This document shows positions 1 through 61,456 of a stretch of DNA of 61,456 nucleotides, piece after piece (position 1 is the first letter of the stretch; each line of letters opens with the position of its first letter). The notes beneath the pieces were generated by a model, which was given only the letters and a program-made list of their open reading frames with translations, was not told the origin of the DNA and did not search any database. The translations under genes were made by a program, and so were the position numbers. Location of the stretch: positions 1 to 61,456 of the forward strand of contig JAILQZ010000012.1 in NCBI GenBank assembly GCA_024698685.1. Direction: 5' to 3'. Origin of the DNA: a bacterium. GTDB lineage: Bacteria > Actinomycetota > Coriobacteriia > Coriobacteriales > CADBOM01.

Positions 1-2
1 AA

Positions 3-350
3 GCCCTTCCAATCATCGAGATCGTGCCGCACAGCGACTTCTACGATTTCGAGGCGAAGTACGCGGCGGGCGGCTCCGACCACATTTGCCCGGCGCGCAT
101 TCCCGACGATGTCGCGAAGAGATGCCAGGAGCAGGCGATCCTCGCCCATAAGGCGCTGGGCTGCAGGGGTCTTTCGAGGACCGACATGATCATCGACGCC
201 GACGGTATTCCCTGGACGCTCGAAACCAATACGATCCCGGGCATGACGGCGACCTCGCTCATCCCAGATGCCGCCAGAGCGGTCGGAATCAGCTTCGAGG
301 GTCTGTGTAGGCTTCTGATCGAATTGGCGCTTGAGAGCGCATCTGAGTAG
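3..350 (+). CDS. ddl: D-alanine--D-alanine ligase, C-terminal part (5' truncated by window edge)
   Basis: Frame open from window start; '...GCRGLSRTDMIIDADGIPWTLETNTIPGMTATSLIPDAARAVGISFEGLC' matches the ATP-grasp Ddl C-terminus (ExNTxPGMTxxSL). Confidence 0.9.
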   Translation, partial: ALPIIEIVPHSDFYDFEAKYAAGGSDHICPARIPDDVAKRCQEQAILAHKALGCRGLSRTDMIIDADGIPWTLETNTIPGMTATSLIPDAARAVGISFEGLCRLLIELALESASE

Positions 351-402
351 CCCAGAGAGCCACTTCCAAAGCAGAAACAGCGCCGCAAAGCGCCAGTGTG
401 CG

Positions 403-1689
403 CTAGGCGATCGCCTGCAGCACAAGCAATGCCACAGTTAGCGCAATAATGACGACTATCGCGAGCTTGATCAAGAAGTTCGCGACCTTGCCATTGGCGT
501 AGTTGCCCATCAGACGCTTGTCCTTGAGCAGGATCAGGATGAAGATCAGCAGCACCGGCAGCAGCACGCCGTTGATGAACTGCGCGAGAAGCATGATGCC
601 CATCAGGTTCACGTTGGGGATCAGGACGATCAGGCACGAGAAGATCAGGATGGCGGTGAAGATGCTCTTGAACTGCGGCGCCTCGCTCCACTTGGTGCCG
701 ATGCCGCGCTCCCAACCGAACGCCTCGCAGACGACGTCGGATGTGGTAAGCGGGAGGATGCACGCGGCGAGCAGGGAAGCTGCGAGCAGGCCTGCCCCGA
801 AGAGGACGGTCGAGTATTTGCCGGCGATCGGCCCGAGAGCCATCGCAGCATCAGCCGCGTCGACGATTTCGGTGCCTTGCGGATGGAGCACAGCGCCGGT
901 GGTGAGGATGATGAACCACGCGACGACGCAACTCACGACAGCGCCGGTCACAACGTCGATCCTCTCGTAGAAGAGCTCCTTGACGCTCACGCCCTTGTCG
1001 ACGACGTTCGACTGCGTGAAGAAGATCATCCACGGCGCGATGGTGGTGCCGATGAGCGCGATGACCACCTCGAAGTAGTCGCTGGAGAGGGTGGCGTGCG
1101 GAACGACGGTGGAGGTGAGCGCCTCGCCCCAGTCGGGCCCCGCCAGGAAGCCCGCGAAGATGTATGTGATGAAGACGCATGAGATGACGAGGAAGACCTT
1201 CTCGACGCGCTGGTAGGAGCCCGCGTTGATCAGCAGCCACACGAAAAGCCCTGCTATCGGCACGGAAATGTACTTGCTGACCCCGAAGAGCTCCATAGCG
1301 GCAGCCACTCCGGCGAGCTCAGAGAACGTCGTCGCGGTGTTGGCGATGAGCAGCGCGAGCATGGCCAGCGCGGCAAGCCTGATGCCGAAGCGCTCGCGGA
1401 TGAGCGCCGAGAGCCCCTTGCCGGTCTTCGCGCCCATGCGCGCGGCGGCCTCTTGGACGATGATCAGGAAGATCATCATCACCGGGATGGTCCAAAGCGC
1501 CATGAAGCCGTAGTCCGCGCCGCAGATGGAGTACGTCGAGATGCCGCCCGCGTCGTTGCCGGCCATCGCGGCGACGACTCCCGGGCCCATGGCCGAGAGT
1601 ATGAGCATGAGCTTGCGGCGCTTCTTGGGCTCGGCGGGCTGGCCGGTGCCCTCCATGTGCGCCATCTGCTTCTTCTCGAGGTTCGCCAT
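403..1689 (-). CDS. NRAMP family divalent metal transporter
   Basis: 428 aa, about 11 TM; 'GPGVVAAMAGNDAGGISTYSICGADYGF' (NRAMP TM1 DPGN-like region) and 'TTIAPWMIFFTQSNVVDKG'. Confidence 0.85.
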   Translation of the reverse strand: MANLEKKQMAHMEGTGQPAEPKKRRKLMLILSAMGPGVVAAMAGNDAGGISTYSICGADYGFMALWTIPVMMIFLIIVQEAAARMGAKTGKGLSALIRERFGIRLAALAMLALLIANTATTFSELAGVAAAMELFGVSKYISVPIAGLFVWLLINAGSYQRVEKVFLVISCVFITYIFAGFLAGPDWGEALTSTVVPHATLSSDYFEVVIALIGTTIAPWMIFFTQSNVVDKGVSVKELFYERIDVVTGAVVSCVVAWFIILTTGAVLHPQGTEIVDAADAAMALGPIAGKYSTVLFGAGLLAASLLAACILPLTTSDVVCEAFGWERGIGTKWSEAPQFKSIFTAILIFSCLIVLIPNVNLMGIMLLAQFINGVLLPVLLIFILILLKDKRLMGNYANGKVANFLIKLAIVVIIALTVALLVLQAIA

Positions 1690-1707
1690 CCTGGTACCTC
1701 CGCAGGC

Positions 1708-3525
1708 TTACAGGCCCGACTGTCCTATCAGAACGGCCGCAGCGAGCTGAATGGCGATCGCTATGACCATGAGGATCAGCGATACGGGCAAGTCGCTGAG
1801 AATCTTGTCCTTGCGGTGCAGCACCAGCCCGATGGCGGAGAAGAGCGTTCCGAGCACGATGGTGACGAAGACGCAGATCATGAGCGGGAGAGCCAGGTTG
1901 GCGAAGGTTGCGATGCCAAGCGCGTATTCGGCGCTGAAGCGGTCGCCCGCGATGCCGAGGATCGCCGCTGCCAGAAGGCCGATTACGGCGGTCACAACCA
2001 GCGCGATGACGATGTTCCTGCCGAACAGCCGCCCGATCCCAGCGCTCTGGCCCTCGTCGATATCGATCAGCAGGTTGAGCGAGAGCGAGCCGACGACGTC
2101 GGCGATTATCAGCGAGATCGGCATGACGAGGATCTGCTCCGCGATGGAGTCGAACGCTCCCATGAGGAAGGCTCCGCCGGCGACAATCGCCCAGACGATG
2201 ACCCACATCATCCTGCGGAGGAACCAGGGAATCGCAGCGCGAAGGCCCTCGTTGGGCTGGGTCTTGCCCGCGCCCGCGAACATCAGGTCCTCATCGTACT
2301 CCTCCTCCATGACGTCGATCGCGTCGTCGATCGTGACGATGCCGAGCATCTTCCCGTCATCGACGACGGGAATCGCGAGGAGGTCATACTTCTGGATCAT
2401 CTCTGCGACTTCCTCCTGGTCGACCTCGGGGGATACGCTCACAATCTCGTTGGTGCTGATGTCACCGAGGGGCGTGTCCTGGTCGGCCAGCACGAGCTCG
2501 CGCAGAGAAACCGCGCCGCAGAGTCGCGAAAGCGAGTCTACCAGGTAGATGTAGTGCACCGACTCGTACTCCCTGCCGAGGTCGCGCACCTTGGCGATGG
2601 CCTCTTCGACGGTGGTGGCCTCGGAGGCGGTGATGAACTCAGTGGTCATGATTCCGCCGGCGCTCTTCTCCTTGTAGCCGAGAAGCGCGCGGATCCTGCG
2701 CTGGTCCTGCACTCCCATCAGCCACAGCAGGGCCTCCGCCTTCTCGTAGGGGAGGTCGCCGAGGATGTCTGCCGCGTCATCTGGATCCATCTGGGCGAGG
2801 AGCTCTGAAGCTCGATGCTCCGACATGTCCTCGATGAGGTCGCTCTGGAACTCGTCCTCGAGCTCTGCGACCGTGTCGGCTGCGTTCTGGCTGTCGAGGT
2901 GCTCGAAGACGCGCGCACGCTGCTGCGGGTCGAGCTGCTCGAGGATGTCCGCGATGTCGGCGGGGTGCAGCTCATGCAGGCGCTTGTGCGTCACCGAGAG
3001 CTTGACCTGCGAGAGGTCGCGGTCGACCAGGTCCATGTAGTTCCACGCGATGATCTGCTCCTTGAGCGGATGGCGGAAGAGCTTGGAGATGCCCACGACC
3101 GCCTTCTCGATGATCGGATGCAGGCCTCGCAGGATGCCCAGAACGCCGGTCTCGGCGCCTAGCAGTCTCAGGATGTTGCCGGACTGCGAGAGCTTGAGGT
3201 CGTTGACGCGAACGACCTTGAGCCCTTGCGTATCGACGATCTGCTTGTTGAGAAGGTCGCGCGCGAGCAACAGCTCGTCTGGCTGCAGATAGCTGAAGCG
3301 GATGTTGTGGCTCTCCAAGTTGAGCTTGATTCTCTCGCCGTCGAACTCATCGACGTACTTGCGCCAAGACACCATGAAAGGAGTCTTGGCAGGCCCAAGG
3401 AATGCCACTGATGTGATTCTCGGAAAAACCTCGCCGGTCGAGATGGCCAGATCGCTAACCTTGCCGATTTCCTCGCCGGTTGCATCCAGCACCGATATTC
3501 CCAGGAGTTGGGATAGATAAAGCAT
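1708..3525 (-). CDS. MgtE-type divalent cation transporter with N-terminal PRC-barrel-like region, MgtE_N, CBS pair and TM domain
   Basis: 'LHPADIADILEQLDPQQRARVFEHLDSQNAADTVAEL', 'MDPDDAADILGDLPYEKAEALL', CBS 'AIPVVDDGKMLGIVTIDDAIDVMEEE'. ATG at 3525 with AAGAGGAG SD (the listed ORF starts further upstream at 3543). Confidence 0.85.
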   Translation of the reverse strand: MLYLSQLLGISVLDATGEEIGKVSDLAISTGEVFPRITSVAFLGPAKTPFMVSWRKYVDEFDGERIKLNLESHNIRFSYLQPDELLLARDLLNKQIVDTQGLKVVRVNDLKLSQSGNILRLLGAETGVLGILRGLHPIIEKAVVGISKLFRHPLKEQIIAWNYMDLVDRDLSQVKLSVTHKRLHELHPADIADILEQLDPQQRARVFEHLDSQNAADTVAELEDEFQSDLIEDMSEHRASELLAQMDPDDAADILGDLPYEKAEALLWLMGVQDQRRIRALLGYKEKSAGGIMTTEFITASEATTVEEAIAKVRDLGREYESVHYIYLVDSLSRLCGAVSLRELVLADQDTPLGDISTNEIVSVSPEVDQEEVAEMIQKYDLLAIPVVDDGKMLGIVTIDDAIDVMEEEYDEDLMFAGAGKTQPNEGLRAAIPWFLRRMMWVIVWAIVAGGAFLMGAFDSIAEQILVMPISLIIADVVGSLSLNLLIDIDEGQSAGIGRLFGRNIVIALVVTAVIGLLAAAILGIAGDRFSAEYALGIATFANLALPLMICVFVTIVLGTLFSAIGLVLHRKDKILSDLPVSLILMVIAIAIQLAAAVLIGQSGL

Positions 3526-3553
3526 GATGAGTCTCCTCTTCAATTGCGTTCAC

Positions 3554-3611
3554 AGATGGCAGGGGAGCGATGAACCCGGCATCGCCGCCTCCGCTGATGC
3601 CCCAGCCACCT
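3554..3611 (-). promoter_or_regulatory. Extended hairpin in the 5' leader of the MgtE/NRAMP transcription unit
   Basis: + strand AGATGGC-a-GGGG ... CCCC-a-GCCACCT (7+4 bp around a symmetric mismatch, one G-U), about 30 nt upstream of the ATG at 3525; adjacent palindrome CCTCTAGAGG at 3609-3618. Confidence 0.4.
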
Positions 3612-3766
3612 CTAGAGGAGACCTAAGGGGCTAATGACTGTGACTGAAATCGTCCACAACAGCCCTTTCTTCTAGTAGCCCTTCTTGCTCGGCGCGCGCC
3701 CTTTGCGCCGCGCCTTCGAACCTATAGCGCGCCTAGGGCGCCGCAGCGCCCCAGCGCAAACCTCGC

Positions 3767-4030
3767 CTACTGGATGGTGTTGGCGAGCTTCATGATTCCA
3801 GACTTGCGGTTGGCAGCCTGGTTCTTGTGGATGACGCCCTTGGAGGCCGCCTTGTCGAGAAGCCTGCAAGCCTTGAGAGCAGCCTCGAGCGCAGTTTCTG
3901 CGTCCTCGGCAGCTACGGCGTCCTTGACCCTGCGGGTAGCGGTCTTGAGCTCCGACTTGATGGCCCTGTTGCGCATGCGTGCGATCTCGTTCGTGCGGTT
4001 GCGCTTCTTCTGACTCTTGATGTTTGCCAC
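3767..4030 (-). CDS. rpsT: 30S ribosomal protein S20
   Basis: '[35 protein letters not shown]...[14 protein letters not shown]' is typical S20; GTG start at 4030 with a GGAAGGA SD. Confidence 0.97.
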
Positions 4031-4430
4031 GTCTTCGTTCCTTCCAAATGTGCTATATCGTTACAACACCTTCGTTGTAAAACTGCTATGCAGCAACGCG
4101 ATAGGCGCGCTGAATATCAAATTATGCACCAAGTCCCTTTCCATGATGGCGACGAAGCTGGTGTGAGTGGCAAAAACCCAAGGCAAGCGAACCTTTTTGA
4201 CGCGAAACCAGCCCAAAAAGGGGCATTTTTAGCGATTCTTGCGAGCTGATTGCGACAAACCGCCGAATATTTCAACCGCAAATAACGATTCAAGCGCCTC
4301 TCGTTGAATTCCCTCGTTGCCGAAAAAGCCAGATGCAGTAAAATCATCGTCTACGTGCTGGCAGTGCGGCGAAAAGAGAATCGAAGCCCAAGCCAGCCCA
4401 ATAAGCAAGAAGAAATTGAAGGAGATAGCT

Positions 4431-4757
4431 TTGGCAGTAAAGATTCGCCTTGCCCGTCATGGCGCAAAGAAGTATCCGTATTATCGCGTCGTCGTCATCG
4501 ACGGCCGCGCCCGTCGCGATGGCCGCGCCATCTGCGAGGTTGGCAGGTACAACCCCAACACCAACCCCAAGCTCGTCAAGCTCGACCTCGAGACCATCGA
4601 CGAGTGGATCGCCAAGGGTGCCCAGCCCACCGATGCAGTCGCTCGCCTCATCGAGATCGCCCGCGCCGGTGGCCCCACTCTCAAGTCCACCGAGGGCAAG
4701 CTCTCCAAGAAGGCAGCCAAGAAGGCCGCCGAGGCTGCAGCTGCAGATGCCGAGTAG
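4431..4757 (+). CDS. rpsP: 30S ribosomal protein S16
   Basis: '[43 protein letters not shown]'; likely TTG start at 4431 preceded by GGAG (listed ORF is over-extended). Confidence 0.97.
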
Positions 4758-4809
4758 CCTGCGGGCCGCTTTCGCTTCCGCAGCAAGCCAGTAAGCAGAG
4801 GGATTTCAA

Positions 4810-5052
4810 ATGCCTAAGAACCCACAGCAAGCCTCTGGACTCGTCGAGATGCTGGTCCGCTCGCTCGTCGACGACCAGGACAGCGTCTCTGTCGTGACCA
4901 AGGAGGAGCATTCGGGCATCGTCATCGAGGTCACGGTGGCGCAGGAGGAGACCGGCAAGGTTATCGGCCGCCAGGGCCGCATCATCAAGGCCATCCGCAC
5001 GCTTGCGCGCGCAACCACAGACGATTCGGTCGAGGTCGAGGTTCTCGGATAA
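4810..5052 (+). CDS. khpA: KH-domain RNA-binding protein KhpA
   Basis: 80 aa; 'VAQEETGKVIGRQGRIIKAIRTLARA' GxxG KH loop; position between rpsP and rimM. Confidence 0.93.
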   Translation: MPKNPQQASGLVEMLVRSLVDDQDSVSVVTKEEHSGIVIEVTVAQEETGKVIGRQGRIIKAIRTLARATTDDSVEVEVLG

Positions 5053-5060
5053 GGGAACCC

Positions 5061-5591
5061 GTGGCCAACAGCTATCGGAACATAGCCAAGGTAACCAAGA
5101 AGATCGGCAAAGCAGGGGAGGTCGCGATCGAACCGATCGGCGGCCTTCCTTTTCTGCTGCCCGAGGGCATGACGGTGCACCTCACCCCGCCAATCCTCGA
5201 CGGCATCAACCACTGCACGGTGGAGAGCGCTGAGCTCCGCGGCAACACCTGGGTCGTCAAGCTCTCGGGCTCCAACAGCGACACCGATGCCTTCTCGCTC
5301 GTCGGGCGCACCTGCCTCGTCCCATGCGATGAGCTCGGCGACTTCGAGGAGGAGGGCGACGAGGCGTACGACCTGATCGGCCTCTCCGTCATCGATAGTG
5401 CCGAGGGCTATCTCGGCGAAGTCGTCGAGGTGCTTCTCAGCTCCGAGCAGGCCACGCTCGTGGTGCAGCGCCCAGAGGGCGAGGGCGGCCGCGAACTGCT
5501 GATTCCCTTCGTCGATGAGTTCGTCAAGGGCATTGACGACGAGGCGATCGCGGTCGACCTGCCGCACGACCTGCTAACGCTCAACGGATAG
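5061..5591 (+). CDS. rimM: Ribosome maturation factor RimM
   Basis: GTG start; RimM N-domain plus PRC-barrel pattern; 'LLIPFVDEFVKGIDDEAIAVDLPHDLLTL'; synteny rpsP-khpA-rimM-trmD. Confidence 0.93.
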   Translation: MANSYRNIAKVTKKIGKAGEVAIEPIGGLPFLLPEGMTVHLTPPILDGINHCTVESAELRGNTWVVKLSGSNSDTDAFSLVGRTCLVPCDELGDFEEEGDEAYDLIGLSVIDSAEGYLGEVVEVLLSSEQATLVVQRPEGEGGRELLIPFVDEFVKGIDDEAIAVDLPHDLLTLNG

Positions 5592-5668
5592 GGGAGGAAG
5601 GTTCCGGCACCCGTGTGAAGTCGAGGGAGGCTTGCCGCGAAGCGCTGCCCCGGAGGGAAGGAAGTATC

Positions 5669-6409
5669 ATGAGGATCGAGACGCTATCTGTTTTCCCACA
5701 CACGTTCGACTCCGTCATGCACGAGTCGATCATGAGACGCGCACAGGACAAGGACCTGCTCGAATTCGCCTCCCACGACCTGCGCGACTGGACCCACGAT
5801 GTCCATCGCACCACCGACGACGCGCCCTACGGCGGCGGACCCGGCCTGCTGATGAAGGTCGAGCCGATATTCGAGGCGCTCGACGAGCTGCTCGCCGAGG
5901 AGCCTGCGCTCGTCATCTTCACCACACCCACTGGCGAACCTTTCAACCAGTCGATAGCCGAGGAGCTCTCGCACGAGGAGCGCCTCCTCATCGTCTGCGG
6001 CCACTACGAGGGCTTCGATGAGCGCGCGCTGACGCTGGCTGATAGGTGCATCTCCGTCGGCGACTTCGTCCTCACGGGCGGCGAGCTTCCAGCGATGATC
6101 ATCGCCGACGCGGTCACGCGCCTGATTCCAGGCGTCCTCGGCGACGATATGTCGAGCCAGCTCGAGTCCTTCTCCGACGGGCTGCTCGAATACCCGCAAT
6201 ACACCAGGCCGGCATCCTACCGCGGCCTCGACGTGCCTGAGATCCTGCTTTCAGGCGATCATGCCAAGGTCGATGCTTGGAGGCGCCAAAAGGCCATCGA
6301 GAAGACCGCCGCGCTGCGCCCCGAGATGCTAGAGTACGCCAATCTCACCGACGAGGAGCGCGAGTACGCCAGGCGCCTTGTCGACGATCCCTTCGGCATG
6401 CTGGGCTAA
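5669..6409 (+). CDS. trmD: tRNA (guanine-N1)-methyltransferase TrmD
   Basis: 'MRIETLSVFPHTFDSVMHESIMRRAQ', 'DDAPYGGGPGLLMK', 'ICGHYEGFDERAL', 'SVGDFVLTGGELPAM'. Confidence 0.97.
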   Translation: MRIETLSVFPHTFDSVMHESIMRRAQDKDLLEFASHDLRDWTHDVHRTTDDAPYGGGPGLLMKVEPIFEALDELLAEEPALVIFTTPTGEPFNQSIAEELSHEERLLIVCGHYEGFDERALTLADRCISVGDFVLTGGELPAMIIADAVTRLIPGVLGDDMSSQLESFSDGLLEYPQYTRPASYRGLDVPEILLSGDHAKVDAWRRQKAIEKTAALRPEMLEYANLTDEEREYARRLVDDPFGMLG

Positions 6410-6580
6410 GAATCTGCAGCGCGAGCGCGCCGTCACGCAACCGCAGCCTCACCGCCCGTCAAGCCCATCCAATGGATTGGGCGAATGCGCCGCTAGCCGC
6501 CGCGTTCCTGCGAGACATCATGCGATAGAATCAATTAGTTGTTCTGCAAACGAGCCTTGGAAGGGAAGAGGCGCGGACTG

Positions 6581-7135
6581 ATGATCTTGAAGACGGCAAG
6601 CAAGGCGGTACGCGGGCTGGTGGAGCTCATCATCATCCTCGTCGCCGCGTTCGCGCTCTCCATCCTCATCCGCACCTTCGTCTGCGAGGCGTATCAGGTG
6701 CCTTCGGGCTCGATGAACCCCACGATCGAGGAGGGCGACAGGATCCTCTCGCAGCGGGTCACGCTCTACAAGGGCGAGGCAGAGGTTGGCGACATCATCA
6801 CGTTCGACAGCCCGACCGACAGCTCGATGACGCTGGTCAAGCGCGTCATCGCCAAGGGTGGCGATGTCGTCGACGTCCACGACGGCAGCCTCTACGTGAA
6901 CGGCTTCCTTCAGGAGGAGGACTACGTCCACGGCAAGCCCACGTACGAGCTCGACAACCATCCGAGCGTCTCGATCTACTACCCCTACAAGGTGCCGGAG
7001 GGCCACGTGTGGGTGATGGGTGACAACAGGACGAATTCGTCCGACAGCAGATACTTTGGGCCTATCAGGGAGGACTCGATTACCGGAATCGTCTTCTTCC
7101 GGTTCTGGCCCTTTAACAGATTCGGAACGATGTAG
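6581..7135 (+). CDS. lepB: Signal peptidase I
   Basis: '[19 protein letters not shown]' catalytic Ser box; '[11 protein letters not shown]' catalytic Lys box; '[18 protein letters not shown]'. Confidence 0.96.
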
Positions 7136-7184
7136 GCTAGTGCGGCGTTGCGTCGGCGCGCCGCGGGAAGCGAAGGGAAGAGAA

Positions 7185-8113
<929 letters not shown>

Positions 8114-8117
<4 letters not shown>

Positions 8118-10192
8118 GCCAGGATACCAAGCTTCTGATCATGGAGATCGGCACCGAGGAGATTCCCGCCGAGCCGCTTAGCAACGCAACCAAGCAGTTG
8201 GCCGAGCTGGCAGCGAAGGCGCTCGACGAGAAGCGCCTCGAGCATGGCAAGGTCTCCACCTACTCCACCCCGCGCCGCATCATCCTCGAGGTCGAGGACG
8301 TGGCGTCGGAGTCCACTCCGCTCGAGCAGGTCTTCCGCGGACCCTCTGCCGACCGCGCATTCGATGCCGATGGCGCGCCCACCAAGGCCGCCTTGGGCTT
8401 CGCTCGCGGCAAGGGCGTTGCTGTCGAGGACCTCGTGCGCGAGAAGGAGGGCGATGTCGAGTACATCTACGCCAAGGTGAGCGTTCCCTCGCAGAGCGCC
8501 ACGGAGATTCTCGGCGAGGTTCTGCCTGGCCTCATCGGCGGCATCTATTGGAAGAAGTCGCAGCGCTGGGGCACCTGCCAGGCGCACTTCTCCAGGCCGA
8601 TTCGCTGGCTCGTCGCGCTCTACGGCTCCGATGTCGTGGAGTTCGAGTTCGCCAACCTCAAGTCCGGCCGCGTGAGCTATGGCCACCGCTTCCTCGCCCC
8701 CGAGCCGATCGAGCTCGCCGAGGCCTCCGAACTGCTGCCCGCGCTCACCAACGCCTACGTAGCCTACGACCAGAACGCCCGCGCCGCCGACATACGCGCG
8801 CAGATCGCCAGAATCGAGGAGGAGACCGGTCTCGTGGCCGAGGTTCCGCCGACGATCTTCCTCGAGGTCAACAACCTGGTCGAGTTTCCGACGGTCCTCG
8901 TCGGCCACTTCGACGAGGAGTTCCTCAACGTGCCCTCCGAGATCATCACCGACGCGATGCTCTCGCACCAGAGATACTTCCCGCTCTACAGCAAGGCAGG
9001 CGATCTCTCCTGCAAGTTCCTGCTCGTGAGCAACGGCAGCCCGAAGCGCAGCGAGACCATCGTGGAGGGCAACGAGCGCGTCGTTCGCGCCCGCCTCGCC
9101 GATGCCGCGTTCTTCTATCACGAAGACCTCAAGCACCCGCTCGAGCACTACGTCGACGGCCTTGCCGAGCAGGTCTTCCAGGAGAAGCTCGGCACGATGC
9201 GCGACAAGGTCAGCCGCATCGTCGCCCTCGCCGGCACGCTCGCCAGGCGCAGTGGAGCCGATGAGGCTACCGTCGAGCGCACGGAGCGCGCGGCCCTTCT
9301 CGCAAAGGCAGACCTCGTCACCAACGCGGTTGTCGAGTTCACCTCGCAGCAGGGTATCATGGGCGGCTACTACGCGCGCGCCTCGCATGAGCCCGAGGAA
9401 GTCGCCATCGCGATCGAGCAGCACTATCGCCCGAAGTTCGCCGGCGACGCGATTCCCGACAACGATGAGGGCAGGTTTGTCGCCCTCGCAGACAAGCTCG
9501 ACACCATCGCCGGGCTCTTCGCCATCGGCCAGCCCCCAACGGGCTCGAAGGACCCCTTCGCCCTCAGGCGCAGCGCCATCGGCATCATCGCGATTCTGCA
9601 GAGCGGCATCGATGTCAACCTCGGCGAGGCCATAGAGGCCGCGCTAGACGGCTATGCGGGCATCGAATTCGATCGCGTCGCGGTCAGCGCCCAGATCCGC
9701 GAGTTCTTTGCGGGCAGGCTCGCCACCATCGCCAAGGACCAGGGCTTCGACACCGAGGCCATCAACGCGGTCCTCGCGATCGACATCATCGAGCCCACCG
9801 TCGTCATCGCGCGCTGCGAGACCCTCACCCAGGCGCGCCATCAGGACGAGGAGCTCTTCGCCGACCTCGCCATCGCCTACAAGCGCGCGAACAACCTGCG
9901 CGACAAGGCGCTCGGAACCGAGTTCGACGAGTCGCTCGCCGGAAGCGAGGAGAAGGCGCTCATCGCGGCGATCTCCAGCGCCAAGGCTAGCATCGAGGCT
10001 GCTCTTGCAAGTGGGGACTACCCTGCGGCGATCAGCGCGCTGGCTGGCCTTCGCGCTCCGATCGATGCTTTCTTCGACGGCGTGATGGTCATGGACAAGG
10101 ACGAGGCGATCAAGGCGAACAGGCTAAGGCTGCTCAACAGCTTCGTGAGCGCGTTCGATGGCGTCGCGGATTTCGAGAAGCTCGCCAAGTAG
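8114..10192 (+). CDS. glyS: Glycyl-tRNA synthetase beta subunit
   Basis: '[23 protein letters not shown]', 'DSxK-like [14 protein letters not shown]'; ATGA overlap with glyQ stop. Confidence 0.97.
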
Positions 10193-10261
10193 CCGAGCTT
10201 TCAGACAGCAAGGAGGGGAGCCGTTCTGCATGGGCGGCTCCTTCCATAAGGGGAGGCAACG

Positions 10262-11041
10262 ATGCGCAAGGCCATCATCATAGCGGCGATAGTCATCGTC
10301 TGCGCCGTTGCCGCCTATATCCTCTGGCCGCGCAACAACGTGCCGCAGCACAGCTACGACTGGAGTCGGCTCGAGGGGACGGGCACGATCCGCTCCTACA
10401 CCGACGAGAACGGCAACGAGGCTCTGCTCGGCGTCGACGTCTCCCACCACAACCAGTACGTCAACTGGCCAGCTCTGGCGGAGGCAGGCGTGGACTTCGC
10501 GTACATCCGGTGCGGTTGGCGCGGCTACACGGCCGGCGAGATCCACATAGACCCGCTGGCTGGCCTGTACTACAACGGCGCGCGGGCCAACGGCATCACG
10601 GTTGCGATCTACTTCTTCTCTCAGGCGATCACCGTGGAGGAGGCGATCGAGGAGGCGGACTTCGCGTGCGACTTCGCCGACTCGCACAAGCTATCGCACG
10701 ACTTCCCGATAGCCTTCGACATGGAGGAGAACGGCGTGAGCGACGAGCGCATCGATCACCTGAGCACGCAAGAGCGCACCGACATCGCGATGGCGTTCTG
10801 CAAGAGGGTCGAGGAGCGCGGCTACGCGCCGATCATCTACGGCAACGAGAAGTGGCTCGATGGGAAATACGACCTCGAGACGATCTGCAACGCCTACGAC
10901 CTCTGGCTGGCCGAGTATTCCGACGTGCCAAAGCCGTCGCATATGTTCGCGATGTGGCAGTATTGCAGCGATGGCCAGATCGAGGGCAACACGAAGAACA
11001 TCGACATGAACCTGATGTTCCCGAAACCCGCAGAGGAGTAG
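10262..11041 (+). CDS. Membrane-anchored glycoside hydrolase family 25 (lysozyme-like) protein
   Basis: N-terminal TM then 'LLGVDVSHHNQYVNWPALAEAGVDFAYIRCGWRGY', 'IAFDMEENG', C-terminal 'MWQYCSDGQIEGNTKNIDMN'. Confidence 0.9.
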   Translation: MRKAIIIAAIVIVCAVAAYILWPRNNVPQHSYDWSRLEGTGTIRSYTDENGNEALLGVDVSHHNQYVNWPALAEAGVDFAYIRCGWRGYTAGEIHIDPLAGLYYNGARANGITVAIYFFSQAITVEEAIEEADFACDFADSHKLSHDFPIAFDMEENGVSDERIDHLSTQERTDIAMAFCKRVEERGYAPIIYGNEKWLDGKYDLETICNAYDLWLAEYSDVPKPSHMFAMWQYCSDGQIEGNTKNIDMNLMFPKPAEE

Positions 11042-11082
11042 GGAAGCGGCAGCGCGAAAGGGCGCGATGACTCCAAGACAGC

Positions 11083-11820
11083 CTACATCCAGGGAGTCTT
11101 CACGTAGATATCGACAGGGAGGATCTCGAGGTCATCGAGGGGGTCCTCGTCGTCGCCATCGAGCGAAAGCCCCTCGTCCATCAGCGCCTTGACCTCCTCG
11201 GCGACGGAGCTGGTCGCCGTCACGAAGGCCAGCGGCAGTCCGCACTCGTGAGCCACTTCGGCGGCGAAGGGGATCGCGTCGAAGACGATGCTGGCGGTTG
11301 TGTCCACCCCAAGGTGCGTGTTGGCTGCGATGTCGGTGGCGCGCAGGCGGCTGATCTGCTCGATCTCGCGCAGCAGCTCGACGGTCTCGCTGACGCTGCG
11401 CGTCTGCAGCCTGCGCTGGTTGATGACGTAGATGAGGCGGTAGTCGTTCGCGGCGATGCGCTTGCTGAAGCGGCCGAGGGCGCTAGCGCCATCGGGATCG
11501 CCGCCAACGTCGATCAGCGCGATGCAGTCTCCGGCGGCTCCGCGTTCGATCGCGTTCATGATCGCGGGGCTCAGCGCGGGGTTGTCCAGCGTCGTGCCCG
11601 CGAAGTTCGGCGCGACCACCTCGACACCCGCATCCTCTAGCAGCTTGGTGGAGTCGGAGGCCCTGAAATAGGGGTTGACGATGTCGAGGTCGACGAGCAT
11701 GACGCGCTTGCCGTCGCGCGCGAGCTCGAGCGCCAGATTGATCGACAGGTTGGTCTTGCCGCAGCCATAATGCCCGGTGATCAGCGCGATTCCGCTCTCA
11801 AGCTCGTCCAAGAATCCCAT
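11083..11820 (-). CDS. P-loop ATPase of the ParA/MinD/CobQ type
   Basis: 'GHYGCGKTNLSINLALELARDGKRVMLVDLDIVNPYFRASD'; GAAGGAGG SD before ATG 11820. Confidence 0.75.
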   Translation of the reverse strand: MGFLDELESGIALITGHYGCGKTNLSINLALELARDGKRVMLVDLDIVNPYFRASDSTKLLEDAGVEVVAPNFAGTTLDNPALSPAIMNAIERGAAGDCIALIDVGGDPDGASALGRFSKRIAANDYRLIYVINQRRLQTRSVSETVELLREIEQISRLRATDIAANTHLGVDTTASIVFDAIPFAAEVAHECGLPLAFVTATSSVAEEVKALMDEGLSLDGDDEDPLDDLEILPVDIYVKTPWM

Positions 11821-11847
11821 CGAAGCCTCCTTCATAGCCAAAAACGG

Positions 11848-12729
11848 TTACAGGTAACATAGCATCGTAGGCTCGATCCAATACGCGAATTCCGTGTTCG
11901 GCGAGAACCGCTCAAGTTCCTTCATGCGCAGGTAGAGGTCGATTCCGTCGCCGACGTCATGCCAGAGGTCGGTGTAGGCGAAGTCGGCCGCGAGCCCCGG
12001 CAGCACGTGCTCGGCGAACTCGAAGGCATCAGCGCAGATGACGCGGATCTTCTCGCGCTCTTCGAACTGCGGGAGGATGTGTTCCTCGAAGAGCGCGATT
12101 ATGTCGCGGTTGATCTCGACGACGGTAACGCTTTCCACCTCGGGTTTGTGCGCGGCCATGTAGGCGAAATACCCCAGCCCAAGTCCGAAGGTCACGACGC
12201 GTCCCCGCGCTGCAGCGATAGCGCTGCGCTGCGAGGCGATCTCGTTGGGCGCCAGCGTCATCCATATCCTCCCGTTCTCGAGGATGCCCGGGAATTCGAA
12301 GGGCTCGTCGAAGAAGCCGATCTGCGCGATGACGCGCCCCTCCTCGGTGCAGACCATATCATCGCAGACAACCCCCTCGTAGGGCTCCAGCCGAAGCATC
12401 TCGAAGCGCCCGGTGCCGCGCTGCACCTGAGGAAGCGCGATGTTGGCGAAGTAGGGGTCGCTGCGGAATTCGCTCGCATCGAGCTGATGGATCATCTGCG
12501 GGAAGTAGTTCGCGTAGAACTCCGCGTCGGCGGGCTTGTCGGCGACATCGAGTCCGAGCAGCCCCGCCAGCGCCAGCGAGAAAGCCTCCTCCTTCGTGAT
12601 GCCGAACTCGAGCAGCGGCTCGATGTCCTCCGCGCCAAGGCTTTGAGGTGCGTCGTTGAGGTACATGCTCAGCAGGTTGAGCATCCTGTCGTTTTCAAGC
12701 ATCACTATGTCGCTTGCACTGCCTGGCAT
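11848..12729 (-). CDS. SAM-dependent methyltransferase-fold protein (spermidine synthase-like)
   Basis: 'GRVVTFGLGLGYFAYMAAHKPEVESVTVVEINRDIIALFEEHILPQF' and 'VICADAFEF' Rossmann motifs; exact function unknown. Confidence 0.6.
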   Translation of the reverse strand: MPGSASDIVMLENDRMLNLLSMYLNDAPQSLGAEDIEPLLEFGITKEEAFSLALAGLLGLDVADKPADAEFYANYFPQMIHQLDASEFRSDPYFANIALPQVQRGTGRFEMLRLEPYEGVVCDDMVCTEEGRVIAQIGFFDEPFEFPGILENGRIWMTLAPNEIASQRSAIAAARGRVVTFGLGLGYFAYMAAHKPEVESVTVVEINRDIIALFEEHILPQFEEREKIRVICADAFEFAEHVLPGLAADFAYTDLWHDVGDGIDLYLRMKELERFSPNTEFAYWIEPTMLCYL

Positions 12730-12893
12730 TCTGTCCGTCCTGCGCTCCTTGCCAATCCGCATAGGCACTCGGGGCCAACGCGGGAAACCCTCTCCCAAGC
12801 TCGTGCGCCCACCCTGCTGATTATAGCCCTGAAAACTCGCCGAGTTGGATGCGCGGGCATCGAGCAACTGCGCTATACTGCTAATACCGCGAA

Positions 12894-12978
12894 GCCCGGG
12901 TGGCGGAATGGCAGACGCGGAGGTCTCAAAAACCTCTACCTTCGTGGTGTGTGGGTTCGACTCCCACCCCGGGCACCA
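12894..12978 (+). tRNA. tRNA-Leu (anticodon CAA), CCA encoded
   Basis: GCCCGGG...CCCGGGC acceptor stem, anticodon arm GAGGT-CTCAAAA-ACCTC (CAA), variable arm, GGTTCGACTCC T-arm, 3' ACCA. Confidence 0.95.
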
Positions 12979-12987
12979 AGCTCATGC

Positions 12988-13016
12988 AGCGCTGCCGAGA
13001 GGCGGCGCTTTCTCTT
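12988..13016 (+). terminator. Rho-independent terminator downstream of tRNA-Leu
   Basis: AGCGCTGCC-gaga-GGCGGCGCT followed by ttctcttt. Confidence 0.75.
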
Positions 13017-13111
13017 TGAGGGAGCAGGGGGCATCGAGAGCCAGCCCCTCTCTTTGAATTCAAGCGTGGTATATTGTTCTAGCCATGGTTTTTCGCATGA
13101 AGGAGTGAATT

Positions 13112-13666
13112 ATGGGCATCTACGACTACACGGTCAAAGCGCAAGACGGAAGCGATGTTTCGCTCGCCGATTACAAGGGCAAGGTCGTCCTGATCATGAA
13201 CACCGCCACGGGCTGCGGATTCACCCCGCAGTACGAGATACTCCAGCAGCTCTACGAGAGGTACAACGACAAGGGCTTCGAGATACTCGACTTCCCGTGC
13301 AACCAGTTCGGCCAGCAGGCGCCGGGCAGCGACGATGAGATCCACGAGTTCTGCACCTGCAAGTTCGGCGTGACCTTCCCGCAGTTCAAGAAGGTCGACG
13401 TCAACGGCCTCACCGCAGATCCCCTGTGGGCCTACATCACCTCGACCACCAAGTTCGAGAAGTTCACCGACGTGCCGCAGAACGAGCCCGTTGCCAAGCA
13501 GATGGAGCAGGTTGCGGAGATGATGGATCCCGACTGGAAGAACAACGGGAACATCAAGTGGAACTTCACCAAGTTCCTCTATGATCGCGACGGCAACTTC
13601 GTCGGCCGCTACGAGCCGCTGATCAGCTTCAACACGATCGCCGCCGACATCGACAAGGTCATCTAG
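13112..13666 (+). CDS. Glutathione peroxidase family protein (Cys type)
   Basis: 'GKVVLIMNTATGCGFTPQYEILQQLYERY', 'ILDFPCNQFGQQAPGSDDEI', 'IKWNFTKFLYDRDGNFVGRY'. Confidence 0.95.
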   Translation: MGIYDYTVKAQDGSDVSLADYKGKVVLIMNTATGCGFTPQYEILQQLYERYNDKGFEILDFPCNQFGQQAPGSDDEIHEFCTCKFGVTFPQFKKVDVNGLTADPLWAYITSTTKFEKFTDVPQNEPVAKQMEQVAEMMDPDWKNNGNIKWNFTKFLYDRDGNFVGRYEPLISFNTIAADIDKVI

Positions 13667-13767
13667 GCTGCCAGCAACGCCATCGGCAACAAGCAGCAGC
13701 GAGCCGGGCTCATCCGCGTATTTGCATGATGGGTCCGGTTTTTGCACGCATGTGCATTTGTGGTTCG

Positions 13768-13811
13768 GGATAGTTGCCAAGTGCAATTCAACGCCAAATG
13801 GCCAACTATCC
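13768..13811. repeat. Inverted repeat upstream of hemH
   Basis: GGATAGTTG-CCA ... TGG-CCAACTATCC (one-base bulge) in the gpx-hemH intergenic region. Confidence 0.6.
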
Positions 13812-13814
13812 ATC

Positions 13815-13842
13815 AAGGCCGCCCTCGCTGGCGGCCTTGCTT
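13815..13842 (+). terminator. Hairpin, possible terminator between gpx and hemH
   Basis: AAGGCCGCC-ctcgct-GGCGGCCTT followed by gcttt. Confidence 0.55.
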
Positions 13843-13860
13843 TGAAATACCATATGCAGC

Positions 13861-14877
13861 ATGGACAGCAAGAAGCATGGCAAGATCGGCATACTGATCA
13901 TCAACACCGGCACTCCCGATGACCCCAGCATCGAGGCCATTCAGAGGTATCTTGCCGAGTTTCTCATGGATCCGATGATCATCTCGGTGCCGCGCCCGAT
14001 CTGGCGCCCCATCCTCAATCTCTTCATCCTACCGCGACGCCCCAAGAAAACGATAGCGAGCTATCGGAAGATCTGGACCGAGAACGGCTCTCCCTTCACC
14101 CTCACATCCCAAGCGCAGCGCGATCTGCTCGCCGAAGAGCTTGCAAAGCGCGGCTTCAATGGGGGAGATTTCGAGGTTGGACTAGCAATGCGCTACGGTT
14201 CGATGAGCGTTGGGAAGGCGCTTTCGCAGCTCGAGAGCGCGGGCTGCGGCACCATCGTCGCCCTGCCGCTTTTTCCCCAGGAGACCAGGGCAACCGTCGG
14301 CACGTGCCTGAAGAAGGTTCGCGATGAGCTTGCCAAAGCAGCCAAGGGCGGTTGGAAGCCCGAGCTCATCGAAATCCCCTCGTATTCCGACCAACGTCCC
14401 TATATCGATGGCATGGTCGAGCTGATAGAGAGGCAATGGAACTACGAGCCGGGGTCGAAGCTGCTCTTCTCGTTCCACTCGACGCTCGTCGCGGACATCG
14501 AGGCGGGCGATCCCTATTGCGACCAGATCGAACCCGTCACCAAGGCGATAGCCTCTCGGCTCGGTATCGCGAGCGACGATTGCGCCATAGGCTACCAGTC
14601 GCGATTCGACACCCGCAAGTGGCTAAAGCCCTCAGTCGAGTCCGTTCTTGCCAGATGGGTCGATGCCGGCGCCAAGAACGTCGCAATCGCCTTCCCCGGC
14701 TTCGTGGCGGATTGCATCGAGACGCTCGTGGAGATTCCGCGCGTTGTCGAGGAGCTGCGCGCCGCGAAACCCGCTGCGCGTGAAGTCGAGTTCACCTATG
14801 TGAGCGCCCTGAACGAATCCCCGCAGCACATCGAGGCCCTCGCCAACGCCATCGAGGATGCGGTCTCTAACAGCTAG
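13861..14877 (+). CDS. hemH: Ferrochelatase / coproporphyrin ferrochelatase family
   Basis: 'KIGILIINTGTPDDPSIEAIQRYLAEFL', 'LLFSFHSTLVADIEAGDPY', 'GYQSRF', 'FPGFVADCIETLVEI'. Confidence 0.92.
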   Translation: MDSKKHGKIGILIINTGTPDDPSIEAIQRYLAEFLMDPMIISVPRPIWRPILNLFILPRRPKKTIASYRKIWTENGSPFTLTSQAQRDLLAEELAKRGFNGGDFEVGLAMRYGSMSVGKALSQLESAGCGTIVALPLFPQETRATVGTCLKKVRDELAKAAKGGWKPELIEIPSYSDQRPYIDGMVELIERQWNYEPGSKLLFSFHSTLVADIEAGDPYCDQIEPVTKAIASRLGIASDDCAIGYQSRFDTRKWLKPSVESVLARWVDAGAKNVAIAFPGFVADCIETLVEIPRVVEELRAAKPAAREVEFTYVSALNESPQHIEALANAIEDAVSNS

Positions 14878-14890
14878 CCCTGCAAGATAA

Positions 14891-14911
14891 GGGGCGCCCG
14901 CCAGGCGCCCC
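14891..14911. terminator. Hairpin between convergent hemH and aldolase genes
   Basis: GGGGCGCC-cgcca-GGCGCCCC. Confidence 0.55.
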
Positions 14912-14939
14912 CAGTGCTTTAAGCCTATGCTCCGGCAAG

Positions 14940-15560
14940 CTATCCCTCCAGGATCTTGCGCGCGGCTTCCTTCTGCTCGATCAACGTGGCCATCTTGCAG
15001 GAATGCTCCAGCGAGGAGATGAGCTGGAGAGCGCTGCCGAGGCTCTTGGCGATGCAGAATGGCCCGTGGTTGCGGATGACCGCGATATTGCGCCCTGCCT
15101 CCACGAGATCGGCCATCTTCTGCGCGACTTCGGGGCTGCCGATGGTCTGCTTGGCCGTGATGACGGGCGTGGGCTCGGGCAGCAGGTACTTGCACTCGGA
15201 GTCGACAGAGGCGATCTCGTCGGAATAGAGCGAGAGCAGGGTGGTGTAGGCGGTGTGCGCATGGACGATCGCGCGCTGGCCGAACTCCTCGTCGGCAGCC
15301 GCGCATCTGCGGGCCATCGCGCGGTAGATGGCGCGGTGGACGATCAGCTCGCTCGAGCAATCCGCATCGCGCGGGTCCTCGTCGAGCCCTGTGCAGATCA
15401 CGTCACCGGCGCCGAGCCTTCCGAGCTGCGATCCCGTTCGCGTGATCCAGATGCTCTCCCCGTCGCACATGGAGAGGTTGCCGCCGTGGCTCGTTACAGC
15501 TCCAGAGAGGAAGAGGTCGCGCCCGATCTCGCCGAAGAGTTCGTCCATAGTGCTGGTCAT
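14940..15560 (-). CDS. Class II aldolase/adducin family protein (fuculose-phosphate aldolase-like)
   Basis: 'SHGGNLSMCDGESIWITRTGSQLGRL', 'AIVHAHTAYTTLLSLYS', 'AVIRNHGPFCIAKSL'; AAAGGATG SD before ATG 15560. Confidence 0.85.
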   Translation of the reverse strand: MTSTMDELFGEIGRDLFLSGAVTSHGGNLSMCDGESIWITRTGSQLGRLGAGDVICTGLDEDPRDADCSSELIVHRAIYRAMARRCAAADEEFGQRAIVHAHTAYTTLLSLYSDEIASVDSECKYLLPEPTPVITAKQTIGSPEVAQKMADLVEAGRNIAVIRNHGPFCIAKSLGSALQLISSLEHSCKMATLIEQKEAARKILEG

Positions 15561-15728
15561 CTGCACATCCTTTCGCAATCCAACGCGCGCCGCAAAAGTG
15601 CGCCACGGCTATATGATACTCCTTCGAAAGCGCCGCTCAAACGCGGGAATCCGCGCCCGAAGGGCGTGCAGCGAACCGCTTGCGTGAACACGTGCGTTAA
15701 ACAACTTATGGCACGCTCAAAATTCAGC

Positions 15729-15816
15729 TGCACTGTGCAAAAATAACGGATTATGTGCATCGCACCAACCAAGGCATTTCATGCGCTGCATACGGTGTGA
15801 ATTATATGCAACGCAT
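15729..15816. promoter_or_regulatory. Cluster of three short dyads upstream of the kor operon
   Basis: TGCAC-T-GTGCA (15729-15739), GTGC-ATC-GCAC (15755-15765), ATGC-AAC-GCAT (15806-15816) in an AT-rich divergent intergenic region. Confidence 0.35.
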
Positions 15817-15850
15817 GCGTAGGAAATTGGAAACAGGAAGAGAGGCTATC

Positions 15851-16057
15851 ATGATCAGGATTGTGGTTGATAGCAAGTACTGCAAGGGATGCGGGCTATG
15901 CGTCAGCGTGTGCCCGAAGAAGATCCTCGAGCTCGACGCTTCCGTCATCAGCGAGAAGGGCTACCATCCCGTAAGGTGCATCGACGAGTCGCAGTGCGTC
16001 GGTTGCATGAGCTGCATGACGATGTGCCCGGACATCGCGATTCAGGTAGTGAGGTGA
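15851..16057 (+). CDS. korD: 2[4Fe-4S] ferredoxin subunit of 2-oxoacid:ferredoxin oxidoreductase
   Basis: 'CKGCGLCVSVCPKKIL...CVGCMSCMTMCPDIAIQV' directly upstream of the alpha subunit. Confidence 0.88.
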   Translation: MIRIVVDSKYCKGCGLCVSVCPKKILELDASVISEKGYHPVRCIDESQCVGCMSCMTMCPDIAIQVVR

Positions 16058-16061
16058 CGAG

Positions 16062-17174
16062 ATGGTGCAGAATAAGGACAAGGTGCTGATGAAGGGTAAC
16101 GAGGCACTCGCCGAGTCCGCCGTCCGCGCGGGCTGCAGGTTCTTCTTCGGCTACCCGATCACCCCCCAGACCGAGGTCTCCGCATACCTCTCGAAGACGA
16201 TGCCGAAGGTCGGCGGACTCTTCCTGCAGGCCGAGTCCGAGGTTGCAGCAATCAACATGGTCTACGGCGCGGCCTCCGCAGGCGCTCGCGTCATGACCTC
16301 CTCGTCCTCGCCGGGCATCAGCCTCAAGAGCGAGGGCATCTCCTACATGTGCGGCGCCGACATGCCCTGCGTCATCATCAACGTCATGCGCGGCGGCCCG
16401 GGCCTCGGCGGCATCCAGCCCTCGCAGGCCGACTACTACCAGGCCACGCGCGGGCTCGGCCATGGCGACGCGTTCCTCATCGTCTACGCCCCCTCCACCG
16501 TTCAGGAGATGGCCGACTACGTGTACGCGGCATTCGACAAGGCCGACGAGTATCGCACCCCGGTGCTCATCCTCTCCGACGGCATGCTCGGCCAGATGAT
16601 GGAGCCGGTCGTTCTTCCCGAGCCGAAGGACGCCCCCACCGACAAGCCTTGGGCGACCACCGGCACCAAGATGGCGCGCAAGCACAACGTCACCAACTCG
16701 CTCTACCTCGACCCGCAGGAGCTCGAGGACACGATCGTCGAGCGTCAGGAGCGCTACAACAAGGTCAAGGAGAACGAGCAACGCTATGACGCGTACCTCA
16801 CCGAGGACGCCGACATCGTGGTCGTGGCCTACGGAGCCACCGCGCGCGTTGCCCGCAACGCCGTCAACGCCGCCCGTGCCAAGGGCATCAAGGCCGGCCT
16901 CCTCAGGCCGATCACCCTCTGGCCCTTCCCCGAGAAGATTCTCACCGAGCTCGCCGAGACCGCCAGCTCGTTCCTCTGCGTCGAGATGTCGATGGGCCAG
17001 ATGATCGATGACGTTCGCCTTTCGATCCACGACAGCAAGCCGGTCAACTTCTTTGGCCATACCGGCGGAATCATCCCGACGCCCGACGAGGTTCTCGCAT
17101 GCATCGAGAAGTCCGCGGCGGGGGAGACCTTCAACGTCGTTCCGTACAAGAGCAAGATGAAAGGGGGCGAGTAG
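16062..17174 (+). CDS. korA: 2-oxoacid:ferredoxin oxidoreductase alpha subunit
   Basis: 'GNEALAESAVRAGCRFFFGYPITPQTEVSAYLSKTMP', 'SSPGISLKSEGISYM'. Confidence 0.92.
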   Translation: MVQNKDKVLMKGNEALAESAVRAGCRFFFGYPITPQTEVSAYLSKTMPKVGGLFLQAESEVAAINMVYGAASAGARVMTSSSSPGISLKSEGISYMCGADMPCVIINVMRGGPGLGGIQPSQADYYQATRGLGHGDAFLIVYAPSTVQEMADYVYAAFDKADEYRTPVLILSDGMLGQMMEPVVLPEPKDAPTDKPWATTGTKMARKHNVTNSLYLDPQELEDTIVERQERYNKVKENEQRYDAYLTEDADIVVVAYGATARVARNAVNAARAKGIKAGLLRPITLWPFPEKILTELAETASSFLCVEMSMGQMIDDVRLSIHDSKPVNFFGHTGGIIPTPDEVLACIEKSAAGETFNVVPYKSKMKGGE

Positions 17175-17175
17175 G

Positions 17176-17952
<777 letters not shown>

Positions 17953-17953
17953 A

Positions 17954-18487
17954 ATGGCAACCACCAGCGTTCTCCTCTCCGGCTTCGGCGGCCAGGGACT
18001 GCTTTTCGCCGGCAAGATGCTCGCATATTCCGGCCTCATGGAGAACAAGGAGGTCAGCTGGCTTCCCTCCTACGGCCCTGAGATGCGCGGCGGCACCGCA
18101 AGCTGCTCCGTGGTCATCTCCGACGAGCCCGTCGGCTCGCCGCTCGTCCTTGAGCCGGACATCCTCATCGCGATGAATCGCCCGTCGTTCCTGAAGTACA
18201 TCGGCACCGTCAAGCCTGGCGGGATCGCCATCATCGACTCGACGATGGTCGAGGATCGCCCCGAGCGCGACGACATCAGCTTCTACGCCGTTCCCGCGAC
18301 CCAGCTCGCTCAGGATTCGGGCCTCAAGGGCCTCGCCAACGTCATCCTGATCGGCAAGCTGGTCAAGGAGTCGGGCTGCGTCACCCCCGAGTCGCTCCAG
18401 GCTGCAGTGCCCAAGTGCGTATCCGCCAAGAGGCAGGAGCTCGTAGGCTACAACATGCAGGCGCTCGAGATCGGACAGGCGCAATAG
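17954..18487 (+). CDS. korC: 2-oxoacid:ferredoxin oxidoreductase gamma subunit
   Basis: 'VLLSGFGGQGLLFAGKMLAYSGLMENKEVSWLPSYGPEMRGGTASCSVVISDEPVGSP'. Confidence 0.92.
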   Translation: MATTSVLLSGFGGQGLLFAGKMLAYSGLMENKEVSWLPSYGPEMRGGTASCSVVISDEPVGSPLVLEPDILIAMNRPSFLKYIGTVKPGGIAIIDSTMVEDRPERDDISFYAVPATQLAQDSGLKGLANVILIGKLVKESGCVTPESLQAAVPKCVSAKRQELVGYNMQALEIGQAQ

Positions 18488-18588
18488 CGTAGCGGCAGAA
18501 TCGAAACTGGATTGCGGCGCCGCGTTAGCAGTAGAATGCAGATGCGGCGCCGCAGCTATATCGGAATCTCACCAAGGGAGGCGAGATC

Positions 18589-19170
18589 ATGAAGGAGAAA
18601 CTCAGCGAGCAGGAGAGGTTCAAGCAGCTGGCGATGAGGATCGCCGGGATCCGCGATGCCTGCGGCTATGAGGTCGAGGAGTTCGCGGAGATGCTGGAGG
18701 TGCCCCTCGAGACCTACTTGAAGTACGAGGAGACCGGCTACGACGTGCCCATCAGCACGCTGTTCCACATCGCCTCAATATGCGAGGTCGACCTCTCGGA
18801 GCTGATGACCGGCATCTCGGCGAAGCTCGACACCTACCAGGTCGTTCGCGCTGGCACCGGCAGGGAGGTCGAGAGGCTTCCGGGCTATCACTTCCAAGAT
18901 CTCGCCGATCGCTTCGCCGACAAGGTCTTCCAGCCGCTTCTCGTCACGATCAACCCCAACGACGCCGATGCCGAGCTCGTCTCGCACGCGGGCCACGAGT
19001 TCAACTACGTGCTCGAAGGGACGATCGTCCTCGTGCTGGCCGACCGCGAGCTCGCCCTCAACGCAGGCGACAGCGTCTACTTCAACCCGCAGATGCCCCA
19101 CGGGCAGCGCTGCGGCAGCGACGAGCCCGCCAAGTTCATCACGATCATCACCGAGAAGGCGATCGACTAG
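18589..19170 (+). CDS. XRE-family HTH / cupin transcriptional regulator
   Basis: N-terminal HTH 'IAGIRDACGYEVEEFAEMLEVPLETYLKYEETGYDVPISTLFHIA' plus cupin 'HAGHEFNYVLEGTIVLVLADRELALNAGDSVYFNPQMPHGQ'. Confidence 0.88.
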   Translation: MKEKLSEQERFKQLAMRIAGIRDACGYEVEEFAEMLEVPLETYLKYEETGYDVPISTLFHIASICEVDLSELMTGISAKLDTYQVVRAGTGREVERLPGYHFQDLADRFADKVFQPLLVTINPNDADAELVSHAGHEFNYVLEGTIVLVLADRELALNAGDSVYFNPQMPHGQRCGSDEPAKFITIITEKAID

Positions 19171-19209
19171 CCAGCCCACCCGCCTTCGCAGAGGAACGAA
19201 AGAATTCAA

Positions 19210-20901
19210 ATGGATCATATCCTGTCGAAATATTGCCCGCGCATCGAGTTCGATTCCTACGAGGACTTCTTCGAGAACTTCAGGATCGATGTGCCTAAGG
19301 ACTTCAACTTCGGCTACGACGTCATCGACGAGTGGGCGCGCGTGGAGCCCGAGAAGAAGGCGCTGCTGTGGTGCGATGACCACGGCGCCGAGCGCGAGTT
19401 CACCTTCACCGAGATCTCGCAGCTCTCGAATCGCATGGCCAACTCGCTGAGGTCGCTCGGCATCGGCAAGGGTGACGTCGTCCTGCTCATCCTGCGCCGT
19501 CGCTGGGAGTATTGGATCACCGCCGTCGCGCTGCACAAGCTCGGCGCCATCCTGATCCCCGGCTCGCTGCAGCTGACGAAGAAGGACATCGTCTACCGCG
19601 CCTCCTCCGCAGACGTCAAGATGATGATCTGCGTCGCCGACGATTACGTCATCGAGCAGACCGAGGCAGCCTTGCCCGAGGTGCCAAGCGTGCTCAACAA
19701 GGTCATTGTGGCCGGCAGCAGGGAGGGCTGGATCTCATATGATGAGCTGCTCGAGGGCGGCAGCCCCGAGTTCGAGCGTCCCATCGGAGACCAGCGCACC
19801 TGCAGCTCCGACACGATGCTCATCTATTTCACCTCGGGCACGACTGGCATGGCCAAGATGGTCATGCACAGCTTCGCCCATCCGCTGGGCCACATCATCA
19901 CCGCGAAGTATTGGCAGCAGGTGCGCGAGAACAAGCTGCATCTTTCCGTCTCCGATTCTGGCTGGGCCAAGTTCGGCTGGGGCAAGATCTACGGGCAGTG
20001 GATCGCCGGCGCTGAGCTCTTCGCCTACGACATGGACAAGTTCGTCCCGACTCGGCTCCTCCAGAAGATGCAGGACTACAAGCTGACCACCTTCTGCGCT
20101 CCGCCGACGATGTACCGCTTCATGCTGCAGGAGGACGTGGCCTCCTACGACCTCTCGTCGATCGTCAACTTCGCAACAGCCGGCGAGCCTCTCAACCCCG
20201 AGGTCACGAAGCAGTGGCGCGAGGCCACGGGCAAGACGATCCGCGAGGGGTTCGGCCAGAGCGAGGGGCCGGTGCTGCTCGCCAACTTCCCGTGGATCGA
20301 GCCGAAGCCCGGCTCGATGGGCAAGCCCTCGCCGCTGCTCAACATCAAATTGCTCGACGACGATGGCTTCGAGTGCGAAGACGGCGAGGAGGGCGCGATC
20401 TGCGTCACCCGTCTGCGCGAGGCTTACCCGCCAGGGCTCTTCGTCGGCTACTATAGGAATCCCGAGATGACCGCTGAGGCGGTTGGCGGGGATGTCTACA
20501 ACCTGCATGACATGGCCTGGCGCGATCCCGACGGCTACTTCACCTTCATCGGCCGCAACGACGACGTCATCAAGTGCTCGGGCTACCGCATCGGTCCGTT
20601 CGAGGTGGAGAGCGCGCTCATCGAGCATCCCGCCGTCGTCGAGTGCGCCGTCACCGCTGCTCCCGACCCGATTCGAGGCAACGTCGTCAAGGCGACGATC
20701 GTCCTCGCAGCGGGCTACGAGCCGAGCGACGGGCTCGTCAAGGAGCTGCAGACGCACGTCAAGAAGGCCACGGCTCCCTACAAGTATCCGCGCATCGTGG
20801 AGTTCGTCGACGAGCTGCCGAAGACGCTTGGCGGAAAGATCAAGCGCGCGCTGCTCCGCAAGGAGGCCGAGGAGGCCGCAAAGGCCGCTGAGAAGCTCTA
20901 G
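19210..20901 (+). CDS. AMP-forming acyl-CoA synthetase
   Basis: 'MLIYFTSGTTGMAKMVMHS', 'REGFGQSEGPVLLANFPW', 'GRNDDVIKCSGYRIGPFEVESALIEHPAVVECAV', 'KTLGGKIKRALLR'. Confidence 0.92.
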   Translation: MDHILSKYCPRIEFDSYEDFFENFRIDVPKDFNFGYDVIDEWARVEPEKKALLWCDDHGAEREFTFTEISQLSNRMANSLRSLGIGKGDVVLLILRRRWEYWITAVALHKLGAILIPGSLQLTKKDIVYRASSADVKMMICVADDYVIEQTEAALPEVPSVLNKVIVAGSREGWISYDELLEGGSPEFERPIGDQRTCSSDTMLIYFTSGTTGMAKMVMHSFAHPLGHIITAKYWQQVRENKLHLSVSDSGWAKFGWGKIYGQWIAGAELFAYDMDKFVPTRLLQKMQDYKLTTFCAPPTMYRFMLQEDVASYDLSSIVNFATAGEPLNPEVTKQWREATGKTIREGFGQSEGPVLLANFPWIEPKPGSMGKPSPLLNIKLLDDDGFECEDGEEGAICVTRLREAYPPGLFVGYYRNPEMTAEAVGGDVYNLHDMAWRDPDGYFTFIGRNDDVIKCSGYRIGPFEVESALIEHPAVVECAVTAAPDPIRGNVVKATIVLAAGYEPSDGLVKELQTHVKKATAPYKYPRIVEFVDELPKTLGGKIKRALLRKEAEEAAKAAEKL

Positions 20902-20943
20902 AATCGCCGCTAAGGCCCGATATCTTCATTGTTGTGAAACTAT

Positions 20944-20979
20944 AAGGCGCTGGCTCCAAAACGGAACCAGCGCCTTTTT
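20944..20979 (+). terminator. Rho-independent terminator downstream of acyl-CoA synthetase
   Basis: GGCGCTGGcTCC-aaaac-GGAaCCAGCGCC then TTTTTC. Confidence 0.9.
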
Positions 20980-21037
20980 CATTGCGAGCCCGATTGGGCT
21001 TTGCCAGCGTATGGAGCGGTGTTGCCGCCGTTCGCCT

Positions 21038-23908
21038 CTAGACTACGACTGCGGGCTTGCCGCCACCCTCGACCGGGTTCTCGATGATGTCGTCGACCTC
21101 ATCCCAGAACTCCGAACCCATGTAGTAGGGATCGGGAGCGGGGACGGGCTCGCCGGCTGCGATGGCGTCGAGGCCGGCCTTGACCTTCTCCGGCTTGGCG
21201 GGGAGCTCGTAGATCCTGACGCCGCATGCATCGTCGATCGCGTTGAGGACGGCGACGTGGTCGGAGGACTGGAACATCTCGGAGCATCCGATTGAACCGT
21301 ACTCTGCGATCTCGCGATGATGGTCGAGGAACATGATCTCCATGTTGTCGGGGATGTCGGTGATCTCGGGAACTCCGCAGGCAAGCATGTTGCTATGCTT
21401 CTTGACATCGGAGTAGTCCTCGGTCAGCGCGAAGCCGATCGAGTGCGAGATTCCGCCGAAGCCCTGTCCGAGGACGGCATCGATGTTGCCGACCTTGCCG
21501 ATATCGACGGCAGCGGTGAATCCAACGACCTTGACCTTGCCCGTGGCCACCTCGACCTCGACCTCGGCCATGAAGAGCGCGTACATGTAGTGCGGCAGCG
21601 GGTTGCCCTGGCCGGTGTTGGGATCGAGCTCGCTGAGGCCCTCGATCGCGGAGTTGAGCCAGAAGCCCTCGTATGCGGTGTCGATGCCCTCGGCGACGCA
21701 CTCGTCATAGGTGCGATAGGTGCCGTCGTCCTTCTTGAGGGCCTTCATCATCGCGTTTGCCGCCTTGACGGAGGCATGCGAGTTCATGATGTGCGAACGC
21801 GAGCCTGCCGCGGGACCGGAGTCGGGGCAGAATTTGGAGTCGTTGGTGCGGATGACGACCTTGTCCGGGGTGATGCCCATGTCCTTGAGCGCCTCGGCCA
21901 CGACCATCTGGCTTCCTACCTGGCCGCCCTGGCCCATCTCCTCCCAGGTGTTGTAGACCTCGACCTTGCCATCGGGGCGCAGCTCGAGGCGGCATCCGGA
22001 ACCGTCGACCTGGCCGCCAGTGCAGGTGTAGCCGCCGAATGCGATGCCCACGCCGCGCTTCTTCTCAGGCGTGCTCTCGGCCTCGGCGCGAGCGCGCGCG
22101 GCCTCGTACTTCGGCTTCATGAGCTCGAGGAGCTCGGCATCGGTGATCTCGCGATACGGGCAGCCGGTGGTCTGGACATCGCCGAGGTGCGCGACGTTGA
22201 TCTCGCGGAACTCGAACGGGTCGATGCCGGCCTTGCGGGCGAGCATGTCGACGATCGACTCGCTGCCGGTGTAGGCCTGCGGGCAACCATAGCCGCGATA
22301 GGTGATGGTGTACGCGTGGTTGGTGGTTGCGCAGCGATTGAGGCCGGTGATCGTCGGGACCACATAGTGGAAGCCGTTGAAGATGGCCAGGCGCTGTAGG
22401 ATGCCGTTCGCGTAGGTGACGTAGGGGCCGGCGTCGATTCCGCAGTCATAGCGCAGACCGGTGATCTTTCCGTTCTCGTCGCAGCCGATAGCGTAGTTGC
22501 CGTTGTAGGGAGCGCGCTTGCCGCTGAAGTGTTGGAACTCCTCATAGCTCATCGACAGTGAGATCGGGCGACCGTCGAGGGCGATGGTCGCAACCGCCGC
22601 GAGGGCGAATCCGCAGGGGGACATGCCCCAGCCGAAGGTTCCGCCGACCGGGTTCTGAACGATGCGGACCTGATCGGGGGTCGCGCCGATGCCGGCGGAG
22701 ATCATTCCGCGGGTCTCGCCGATGCTCTGGCTCTTGCCGTGGATCGTGATCAGGCCATCGGGATCGATGTAGGCCTGCATGACGTCGCCTTCGATGGAGA
22801 GGTGCGGCTCACGCGTGGTGGAGAAGCTTCCCGATGCGGAGTAAGCGGAGCTCTCGATGATGTCATCGATGTTCTCGTAATCGCCCTTGAGAATCGGCTG
22901 GATGAGGAACTGGTTGGGGTCGTCGCCGAAGATCGGCATCGCGCCGGGGGCGACGGCCTCGACGTAGTTGTGGTACTCGGGGAGCTGCTCGAGCTCGACG
23001 GTGACCTTGGCGGCCGCTGCGCGAGCGTGCTCGTGGGTGTCGGCCGCGACCATCGCGACGACGTCGCCATAGCGATAGATGATGTCTCCAGCGAGGATGG
23101 GCTGCTTGATCGCGGTGTGCTTGTCGCGCGGATGGCCGACCGGAACGGTGAGGTCGTTGGTGCCCTTGATGTCATCGGCGGTGATTCCCTTGATGAAGCC
23201 GGGCATCTTCTCGGCCTCGGAGAAGTCGATCGAGAGGACCTTGGCGTGGAACGCCTTGCGAGGCTGGACGAGCGCGATGTAGATGGTCTCCTCGGGCATC
23301 TTCAGCGCGATGTCGTCGCCGTAGTCGCACAGGCCGGTGACCTTGGCCAGCGCATCGGGCCTCGGGATGGCGGAGCCGTAGAACTCGCCCTCGGGGGCCT
23401 TGTAGGTGATGTCGTCCATCGTCTTCTCGCCGCGCATGACCGCAGCCGCCTCCATGACGGCGTCGACGATCTGCTTGTAGCCAGTGCAGCGGCAGATGTT
23501 GCGGTGGGCCTTGAACCAGGCGCGCACCTCCTCACGCGTGGGCGAGGGGTTCTCCTGGAGCAGCTGATATGCCGAGACGATGAAGCCGGGGGTGCAGAAT
23601 CCGCACTGGACCGCGCCGCAGAAGATCCATGCCTGCTGCAGCGGATGCAGGTGCTGCGGGGTTCCGATTCCCTCGATCGTCGTGACCTCGCTGTACTCCG
23701 GGATAGCCTTGAGCTTGCGGGTGCAAGAGCGGACCACCTTGCCGTTGAGGATGACCGAGCAGGAGCCGCACACGCCGGTGCCGCAGCCTACCTTGACACC
23801 GGTCAACCCCAGGCGACGAAGCGCCGTGGAGAGGGTGTCCTTCTCGAGGTCGACGATCATCATGCGCTCGACGCCGTTGACCTTGAGCCAATACCTGTTG
23901 ATCTGCAT
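21038..23908 (-). CDS. Mop-type molybdenum aldehyde oxidoreductase (fused 2x[2Fe-2S] + molybdopterin domain, no FAD domain), paralogue 1
   Basis: 'KVGCGTGVCGSCSVILNGKVVRSC', 'QCGFCTPGFIVSAYQLL...RNICRCTGYKQIVDAVMEAA', 'GGTFGWG', 'YRGYGCPQAY', C-terminal 'YGSIGCSEMFQSSDHVAVLNAI'. Likely start MQINRYW. Confidence 0.9.
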   Translation of the reverse strand: MQINRYWLKVNGVERMMIVDLEKDTLSTALRRLGLTGVKVGCGTGVCGSCSVILNGKVVRSCTRKLKAIPEYSEVTTIEGIGTPQHLHPLQQAWIFCGAVQCGFCTPGFIVSAYQLLQENPSPTREEVRAWFKAHRNICRCTGYKQIVDAVMEAAAVMRGEKTMDDITYKAPEGEFYGSAIPRPDALAKVTGLCDYGDDIALKMPEETIYIALVQPRKAFHAKVLSIDFSEAEKMPGFIKGITADDIKGTNDLTVPVGHPRDKHTAIKQPILAGDIIYRYGDVVAMVAADTHEHARAAAAKVTVELEQLPEYHNYVEAVAPGAMPIFGDDPNQFLIQPILKGDYENIDDIIESSAYSASGSFSTTREPHLSIEGDVMQAYIDPDGLITIHGKSQSIGETRGMISAGIGATPDQVRIVQNPVGGTFGWGMSPCGFALAAVATIALDGRPISLSMSYEEFQHFSGKRAPYNGNYAIGCDENGKITGLRYDCGIDAGPYVTYANGILQRLAIFNGFHYVVPTITGLNRCATTNHAYTITYRGYGCPQAYTGSESIVDMLARKAGIDPFEFREINVAHLGDVQTTGCPYREITDAELLELMKPKYEAARARAEAESTPEKKRGVGIAFGGYTCTGGQVDGSGCRLELRPDGKVEVYNTWEEMGQGGQVGSQMVVAEALKDMGITPDKVVIRTNDSKFCPDSGPAAGSRSHIMNSHASVKAANAMMKALKKDDGTYRTYDECVAEGIDTAYEGFWLNSAIEGLSELDPNTGQGNPLPHYMYALFMAEVEVEVATGKVKVVGFTAAVDIGKVGNIDAVLGQGFGGISHSIGFALTEDYSDVKKHSNMLACGVPEITDIPDNMEIMFLDHHREIAEYGSIGCSEMFQSSDHVAVLNAIDDACGVRIYELPAKPEKVKAGLDAIAAGEPVPAPDPYYMGSEFWDEVDDIIENPVEGGGKPAVVV

Positions 23909-24050
23909 AGAGTACCTCCTTCGTTCCCTTCCCAAACACCAGAGCCATTATCTTCGATACTGCGAAACGCGCTGCAAACTCTGCGATTCGCCAGAAACTA
24001 GACCAATCGGTGCATACATAATCCAATTCTATAACAGGTGAGGTTGCGTT

Positions 24051-24266
24051 TTGGTGCACATGAGCGCTTTTGCTTGGAAAAAATCATCCTATTTTGAGAT
24101 GCATTCGGAGGGGTTCGGCAGTTGCGGAAGCGCGGCCGAGCGCACCCTTGCTCGCTTGGATGAAATCGCAAAGATTTTGGATACGGACCCGCTGGATTGT
24201 GAGACAATGGTAAGGCTGGCCAAGACGATGGACCAGCCAAGAAAGCAAACCAGGGAGGTATCTTAA
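24051..24266 (+). CDS. Small uncharacterised protein abutting ald
   Basis: 71 aa from TTG 24051, AGGTGAGG SD at 24036-24043 with 7 nt spacing; stop TAA immediately followed by the ald ATG. Confidence 0.5.
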   Translation: MVHMSAFAWKKSSYFEMHSEGFGSCGSAAERTLARLDEIAKILDTDPLDCETMVRLAKTMDQPRKQTREVS

Positions 24267-25388
24267 ATGCGTATCGGATGTCCAACAGAAATCAAGTCGC
24301 AGGAATGCCGCGTGGGTGTCACGCCGGCCATGACGCATGCGTTTGCCGGAGCTGGCCACGAGGTCTTCATCCAGGCCGGAGCTGGTGTTGCCAGCGGCTT
24401 TTCAGATGAGGCCTATGCCAGCGCGGGAGCAACGATCCTGGCAACGGCTAAGGAAGTGTTCGACGCCTCGGATATGATCATCAAGGTCAAGGAGCCGCTG
24501 GAGTCGGAGTACGAGCTCTTCCATAAGGATCAGATCCTGTTCACGTATCTGCACCTTGCTCCAGACAGAAAGCAGACCGAGGCCCTTCTCAAGGCTGGCG
24601 TCATCGGAATCGCCTACGAGACCGTGCAGCTTGCCAACGGAGCCCTGCCTCTGCTCTCCTGCATGAGCGAGATCGCCGGTCGCATGGCGGTCCAGGTTGG
24701 CGCGCATCTTCTCGAGGCCACCTGCGGCGGCAGCGGAATCCTGCTCGGCGGCGTTTCCGGCGTCAAGTGCGGCCATGTGGTCATCATCGGCGGCGGCGTG
24801 GTTGGAACCAGCGCAGTGAAGATCGCCGTTGGCATGGGAGCTCGCGTGACGGTGCTGGACAACTCTGCGGCCCGTCTGCTCTACCTCACCGACATCTTCG
24901 GCAGCCGCATCCAGACCCTCATGAGCAACTCCTACAACATCGCCGAGGCTGTCAAGGAAGCGGACGTCGTGATCTCCTCGGTGCTGGTGCCCGGCGGAAA
25001 GACGCCCAAGCTGGTGACGGACGATATGGTCCATACCATGAAGCCCGGCTCGGTTCTGATCGACGTCGCTATCGACCAGGGCGGTGCCATCCCCTTCATC
25101 GACCGCATCACCACCCATGCGGATCCGTATTTCATCAAGGACGGATACGTCTGCTATAGCGTTGCGAACATGCCCGGCGCGGTGCCCCACACCTCCACCC
25201 TGGCGCTGACCAACGTGACGCTGCCCTATGCCCTCAAGATCGCCAACCTGGGAGCCGAGGAGGCCCTCAAGGCGGATCCGGCCCTCAAGGCGGGACTGAA
25301 CGTCTACAAGGGATTCATCACCTACGACGGCGTGAAGGAGGCCTTCCCCGACCTGCCCTTCAAGAGCGCTGACGAGGTGCTGGCCTAA
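24267..25388 (+). CDS. ald: Alanine dehydrogenase
   Basis: '[21 protein letters not shown]', '[15 protein letters not shown]', '[30 protein letters not shown]'. Confidence 0.96.
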
Positions 25389-25424
25389 AGCTTGCCGAGC
25401 GCTAAGCGCTCCATATGAAGAAGC

Positions 25425-25452
25425 GGGAGGCACGCCCAGCGGCGTGCCTCCC
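25425..25452 (+). terminator. Terminator hairpin downstream of ald
   Basis: GGGAGGCACGCC-cagc-GGCGTGCCTCCC. Confidence 0.75.
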
Positions 25453-25487
25453 TTGTGTTGCAGGTTGGTGCCCTGGTTGTCGGACTG

Positions 25488-26003
25488 CTACTCCTCTGCG
25501 AGAGCCGTGGGTGCGCTGTAGACGCGAGCAGCATACTCCTTGTCGAGGTCGTAGAGGGCCTTGGCGTCGCCGCCGAAGAGCTTCATGTTCGAGATCATGT
25601 CGCTCGCGTTGGACTCCTCCTCGAGCTGCTCGTCGATAAACCAGCTGAGGAAGCTCTTGGTGCGATAGTCGTTGGCCGCCTCGGCCGCAGCGTAGATGTC
25701 GTTGATGAGGCTCGTGACATAGCGCTCATGCTCCAGAGCCGCCTCGAGGGGCTGGAGGAAGTCGGTGAAGGTCTTGTCGGGCTTGTCGATTGCGCCGAGG
25801 ACGATGGGGCAGTCGTTGTCGAGCAGGTACTTGCGGATGATGAGGGCGTGGTCACGCTCCTCCTGCGCCTGGATCGTGTACCAGTTCGCAAAGCCTTTGA
25901 GCCCCTCGATCTCGTAGTAGTCCGCGAAGGAGAGGTAGAGGTATCCGGAGTAGAGCTCCTTGTTGATCTGGTCGTTGAGAAGTTCGTAAACCTTTTTGTC
26001 CAT
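25488..26003 (-). CDS. Ferritin (non-heme)
   Basis: 'LNDQINKELYSGYLYLSFADYYEIEGLKGFANWYTIQAQEERDHALII', 'SFLSWFIDEQLEEE'. Confidence 0.95.
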   Translation of the reverse strand: MDKKVYELLNDQINKELYSGYLYLSFADYYEIEGLKGFANWYTIQAQEERDHALIIRKYLLDNDCPIVLGAIDKPDKTFTDFLQPLEAALEHERYVTSLINDIYAAAEAANDYRTKSFLSWFIDEQLEEESNASDMISNMKLFGGDAKALYDLDKEYAARVYSAPTALAEE

Positions 26004-26110
26004 TTTTCGCTCCTAACTGCGCCGCAGCGCTGTAGCTTGGCTTATGTGTACATCATAAGCCAACTGCAAGGGGAATGGCGTGATATATACGGGAGGGGAG
26101 GAGCGGTGCC

Positions 26111-26755
26111 TCATGCATCGAGAAAGGCCAGCTTCTCCGCGCCGACTCCGATCAGCGCGCGGCCGTTGCTCAGCTCGTGGATCCGCGCGCAGACGAGCTC
26201 GCACTCGGATGCGGCGACGCGCAGTTCGAGGGTGACGATGTCGGTGAAGATGGTCTCCAGAACCTGCACGCCCCAACCTTCGAGCTGGGCGCGAAGCGGC
26301 TCGTATGCCGGGTATTCGATGCTGACCTCGATGTCGTTGCAAGGGACGCGCACCACGATGTGCGCCTCGGCAACCGCCAGCTGGGCGGCCTTCGTGTAGG
26401 CGCGCATGAGCCCGCCCTTGCCCAGCAGCGTGCCTCCGAAGACGCGCGCGACGACGCAGACCACGTCCTCGAGCTCGTGCCCCTTGAGGACGTTGAGTAC
26501 GGGCAGCCCCGCGGTGCCGTGCGGTTCCTTGGCGTCGGAGTAGTGCTCGAGTGCGGGCTCGCGCAGGATGTAGGCGGAGACGTAGTGGCGCGCCTCGGGA
26601 ACCTGCTCCATCACGGAATGCCGCAGCTCGATGGCCTCGCTCTCGCTTTCGACGTGCGCGACGTGGCCGTAGAAGACGCTCTTGCGGTCTTCGAATTCGG
26701 AGATGGCGACTGTGCCGGCTTCGACGGTGCGCAGCGGCTTAAGCGGAATCGGCAT
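26111..26755 (-). CDS. YigZ/IMPACT family protein
   Basis: 'SEFEDRKSVFYGHVAHVESESEA', 'DAKEPHGTAGLPVLNVLKGHELEDVVCVVARVFGGTLLGKGGLMRAYTKAA'. Confidence 0.9.
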   Translation of the reverse strand: MPIPLKPLRTVEAGTVAISEFEDRKSVFYGHVAHVESESEAIELRHSVMEQVPEARHYVSAYILREPALEHYSDAKEPHGTAGLPVLNVLKGHELEDVVCVVARVFGGTLLGKGGLMRAYTKAAQLAVAEAHIVVRVPCNDIEVSIEYPAYEPLRAQLEGWGVQVLETIFTDIVTLELRVAASECELVCARIHELSNGRALIGVGAEKLAFLDA

Positions 26756-26782
26756 GGCGGCGAGGATAGATCGGCTAGGGCG

Positions 26783-27208
26783 CTACGGGCGGTAGATTGC
26801 GCAGTTGTTCGGCGTCTCGTACATCTCGATCTGCGAGACGGGATAGCCCTTGTCCGCGAGGCGCTCGAAGAAGTACTTCGCGAGGTTCTCCGAGGTGGTG
26901 CGGAAGGGGACGAAGTAGAGGCGGAAGCTCTCGCCCTCGAGCGCAGCGACCGTCTCCGGTGCGAGCGAACCCTCCTCGACGATGAAGGTGTGGTCGAGCT
27001 CGAGGGCCAGCGCGCGCACGTCGCGCTTGAATACGGTGAAGTCGACGACCATGTCCTTCATCGTGCCGCTTTCCTGCAGTTGGTCAACCTCGATGTAGGC
27101 GACGACGCGCCAACGATGGCCGTGGAGGTTCTCGCACTTGCCGTCGTAGTCGGTGAGGAAATGGGCCGAATCGAACGCGCTCTCGGTCTTCAGGCTATAC
27201 ATTGGCAT
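26783..27208 (-). CDS. queD: 6-carboxy-tetrahydropterin synthase family (QueD-like)
   Basis: 'FDSAHFLTDYDGKCENLHGHRWRVVAYIE', 'MVVDFTVFKRDVRALALELDHTF'. Confidence 0.85.
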   Translation of the reverse strand: MPMYSLKTESAFDSAHFLTDYDGKCENLHGHRWRVVAYIEVDQLQESGTMKDMVVDFTVFKRDVRALALELDHTFIVEEGSLAPETVAALEGESFRLYFVPFRTTSENLAKYFFERLADKGYPVSQIEMYETPNNCAIYRP

Positions 27209-28463
27209 CTCCCTCGCTCAGGGGGTTGACTGCTTCGTCGGCTTTTCGCGCCGCTTCGATGTTACCCATAATCTTACGCCTTAGCAGCAAGAACACAATG
27301 AGCGAGATTGCGACGAAGCCCGCGAGGATCAGGTACATCGCGGAGTAGGCGCCGGCTTCGCTGGTGCCGATGCCGAGGAAGGCCTGGACTATCGCGCCTG
27401 CTGCGAACGGTCCGACGAATTGCGCGGCGTTGAATAGCAGGAAGAAGGTGTTGCCCGCAGTTCCGCTATGATCGCGCGTCTCGCTCTGGATGCACATCGC
27501 CTGGATTAGCGGCAGGCACGCGCCGTAGCCGCACGCGGAGACCACTGCAGCGCAGAGGAAGTGCCACAGCTGCGTGGACATCGAGATGACCACGAGCGCG
27601 CAGATGAAGAAGCATAGCCCCAGGATGACGATCTTCGGATAGCCCACGCGCTCGGCCAGCTTGCCGTATATCGGCCGTGTGGCGAGCAGCATTCCCGCGG
27701 CTATCGTGAAGTATGCGCCGATGCCTGCGACACCGAGGAGGTTGCCGTAGATCGCGAGCAACGAGATGATGCAGGCGTTGGCTGCCGAGAGCATGAAGAC
27801 GACGATCGCCGGGGGCAGCGACCTCGCCGAGATGATGCGGCTGAATGAGAAGCGGTAGGGAATGCGCGGCGACTGCTTAGGCTCCTTGGTGGCGAAGGCG
27901 AGGATGATGCCGAGCGCCATGAAGCAGGCGCAGACGCGGAAGGTGCCAGGATAGCCGATCGCGCCGATGATGAAGATGGCTGCAGCCGGGCCGAGCGCCT
28001 CTGCGAGCGCCTGTCCGAGCGAGAAGACGCTGATCCCCATGCCCACCTTGCCCTGCGGCAGGATCTCGCTGACCAGCGCGAGCGCAACAGGGCCCGTCAC
28101 CCCCATCGCGCAACCGTGCAGCATCCTGATGACGATCAGCCCGACCACCGAGTGGACGAAGCTGTAGGAGATGACGAGCACGCCGATGAAGGCTATGAAT
28201 CCCGCGAAGATCTTCTTTTTGGAGAAGCTGTCGAACGCAGGGGAAGCGAGCGGCCCGAAGATGATCGCGGTGATCGCGAAGGAGCCGGCGACGAAGCCGA
28301 TCAGCGTCGCCGACGCTCCGAGAGCCTTCGAGTAGAGCGGCAGCGTCGTGATGATCATCAGCTGCGAGAAGAGGTTGCAGAAGTTGGAGAGCGTAAGCGT
28401 GATGAAGGACCCGCTCCAGATGGTGCCGGAGCGGGTCCCTCGGCTTTGAGAGTTACGTGACAT
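27195..28463 (-). CDS. MFS transporter
   Basis: 12 TM pattern; ATG 28463; short overlap with queD start. Confidence 0.85.
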   Translation of the reverse strand: MSRNSQSRGTRSGTIWSGSFITLTLSNFCNLFSQLMIITTLPLYSKALGASATLIGFVAGSFAITAIIFGPLASPAFDSFSKKKIFAGFIAFIGVLVISYSFVHSVVGLIVIRMLHGCAMGVTGPVALALVSEILPQGKVGMGISVFSLGQALAEALGPAAAIFIIGAIGYPGTFRVCACFMALGIILAFATKEPKQSPRIPYRFSFSRIISARSLPPAIVVFMLSAANACIISLLAIYGNLLGVAGIGAYFTIAAGMLLATRPIYGKLAERVGYPKIVILGLCFFICALVVISMSTQLWHFLCAAVVSACGYGACLPLIQAMCIQSETRDHSGTAGNTFFLLFNAAQFVGPFAAGAIVQAFLGIGTSEAGAYSAMYLILAGFVAISLIVFLLLRRKIMGNIEAARKADEAVNPLSEGDANV

Positions 28464-28496
28464 GTGCGGCCTTTGACGGGCAGGAAGGGGCAAGCG

Positions 28497-30188
28497 CTAG
28501 GCTTGCGACTCCTCCAATGCGCCTGTCGCAATGGCCTCGGCCTCAGCGGGCGCTTCGGCCTCGATGGCAGCTTCGGCCTCGGCGGGCTCTGCGGGCACGT
28601 ACGGATAGGTCTCGTTGTCGACGATGTAGTCGTCATCCATGTAGTGCTCGAATAGCTCGACGACGTCATCCGAAGGCGGCTTGGTGATCAGGCTGACGAC
28701 CACATTGACGATGAGCGCGAGCAGGAACGCGGGCAGCAGCTCGTAGATGTTGAAGATTCCGCCGTAGGCAGACTGCAGTGCGTTCCAGATGACGACGGTC
28801 GCGCCACCGGTGACCATGCCGCCGATGGCTCCAGCCATGTTGGCCCTCTTCCAGAAGAGGGAGAGGAGCATTACCGGGCCGAACGCGGCGCCGAAGCCAG
28901 CCCATGCATAGGAGACGATGTTGAAGATGTTCGAGTTCTGGTCGCGCGCGATGAACATTCCGAAGAGCAGCACCGCGACGAGAGCGCAGCGGGAGACGAA
29001 CATGACGGTGCGGTCGGAGGCGTCCTTCTTGATGACGCCCTTGAAGAGGTCGTTGGCGATCGAGCTGCCGACGATCAGCATGTAGGAGTCGGAGGAGCTC
29101 ATCGTCGCTGCGAAGATTCCGGAGACGACGACGCCGGTGACGACTGCCGGGAGGATCATCTTGGAGAGGACGACGAAGATGGTCTCGGCGCTGGATGCGG
29201 TGAGCAGCGTCGTCGGGATGATGGCGCGGCCGATGAGACCGATCAGGACCGCCGCGGCCAGGGAGATGATGACCCAGACGACCGCGATGCGGCGGGAGCG
29301 CTTGATGCTCTCGGGCTTCTCGATGCCCATGAAGCGGACGAGGACCTGCGGGACGCCGAAGTAGCCGAGACCCCAGGACATCGTGGAGATGATGGTGATG
29401 AAGCCGTAGCTAGCGGGCTCGCCGAAGAGCGGAGCGCCGTTCTGGACGACTTGGGTCACTCCGTCGGCGCCGAGGACAGGCGTTGCCATCGAGGTTGCGG
29501 AGAGGAATCCGGGGATGTCCTTGAGGAAGGCCACGGTGTTCTCGACCCCACCGGCTGCGGTGATCGAGCCGATGAAGATCACGAGGATGGCGACGATCAT
29601 CAGCAGGCCCTGGATGAGGTCGGTGGTGCAGACGGAGAGGTATCCGCCGGCGAAGGTGTAGATGAAGACGAGCAGCGCGCCGATAACCATCATCGTCCCG
29701 TAGTTCAGGTCGAACAGCGAGGCGAAGAGCTTGCCGCAGGTGGCGAAGCAGCTGCCGACGTAGACGCAGAAGAAGAGGAGGATGACGAGAGCCGCGATCG
29801 TCTTGATGATGCCCTTCGTGTCGCCGAAGCGGTTGGCGAAGAAGCTCGGGATGGTGATCGCGTTGTTGGCCTTCTGCGAGTACTTGCGCAGCCTCTTGGC
29901 CACGAAGAGCCAGTTGAGGTAGGTTCCGATGGCCAGTCCGATGGCGGTCCACATCGCATCGGACGCACCGCAGAAGTATGCGACGCCCGGCAGGCCCATC
30001 AGCAGCCATCCGCTCATGTCCGACGCCTCGGCCGAAAGCGCGGTTGCCCAGACGCCGATCTTGCGCCCTCCGAGGAAGTAGTTCTCGGAAGACTCGTTCG
30101 AACGCCTGGCGAAGTAGAATCCGATGATCAGGATCACGACGATGTAAATGCCCATCACGGCAAGCGTGATCATATCTCCATGACTCAT
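28497..30188 (-). CDS. putP: Sodium/proline symporter (SSS family, PutP-like)
   Basis: 'SSENYFLGGRKIGVWATALSAEASDMSGWLLMGLPG', 'AFAGGYLSVCTTDLIQG'. Confidence 0.85.
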   Translation of the reverse strand: MSHGDMITLAVMGIYIVVILIIGFYFARRSNESSENYFLGGRKIGVWATALSAEASDMSGWLLMGLPGVAYFCGASDAMWTAIGLAIGTYLNWLFVAKRLRKYSQKANNAITIPSFFANRFGDTKGIIKTIAALVILLFFCVYVGSCFATCGKLFASLFDLNYGTMMVIGALLVFIYTFAGGYLSVCTTDLIQGLLMIVAILVIFIGSITAAGGVENTVAFLKDIPGFLSATSMATPVLGADGVTQVVQNGAPLFGEPASYGFITIISTMSWGLGYFGVPQVLVRFMGIEKPESIKRSRRIAVVWVIISLAAAVLIGLIGRAIIPTTLLTASSAETIFVVLSKMILPAVVTGVVVSGIFAATMSSSDSYMLIVGSSIANDLFKGVIKKDASDRTVMFVSRCALVAVLLFGMFIARDQNSNIFNIVSYAWAGFGAAFGPVMLLSLFWKRANMAGAIGGMVTGGATVVIWNALQSAYGGIFNIYELLPAFLLALIVNVVVSLITKPPSDDVVELFEHYMDDDYIVDNETYPYVPAEPAEAEAAIEAEAPAEAEAIATGALEESQA

Positions 30189-30274
30189 GATTCCTCCCAA
30201 GATCGAGCAATATCGAAGAAAATCAATAAAGATGTAGCAGCTATTCTATTGGATGAATGAGATTCTGTCCCGAT

Positions 30275-31531
30275 TTACTGGAAATACGGCCTGTATAAGT
30301 CGGTATGGCTCTTCGGGTCGTCGGGAAATAGAAGTGCATAAAGCTCGATGAAATAGTCATCGGTCATCGATGCGATGTAATCGACCACTATGTCATCGTG
30401 CGATTCCTGCGCATATTTGGGGTTGCGCGTCGACATGAACCAGGCGTTCATGTGCTCGGTGAAGATAGGCGATTCCTCGCGTCCGGCATCGAGGTCGTCG
30501 AGCAGCTTGTGGTAGAGCTCGCGCATCATCGGGAAGACGAATCGACGCAGCTTGCCCTCGCCCTCCTGGTCATACATGTAGATGGTCTCGTTGTTGAGGG
30601 CCTTCAGCCTGCGGATCTCGTCGGAGACCTCGACATCCATCGCGATGCGGTCGCACCCGATGCTGTTCTTGATGATGTTGAAGGTCGCGTTCTGGATCAG
30701 CATGCTGTTGTTGGAGCCCAGGAAGCTGTCGAGGTAGTACTCGCCCTTCGAGATGATTCCCACGTTGAGCGCATCCTGACGGTCCTTGCCGAGGTAGGCG
30801 AGGATGTCGCAGATGCGCACCACGCAGCCTTCGAGCGTGCTCGGGCGTAAAAACGAGCTGCGGCCGTTTTCGACGTAGCACGACTCCATGAGCTCGTCGA
30901 GCGCGTCGAAGCCATCGCAAGGCGAGGTGGTGTATTCTGCGAAGTTGTTCTCGCCGCAGTGGCAGAGGATTCCGTTGTAGGTCTGCAGCGAGAGGTTGCA
31001 GGGGGAGACGGTGCGCAGCGCGCGCACGCTGTGGACGTTGTGGTTGAAGTAGCGCCCGGTGCGCTCGTGGTAGATCTCGCTGAGGAAATGCTCGCCGGCG
31101 TGGCCGAAGGGGGTGTGCCCGGCATCGTGACCGAGCGCGATAGCCTCGATGAGAGCCCCGTTGAGCCGCAGCGCCTCGCCGATCTTGCGTGCGGTTTGCG
31201 CGACGAGCTGCACATGGAAGCCGCGCCGCGAGATGTCGTCGTCGCGGAAGAGCGAGAATACCTGCGTCTTATCGTTTCCCCTGTTGAAGAAGGGGTTGTT
31301 GATGATGCGGTCGACATCGGCCCTGAAGGACGGGCGGATGAACTCGAGGCCATCTGCGGCAACCTTGGATGGCTGCTCGTAGATGGCCTCTTCGTCTCTT
31401 GTGGCGAAGGTGGATAGGCGCGACTGCTTGGCTCGATAGTTCGACTCGATGAAGTCGATCTGGTCTTGGGTCAGCGTGAAGAAAGCCTCCTTGGCCTCCT
31501 GCTGCCTTGCCCTCTTGCCGTTGTCTGCCAT
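30275..31531 (-). CDS. dgt: dGTPase / HD-domain triphosphohydrolase
   Basis: 'AIALGHDAGHTPFGHAGEHFLSEIYHERTGRYFNHNVHSVRALR', 'DILAYLGKDRQDAL'. Confidence 0.88.
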   Translation of the reverse strand: MADNGKRARQQEAKEAFFTLTQDQIDFIESNYRAKQSRLSTFATRDEEAIYEQPSKVAADGLEFIRPSFRADVDRIINNPFFNRGNDKTQVFSLFRDDDISRRGFHVQLVAQTARKIGEALRLNGALIEAIALGHDAGHTPFGHAGEHFLSEIYHERTGRYFNHNVHSVRALRTVSPCNLSLQTYNGILCHCGENNFAEYTTSPCDGFDALDELMESCYVENGRSSFLRPSTLEGCVVRICDILAYLGKDRQDALNVGIISKGEYYLDSFLGSNNSMLIQNATFNIIKNSIGCDRIAMDVEVSDEIRRLKALNNETIYMYDQEGEGKLRRFVFPMMRELYHKLLDDLDAGREESPIFTEHMNAWFMSTRNPKYAQESHDDIVVDYIASMTDDYFIELYALLFPDDPKSHTDLYRPYFQ

Positions 31532-31552
31532 GCGCCCCGATCCCCGCGCTTC

Positions 31553-32101
31553 CTAGAATGCCGCGATGAGCTCCTCGTTGGTGTAGGCGTCAGCGCCGTA
31601 GCACTCCTTGAGGTATGCGAGTCCGCCCTCGTACTGCTCCGGGGTGAAGGAGTTCAGGCACTCCTTGGCCGCGACGACGTCATAGCCGAGGCAATACGCG
31701 TCTGCCGAGGTATGGCGGCAGCACATATGGCAATGCAGGCCGGTGATGACGACGGTCTCGACGCCGAGCTCGCGAAGGAGGATATCGAGGTTGGTCTGGA
31801 AGAAGCCGGAATAGCGGCGCTTCGGGACGACGTAGTCGGCATCGCAGAGGCCGAGCTCGGGGATGACCTCGGCGCCAGGGGTTCCGACGATTGCGTGGTC
31901 GCCCCAGAGGGCCAGCTCGCGGTCGATGTCCTTGATGTGCGCGTCATTGCAGAAGATGACCGGCACGCCCTTCTCGCGTGCTGCCGCGAGAAGCTGTGCG
32001 GTGGGCTCTACGATGGCGGTTGCGAAGGGGCCGCCGAGCGGTCCGGTCACGAAGTCGTTGAGCATGTCCACTACGAGGATCGCTGGTTTCTTAAGCTCCA
32101 T
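31553..32101 (-). CDS. Cysteine hydrolase (isochorismatase family)
   Basis: 'AILVVDMLNDFVTGPLGG', 'VVPKRRYSGFFQTNLDILLRELGVETVVITGLHCHMCCRHTSADAY'. Confidence 0.88.
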   Translation of the reverse strand: MELKKPAILVVDMLNDFVTGPLGGPFATAIVEPTAQLLAAAREKGVPVIFCNDAHIKDIDRELALWGDHAIVGTPGAEVIPELGLCDADYVVPKRRYSGFFQTNLDILLRELGVETVVITGLHCHMCCRHTSADAYCLGYDVVAAKECLNSFTPEQYEGGLAYLKECYGADAYTNEELIAAF

Positions 32102-32170
32102 GGTTTTCTCCTTCTCTCGTTGCTTTCGATTCGGTTGATTCGTTCCAATAACAATTCTAATGCGTTTTGC

Positions 32171-32374
32171 CTATTTGTCTTCGAGTTGTACCTCGGTTTC
32201 CGCCATTTGTCCGATTACAAGCTCGTAGGGGATGAATACCTGGCCGCAATTCGGGCACGCGTCGACATCGTTGGAGAACGAGACGCCCATGTACTCGAAG
32301 TTGGAGGAGATCTTCTCGAGAGGCACGTTGCACTTGCAGCAGATCAGCTCTCGCTCAGGGATTGGGACACCCAT
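32171..32374 (-). CDS. Small Cys-rich redox protein (resembles the DVU_1557-type family from aldehyde oxidoreductase loci)
   Basis: 67 aa 'MGVPIPERELICCKCNVPLEKISSNFEYMGVSFSNDVDACPNCGQVFIPYELV...'; overlaps the 3' end of the upstream gene. Family name from memory. Confidence 0.65.
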   Translation of the reverse strand: MGVPIPERELICCKCNVPLEKISSNFEYMGVSFSNDVDACPNCGQVFIPYELVIGQMAETEVQLEDK

Positions 32375-34641
32375 TGCTTCCCCTCCTTGATATGCATGCG
32401 GTGGCAGTATGCGTCGAGAATCTCCCATGCGCTGCCTTGCGGCCTGTACTTGACCCAATAGGTCATGAACCCGATCTGCAGATGGCCGATGAAGCAATCC
32501 TCTTCGGGGTAGTAGAGCTTTTGGTTGTGAGCCTCGCAGTGCGCAAGCGTTTGCGCGATGTCGCTGATGTAGATCCAGCGGTCGCTGATGGTCTGGGCGA
32601 GCTCGTCGCCGATGATCAGCTCGAGATCGCCGGTTTGGGGCTTGGGCTCGGAGGCTTCGCGGCCCCAGACGTTCGCCTCGAGCTCGCGCTTGGTGGCGAA
32701 GCGGTTCTCCCTGCGCTGGGTTAGCAGGGGAGACGCTGCGGTGGAGGGGTTGAGGCCCAGCGCGATGTCGAGGATGTGCGCGCAGTCTCCGCAGCTCGCA
32801 TGCAGCGTGTTGCGGCAGTTCGTGCAGTAGGTGACGATCGTGCGGCCCTCGCCCATCCTCTCGACGGCGCGCTTCGCGACGCTGTTCGCCATCTTGTCGT
32901 TGGCGAGCCGGTATTGGCCGCCCCAGCCGCAGCAGGCGGCCTCTCCGAGCGCGTCGTTCTCGCACGCCACGCGCAGGCCAGCCTTCTCGACGAGCCTCCT
33001 TGCGCCCTCGCGCGATGCGCTGTCGAGCCTGGTGGAGCAGGGGTGGAAGAGGCTGACCTCCTCACTGGATGCGACGGTCTTGCCGAGGCCGGCTTCGATG
33101 GCTTCCGCGAACTCGGGCAGCTCGTAGAGAGAGACGACTTGCGCCTCGGGGATCGCCTCGGCCAGCTGGAAGATGCAGCTGGTGCATGCGCAGATCAGCT
33201 TTGGCCTGTCAAGCGACTCCCATTCCTCGCGCAGCCTGCGCTGATGAGCCGCCCTGCCCGCCACGTTGCCTGCCCAATACTCCGGTGCTCCGCAGCAGGT
33301 GAGCATCAGCGAGGTGCCCGGGAGCGCCTTGCGCAGCAGCTCGTAGGTCTTGGTGACGTAGCGTGGGTCGGAGGCGCCGAGCTGGCAGCCAGGGAAGAAC
33401 GCGAATTCGCCGGGCTCGCTGCCGGGGCTGTCGATGAGCTGCGCAGCCTGCGACGTGGCCTCGGCCATGTCGCGCAGCCAGAACTCGGAGTAGGCCACCG
33501 GCATCGTGCCCTCCTCGAACATCTGGGCGCGCGCATCCTCGAAGACGGCGCGCACGTCGACTCCGTAGGGGCAGATGTCCTTGCAGATGCCGCAGAAATC
33601 GCAGCTGGCTACCATGCGCGTTGCCAGGCGCGTGTTGGAGGCGGGGGCAACCGTGCTGCGCACCGTCTCGGCCATGCGGTCGGGGTACTTGCTGAACTCG
33701 GGGATCAGCGGGCATTGCTTCATGCAGATGTCGCAGTCGCAAAGGAGGCATCGCTGCGCCTCGGCGAGGGCCTCCTCCATCGTGTACGCATCGCCCGCAG
33801 GCTCGATGCGCGGAGTTTCGACGAGAAGCGCCGGGTCGGGCTTGTTCGACTTCTCGCGCGGGGGGAACGTCAGGTCGAGGGTGCTGCCGGTGTTGATGTA
33901 CATCTCCATCATGTTGGCGGCCTCGTTGCCGTGCCTGACCGCCTCGGCAGGCGTGGAGCCTATCAGCGAGCCGCCGAAGAAGACGTTTCCGTTGACCATG
34001 AGAGGGGAGCGCCTGATGGCGCGCTCGAGCAGACCGAAGTCCTCGCCGCCGGCGCCGGTGGCCACGTAGATCGTCTGCGCATCGATCTCGCGCAGCTCCT
34101 CGAGCGTGGTTATGGGCGTCGAGAGCCTGAGCTCATAGCTCCTATGCTTGAACTGGTGCTCGATTTCGGAAAGGTAGATCTCCTTGTCGAGCAGCTGGGC
34201 GAGCGATCCGCCGACTTCGTCGCGCGCCTCGTAGAGCGTCACGTTGTACTTGCGCTCGGCGAGCCTGATGGCGCACGCCAAGCCGCTCAGCCCCGCACCG
34301 ATGATGGCGATGCGATGCTCCTTGGCGGGGACGTTGAGCTTGATGGGGTCGGTGCGCTTGGCGCTGTCGATGATCGCGCGCTCGATGCCTCGAAGGTTGA
34401 GCGGCGCGTCGGTCGAGTTGCGCTCGCAGACGCGCTCGCACGGGGCATCGCAGATGTTGCAGATGATCTTGGGAAAGATGACCGCATCGCGCAGCAGGCG
34501 ATAGGCCGAGTCGATCTTGCCGCGCTTGAAGCGCGCTATCAGCGTCTTGATATCGAGGTTGAAGGGGCAGTGCGCGGAGCACGCCGGCGGCTGGCCATGC
34601 GTGCAGTCCGCAAGCATCTTGGCATAGTCCTTCATGCGCAC
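32344..34641 (-). CDS. FAD-dependent oxidoreductase fused to [4Fe-4S] dicluster and Cys-rich CCG (HdrB/GlpC-like) domains
   Basis: GltD-like N-terminal FeS 'CSAHCPFNLDIKTLIARFKRGK...CNICDAPCERVCER', FAD 'IAIIGAGLSGLACAIRLAERKYNVTLYEA', 'CLLCDCDICMKQCP...CDFCGICKDICPYG', 'FFPGCQLG...CCGAPEYWAGN', 'FHPCSTRLD...CCGWGGQYRL...CTNC'. Confidence 0.85.
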   Translation of the reverse strand: MRMKDYAKMLADCTHGQPPACSAHCPFNLDIKTLIARFKRGKIDSAYRLLRDAVIFPKIICNICDAPCERVCERNSTDAPLNLRGIERAIIDSAKRTDPIKLNVPAKEHRIAIIGAGLSGLACAIRLAERKYNVTLYEARDEVGGSLAQLLDKEIYLSEIEHQFKHRSYELRLSTPITTLEELREIDAQTIYVATGAGGEDFGLLERAIRRSPLMVNGNVFFGGSLIGSTPAEAVRHGNEAANMMEMYINTGSTLDLTFPPREKSNKPDPALLVETPRIEPAGDAYTMEEALAEAQRCLLCDCDICMKQCPLIPEFSKYPDRMAETVRSTVAPASNTRLATRMVASCDFCGICKDICPYGVDVRAVFEDARAQMFEEGTMPVAYSEFWLRDMAEATSQAAQLIDSPGSEPGEFAFFPGCQLGASDPRYVTKTYELLRKALPGTSLMLTCCGAPEYWAGNVAGRAAHQRRLREEWESLDRPKLICACTSCIFQLAEAIPEAQVVSLYELPEFAEAIEAGLGKTVASSEEVSLFHPCSTRLDSASREGARRLVEKAGLRVACENDALGEAACCGWGGQYRLANDKMANSVAKRAVERMGEGRTIVTYCTNCRNTLHASCGDCAHILDIALGLNPSTAASPLLTQRRENRFATKRELEANVWGREASEPKPQTGDLELIIGDELAQTISDRWIYISDIAQTLAHCEAHNQKLYYPEEDCFIGHLQIGFMTYWVKYRPQGSAWEILDAYCHRMHIKEGKQWVSQSLSES

Positions 34642-34686
34642 CCTCGCTGTTCGCCGGCATTTCCTTCGACTTTCGATTATACAGCC

Positions 34687-34722
34687 GAAAAAGAGCTCCC
34701 CGGCCTACGCCTTGGGGAGCTC
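34687..34722 (-). terminator. Terminator hairpin between aldehyde oxidoreductase 2 and the FAD/CCG gene
   Basis: Minus strand GAGCTCCCC-aaggcgtaggcc-GGGGAGCTC then TTTTTC. Confidence 0.85.
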
Positions 34723-34749
34723 CTCTCGCTTGGGGCATGTGCGGCAACG

Positions 34750-37626
34750 CTACATCTGCAGCATCGGGCTTCCCATGAGAGCCACGGGGTTCTCGACGAT
34801 CTCCTCGACCTCATCCCAGAACTCGGAGCCCATGTAGTACTCCTCGGGCTCGGGGCACGGCTGGCCAGCGGCTATCGCGTCGAGGCCGGCCTTGACCTTG
34901 TCGGGCGTTGCGGGAATCTCGTGGATCCTGACGCCGCATGCGTCGTCGATCGCGTTGAGGACGGCGACATGGTCGGAGGACTGGAACATCTCGGAGCAGC
35001 CGGAGGAGCCGAACTCCGCGTTGCTGCGCTCGTTGTTGCAGAACATGATCTCGATGTCATCGGGGATCATCTCGCAGTCGGGGATGCCCGCGCCGATCAT
35101 GTTGCCGTGCTTCTTGACGTCGGAGTAGTCCTCGGAAAGCGCGAAGCCGATCGAGTGCGAGATTCCTCCGAAGCCCTGGCCCAGCACCGAGTTGAGGTTG
35201 CCGACCCTGCCGATGTCGCAGATCGCCTTCATGCCGAGGACCTTGACCTTGCCCGTAGCGGTGTCGACCTCGACCTCGGCCAGGTAGATGGCGTACATGT
35301 AGGTGGGGATCGGCGAGCCGTTGCCGTCGTTCGGGTCGAGCTCGACGAGCCCGTCGATGTGGGCTCCGTTGATCCAGGTGCCCTCGTATGCGGTGTCGAT
35401 GCCCTCGGCGACGCACTCGTCATAGGTGCGGAACGTGCCGTCGTCCTTCTTGAGTGCCTTCATCATGTCATTGGCTGCGAGCACTACCGCGTGCGAGTTC
35501 ATCATGTGCGAGCGCGAGCCGGCTGCAGGGCCGGAGTCGGGGCAGAACTTCGTATCGTTGGTGCGGATGACGACTTGATCGGGGGTGATGCCCATCTCCT
35601 TGAGCGCCTGCGCGACGACGAGCTGGTTGCCCGCGTCGGCACCCTGGCCCATCTCCTCCCAGGTGTTGTAGACCTCGACCTTGCCATCGGGGCGCAGCTC
35701 GAGGCGGGCGCCCGCCATATCTCCGCCACCGGTGGTGCAGTTGTATCCTCCGAGCGCCAGTCCTACGCCGCGACGCTTCTCCGGAGTGCTCTCGGCCTCG
35801 GCTCGAGCCTTGGCCTCCTTGTAGAAGGGTTCGATGCGCTCGAGCAGCTCGGGGGAGCTGATCTCGAAGTAGGGATAGTTCGTCGTCATGAGGTCGCCAT
35901 TGTGAGCGACGTTGATCTTGCGGAACCCGAGCGGGTCGATGCCCACCTTGCGAGCGAGCATGTCGACGATCGCCTCGCCGCAGGAGTACGCCTGCGGGGA
36001 GCCGAAGCCGCGGTAGGTGGTGCAGAACGCATGGTTCGTGGTGGCTCCGCGCACGAGTCCGGTGATGTTGGGGATCACGTAGTGGAATCCGTTGAACAGG
36101 GCGAAGCGCTGGAGGATGCTGGTGAGCACCATCGGGTAGGCTCCGCCGTCGACGCCGAAGTCGTACTTGAACGCGGTGATCTTGCCGCTCTCATCGCACG
36201 CCATGGTCGCGTTGCTGTAGCTGGCTGCGCGCTTGCCGCTGAAGTGCTGGAACTCCTCCCAGCTCAGGGAGAGCGAGATCGGGCGTCCGTCGAGCGCCAG
36301 CGATGCCACCGCAGCCAGAGCGAAGCCGTTGAGGCCCATGCCCCAGCCGAAGGTGCCGCCGGTTGGGTTCAAGACAACGCGGATCTTGTCAGGGGGCAGG
36401 CCGATAGCCTGCGAGATCGCGAACTTGACCAGGTAGACGGCTTGCGCCTTGCAGTGGATCGTCAGCAGCCCGTCGGCGTCGACATAGGCCTGCATGACGT
36501 CGCCTTCGATCGACATGTGCGGCTCACGCGAGGTGGAGAAGCTGCTCGTGATGGAATAGGCGGAATCGTCGATGATCTCGTCGATGTTCTCGAAGTCGCC
36601 CTTGAAGACCGGCTGCACGATGAACTGGTTGGCATCGCCAGGATGGATGTCCATCGCGCCGGGAGCGACGGCCTCGACGTAGTTGTGGTACTCGGGGAGC
36701 TGCTCGAGCTCGACTTGGACCTTGGCGGCAGCGGCGCGCGCATGCTCCGGGGAGTCGGCCGCAACCATCGCGACGACGTCGCCGTAGCGGTAGATCGTCT
36801 CGCCGCAGAGGACGGGAGCGTTCAGGAACTTCTGCTTGTCGCGGGGATGGCGTGCGGGCATGCCGAGGTTGTTGGTGCCCTTGACATCGTCGGCCGTGAT
36901 CGCCTTGATGAAGCCGGGCATCTTCTCGGCTTCGGAGAAGTCGATCGAGAGGACCTTGGCATGATAGGCCTTGCGCGGCTGGACGATGGCGATGTAGATC
37001 GTCTCGTCGGGCATCTTCAGCGCGATGTCGTCGCCGTAGTCGCAAAGGCCGGTGACCTTGGCCAGCGCGTCGGGCCTCGGGATGGCCGAGCCGTAGAACT
37101 CGCCGTCCTCGGGCATCTTGTAGGTGATGTCGTCCATCGTCTTCTCGCCTCGCATGACCGCAGCGGCCTCCATGACGGCGTCGACGATCTGCTTGTAGCC
37201 GGTGCAGCGGCAGATGTTGCGGTGCTTCTTGAACCAGGCACGCACCTCCTCGCGCGTGGGCGAGGGGTTCTCAAGCAGCAGCTGGTAGGCCGAGACGATG
37301 AATCCAGGGGTGCAGAATCCGCACTGGACCGCTCCGCAGAAGATCCAGGCCTGTTGAAGCGGGTGAAGGTGCTGGGGCGTGCCGATGCCCTCGATCGTGG
37401 TGATCTCGCTGTACTCGGGCACCGCCTTGAGCTTGCGGGTGCAGGAGCGGATCACCTTGCCGTTGAGGATGACCGAGCAGGAGCCGCACATTCCGGTGCC
37501 GCATCCCACCTTGACGCCGGTCAGGCCCAGACGGCGCAGTGCCGTGGCTAGGGTGTCCTTCTCGAGGTCGACGATCATCATTCGGTCAACGCCGTTGACC
37601 TTTAGCCAGTATCTGTTGATTTGCAT
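34750..37626 (-). CDS. Mop-type molybdenum aldehyde oxidoreductase, paralogue 2
   Basis: 958 aa, collinear with 21038..23908; 'CGTGMCGSCSVILNGKVIRSC', 'QCGFCTPGFIVSAYQLLLENPSPTREEVRAWFKKHRNICRCTGYK', 'SGCSEMFQSSDHVAVLNAI'. Confidence 0.9.
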   Translation of the reverse strand: MQINRYWLKVNGVDRMMIVDLEKDTLATALRRLGLTGVKVGCGTGMCGSCSVILNGKVIRSCTRKLKAVPEYSEITTIEGIGTPQHLHPLQQAWIFCGAVQCGFCTPGFIVSAYQLLLENPSPTREEVRAWFKKHRNICRCTGYKQIVDAVMEAAAVMRGEKTMDDITYKMPEDGEFYGSAIPRPDALAKVTGLCDYGDDIALKMPDETIYIAIVQPRKAYHAKVLSIDFSEAEKMPGFIKAITADDVKGTNNLGMPARHPRDKQKFLNAPVLCGETIYRYGDVVAMVAADSPEHARAAAAKVQVELEQLPEYHNYVEAVAPGAMDIHPGDANQFIVQPVFKGDFENIDEIIDDSAYSITSSFSTSREPHMSIEGDVMQAYVDADGLLTIHCKAQAVYLVKFAISQAIGLPPDKIRVVLNPTGGTFGWGMGLNGFALAAVASLALDGRPISLSLSWEEFQHFSGKRAASYSNATMACDESGKITAFKYDFGVDGGAYPMVLTSILQRFALFNGFHYVIPNITGLVRGATTNHAFCTTYRGFGSPQAYSCGEAIVDMLARKVGIDPLGFRKINVAHNGDLMTTNYPYFEISSPELLERIEPFYKEAKARAEAESTPEKRRGVGLALGGYNCTTGGGDMAGARLELRPDGKVEVYNTWEEMGQGADAGNQLVVAQALKEMGITPDQVVIRTNDTKFCPDSGPAAGSRSHMMNSHAVVLAANDMMKALKKDDGTFRTYDECVAEGIDTAYEGTWINGAHIDGLVELDPNDGNGSPIPTYMYAIYLAEVEVDTATGKVKVLGMKAICDIGRVGNLNSVLGQGFGGISHSIGFALSEDYSDVKKHGNMIGAGIPDCEMIPDDIEIMFCNNERSNAEFGSSGCSEMFQSSDHVAVLNAIDDACGVRIHEIPATPDKVKAGLDAIAAGQPCPEPEEYYMGSEFWDEVEEIVENPVALMGSPMLQM

Positions 37627-37831
37627 GTTTCTTCTCCCAAAAAAGTGACGCTATGAGCAAAAAAGCTGCTCGGTAGAAATTCACTCTAGCACAGCGCACA
37701 ATGGCGACCGCCAAGGATACGGCGAACTGCACGTCCGCACGTTTCCCTTTTTGGCGAATCCGAGCCATGAAGATGGTTTATAGTTTCAGCAGAGGAAAGC
37801 AAGCGCATAGAAAGCGGGAAGGAAGCCAGCT

Positions 37832-39841
37832 ATGAGCATCGAGAAGTACCCCCATCTTCTGTCGCCCCTGAAGGTGGGCAACGTGATATTCCGCAACCGC
37901 ATCTTCGCGGCCCCCAATGGCTGCCAATACCTCGACTACGGCAACCTGCCATCCGCAGCGGGTGCGGCCTTCTACGAGCGCAAGGCCATGGGTGGAGCGG
38001 CTGCAGTTGCGCTGGGAGAGTGCATCGTCGACTCCGCCACCGGTCAGGCCCACGCCTACCAGATCCTGCTCGACAACCCGCAGGCGTTGCCTCCGCTGGC
38101 CTCCGCGGCCACTGCGATCAACCGCCACGGCGCGATCTCCTGCATCCAGCTGCAGCATTGCGGAATGTTCTCGCATCTGGTCTACGAACGCGGCGGCCAG
38201 CTGCTGGGCCCAGTGGACATGGCGGTGCCGGACATGCACCATACCAACAACGACGGCCACGAGGTGGCCCGCGTATCCGTCGATGGCATGCGCCATGTGC
38301 GCGGGATGACGGAGGAGGAGATCGAGAAGCTCATCCGCGATTTCGGCAAGGCTGCGAAGCTGGTGAAGCAGGCGGGCTTCGGCATGGTGATGCTCCACGC
38401 CGGGCACGGCTGGGGCCTGGCGCAGTTCATCTCGCCCAACGTGAACACCCGCAACGACCGTTGGGGCGGCCCTGCTCTGGAGAACCGCATGCGGCTGCCG
38501 CTGGCGGTGATCGAGAGCGTGCGCAAGGCCGTCGGCCCAGGAGTCCCGATCGAGGTGCGCATCAGCGGCGCGGAGCGCATCGACACCGGCTACGACATCG
38601 ACGAGGGCATCGCCATCGCCAAGGCGCTCGACGGCAAGGCTGATATCATCCATGTCTCCGCTGGGCATCACGAGTCGCCCTACGCCACCACGATCACCCA
38701 TCCCGGCATGTTCCAGGAGGACGGCTGCAATGTGAAGTACGCGGCCGAGATCAAGAAGCACGTGCAGGCTCCCGTGGCCACTGTGGGCGCACTGACCGAC
38801 CCCGCCTTCTTGGAGGAGATCATCGCCTCTGGCAAGGCCGACATCGTGAGTCTGGGGCGTCAGATGCTGGCCGACCCCGACCTGCCCCTCAAGGCGCGCA
38901 TCGGCCGCGAAGACGACATCGATCGCTGCATGCGTTGCTGCGCCTGCTTCTCCAATAGCACGCGAACCCGCAGGCGAGCCTGCGCGATCAATCCCGAGAT
39001 CGGCCGCGAGCTGGAGGAGAGGTACGCCAAGCCGGCCGCCAACCTCAAGCGTGTGCTGGTGGTTGGAGGTGGAGTGGCCGGCATGGAGGCCGCTCTCACT
39101 GCAGCCAAGCGCGGCCACGAGGTCATCCTCTGCGAGGCCACCGGCCGTCTGGGCGGGGTTCTCAACTGCGAGGAGGCCGTGCCCTTCAAGGCGAGGCTGG
39201 CAGAGTACCTGCAGAGGCAGGCCCGTAGGGTGCAGGAGGCAGGCGTCGATGTGTGCCTGAACGCCCCGGTCACCCCTGGGTTGGCCAAAGAGCTTCAACC
39301 CGACGTCATCATCGCCGCTCTTGGAGCGCGCCCGGTCAAGCCCCCCATCCCGGGCATCGACGGCTCGAACGTCTTCGGCGCGGAGCACATCTACACCCGC
39401 CCGGAGGAGGCTGGCCAGCGCGTGGTTATACTCGGTGGCGGACTCGTCGGCATCGAGCTGGGCCTCTTTCTGGCCGACCTCGGTCGAAAGATCACGCTGG
39501 TGGAGATGCTGCCCGACTTCAATGACGGCGGCAACATGGTCCACATGAACAGCCTGCGCCTGCAGATCCCTGCGAAGGACCTCGACGTCCATCTCTCCAC
39601 GCGCGCGAAGGAGATCCGCCTCGATGGAGTGCTGGCAGAGTGCTCGGGAGAGGATGTTTTCTTCCCAGCGGACACCGTGGTCTACGCCGTGGGCCAGCGA
39701 CCCTTGAGCGAGGAGGCCCTGGCCCTCAACGACTGCGCCCCCGAGTTCTATGCGGTGGGCGATTGCCTTGGCGCTAGGAACATCCTCGCAGCCACCTCCG
39801 CGGCATACCAGGCAGCCTTGGATGCGGGGAGGCTCGCGTAG
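37832..39841 (+). CDS. NADH:flavin oxidoreductase / 2-enoate reductase family (OYE-like TIM barrel + FeS + FAD/NAD domain)
   Basis: 'HLLSPLKVGNVIFRNRIFAAPNG', 'FISPNVNTRNDRWGG', 'CMRCCACFSNSTRTRRRACAINP', 'RVLVVGGGVAGMEAALTAAKRGHEVILCEA', 'VVILGGGLVGIELGLFLA'. Confidence 0.9.
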   Translation: MSIEKYPHLLSPLKVGNVIFRNRIFAAPNGCQYLDYGNLPSAAGAAFYERKAMGGAAAVALGECIVDSATGQAHAYQILLDNPQALPPLASAATAINRHGAISCIQLQHCGMFSHLVYERGGQLLGPVDMAVPDMHHTNNDGHEVARVSVDGMRHVRGMTEEEIEKLIRDFGKAAKLVKQAGFGMVMLHAGHGWGLAQFISPNVNTRNDRWGGPALENRMRLPLAVIESVRKAVGPGVPIEVRISGAERIDTGYDIDEGIAIAKALDGKADIIHVSAGHHESPYATTITHPGMFQEDGCNVKYAAEIKKHVQAPVATVGALTDPAFLEEIIASGKADIVSLGRQMLADPDLPLKARIGREDDIDRCMRCCACFSNSTRTRRRACAINPEIGRELEERYAKPAANLKRVLVVGGGVAGMEAALTAAKRGHEVILCEATGRLGGVLNCEEAVPFKARLAEYLQRQARRVQEAGVDVCLNAPVTPGLAKELQPDVIIAALGARPVKPPIPGIDGSNVFGAEHIYTRPEEAGQRVVILGGGLVGIELGLFLADLGRKITLVEMLPDFNDGGNMVHMNSLRLQIPAKDLDVHLSTRAKEIRLDGVLAECSGEDVFFPADTVVYAVGQRPLSEEALALNDCAPEFYAVGDCLGARNILAATSAAYQAALDAGRLA

Positions 39842-39871
39842 GGTCAGCCCCATCGTTTGGCTGGAAATGAA

Positions 39872-39906
39872 GCGCCCCTTGCGGCCAAGCGGCTGCAAGG
39901 GGCGTC
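39872..39906 (+). terminator. Terminator hairpin downstream of enoate reductase
   Basis: GCGCCCCTTGC...GCAAGGGGCGT followed by cgtttt. Confidence 0.75.
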
Positions 39907-39943
39907 GTTTTGCATGTCGACCGGCTTGCGAGGGCAGCGCCGA

Positions 39944-41215
39944 CTACCTCATGCTGCGGAAGACCATGCCTGAGGGCAGCTTGGGATAGAAGAACGTCGC
40001 CTTCTGGGGCAGCACCTCGCCTTCGAGGGTGATGCTGCGGAGCTGGTCCATGCGAGTTGGGCGCAGGATGAAGACAACGTCGCTCCTGCCGTCCTCGAGG
40101 CGCGCGAGCAGGTCGGCCGCCTTGTCGGAGAAGGCGATGCGCTCGAGCGTCTTGACGTCGGCGGTGGATACGCCGAGCTGCGGCCAGATGACCAGCTCGT
40201 GCAGGATGGAGACGTCGAGCTCCTTCCACGCCATGCAGTGGTCGTTGGCGATGGCCTTGTCGAGGTCGACGTCGGGCTTGAGGGTGACGAGCTTGAGCGG
40301 CTGGCCGGCGAGGCCCATGAGGAAGCCCGGCCCATCGTAGGCGTTGAGGTCGTCGAGGCTGCCGTCGCGGATGTCGAAGTACTCCGAGATAGCCTCGCAG
40401 AAGGCGTTTGCGTCGAACTCGCTCTCAGCCTTGACTGCCCTGTGGTAGCCGAGAATGGCCAGCTGCGGGTCGTCCATGTTGGTCAGCGCGATCATCGTGC
40501 ATTCGGTCTTGCCGCCCCCCTCCTGCGCTGCGCGTGCGAAGTCGCGCAGCCTGAGGCCGACGGTGTACCTGTGGTGGCCGTCCGCGATGAAGATCTCCTC
40601 GCCGTCGAGCATCGCCACGGCGCGGGCGATGAAGTCGGGGTCGGTCATGACATGCAGCGTGCTGCGAACGCCCTTGGCATCGACCGCGGTTGCCGCGGGA
40701 GGCTGAGCCTTGGCCAGAGCGACGAGCTCGTCGTACTCGCTGGTTGCGTTCTGGTAGAGGCCGAAGACCTGGCTGTAGTTGACCCTCGAGGTGTTGATGA
40801 GGTTGAAGACGTTGTCGACGGTCTTGGGGAGCGTGTGCTCATGCGGCAGCACAACCCTCTCGTCGAAGGCGCAGAGCTTCATCTCGACGATGAAGCTGAT
40901 GCGGTTGTGGGAGACGCCGTCGATGTCGAACTCCTGCTCGAGGACGTAGATCGCCGGATCGGCCTCCTCCTTGACGACGCCCTCCTCGACCCACTTGGTC
41001 CAGGTGTTCTTCGAGCGCTGGAAGCTGCTGTTAGGGTCGTCGATGTCCATCGAGCCGTGCGCGAGCTCGAGCTCGACTACGCAATGCTCGTCGATGGCCG
41101 CGAGGGCGTCGCGCTCCTCGGTGGTCAGCACGTCGTATGGCGGGGCGCACAGCGTAGAGATGTCGGTCTCGTCGCTTGCATAGCGCCAACCCTTGAAAGC
41201 TGCAATCTGCACCAT
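39944..41215 (-). CDS. DUF1015 family protein
   Basis: 'KGWRYASDETDISTLCAPPYDVLTTEERDAL', 'RVNYSQVFGLYQ', 'IFIADGHHRYTVGLRLRD' are typical of DUF1015. Confidence 0.85.
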   Translation of the reverse strand: MVQIAAFKGWRYASDETDISTLCAPPYDVLTTEERDALAAIDEHCVVELELAHGSMDIDDPNSSFQRSKNTWTKWVEEGVVKEEADPAIYVLEQEFDIDGVSHNRISFIVEMKLCAFDERVVLPHEHTLPKTVDNVFNLINTSRVNYSQVFGLYQNATSEYDELVALAKAQPPAATAVDAKGVRSTLHVMTDPDFIARAVAMLDGEEIFIADGHHRYTVGLRLRDFARAAQEGGGKTECTMIALTNMDDPQLAILGYHRAVKAESEFDANAFCEAISEYFDIRDGSLDDLNAYDGPGFLMGLAGQPLKLVTLKPDVDLDKAIANDHCMAWKELDVSILHELVIWPQLGVSTADVKTLERIAFSDKAADLLARLEDGRSDVVFILRPTRMDQLRSITLEGEVLPQKATFFYPKLPSGMVFRSMR

Positions 41216-41309
41216 GGCGTTTCCTTTCCCTTTGAAGCGAACGCGCCGTGTATCGCTATTGTTACGCGGCGCGTCCTCGAGTGCTTATACGTTCCTGCTC
41301 TAGTTAGAG

Positions 41310-42839
41310 CTACTTCATTCCCTTGAAGCTGTTGCCGATGCCGACCCAGTTCTCCGGATAGGGGAGATACCTGTAGTTGAACGACTCCTTCTTCCTATCG
41401 GCTGTTGCGACGGTCTTGTAGAAGCCGAAGCTCTGGAGGCCGAACGGTCCGCTGATCATGCCGGAACCCGACTGGGCGACTCCGCCATGGGCGGTGCGGC
41501 GGTTCATCGCCTGAACGAGCACGTCGTTGATGCAGCAGGAGCCGAAGGAGAGCTGCTCGGTGCAGTAGTAGTTGTTGCCCTTGAGGTTGGTGGTGAAGAG
41601 GTACATCGCCGGGCTGGAGCCGCGCTTGAAGATGGTGTCGACGGCCTCCCTGAGGTCCTGGTATGCGAGGACCAGGATGATCGGACCGACGTTCTCCTTC
41701 TTCAGCAGCGGGCTGTTGTTCGAGCCGACGAGAATGCAGGTGGGCTCGACTGCGAGGGTCTCGGCGTCGTACTTGCCTCCGAAGAGGAGCTTGTCGTTGG
41801 AGCCGACGTTGTCGATGATGTCGAGCGCCAGGCGGAACTCCTCCTTGTTGAAGAGCTTCGGGCAGTTGGGGCTGTCGATCGGATGGTCGCCGTAGGTGCT
41901 CTTCACATACTCCCACATGCGGTTGATGAGCGGCTTGTAGAGGCTCTCGTGCGCGAAGACGCAGGAGGGAGCGGTGCGCAGACGGCCGCCCTGGATGCAC
42001 TTGCCCCACATGATGCGCTTGCCGGCATGCCTGAGATCGGCGGTGTGGTCGACGATGACCGGGTTGTTGCCGTTGAGCTGCATCGTGACGGACGCGCCGA
42101 CCTTGCCAGCTGCCGCGGTGATCGCGTTGCGCTTCTCAGCGGGGCCGGTGTAGTAGACCTTTGCGAAGCCGGCTTCTGCGATGGCCGTATCGACCGACTC
42201 GTCGCCGACCGTGAACTTCAGGCAGTTCTCCTTGAAGACCGGGCCGATGATCTTCTCGATGATCTGGTTGGTCCTCTCGAAGTGCGATGGGTTCTTGATG
42301 GTGCCGGTGCATCCGGCGGCAAGCAGGTTGATTGCAGGAATCATGGCTGCAGCGAAGGGGCTGCGAGACGAGTTGATGACGCACGTTGCGCCGATGGGCT
42401 GCCAGACCTCCCTGAACCGGGTGCTCTTGAAGATCAGCCTGTCCATGATAGGCAGGTGGTTGCGCGTCCTGGTCCAGTCGCGGACGTTCTTGTTCATGCA
42501 CTTGAACTCGTAGTGGACGGGAGCGACCTCGGTGAGGAACGCCTCGAACTCGCTGATCTTGAGGTCTGCGGCGATTGCCGGGACGAGCTGGTTCTCAAAC
42601 TCCTTTAGGTTGAGTGAGAAGAAGGAGACCGCCTTCTCGCGCTCCTTGATCGGGTAGTTCAGACGATGGTTGAAGTACTGCGTTTGCTTTTGGCAGAGAT
42701 CCTTGGCGTATTCCGGGGTGATCTTGGCGACGTCGACCTTGCGGGCAAACTCTATGGCCTCGTCCTCGGCGCGCTTCTCGAGTCGCTCCGCACGCAGCTC
42801 TTTGTAAGTCTTCTTTTCGTTCTTCTTTTTCTTTGCCAT
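41310..42839 (-). CDS. Aldehyde dehydrogenase-fold protein, apparently lacking catalytic residues (putative pseudoenzyme)
   Basis: ALDH landmarks 'GATCVINSSRSPFAAAMIPAINLLAAGCTGTIKNPSHFERTNQIIEKII', 'MQLNGNNPVIV', 'MWGKCIQGGRLRTAPSCVFAH', 'NVGPIILVLAYQDLREAV', C-terminal 'HGGVAQSGSGMISGPFGLQSF'. Confidence 0.8.
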   Translation of the reverse strand: MAKKKKNEKKTYKELRAERLEKRAEDEAIEFARKVDVAKITPEYAKDLCQKQTQYFNHRLNYPIKEREKAVSFFSLNLKEFENQLVPAIAADLKISEFEAFLTEVAPVHYEFKCMNKNVRDWTRTRNHLPIMDRLIFKSTRFREVWQPIGATCVINSSRSPFAAAMIPAINLLAAGCTGTIKNPSHFERTNQIIEKIIGPVFKENCLKFTVGDESVDTAIAEAGFAKVYYTGPAEKRNAITAAAGKVGASVTMQLNGNNPVIVDHTADLRHAGKRIMWGKCIQGGRLRTAPSCVFAHESLYKPLINRMWEYVKSTYGDHPIDSPNCPKLFNKEEFRLALDIIDNVGSNDKLLFGGKYDAETLAVEPTCILVGSNNSPLLKKENVGPIILVLAYQDLREAVDTIFKRGSSPAMYLFTTNLKGNNYYCTEQLSFGSCCINDVLVQAMNRRTAHGGVAQSGSGMISGPFGLQSFGFYKTVATADRKKESFNYRYLPYPENWVGIGNSFKGMK

Positions 42840-42942
42840 GAACCCTCTCCTGCTCTTCGATGCTCGGAAAGTCTGCGAATTTCGTTTGACAAAATCATAA
42901 TTATAGACGTAAAGGCGTTATGGGATAATCTTTTGGACGCAG

Positions 42943-44157
42943 TTGACGCTATTTGTAGGACAAGTGAGGGAATTGTCGCCAAATCTTCCAGATTCCATAC
43001 TCGCATCGGCTTCTCCACGCCGCCGCGAACTTCTTCGCGATGCGGGGGCGTCCTTCATTTGCATCGCCTCCAATTGCGATGAGTCTGTCGATTCGAGGCT
43101 GCCTGCTGACGAGCAGGCGGTTGCGATAGCCAAGGCCAAGGCGCACGACGTGCTGGCCGCCCTCGGCGGTGATGATGCGCATCCGATCATCGGCTGCGAC
43201 ACGATGGTCGTGCTCGACGGCGAGATCTTCAACAAGCCCGCAGATGCCGCAGATGCACGACGCATGCTGGGCGCGCTCAGCGGCAGGGCCCATCAGGTCA
43301 TCAGCGGGGTCTGCATCCTGTTCGCAGGGGGCGAGGTCTCCTTCTCGCAGACCACCTCGGTAACGTTCAGGGATCTTTCCAGCGGCGAGATCGCTGACTA
43401 CATAGCGACTGGCGAGCCGTTCGACAAGGCTGGCGGCTACGGGATCCAAGGGGACGCCTCGAGGTTCGTCGAGGGACTCGATGGCAGCTACAGCAACGTC
43501 GTGGGATTCCCAATTGAAAGCGTCGTCGAGATCCTTGCGGGCCTGGAGTGCGAGCCGATGGACAAGACGAAGATCCGCAAGGCAGCAAAGGCCGCGCGCA
43601 AGGCGATCGGCCCCGCGAAGCGCGCGGAGCTCTCGAGGCTCGCGTGCGAGCGTGTGATGGGAATGCCTGAGTTCCGCGAGGCCAGGAGCATCGCAGTCTA
43701 CAGCCCATTCGGAGCCGAGCTCTCGCTCGATGCGATGCTGCAGGCGCTGCCCGAGGGCAAGGAGATATCCGTTCCCGTCGTGCTCGGCGGGCGCGAGATG
43801 GAGTTCGTCGTCGTGAGTCCGGAGGATGTTTTGAGTCCGGCGGCAGGCGGTTCTGCGGTCAAGCCCGATTTCATAGCCAAGCCAGCCGATCGCGCGAGTC
43901 TGCCCGAGGAAACGAAGGTGCTCGGCGAGAGCGAGATCGACCTGATCGTAGCGCCTGGCGTTGCCTTCGATGAGCTCAACAACCGCATCGGCTACGGCGG
44001 AGGGTACTACGATACCTATCTGGCCCGCGCTAATCTCGGCGCCAAGATCATCGGCATGTTCTTCGACGAGCAGATGTTCCACGGGCACTTCGCAACCGAG
44101 AGCTTCGACATGCCGTTGCCTGCTATCGCGACGCCCACGAGGGTGATTCGCCTTTGA
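42943..44157 (+). CDS. Fusion: Maf-family nucleotide pyrophosphatase + 5-formyltetrahydrofolate cyclo-ligase
   Basis: N-half 'SILASASPRRRELLRDAGASF...IIGCDTMVVLDGEIFNKPAD...YIATGEPFDKAGGYGIQG'; C-half 'DKTKIRKAAKAARKAIG...DLIVAPGVAFDELNNRIGYGGGYYDTYL'. One continuous frame; start uncertain. Confidence 0.9.
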   Translation: MTLFVGQVRELSPNLPDSILASASPRRRELLRDAGASFICIASNCDESVDSRLPADEQAVAIAKAKAHDVLAALGGDDAHPIIGCDTMVVLDGEIFNKPADAADARRMLGALSGRAHQVISGVCILFAGGEVSFSQTTSVTFRDLSSGEIADYIATGEPFDKAGGYGIQGDASRFVEGLDGSYSNVVGFPIESVVEILAGLECEPMDKTKIRKAAKAARKAIGPAKRAELSRLACERVMGMPEFREARSIAVYSPFGAELSLDAMLQALPEGKEISVPVVLGGREMEFVVVSPEDVLSPAAGGSAVKPDFIAKPADRASLPEETKVLGESEIDLIVAPGVAFDELNNRIGYGGGYYDTYLARANLGAKIIGMFFDEQMFHGHFATESFDMPLPAIATPTRVIRL

Positions 44158-44189
44158 GCTACTAGGAGCCGTTTCCGCAGCGAATAGCC

Positions 44190-46292
44190 CTAATCGCTCA
44201 GGTCGAGCTCCCTCATCGCGAGCTCGTTTCGCAGCATGCGCGCCGATTCCTTCGAGAGCTTGCCGCTTTCCTCTAGGCGGCGGATCGCAACGCGCTCGGC
44301 ACGGATGGCGAAGTCCTCGAGGTCGGCATCGTCGCCCTCGCTGTACCTCGCGAAAATGAATCCCTCGTGGCCGGGGATGAGCTTCGATATGCTCGAGCTC
44401 GAGGCGAACTCGAGGATTCTGTTCTCATAGGAGCGCTTCATATTCATCAGGTCGTCGACGGAAGCGCAATGCGAAAGCGAGCCGGTCTCGATGGCCTCGT
44501 CGATCTTCCCGAGCGCATTCTCCCTGTTGTTGCGCTTGATCTTCTTGTAGCTGTCGACCCAGACCTCGGAGAAGCTGCGCTCCTTCTCGATCATGCGCGG
44601 CCATTTGGGCGGCAGCGCGGCGCCGGCCTTCCGCAGGGAGCGGCGTTCCTTGAGCAGGGTCCAGCAATGCTCGAAGCAATCGCGGAGGGCCTTCGCGTTC
44701 TCGACGAGGACGCTCATCGAGGCGAGCCTCGCGCGGGCCCGAGCTAGCGCGCAGACGAAGGAATAGCCGCATAGCGGGTTAACCTTGCGGGAGGCGACCA
44801 TGCTGAGCACGCTGTCGGTTTCCCAGGAGATCAGCATCATGATGAGGTCGATGTGGCGCTGCGGTTCGATGTCGTGCTCCTCGCGCAGCCTCCCGATTCG
44901 TCTCCGGTAGTGCGACACGATAGCGTTGATCGCCGCCTCGTTCTCGGGCGTGCGCCTCTCGCCCAGCGCGTCGATGATCTTCCGGTACTCCTCGATCATC
45001 AGCTCGGCCTCGCTGCTTTCCAGGCCTCCGTCATCGATGGGCTTTGGCAACAGCAGCGGCAGGATGAAGTTCGCAACCAGCAGCGTGAGCAGGATAACCC
45101 CACTGGCCAGGAAGAGGATGAGCTCGCGCTCGGGGAAGGGATCGCCGGTGATCAGCACGGCGGGTATAGACATGGCGATAGCGAAGGTGACGACTCCCTT
45201 GGCACCGGCAAGCGTCATGATCAGCGTCGACCTCAGCTTGTTCTTGGCGTAGGTGCCGGTCGAGATGTCGGAGCGGACGTCGTCGTTGGTCTTGATGGAG
45301 AGGACCCAGATGAACCTGACGGCGTAGAGCATGAGCGTGATGGCGACTACGAACAGGACCAGGCGCCAGTTTGGTATCGCGGGGTTGACCCATACGGTGG
45401 GCAGGATCTGCGGGAGCAGGATTCCCATCATCACGAACACGATGCTGTTGAGCGAGAAGGTCAGCGTGTTCCAGACGCTCTCCGAGACCACGCTGTCCTG
45501 CGCTCCCTTGGCCTTGTGCCTGTCGGAGGACATCGAGTACATGATGCCTGCGGTGACTACGGCGATGATCTCGCTGACATGGAAGAGGCTTGCGATCAGG
45601 AAGACGAGGAATGGGGTGATCACCTCGAAGATCGTGATGAAGGCGGGGTTGTCGAGGCCGATGTTGGCGATGCCGCGCATTATGAGGCCGCGAATGAACA
45701 TCAGCGCGATGCCGACGACTATGCCGCCTGCGAAGCTGACGAGCGTTGCGAGCGTGGCTGCGAAAAGCGAGAACGAGCCGATGACGATAGCGCGCAGTGC
45801 GAACTGGAATGAGACCAGGGAAGAGGCATCGTTCAGGAGCGCCTCTCCTGTGAGGAGGACCTGTTGCCTGTTGGAAATGGGCACGCGCTTGGTTAGCGCG
45901 GAGACCGCCACCGGGTCGGTTGGCCCGAGCGCCGCAGCGAAGGCGAATGCGGCGGCGAGCGGGATGGATGGGACGATTGCGTGGGTGAAGAAGCCGACGA
46001 TGATCGCGAGTGCGAAGACGAGTCCGACCGCCAGCGAGAGCACAGGGCCCTTCTGGTCCCAGAAGGTGCGCTTGTCGAGCTGGAAGCCATCGTCGAAGAG
46101 GATCGGCGCGATGAACAGGACCAGGAACAGCTCGGTGTCGAAGCCGGTGATCTTCGTGGTTGCGAAGATCGATATCAGCACGCCGAGGACTATCTGGATC
46201 AGAGGGGTGGAGACCTTAGGGAGGTAGTCGTTGACGACCACCGACACCAAGACGGCGATGAACATGGATATGACGAGAAGAAAGAGATCCAT
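44190..46292 (-). CDS. CPA1-type Na+/H+ antiporter
   Basis: 'APILFDDGFQLDKRTFW', 'AAALGPTDPVAVSALTKRVPI', 'LTGEALLNDASSLVSF'; long C-terminal soluble tail. Confidence 0.88.
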   Translation of the reverse strand: MDLFLLVISMFIAVLVSVVVNDYLPKVSTPLIQIVLGVLISIFATTKITGFDTELFLVLFIAPILFDDGFQLDKRTFWDQKGPVLSLAVGLVFALAIIVGFFTHAIVPSIPLAAAFAFAAALGPTDPVAVSALTKRVPISNRQQVLLTGEALLNDASSLVSFQFALRAIVIGSFSLFAATLATLVSFAGGIVVGIALMFIRGLIMRGIANIGLDNPAFITIFEVITPFLVFLIASLFHVSEIIAVVTAGIMYSMSSDRHKAKGAQDSVVSESVWNTLTFSLNSIVFVMMGILLPQILPTVWVNPAIPNWRLVLFVVAITLMLYAVRFIWVLSIKTNDDVRSDISTGTYAKNKLRSTLIMTLAGAKGVVTFAIAMSIPAVLITGDPFPERELILFLASGVILLTLLVANFILPLLLPKPIDDGGLESSEAELMIEEYRKIIDALGERRTPENEAAINAIVSHYRRRIGRLREEHDIEPQRHIDLIMMLISWETDSVLSMVASRKVNPLCGYSFVCALARARARLASMSVLVENAKALRDCFEHCWTLLKERRSLRKAGAALPPKWPRMIEKERSFSEVWVDSYKKIKRNNRENALGKIDEAIETGSLSHCASVDDLMNMKRSYENRILEFASSSSISKLIPGHEGFIFARYSEGDDADLEDFAIRAERVAIRRLEESGKLSKESARMLRNELAMRELDLSD

Positions 46293-46510
46293 TCCTCTCC
46301 TTCATGGTCGATGGCTTCTGCGTTTGCCCGCGATGCAGGCGCTTGCGGTGGTCGTGCAGCCGATGGCGCAGCCTGAGTCGGAAGATGCGCGGATGCGCGA
46401 AATGTTCCGATTACATTCTATCAAGCGGTCATTTGCTGCTAGCATAAAAACACGCAATATACGCATTTGCGCCGCGTGGCGCTGGCGCGTGAGGGGAGAG
46501 CAGGCGAAAC

Positions 46511-47689
46511 GTGGTCGATAGGATCAGGCTCGTGGAGAGGGCGCTCGGGACGAGCATCCTGACGCAGGGCGTCGTCATCGACGAGGGCATGTGCGTTGCC
46601 GCGAGGCATAGGCGCTGCGTCTGCTCTAAGTGCATCGATGCTTGCCCGCACGGCGCGCTTTCCATCGAGGGGCGCAGCGTGGTCTGCGACGCGTCGGCCT
46701 GCACCCACTGCGGAGCATGCATTAGCGCGTGCCCGACAGAGGCGATCGCCTCCACGCTGCTTTCGAAGAAGGACCTTCTGGCCAGGCTCGTCAGCTCTAT
46801 CGAGGCCACCGAGCGCAGGCCGGTGCTGGCTTGCTCGGAGGCTCTGGGCGCGCTAACGGCCGAAGGGCGCTTCGCCAATGACAGGGTTGTCGCTCTGCCG
46901 TGCCTCGACCGCATCGACGAGGCGTTGCTGCTGAGCGCGTTGGCCATGCACGGCAGCGAGGTCTCGCTTGTCTGCGGCAATTGCGAAGAATGCGAGATCG
47001 GTTGCGGCGCGTTCGGGCAGGTTTTGGCTTCCGTGCAGGGGATTCTCCAGCAAGCGGGGCTTGGCGAAGGGGTTCGCTTCGAGGCAGCTCGCGAGTTTCC
47101 GGCGCACGCATTCGGGGCGGAGAGCGTCGAGGCCGGCGAGCCGGATGAGCCATCCAAGGGACGCTCCTCGCTGAGCAGGCGCGAGCTGCTCTCCGGAACC
47201 AGGGGCAGGATCGCCAAGGCGGCCAGCGATGTTGCCGACGAGGTCATCGTGGGTTCGGCGCTCCACTCGATAGCCTCGCAGCTGGGGCTACTGGAGCCCG
47301 ATTCGCCGATTGTAGCCTCCTCGCGAGGGCAGGTGAGCGCATGGGCGATCGGCGCGCTGGCGGAGCCGCTGCTCTCCGGCGAGCGGCAGGACGAAGAGCG
47401 CGCGATGCACATCGCCTCATGCAGGGTGGATTCGCGGATCTTCGGGCTCCCGCAGATCGACTTCGGCAAGTGCCACAACTGCCATCTCTGCACCACGTAT
47501 TGCCCAACCGGCGCGCTGGCCAAGAGATCCGAGGGGCCGAAGGTTCTCGGCTTCGAGACAAGGCAGCATCTGTGCTGCCAGTGCTTGGCATGCGTCAACA
47601 TATGCAAGGTCGGGGCGCTCGAACTGAAGACCAGCGTGCGTCTCTCCGATGTGCTGCTCGAGAAGGCGCGCTGCCAGCTCTACGACTGA
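46511..47689 (+). CDS. Multi-[4Fe-4S] protein: ferredoxin - MvhD/hydrogenase-delta-like - ferredoxin
   Basis: 'CVCSKCIDACPHGAL', 'CTHCGACISACPTEAI', 'ALPCLDRIDEALLLSALAMHGSEVSLVCGNCEECEIGCG', 'CHNCHLCTTYCPTGAL', 'CCQCLACVNICKVGAL'. GTG start. Confidence 0.75.
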   Translation: MVDRIRLVERALGTSILTQGVVIDEGMCVAARHRRCVCSKCIDACPHGALSIEGRSVVCDASACTHCGACISACPTEAIASTLLSKKDLLARLVSSIEATERRPVLACSEALGALTAEGRFANDRVVALPCLDRIDEALLLSALAMHGSEVSLVCGNCEECEIGCGAFGQVLASVQGILQQAGLGEGVRFEAAREFPAHAFGAESVEAGEPDEPSKGRSSLSRRELLSGTRGRIAKAASDVADEVIVGSALHSIASQLGLLEPDSPIVASSRGQVSAWAIGALAEPLLSGERQDEERAMHIASCRVDSRIFGLPQIDFGKCHNCHLCTTYCPTGALAKRSEGPKVLGFETRQHLCCQCLACVNICKVGALELKTSVRLSDVLLEKARCQLYD

Positions 47690-47719
47690 TCGGCATCGGC
47701 AAGCCCGCCGCAAAACGAA

Positions 47720-47747
47720 GAAGCCCGAGCCTTCTGGCCCGGGCTTC
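47720..47747. terminator. Hairpin between convergent FeS-protein and citrate synthase genes
   Basis: GAAGCCCGaGCC-ttct-GGCcCGGGCTTC. Confidence 0.65.
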
Positions 47748-47773
47748 CATGCTTCAAAGATGCAGGCAGGCTG

Positions 47774-49180
47774 CTACTCGAGCTCGTCCTCCTCTGCGTC
47801 GATCGCCTTGTAGGCGGGGCGCATGATGCGCTTGCCGGAGATGAGCTCCTCGAAGCGATGGGCGCTCCAACCGGCCATGCGCGCGCACGCGAAGAGCGGC
47901 GTGAAGAGGTCCTCCGGGATTCCGAGCATGCGGTAGACGAGGCCGCTGAACATGTCGATGTTCGGGCAGATCAGCTTGGACGTGTGCTTGGACTTGCCGA
48001 TGATCTTCGGGGACATGTCGGCGACCTTCTCCAGCAATGCGAATTCCGGCTCGAACTCGGTGCCTGCGGCAAGGCGACGAGCCCGCTCCCTGCAGATGTC
48101 GGCCCTGGGGTCGGAGAGGGTGTAGACCGCATGGCCCATTCCGTAGACCAGGCCCTGGCGGTCGAAGGCCTCCTTGTTGACGATCTTGCGAATGTAGTCG
48201 GCCACCTCGCCGTCGTCTTCCCAGTTGGAGACGTTGGCCTTGATGTCATCGAACATCTCCGAAACCTTGATGTTCGCACCGCCGTGCAGCGGGCCCTTGA
48301 GCGAGCCTATCGCGCCAGCGTAGGCGGAGTAGGGGTCGGTGCCGGAGGAGGTGAGGCAGCGGCAGGTGAAAGTCGAGTTGTTTCCACCGCCGTGCTCTGC
48401 GTGGATCATCAGCATGGTGTCGAGCATGCGCGCCTCTTCGTGCGTGAACTCGCGGTTCGCGCGCAGCATCGAGAGGATGGTTTCAGCGGTCGATTGGCCG
48501 GGGATGTACTGATGGATGATCATCGACTCGTTGTCGTAGTAGGAGCGCTTTGCGTAGTAGCCGAGCACTGCGATGCGCGGAAGGCGCGAGAGCAGCGAGA
48601 TGGCAACCTGCAGCTCGTGCTCTGGCGCGGTGCTCTCGGGGTTCTCGTCATAGGAGTAGAGGTTGGCGATGGAGCGCTCGAGGAGGTTCATGATGTTGCG
48701 CGTCGGAGGCTTCATGATGTAGTCGCCGATGAAGTGCTCGGGAAGGTCGCGGGAAACCCCGATCGATTCCTGGAACAGCTTGAGCCCCTTCTCCGACGGG
48801 CGCTTGCCGACGAGCAGCAGGTAGCAGATCTCCTCGAAGCCGAAGCGATCGGTTTCCTCGACCTCGCGCACGAGGTCCTTGATGTTATAGCCTCGGTAGG
48901 TCAGCTCGCCCTCGATGGGATACTTGTCGCCCTCGCTCACGAGGTATCCGTGAACGTTAGAGATCCTGGTGATGCCGACGACGACGCCGGTGCCATCGGA
49001 ATTCCTCAGGCCGCGCTTGACGCCGTATTGCTCAAAGAGTGCGGGGTCGACGGTGTTGCGCTCGATGTATCGCTGGATGAGAGCCTCACGCGATTCGGGT
49101 CTGATCGCAGGGAAGTGATTGGCCATTTCCGCCCCCTTTCGAATTTTGCGAATGCTTATAGAAAATCCATTATAGGGCAA
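47774..49180 (-). CDS. gltA: Citrate synthase
   Basis: 'YRGYNIKDLVREVEET', 'LMIHAEHGGGNNSTFTCRCLTSSGTDPYSAYAGAIGSLKGPLHGGAN', 'GMGHAVYTLSDPRA'. Confidence 0.95.
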   Translation of the reverse strand: MPYNGFSISIRKIRKGAEMANHFPAIRPESREALIQRYIERNTVDPALFEQYGVKRGLRNSDGTGVVVGITRISNVHGYLVSEGDKYPIEGELTYRGYNIKDLVREVEETDRFGFEEICYLLLVGKRPSEKGLKLFQESIGVSRDLPEHFIGDYIMKPPTRNIMNLLERSIANLYSYDENPESTAPEHELQVAISLLSRLPRIAVLGYYAKRSYYDNESMIIHQYIPGQSTAETILSMLRANREFTHEEARMLDTMLMIHAEHGGGNNSTFTCRCLTSSGTDPYSAYAGAIGSLKGPLHGGANIKVSEMFDDIKANVSNWEDDGEVADYIRKIVNKEAFDRQGLVYGMGHAVYTLSDPRADICRERARRLAAGTEFEPEFALLEKVADMSPKIIGKSKHTSKLICPNIDMFSGLVYRMLGIPEDLFTPLFACARMAGWSAHRFEELISGKRIMRPAYKAIDAEEDELE

Positions 49181-49438
49181 CTCGATTGTTCATCGTCGTT
49201 AATACCGTGAGTGTTGGGCGCTACGGCTGGCAGCCGCGGCCGCGCTCTCGCCGCAGCGGTAGGGTTGCCACGGCAGACGGCAAGCATCCTCCTGACAAGC
49301 GCATTTTGACGGCGTTAGCGGCGCGATATCTGTAGCTTTCGTGACAAAATGGAATTAGCCGTTTTCAGGTGGCATAATATCTGAAACGCAAAGGGATTCA
49401 CCATTCGTCGGTTACGGAAAAGCAGGCGGTAGCAACAG

Positions 49439-49690
49439 ATGTTCATGCTTGTCGGAAATTTGTTCAGGATCTTCATAGGTGTCGGCATTGTCGCGGCCAT
49501 CGTAATCGTCGTCATGCTTTCAAGGGGCTCTAGGCGCTTCAAGGGTTCGGGCGGACGCGGCAGGATGAATTCGAGCCAGTCGGGCTCGAGCAAGTCCTAC
49601 ACCAACAGCACGCGCTCAAACTACCACGGCTCTCCCGACGATCTGGTAGAGGTTCCCATCATCGAGGTCAACGACGTCAAGGAAGACTAA
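49439..49690 (+). CDS. Small membrane protein, uncharacterised
   Basis: 83 aa, one N-terminal TM then a low-complexity Ser/Gly/Arg linker. Confidence 0.55.
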   Translation: MFMLVGNLFRIFIGVGIVAAIVIVVMLSRGSRRFKGSGGRGRMNSSQSGSSKSYTNSTRSNYHGSPDDLVEVPIIEVNDVKED

Positions 49691-49741
49691 GCGGGCAGCA
49701 TATCCACCCGCTTCGACGTCGCTCTCTTTCCAGCACGATTC

Positions 49742-51130
49742 CTACGATTCGGTTTCCTTCTCGGCCTCTGCATTCGCCTCGGCTTCGGCCTCCTTCTTGC
49801 CCATGCCGAAGTTCTTGGGAAGCACCAGGTTCAGGATCACCGCCACGATGAACGAAAGCGCCACGCTGTTGCCGCCGAAGAGGCTCTGCAGCATCGCAGG
49901 GAAGATGTCGAACATTCCTGCGACCTGCGTGAATCCGATGCCGATGCCAAGGGCCGTCGCTGCGATGGTGAGGTTGCGCTGGGTGAAGCCAGCCTCGGAC
50001 ATCATCTGGAAGCCGCTGACGAGGATGCTGCCGAACATCATGATCGTGCAGCCGCCCAGCACGGCCTGCGGCACCGAGCTGAAGACCGAGCCGATGGCAG
50101 GCACGAAGCCTGCGAGCACGAGAACTGCGGCGCCGGTGGCGATAGCCTTGCGGTTGATCACGTGCGTCATCGAGATTAGGCCGATGTTCTGGCCGAACGA
50201 ATCGAGCGGCATCACGCCGAACACTCCCGAAAGCGAGCTCGTCAGGCCGTCGGCCACGATCGAGCCGGTCATCTCGTCCTTGGTGACCTCGCGGTCGAAC
50301 GAGACCTTGGCCACTGCGGTGGTGTCGCCGATGGTGTCGGTGGCGCTGACGATGTAGAGCAGCGTGATCGAGATGATCGCGCCGATGTCGAATTCGGGCG
50401 TGAACGGGAGGATCTCGGGAATCTGGATTACCGAGATGCCCTGGAAGACCGAGAAGTCGACCTTGCCCATGAAGATGGCCACTATGTAGCCCGCGATCAT
50501 GCCGAAGAGGATGGAGAGCGGCTTGAGCTTTCGCGGGGCGAGCGCCTGCCATCCGAGGCAGACGACCAGCGAGACGGTGCCGATGATGAAGTTGGGGGCG
50601 GTGGCGAAATCCTCGGCTCCAGCTCCGCCGGCGAAGGACTTGGCACCTACGGCGAGCAGTGAGAATCCGATGGTGGCAACCACGGTGCCCGCAACGACGG
50701 GCGTTATGAGCTTGATCCAGTACTTGGCGAAGAGACCGAGAACGCCCTCGACGATGCCGCCGATGATCACGGCGCCCACAACCACGCCGTAGCCCTGTGT
50801 GGCGGCGATGGTCGAGACCAGGGCAACGAACGACATCGCCACGCCCATGACGATCGGCATCCGAGCGCCGATCTTCCAGACTCCGAAGAGCTGGATGAAG
50901 GTGCCGATGCCCGCGCAGAGCATGGCGTTCTGCAGCAGCACGGTGGTTTGGATCGAATCGAATCCGGCAGCAGCGCAAACGAGAAGGATCGGCGCGAGGT
51001 TCGCGACGAACATCGTCAGCACGTGCTGGATTCCGTAGGGGATGCCTTGCCAGAATCTGATCTTGCCGTCCCACTTGCCTAGCTCGGCTGCAAGATCGCC
51101 CTTGGTGGCTTTCTTGGTATCGTCGCTCAT
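49742..51130 (-). CDS. Xanthine/uracil permease (NCS2 family)
   Basis: 'IPYGIQHVLTMFVANLAPILLV', 'SATDTIGDTTAVAK', 'GVMPLDSFGQNIGLISMTHVINR'. Confidence 0.9.
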   Translation of the reverse strand: MSDDTKKATKGDLAAELGKWDGKIRFWQGIPYGIQHVLTMFVANLAPILLVCAAAGFDSIQTTVLLQNAMLCAGIGTFIQLFGVWKIGARMPIVMGVAMSFVALVSTIAATQGYGVVVGAVIIGGIVEGVLGLFAKYWIKLITPVVAGTVVATIGFSLLAVGAKSFAGGAGAEDFATAPNFIIGTVSLVVCLGWQALAPRKLKPLSILFGMIAGYIVAIFMGKVDFSVFQGISVIQIPEILPFTPEFDIGAIISITLLYIVSATDTIGDTTAVAKVSFDREVTKDEMTGSIVADGLTSSLSGVFGVMPLDSFGQNIGLISMTHVINRKAIATGAAVLVLAGFVPAIGSVFSSVPQAVLGGCTIMMFGSILVSGFQMMSEAGFTQRNLTIAATALGIGIGFTQVAGMFDIFPAMLQSLFGGNSVALSFIVAVILNLVLPKNFGMGKKEAEAEANAEAEKETES

Positions 51131-51217
51131 TTGAGCCCCAATCAACGGAGATGCAGTTAATTCATTTAACGGATGCCAACCCCCATTTTAGTGCTGCTGC
51201 GCATTGCTGCAAATCAA

Positions 51218-51249
51218 AAGGCGCGTTCGGCCTCAACCGAGCGCGCCTT
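51218..51249 (-). terminator. Terminator downstream of the UroD-like gene
   Basis: Minus strand AAGGCGCGctCGG-ttgagg-CCGaaCGCGCCTT followed by TTGATT. Confidence 0.75.
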
Positions 51250-51281
51250 CACGCGAATGATTGCCTGAATGAATCGGCGGC

Positions 51282-52283
51282 CTAGAGGTTGTGCTCCTTC
51301 CAATAGACCTTGCTGTACTCGTCTATGCACTCGTTCATGTAGTCGTACACGCCGGGGAACGTGGAGACGCCCAGACCCTGGGAGGCGCCGGGGATGAAGT
51401 AGAGCGGACCGTTCTCGTCGCATGCGCGCTTGACCTGGTATTGGATCTCCTCCTTGGTCCAATCCGGATGGTCGACCGTTGCGGAGTTGATGCCGCCCAT
51501 GAAGGTGATCTGGCCGCCGTACTTCTCGATGCACTTGGGGATGTCGTTTTCGGTGAGGACGCCCTGCCAGACGTCGATGCCCATCTCGATCATGTAGGGG
51601 ACGATCGTAGCGGCAAAGGAGTCGGAGTGGTGCGCGATGAGCTCGACACCGCGGCTCTTCCAGTATCCGTAGACCTCCTTGTAGGGCTCGAGGAAGAACT
51701 CGGCGAACATGTCGGGGGAGACGAAGGTGGAGATCTGCGTGCCCCAGTCGTCGTGGTGGAATAGGCCGTCGGGATGCAGGTGGTCGCAAGTGACCCTCGC
51801 CAGCTCGAGCTCCCACTCGGTGATGTACTTGATGAGCTCCTTGAGCTCGTCGGGAGACTCGTAGAAGGCGCAGAGCACGTTGGAGATCTCGCACAGGTAG
51901 TGGCACATCTCGAAGATTCCGGGGGCGACGAAGGGCATCAGGAACTGCTGCTTGCGATCGATCTTCTCGGCCGCCTCGATGTCTTTCTCCCATTCGGCCT
52001 CGGAGAACTGCAGCGACGGAGCCTTGACGTACTCCTTCCAGTCGTCGATGTCCTTGACCAGAATCTTCTCGGGGGTGTGGACCGGGAAGGCACCGGGCTG
52101 GCCCTCTGCCCACGAAACAGTGACGCCCCAGTTGTTGACCTTGTTGAGCTCGCCGTACTTGGGGTTGTTGCGTGAGCGATGCGCGGCGGTGAAGATGATG
52201 CCGAATGCCTCGAACTGCTTGACGAAGCGCTCCGGCTTTCCGCCCTTCATTACTTCGATGAGGTTCTCGCGCGGTGTGAGCAT
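51282..52283 (-). CDS. Uroporphyrinogen decarboxylase-family (methyltransferase/MtaA-like) protein
   Basis: 'MLTPRENLIEVMKGGKPERFVKQFEAF', 'HPDGLFHHDDWGTQISTFVSPDMFAEFFLEPYKEVYGYWKSRGVELIAHHSDS', 'FMGGINSATVDHPDWTKEEI'. Confidence 0.8.
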   Translation of the reverse strand: MLTPRENLIEVMKGGKPERFVKQFEAFGIIFTAAHRSRNNPKYGELNKVNNWGVTVSWAEGQPGAFPVHTPEKILVKDIDDWKEYVKAPSLQFSEAEWEKDIEAAEKIDRKQQFLMPFVAPGIFEMCHYLCEISNVLCAFYESPDELKELIKYITEWELELARVTCDHLHPDGLFHHDDWGTQISTFVSPDMFAEFFLEPYKEVYGYWKSRGVELIAHHSDSFAATIVPYMIEMGIDVWQGVLTENDIPKCIEKYGGQITFMGGINSATVDHPDWTKEEIQYQVKRACDENGPLYFIPGASQGLGVSTFPGVYDYMNECIDEYSKVYWKEHNL

Positions 52284-52539
52284 ATGTTGACTCCTTTCAT
52301 CCCCCGCGCGCTTCCTTGCGCTTGTGCGCGCTGGGGGTTCCCAACCATTCGACAAGAGGGCACAAAAAAGAAAGCACGCCCTCTCACGTTGCTTTCCCCT
52401 TTCTTAGCAGAACATCTTACAATTGGCAAGCGCGCAAGCCTCTGCGGGAACCGATGAAGGCTGGCCTGCTCATGGCCTTTGAGGCATAATCGAATCAGCG
52501 CTCAGCCGGCATCCATTCGATTCGATACATGGGGCGGAC

Positions 52540-53376
52540 ATGATGTTCGAAAACCGAGAGCTGAAGACCGAATATGGCGAGATTCGCTATTGGGTGAGAG
52601 CCTCCGCTGGCCCCAATGCGCCTTGGCTAGTCTTCCTTCCCGGCCTCACCGCGGACCATCATCTGTTCGATCCTCAGTTAGAGCACTTCTCGCAGCGATT
52701 CAATTGCCTGACATGGGACCCGCCGAATCATGGCGTTTCTCGCCCTTGGACCGGGGGAATCGGGCTCGATGAGTGCGCCGAGCTGCTCAAGCGGATCATG
52801 GAGGAAGCCGGGGTTTCCAGCCCCGTGCTCGTTGGCCAGTCCAATGGCGGGTATCTCAGCCAGGCGTTCATGGAGCTTTATCCGGACGTTGCGGCGGGGT
52901 TCGTCTCGGTCGATTCCTGCCCGCTTAAACGCGAATACTATGCGGGCTGGGAGCTCTGGGCGCTCAAGCATACCTACGCAATGTACATGTGCATTCCCTG
53001 GGGCTTGCTCGTAGCGTGGGCTGGCAATGGGGTTGCCACCACTGATACGGGAAAGCAGTACATGAAAGGGCTGATGCGCAGCTACGAGAAGCGCGACTAC
53101 TGCAGGCTCGCCGCGCAAGGATACCGCGCTTTGGCCGAGGCTGTCGACGCGCGCCGTCCATATCAGATCGACTGCCCAGTGCAGCTCATCTGCGGAGAGG
53201 AGGATCGGGCGGGCTCTGCCAAGCGCTACAACCGCGAATGGACCGCTCGCGAGGGATTTCCGATGGCATGGATTCCCAACGCTGGCCATAACTCCACGCT
53301 GGACGCACCCGAGCGGGTCAACGCCGCCATCGATGCGTTTCTCGATAGGATTTTCGAGGGGATGCCGCGCGACTAG
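52540..53376 (+). CDS. Alpha/beta hydrolase
   Basis: 'WLVFLPGLTADHHLFDPQ', nucleophile elbow 'VLVGQSNGGYLSQAF', 'PVQLICGEEDRAGSA', 'PNAGHNSTLDAPERV'. Confidence 0.9.
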   Translation: MMFENRELKTEYGEIRYWVRASAGPNAPWLVFLPGLTADHHLFDPQLEHFSQRFNCLTWDPPNHGVSRPWTGGIGLDECAELLKRIMEEAGVSSPVLVGQSNGGYLSQAFMELYPDVAAGFVSVDSCPLKREYYAGWELWALKHTYAMYMCIPWGLLVAWAGNGVATTDTGKQYMKGLMRSYEKRDYCRLAAQGYRALAEAVDARRPYQIDCPVQLICGEEDRAGSAKRYNREWTAREGFPMAWIPNAGHNSTLDAPERVNAAIDAFLDRIFEGMPRD

Positions 53377-53414
53377 CGGGCTTTCTCGGGGCCTGGCCCG
53401 GCCAAGCGCGCAGG

Positions 53415-54197
53415 CTAGCTCCTGTAGCTTCTGAAGAAGGCCTGCGTCTCCGGATCGGTGGAGTTGTCCATAACCTCCTCTGGCGTGCCGTTCTCGGCAA
53501 CCTTGCCGTTGCGCAGCAGGATGATGCGGTCTGCCGCGCTGCGCGCGAAGTGCATCTCGTGCGTCGCCATGAGGATAGTAGCGCCCTGATCCTTGAGTTC
53601 CTCGACCATTTCGAGCACCTCGCCGACGAGCAGCGGGTCGAGCGCCGATGTGATCTCGTCGAGAAGCAGCAGCTCCGGATCCATCATGAGGGCGCGAACG
53701 ATCGCCACGCGCTGTTGCTGGCCGCCGGAGAGGCGGTCGGGGTATTCCTTGGCCTTATGGTCCATGCCGATGCGCTTGAGCAGCTCCATGGCCTTGTCGT
53801 TCGCGCGCTCCTTGTCCCAATTGAACACCTTGCGTGCGGCGAGCGTGACGTTCTTCAGCACCGACATGTGCGAGAAGAGGTTGAAGTGCTGGAAGACGAC
53901 GCCGATGCGAGCGCGGACCTCGTCCGAATCGACGCGCGGATCGGTGATGTCGAGATCACCCAGCCAAATTTGCCCGTCGCTGACCTGTTCGAGCAGGTTG
54001 ACGCACTTCATCAGCGTCGACTTGCCCGAGCCCGAAGCGCCGAGCATCGCGACGGTTTCGTGCTTGTTCACGTCGAACGAGATGTGGTCGAGCACGGTGT
54101 TGTCGCCAAAGCGCTTGACGACGTTGTCGATGCGCAGGACCGCCTTCTCCTCGCGTTGCTGCGGAGTGGCCGCGTTGGCTATGATCTCGTAAGCCAT
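53415..54197 (-). CDS. Polar amino acid ABC transporter ATP-binding protein
   Basis: 'MLGASGSGKSTLMKCVNLLE', 'LSGGQQQRVAIVRALMMDPELLLLDEITSALDP'. Confidence 0.93.
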   Translation of the reverse strand: MAYEIIANAATPQQREEKAVLRIDNVVKRFGDNTVLDHISFDVNKHETVAMLGASGSGKSTLMKCVNLLEQVSDGQIWLGDLDITDPRVDSDEVRARIGVVFQHFNLFSHMSVLKNVTLAARKVFNWDKERANDKAMELLKRIGMDHKAKEYPDRLSGGQQQRVAIVRALMMDPELLLLDEITSALDPLLVGEVLEMVEELKDQGATILMATHEMHFARSAADRIILLRNGKVAENGTPEEVMDNSTDPETQAFFRSYRS

Positions 54198-55057
54198 CAC
54201 ACCATTCCTCCAGTCTGCTCGCGCTTGCGGAGCTTTGCCGTGTACCAGTCGTTGATGATGACGAACGGGACGCTCAAGAGGATGAACAGGACGCTGGCAA
54301 CGATGTAGGGCGTGAAGTTGAAGGTGAGCGCAACCTGCACCTGGGCGGCGCGAACGGCGTCGATGGCGCCAAGCGTCGAGATCAAGCCGACGTCCTTCTG
54401 CATCGCGATGAAGTCGTTCATGAGGGCCGGGGCGATCTTGCGAAGCGCCTGCGGGATGATGACGAGCCTCACAGTTTGCCCGCTCGTGAGGCCGAGCGAT
54501 CTGGCCGAGGCGCGCTGCTGCGGGCTGACGTCTTGGAAGCCTGCGCGCAGAACCTCGGCGATATAGGCGGAGTAGGACATCGTGACAGCTATGGTGCCGA
54601 GGACCTCGACGGGAATGCGACCGAAGATTCCCAACCCCGGTATGCCGAAGCCGATGATGTACAGGACGACGAGCATCGGGATGCCTCGCATGATCGTCGT
54701 GTATGCCTGCGCGAGAATGCGCAAGGGGAAGAGCACTGCCGACTTGCTGATCCTGATGACGGCGATCAGGGTTCCTAAGACCGCGGTGCCGATAAGCGAG
54801 TAGATCAGCACTCGAACGTTGAGCCACAGGCCTTGGAGCACGATGGGGAATGACTTGGCGAACTGCTCCCCGCTGAAGAAGGTGTGCTGCACGCGCGGCC
54901 AGCCAGGGGCGAAATGCAGCGTGAGCATGATGGCCGCAGCGAGAACCAGCGTGCTTACGATGCTGATGATGATCGATCGAGTGCCTTGCCGCTTGCGGAA
55001 GGCCTGGCGCTCTTGTTCGACTGGGCTGACCGCGTAGACGGTCTCTTCTTTCCTCAC
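54197..55057 (-). CDS. Amino acid ABC transporter permease
   Basis: 'RISKSAVLFPLRILAQAYTTIMRGIPMLVVLYIIGFG', 'SAYIAEVLRAGFQDVSPQQRASARSLGLTSGQTVRLVIIPQALRKIAPALMND'; stop overlaps the next start. Confidence 0.9.
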   Translation of the reverse strand: MRKEETVYAVSPVEQERQAFRKRQGTRSIIISIVSTLVLAAAIMLTLHFAPGWPRVQHTFFSGEQFAKSFPIVLQGLWLNVRVLIYSLIGTAVLGTLIAVIRISKSAVLFPLRILAQAYTTIMRGIPMLVVLYIIGFGIPGLGIFGRIPVEVLGTIAVTMSYSAYIAEVLRAGFQDVSPQQRASARSLGLTSGQTVRLVIIPQALRKIAPALMNDFIAMQKDVGLISTLGAIDAVRAAQVQVALTFNFTPYIVASVLFILLSVPFVIINDWYTAKLRKREQTGGMV

Positions 55058-55076
55058 CCTGCTACCACCTGATCGG

Positions 55077-55108
55077 GAAGCCTCCCGAGCGGGTTGCCCG
55101 GGAGGCTT
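55077..55108 (-). terminator. Intercistronic hairpin between substrate-binding protein and permease genes
   Basis: AAGCCTCCCGaGC-gggtt-GCcCGGGAGGCTT. Confidence 0.6.
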
Positions 55109-55117
55109 GTGCAAAAA

Positions 55118-55996
55118 CTACTCTGCGAGAACCGGGACTTCGATGGTGTAGTCTGCCATCCACTCTTGGACGAGCTTGTCCAGCGTACCATCCTTCTGGA
55201 GCTCATCGACAGCGGCGGAGACGGCATCGGTCAGAGGGGAATCCTTCGGAAGCAGGAATGCCAGAGGATCGGCCTCGGATCCAGGGATCTGGCCGATGAG
55301 CTTGGCAGCTGCGAGCTCTTCCATCTCAGGATCTGCCATGTAGACAGCCGTTGGGGTGTCGAGGATGATTCCATCGATCTGATGTGCGTTCAGAGCGGCC
55401 GCGGCATCAGCGTTGGAGTTGAAGACCTGGATGTTCTTGTTGACCTTATCCATGCCCCAAGTGTAGGAGGTCGAGCCTGCCTCGGCGCCGAGAACGGCAT
55501 CTCCGAGCTCAGCGAGGCTCGTTGCATTCGCATACTTGTCGTGGCCAGGTGCGGCATCGACCACGATCGACTGAGAGGGCGTGAAGTACGGCGAGCTGAA
55601 GTCGACGGCTGCCTTGCGCTCCTCGGTGACGCTGAACTGCTGGATGTTCATATCCCAGTCCTTGGCACCAGGCGTGATGGCCTCATCGAATCCGGTGCGG
55701 ACCCAGACGACCTGATCCTTGCTGAAGCCCATCTTCTCGGCGACTGCATATGCGACGGCTGCCTCGAAGCCCTCTCCGGACTCCGGGGCATCATTCATGA
55801 CATACGGCGGCCAAGCGGGATTGCCCGTGGCAATCGTCAGCGTGCCGGGATTTACGGTGACATCGGCGACGCTTTCGCCCGATGCGGTCTTGCTGGCATC
55901 CTGGCCACCAGAGCATCCCGCCAGCGCGAGGGCTCCGACCAGTGCGAAGCATGCGCACAGGACGACGATCATCTTGCGTTTACTGAAACCAGACAT
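55118..55996 (-). CDS. Amino acid ABC transporter substrate-binding lipoprotein
   Basis: Lipobox 'ALALAGCSGG'; 'DWDMNIQQFSVTEERKAAVDFSSPYFTPSQSIVV'. Confidence 0.92.
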   Translation of the reverse strand: MSGFSKRKMIVVLCACFALVGALALAGCSGGQDASKTASGESVADVTVNPGTLTIATGNPAWPPYVMNDAPESGEGFEAAVAYAVAEKMGFSKDQVVWVRTGFDEAITPGAKDWDMNIQQFSVTEERKAAVDFSSPYFTPSQSIVVDAAPGHDKYANATSLAELGDAVLGAEAGSTSYTWGMDKVNKNIQVFNSNADAAAALNAHQIDGIILDTPTAVYMADPEMEELAAAKLIGQIPGSEADPLAFLLPKDSPLTDAVSAAVDELQKDGTLDKLVQEWMADYTIEVPVLAE

Positions 55997-56145
55997 AGCA
56001 AGTAACCTCCAAATCTCCCATTATTCGAATCTGCCCGCGCGACCTTGCTGTTTCGCGTGGTTTTCCAACAAGTACAAGAATACTCCAAAAGCCTGCGTTG
56101 TGCGGCGGGACCAGGGTTCAAATCGAGTGGATTTCAGGAGCAAAG

Positions 56146-56180
56146 CAAAGGAGGCCCGCAGCTTTGCAGAGCCTCCTTTG
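56146..56180 (-). terminator. Terminator hairpin downstream of lipoprotein gene
   Basis: Minus strand CAAAGGAGGC...GCCTCCTTTG. Confidence 0.65.
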
Positions 56181-56203
56181 CTTGCGATTTGCGAATTCGA
56201 GCG

Positions 56204-56746
56204 CTACTTCAGCGCGGCGCAATAGGCTGCGAGGTCGGCAGCTGGAATGCCGAAGTCCTCCTCGCCGCCAAGCGCGATGGCCATGACGGCATAGTCGTAG
56301 TCGCCGTTTGTCCAGATGACTTTGGCGGCCTTATCGGGAGCAGGGCCGAAGCATTTCACGCTGAGCCCCAAGCCATCGAGGGTTGCGTCCCATTCTTCCG
56401 CATATTTGTTGTAGTCGCCGGAGATATCACCGGCGTTCTCCTCGTCTATGTTCCCCTTGCGGACCACGATGTTCGCAGCGGGATACTCGTAGGTGACCTC
56501 GACCAGGCCCTCCATAGCGCGGTAGCTCACGGACACGGGCTCTCCAAGCCAGCTCTCAGGAGCCTCGACAGCTTGGAATTCCACACCGGCTACGGTTGCG
56601 GCCTGCTCGGCGCTCTCCGCGTCGGTCCAGGGGTTCGCGATCTCGGACTCGCCCTCTCCCTCTTCGGACGATCCGCCCGAGCAGGCCGCGAGGCCCAGGC
56701 AGCACAGCAGCGCTACGCATGATGCAACAATAAGAAGCTTCTTCAT
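56204..56746 (-). CDS. Lipoprotein, uncharacterised
   Basis: 'MKKLLIVASCVALLCCLGLAACSGG' lipobox; 180 aa. Confidence 0.75.
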   Translation of the reverse strand: MKKLLIVASCVALLCCLGLAACSGGSSEEGEGESEIANPWTDAESAEQAATVAGVEFQAVEAPESWLGEPVSVSYRAMEGLVEVTYEYPAANIVVRKGNIDEENAGDISGDYNKYAEEWDATLDGLGLSVKCFGPAPDKAAKVIWTNGDYDYAVMAIALGGEEDFGIPAADLAAYCAALK

Positions 56747-56808
56747 CGCTACTCCTTTCAACGGGTTCCAATCGATGCCATACAGGTTCATTTTAGCTCA
56801 AAAGCGCA

Positions 56809-56838
56809 GGGAGCCGCCCGATGATTCGAGCGGCTCCC
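56809..56838 (-). terminator. Hairpin between lipoprotein genes
   Basis: GGGAGCCGC...GCGGCTCCC, minus strand followed by tgcgctttt. Confidence 0.6.
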
Positions 56839-56904
56839 CGTTTCGATAAGGTGTATCTCGTGCCGGAATATCCGACATAGAGCGGCCTTGCGCCCAAGCG
56901 GGCT

Positions 56905-57357
56905 CTAGAGGCCGGTGTCCTCGCGGTCGACCCCGCCTTGCCCAAGAGCATCATCGAGGCTCGCGTCGGCTGCGGCCTGAGCCGCCTTGTCATAGGCGAT
57001 GATGTCCACCTTGCCCTGCGCGTCGTTTGCCGTGATGACAACATCGAACTCGCCGTTTGCATCGATGAAGTTGGCGATGTTGTCCTCGACGTCACCGTCG
57101 AAGACGACCTCGTCAGTGGCGGCGTTGGTGATCGTCACATGGAAAGAGCCCTTGTCGACGATGTGGTTGATGCAGATTCCCTCTTCTGGAGCGATGGTGA
57201 TGCTTCCGGTGCCGGAGCCCTCAGCCGTTCCTTCGGCAACTGCGTGAATGCCGGCATCGTCGGTCTCCACGCCGAGTTGCGATCTGCTGCATGCCGCGAG
57301 CGCAAGCGCCATCACCATGACCATTGCTGCAACGATTGCGAGGGTTCTCTTCTTCAC
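56905..57357 (-). CDS. Lipoprotein, uncharacterised
   Basis: 'VKKRTLAIVAAMVMVMALALAACSRS' lipobox, GTG start. Confidence 0.7.
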   Translation of the reverse strand: MKKRTLAIVAAMVMVMALALAACSRSQLGVETDDAGIHAVAEGTAEGSGTGSITIAPEEGICINHIVDKGSFHVTITNAATDEVVFDGDVEDNIANFIDANGEFDVVITANDAQGKVDIIAYDKAAQAAADASLDDALGQGGVDREDTGL

Positions 57358-57480
57358 GTCTGTCCTTCCTTTCCGTGCGGCTGAAAGCGCGTGCCTTGCA
57401 GCCAGCAAAAGCGGGCCGCACACGACTGCAGCCCGCCCCTATATGCTTTTACCTGCGGCTTTGCAGGGAGCCACCAGCTC

Positions 57481-57993
57481 CTAGCGTCCGCCGAAGAGCA
57501 GGCTTGCGATGTCTCCGAAGTCGAGGCCGCCGCCCTGCTGCGCTCCGCCTCCGCGCTTCATGGCCGCCTCATAGCCAGCCTGATAGCCCGCGTCGTAGTT
57601 GTTCTGGGCACTGGGTTGCTGGGAGCCGCCGCCGAAGAGCGAGCCGCCGAGGCTGAGAATGTTGGAGAGGATGTCGTCGCCAACGCCCTGGCTCATGTTG
57701 ACGCCAGCCGAGTGGCCGGAGCCAAGCAGCATATCGGCCATGCTGTGGACGCTGTTGTCGCTCGATCCGAGCAGCATCTGGGCGATGCCTGCGAGGTTGC
57801 CGAGGTCGATCTGCTGGCCGCGAGCCGCCGCAGCGGTTCCGGCGACGACCTGGCTGGCCTGCTCGCGAGAGATGTCCTGCAAGCCGGTGACGCCGCGAAT
57901 CGTCGAATACGGATGCTCGACGAGCTGCGAGAGAATGTCGGGCTCCTTCTGAGCGCTTCCCAAAAGCATCGAGATCATATCTTGGATATCCAT
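57481..57993 (-). CDS. Uncharacterised protein with repeated MLLGS motifs and Gly/Gln-rich tail
   Basis: 170 aa: 'ISMLLGSAQ', 'AQMLLGSSD', 'ADMLLGSGH', then 'GGSLFGGGSQQ...GGGAQQGGGLDFGDIASLLFGGR'. Confidence 0.65.
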   Translation of the reverse strand: MDIQDMISMLLGSAQKEPDILSQLVEHPYSTIRGVTGLQDISREQASQVVAGTAAAARGQQIDLGNLAGIAQMLLGSSDNSVHSMADMLLGSGHSAGVNMSQGVGDDILSNILSLGGSLFGGGSQQPSAQNNYDAGYQAGYEAAMKRGGGAQQGGGLDFGDIASLLFGGR

Positions 57994-58190
57994 GTGTCCT
58001 CCCTGGTTCTAGGTTCGCGGCCGAACCGGCCACGCTTGAATCGGTTGCTGAACGCTACACGAGGATTATACCGCGCCCGCAAATTCCGAAAGGCTTCAAT
58101 GAAATGTTTTTTAACCTTTTCAACTGCGTCGCTTCGCCTGCGGAAATTGGCTACCATATTGCATCGAAGGGGATCTTAAGGGGGGACGGC

Positions 58191-58991
58191 ATGATCTTCT
58201 ACTTCTCGGGAACGGGCAACAGCCTCTATGTAGCACGCGAGATAGCCTCCGCTCTCCGCGATGAGGCGCGCAGCATTCCACAGGCGATCCACGACGCTTC
58301 CAAGGCCTACGAGGGGGAGCGCATCGGAATCGTTGCGCCGCTGTACGGCTACGATGTGCCGGAGATGGTAAAGCGGTTCATGCGCGAGGCCGCCTTCGAC
58401 ACAGACTACCTCTTCTTCGTCTTCACCTATGGCAACCGCCATGGAATCTGCAGCGAGCTGGCGTGCAGCCGCATGGCTTCCCGCGGCATCGAGGTTGCGT
58501 ACACCGCCACGATCATCATGGCCGACAACTGGTTGCCCGGCTTCGATATGGACAGGCAGCGCATGGAGGACAAGGGCATCGAGGAAAACCTCGCGGCGAT
58601 CGTCTCCGACCTGTGCGGCAAGGTGCGCCGCATAGAGCGCGCAACCGAGGCTGGTCGGGCAGAGTTCGCCGAGTACCTCGAGCTTGGCATCGAGTACAGC
58701 GGAGAGACGCTGCAGGGCTTCCTGCACATGGTGGGGGAGCGCTGCGTGGGCTGCGGAACCTGCGCGCGGGTCTGCCCGGCTGGTTGCATCGCCTTGAAGG
58801 ACGGTAGAGCGCAGCGCGACTCGCTTGCAGGTCTGGGCTGCAACGGGTGCCTCGCTTGCATACACGCATGCCCCGCCCATGCCATAGAGATGGAGCTTCC
58901 CGAGATCAATCCCGCCGCCCGCTTCCGCAACGAGCATGTTGGCATTGCCGAGCTCATGGAGGCAAATTCGCAGTACAATTCGATAGATTAG
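58191..58991 (+). CDS. EFR1-type flavodoxin-like + 2[4Fe-4S] ferredoxin protein
   Basis: 'MIFYFSGTGNSLYVAREIASAL' and 'CVGCGTCARVCPAGCIALKDG...CNGCLACIHACPAHAIEM'. Confidence 0.88.
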   Translation: MIFYFSGTGNSLYVAREIASALRDEARSIPQAIHDASKAYEGERIGIVAPLYGYDVPEMVKRFMREAAFDTDYLFFVFTYGNRHGICSELACSRMASRGIEVAYTATIIMADNWLPGFDMDRQRMEDKGIEENLAAIVSDLCGKVRRIERATEAGRAEFAEYLELGIEYSGETLQGFLHMVGERCVGCGTCARVCPAGCIALKDGRAQRDSLAGLGCNGCLACIHACPAHAIEMELPEINPAARFRNEHVGIAELMEANSQYNSID

Positions 58992-59034
58992 GAACGGCTC
59001 TAGACAGGAACGGCTGAAAGAAAGGGGGATTTCA

Positions 59035-60543
59035 ATGGAAGCACTGGTTAACATAACCGACGCCATCGACGGTTACATGTATACCTACTTCCTGGTGTTC
59101 CTTCTCATCGGCACTGGAATCTACTTCACCATCAGGACGAAGGGAGTCCAGTTCCGCTACATCAAGGAGATGTTCAAGGTCATCACCGAGAAGAAGCACG
59201 TGGCCGGCAAGAAGTCGGTCTCGTCGTTCCAGGCGATGATGGTCTCGACGGCGAGTCGCGTCGGCACTGGCAACATCGCGGGAGTGGCGACGGCCATCGC
59301 GTTCGGAGGCCCGGGGGCTGTCTTCTGGATGTGGGTGATGGCGCTGATCAACGGTGCTTCCGCATTCGTCGAATCGACGCTCGCGCAGATCTGGAAGGTT
59401 CGTTCCGCCGAGGGGGAGTTCCGAGGCGGCCCTGCGTACTACATCCAGCAAGCGCTGCACAGCCGAACCCTAGGAGTCATATTCGCGGTTTCGCTGATCC
59501 TCTGCTTCGGCCTAGGATTCAACGGCCTGCAGACCTACAACATGAGCTCCGCGGTCATCCACTACGTTCCCAACTGGACCAGCACCATGGGTCCGATGGC
59601 CCTCGGCCTGCTCCTCGCAGTGGTAATGGCCTTCGTCCTCTTCGGCGGAACGCACCGCATCAGCTTCCTCACCTCGGTCATCGTCCCCATCATGGCCATC
59701 GGCTACCTGATCATGGCGATAGTGATCGCGGTCATGAACGCCGGCGCTCTGCCCGAGGTCTTCGGGATGATCTTCAGGGAGGCGTTCAACTTCAGCGCCA
59801 TAGCGGGCGGTTTCGCTGGCTCGATGATCGTTCAGGGCATCAAGCGCGGCCTTTTCTCCAATGAGGCGGGCATGGGTTCAGCTCCGAACGCTGCGGCTTC
59901 TGCGAGCGTTTCGCATCCTGTCAAGCAGGGTCTGGTCCAGACGCTCTCCGTCTTCATCGACACGATCCTCATCTGCACCTGCTCCGCGGTCATCATCATG
60001 GTCTTCGTCTCCGGCAACGTCGACATGACCCCATGGGGCGGAGCGGCCGAAGGGGTTGCCCTCGCCAACATGCCGCTTGTCCAAGCATCGATGTACAATG
60101 CGCTCGGCAACTTCGGCATCCATTTCATGACGGTCGCGATATTCGCCTTCGCGTTCTCGTCGCTGATCGGCAACTACTTCTACGCCGAGGCCAACCTCAA
60201 GTTCATTTCCACCAACAAGACCCTCCTCACCGTGTTCCGCATCCTCTGCTGCGTGGTCGTCTTCTTCGGAGCGCAGTCGAACCTGATTCTCGCGTGGAAC
60301 CTCGCAGACATCTTCATGGGCATCCAGGCGATCATAAACATCATCGTCATCCTGATATTGGGGAAGTGGGCCTTCAAGGCTCTGGACGATTACACGGCGC
60401 AGAAGAAGCAGGGGCTCAACCCCGTCTTCGTTGCCGACAACTTCCCGGACATGCCGAAGACCGAGTGCTGGCATGAGACTCGCGAGGAGCTTCATGACGT
60501 TGCCAGCGGAATCGTTTTCGGCGGTGGCGAGGAAGACGATTAG
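59035..60543 (+). CDS. Sodium:alanine symporter (AGCS family)
   Basis: 'VSSFQAMMVSTASRVGTGNIAGVATAIAFGGPGAVFWMWVMALINGASAFVESTLAQ', 'FSNEAGMGSAPNAAA'. Confidence 0.95.
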   Translation: MEALVNITDAIDGYMYTYFLVFLLIGTGIYFTIRTKGVQFRYIKEMFKVITEKKHVAGKKSVSSFQAMMVSTASRVGTGNIAGVATAIAFGGPGAVFWMWVMALINGASAFVESTLAQIWKVRSAEGEFRGGPAYYIQQALHSRTLGVIFAVSLILCFGLGFNGLQTYNMSSAVIHYVPNWTSTMGPMALGLLLAVVMAFVLFGGTHRISFLTSVIVPIMAIGYLIMAIVIAVMNAGALPEVFGMIFREAFNFSAIAGGFAGSMIVQGIKRGLFSNEAGMGSAPNAAASASVSHPVKQGLVQTLSVFIDTILICTCSAVIIMVFVSGNVDMTPWGGAAEGVALANMPLVQASMYNALGNFGIHFMTVAIFAFAFSSLIGNYFYAEANLKFISTNKTLLTVFRILCCVVVFFGAQSNLILAWNLADIFMGIQAIINIIVILILGKWAFKALDDYTAQKKQGLNPVFVADNFPDMPKTECWHETREELHDVASGIVFGGGEEDD

Positions 60544-60593
60544 CACGAGACGGCAAGCGCGTCCAACGCGTGCGATTCGATCTCTAACGGCTG

Positions 60594-60613
60594 GGCGGCT
60601 GCTTATGCGGCCG
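60594..60613 (+). terminator. Hairpin downstream of agcS (weak T-run)
   Basis: GGCGGC...GCCGCC. Confidence 0.4.
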
Positions 60614-60619
60614 CCTTCG

Positions 60620-61456
60620 CTATCGGGCGCAATCCCATACAAGCCCGTAGAGCTCGTTGCCAAGCAGCCATCCCTTTGCGGTGGGCGAGACGCTGCCGTC
60701 TCCGTTTAGCTGGGCCAGCTCCTTGGCCAGCGCCCCCTCGACCGCGGTGGCGAGCTCCGGGCATGCGGTTGCGAGCTGGTTCAGGGTGCTTTCGGGAAGT
60801 CCGCGCGACATGCGCAGGCCGAGCATGGCGTCTTCGCAGGCGGCCTCTCGCTCGCTGAGGAATTCGGTTTCCAGCGCGCCCTTTGCCAGGGAGATCCGCG
60901 CTCGGTGCGAGACAGCCGCCCTCTTCAGCAGCTCTTTGCAGTCTATGCCCTCCGACCAACAGTCGAGCGCGCCGCTCTCGAGCAGCTCTTCTAGGTCGGC
61001 TGCATCCAGCATGCTTGCCGCGCCGTAGCCGAGTCCGAGATAGGGTTTGCCGGTCCAATAGGCTGCGTTGTGCCTGCTCTCGCGTCCAGGCAGCGCGTAG
61101 CTCGCCACCTCGTAGCGGGCGAATCCGTGCGCCTCGAGCGTTTTGGCTGCAAGCTCCATATGGCGCGCCTGCACGTCCTCGTCGATATCGGGCAGCTGGC
61201 CGGCTTCGATGCGCGCGCAGAGCGGGGTGCCCTCCTCGATGGTCAGCGAGTAGACGCTCACATGCGTCACGCCTAGTTCGACGAGCTGCTCGATAGTTGA
61301 GATGAGCGATTCATCGCTTTGGCCCATGACCCCGCAGATCACATCTGCCGAGACGTTGTCGAGGTAGCTTTTGGCAAGCCGGTCAACGGGCAGTGACGAT
61401 TCCATAACGCTTTCCTCGGGTATGAAATTGGCCACAGTGGCTATCGTGTTGTTCAC
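60620..61456 (-). CDS. hemW: HemW / coproporphyrinogen III oxidase-like radical SAM protein, C-terminal part (5' end outside window)
   Basis: 'LGVTHVSVYSLTIEEGTPLCARIEAGQLP', 'GFARYEVASYALPGRESRHNAAYWTGKPYLGLGYGAAS', 'EDAMLGLRMSRGLP'. Confidence 0.88.
   Translation of the reverse strand: MNNTIATVANFIPEESVMESSLPVDRLAKSYLDNVSADVICGVMGQSDESLISTIEQLVELGVTHVSVYSLTIEEGTPLCARIEAGQLPDIDEDVQARHMELAAKTLEAHGFARYEVASYALPGRESRHNAAYWTGKPYLGLGYGAASMLDAADLEELLESGALDCWSEGIDCKELLKRAAVSHRARISLAKGALETEFLSEREAACEDAMLGLRMSRGLPESTLNQLATACPELATAVEGALAKELAQLNGDGSVSPTAKGWLLGNELYGLVWDCAR

Follow-up and report, generated by a model that had tools for sequence, protein, structure and literature searches.

The window, a stretch of 61,456 nucleotides from the genome (about 1.78 Mb) of a gut bacterium of the order Coriobacteriales, encodes a protein of 509 residues that has kept the predicted fold of an ALDH3-type enzyme and has lost its catalytic residues. 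We regard this protein, here termed pseudo-ALDH3, as a vertically inherited pseudoenzyme of ALDH3 type that is maintained by selection, and we put the probability of this reading at about 0.85. It agrees with a candidate pseudoenzyme proposed in an earlier note on the same DNA: the gene is intact and selected, and the loss of the catalytic Cys and of the general-base Glu is common to an orthologue in a second genus and absent from 40 other relatives.

Fold and catalytic positions

The open reading frame comprises 509 codons without an internal stop, and the intact frame claimed in the earlier note is right with respect to length and coordinates (Table 1). The Pfam Aldedh profile (PF00171) matches the protein end to end with 135 bits, residues 36–477 corresponding to positions 22–461 of the 461 in the profile. 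The best sequence matches in the PDB are of ALDH3 type, namely AldH from S. aureus (PDB codes 6k0z and 6k10) and human FALDH (4qgk). An AlphaFold2 model, calculated from an alignment of 29 sequences, has a mean pLDDT of 84 and a pTM of 0.79, and a Foldseek search with this model returned crystal structures of ALDH3 and FALDH proteins as top matches, with E-values down to 1e-38. By the full-length profile match and the Foldseek result the protein belongs to the ALDH superfamily, as had been proposed, and the ALDH3-type fold is retained in the prediction. The core is preceded by the charged N-terminal extension that had been noticed before, with 15 Lys or Arg and 10 Asp or Glu among its 46 residues; in the model it forms a helix (residues 12–34) flanked by stretches of low confidence. 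The N-terminal extension of the orthologue described below measures about 254 residues and is acidic and probably disordered, with a high content of Ala, Pro, Glu and Lys, compared with a charged extension of 46 residues in the window protein.

Table 1. Positions of pseudo-ALDH3, its altered sites and the DUF1015 gene in the window
Feature	Position	Strand	Basis or remark
Pseudo-ALDH3 gene, 509 aa	41310..42839	-	ORF, Pfam, PDB sequence matches, AlphaFold2, Foldseek
Charged N-terminal extension, residues 1–46	42702..42839	-	Largely outside the Aldedh core
Arg159 codon, in place of the oxyanion-hole Asn	42363..42365	-	Alignments; Asn in the orthologue
Former general-base strand, residues 253–267 (MQLNGNNPVIVDHTA)	42039..42083	-	Best-conserved 15-residue stretch between the orthologues
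Gln254 codon, in place of the general-base Glu	42078..42080	-	Orthologue has Leu; all aligned canonical relatives have Glu
Arg288 codon (CGC), in place of the catalytic Cys	41976..41978	-	Ungapped alignments; Arg in the orthologue too
DUF1015 gene, 423 aa	39944..41215	-	Downstream of pseudo-ALDH3, same strand, 94 bp gap; Pfam DUF1015, 222 bits

Of the residues that characterize an active ALDH3, the catalytic Cys, the general-base Glu (E268 in ALDH2 numbering) and the oxyanion-hole Asn are all lacking. From WGK to HES the alignment with canonical ALDH3s contains no gaps, and Arg288 therefore occupies the position of the catalytic Cys. Alignment with canonical ALDH3s also places Gln254 at the general base and Arg159 at the oxyanion-hole Asn, which means that all three substitutions described in the earlier note are real. 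Among 103 positions with a conservation of at least 95% in canonical relatives, 54 are kept in the window protein and 69 in the orthologue, and 29 are lost in both. In 12 of these 29 shared losses the two proteins have the same residue, C288R, P183N, S259N and D292S being among them. The cofactor motif FTGSxxxG is altered in both orthologues (TGPAEKR and TGNRDME); the NAD(P)-binding Lys (Lys192) is present in both, and the equivalent of Glu399 (Glu382) in the window protein only. Since the orthologue has kept the Asn and the window protein Glu382, cofactor binding may persist in part.

Relatives and selection

Three genomes represent the small Coriobacteriales family to which the host belongs: the host itself, a second genome of the same genus (G001), which corresponds to a sheep-duodenum metagenome assembly, and a genome of another genus (G002). 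G002 encodes a full orthologue with 35% identity (L037:4796-6943). It has Arg at the catalytic Cys (GQTR) and Leu at the general-base Glu, it retains the Asn, and its cofactor motif is changed, so that only the Cys-to-Arg exchange and the loss of the Glu are common to both proteins. When the question raised in the earlier note, whether Arg, Gln and Arg are conserved in orthologues, is put to this sequence, the answer is positive for the position of Arg288 and negative for those of Gln254 and Arg159. In G001 the contig breaks off after the first 193 residues, which are 99% identical to those of the host protein, and independent full-length sequences of pseudo-ALDH3 number two only.

From the order and the class, 40 other ALDH3-like relatives were aligned, and all 40 have the normal triad; the Cys and the Glu are also present in L022, a more divergent relative whose frame contains a stop. 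A search through the order (399 genomes), the class (300) and the phylum (397) returned no further orthologue above the canonical background, and a scan of public genomes yielded the same-genus fragment and no other orthologue. As far as seen, pseudo-ALDH3 is confined to one small Coriobacteriales family, and within it no orthologue with a normal triad was found. In a maximum-likelihood tree the window protein and its orthologue form one clade (support 100/100, stem 2.99) within the canonical Coriobacteriia ALDH3-like group, the exact point of attachment being uncertain because the branches are long. The occurrence of the Cys and Glu losses in two genera is most simply explained by a loss already in their shared ancestor. 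This distribution suggests a stepwise course in which the Cys and the Glu were lost before the genera split, and the Asn later in one line only.

Over residues 2–193, the host gene differs from its counterpart in G001 by 19 nucleotides, 17 of which lie at third codon positions. The resulting dN/dS is 0.029 for these 192 codons, outside which the region of the Cys and the Glu lies; the values for comparison are 0.16 and 0.20 in the two next genes and 0.08–0.09 in three further genes. The pseudo-ALDH3 gene is thus under strong purifying selection across its N-terminal 193 codons. Codon adaptation, calculated with the ribosomal protein genes of the host genome as reference and serving as a proxy for expression only, is 0.77 for pseudo-ALDH3 (rank 7 of 31 genes in the window), which falls within the ribosomal range, and 0.78 for the DUF1015 gene. 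Good expression is therefore predicted for the two genes.

A gene in the process of decay would be in keeping with the long branch and the many near-invariant ALDH positions that are gone. However, 509 open codons, the low dN/dS, good codon adaptation and the same loss in an orthologue from another genus leave this explanation with almost no probability, and selection on residues 2–193 together with synteny speaks against a pseudogene for the part covered. Hardly any weight can be given, either, to a normal ALDH whose nucleophile has merely been displaced or whose Cys has been obscured by a sequencing error. Cys281 and Cys293 are located near the active-site loop of the window protein, and the Cys of its WGKC motif had been named in the earlier note as one that might take the catalytic position. 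In the orthologue, however, the column of Cys281 contains Met and residue 293 is Tyr, and several canonical relatives (L009, L012, L042) have a Cys in column 281 in addition to the catalytic Cys; this comparison of columns rules out the Cys of WGKC as the nucleophile. No Cys was found at the catalytic position of the window protein or its orthologue, which both have Arg there. The appearance of this Arg at the same place in an independent genome also speaks against a sequencing error, in line with what had been argued before.

The former active site and the DUF1015 neighbour

When the two orthologues were compared in stretches of 15 residues, the mean identity was 35% (sd 13), and the highest value, 73%, was obtained for residues 253–267, the former general-base strand. 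This strand reads LELGGKSPCIVDETA in canonical proteins, MQLNGNNPVIVDHTA in the window protein and MLLSGNNPVVVDSTA in its orthologue, the change from GGKSP to GNNP being common to both. The former Cys loop (residues 278–292) is 53% identical. As conservation peaks in the former general-base strand, the pocket looks re-tooled, and not decayed or merely structural. The conservation of Arg288 itself is no more than would be expected on average, because just two sequences are compared and 12 of their 29 shared losses agree.

The DUF1015 gene that the earlier note had placed next to pseudo-ALDH3 is confirmed by its Pfam match (Table 1), and no terminator-like site was found on the minus strand between the two genes. 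A strong stem-loop of 15 pairs, terminator-like on the plus strand, is located at 39872–39905, at the convergent ends of the DUF1015 gene and an FAD oxidoreductase gene. On the other side of pseudo-ALDH3, an ORF of 404 residues (42943–44157, plus strand) appears by eye to encode a Maf-type protein followed by an apparent 5-formyltetrahydrofolate cyclo-ligase. The order Maf-like gene (divergent), pseudo-ALDH3, DUF1015 is also present in G002, where the last two again share a strand, and the Maf side of it in G001. The adjacency of pseudo-ALDH3 and DUF1015 is therefore seen in two genera, and the contig of the third genome ends before the DUF1015 side. Co-occurrence of the two genes, which the earlier note had proposed to check, holds as synteny in G002 but does not extend to the other loci examined: an ALDH gene lies beside DUF1015 in 0 of 30 loci from the order and in 0 of 9 from the class, which speaks against a general association of DUF1015 with ALDHs.

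Most DUF1015 proteins sampled in the order are of another subfamily, 21–25% identical to the window copy. Nearer ones, with 39–45% identity, come from families of the class that lie outside the order, and the class thus contains two DUF1015 subfamilies. The window copy has retained the residues that are invariant in DUF1015 proteins, DGHHR among them. Its model (pLDDT 88) matches the free serine kinases SerK and SbnI with E-values from 1e-7 to 2e-5, and these were the sole structure matches at E < 0.001. In other Coriobacteriales a gene for phosphoglycerate dehydrogenase is often the neighbour of DUF1015, accounting for seven of the ten neighbours scanned, which had been chosen for their length. 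The predicted fold and these neighbours (loci L062-L091) together provide a lead that DUF1015 may act in serine or phosphoserine metabolism; a literature search turned up no more than two passing mentions of DUF1015.

As judged from its sequence, pseudo-ALDH3 would not carry out the Cys-based, NAD(P)-dependent oxidation of aldehydes. The old active-site cleft, with Arg288 and the conserved GNNP strand, may now be a pocket in which a ligand is bound, probably an anionic metabolite. The protein would then be an abundant binding or regulatory subunit, which possibly acts on the DUF1015 protein encoded next to it, which in turn resembles enzymes of serine-kinase type. Both the anionic ligand and the partnership with DUF1015 are tentative suggestions, and we hold them to be possible and not probable. 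As a whole, the picture of an ALDH3 turned into an anion-binding regulatory subunit (or an enzyme with new chemistry), the pocket of which senses a metabolite and controls the SerK-like DUF1015 protein, is unlikely to be correct in every part. The earlier note had proposed a binding, regulatory or structural role. Such a repurposing is something that we still infer, and the conserved pocket strand leans towards a re-tooled pocket over a purely structural function. Apart from pseudo-ALDH3, no ALDH3 was found in the host genome, the assembly of which is about 94% complete; the only other Aldedh matches, identified from their sequences, are an acylating-type ALDH and a weak one resembling ProA. 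A model in which the protein is the dead partner of an active ALDH3 paralogue thus has no partner here and was set aside.

A mainly structural protein or scaffold, comparable to crystallins or to the inactive AldDH of GRM1 microcompartments, would make the pocket irrelevant. Such a function fits the high predicted expression, the charged extensions of both orthologues and the retained fold, and it has a precedent in the GRM1 system (PMC4207490). It is nevertheless rather doubtful, as conservation of the pocket strand is well above the average in a protein that otherwise diverges strongly, and no microcompartment shell gene was noticed on reading the genes around the locus. The same conservation might indicate a working enzyme with different chemistry, in which Arg288 would bind an anion or take part in catalysis, for example on an acyl phosphate or a phosphorylated substrate. 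In its favour, the former active-site strand and loop rank with the parts in which the two orthologues agree best, and have the new GNNP, R288 and S292 in common; the gene is also under selection, with good expression predicted. However, the cofactor motif is changed, the old catalytic positions provide no nucleophile or acid/base common to both proteins (Gln or Leu at 254, Arg or Asn at 159), and the shared Cys153 sits on the strand before the oxyanion position, outside the catalytic loop. We consider an enzyme of this kind distinctly improbable.

Comparison with known systems

Pseudo-ALDH3 shares the fold of the whole core with ALDH3 and FALDH proteins (6k0z, S. aureus AldH; 4qgk, human FALDH; 3sza, ALDH3A1) at 24–27% identity, but differs from them in the absence of the Cys, the Glu base and the oxyanion Asn, in its altered cofactor motif and in the additional charged N-terminus. 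The DUF1015 model matches the structures of SerK and SbnI (PMC5120207, PMC12704722), whereas DUF1015 is longer and only 11–14% identical to them, the likeness coming from the predicted fold.

ALDH pseudoenzymes have been described before, from humans as well as from bacteria. Human ALDH16A1 is an ALDH without catalytic residues, for which a role as a binding protein is assumed (PMC8160307, PMC10650815). ALDH16 proteins have a second, non-functional ALDH-like domain at the C-terminus, whereas the window protein is bacterial and consists of one ALDH3-type domain, with a single Aldedh stretch identified by Pfam in its 509 residues. In the second AldDH of GRM1 microcompartments, proposed to act as a scaffold or regulator, the Cys is changed to Ser or Pro (PMC4207490). 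Pseudo-ALDH3 resembles this protein in being a bacterial ALDH with a replaced catalytic Cys. There, however, the gene is part of a microcompartment locus that also has a second AldDH, while here the Cys has become Arg, the gene lies by DUF1015, and no active ALDH3 was found.

Pseudo-ALDH3 is therefore set apart from the known dead ALDHs by its ALDH3 type, the Arg substitution, its neighbour gene and the fact that it stands alone, in a genome with no active ALDH3. Few conserved pseudoenzymes are known from the ALDH superfamily, and bacterial examples have hardly been described. Pseudo-ALDH3 would offer a tractable case of the re-use of an old catalytic cleft, and through it DUF1015 comes into view as a possible partner enzyme.
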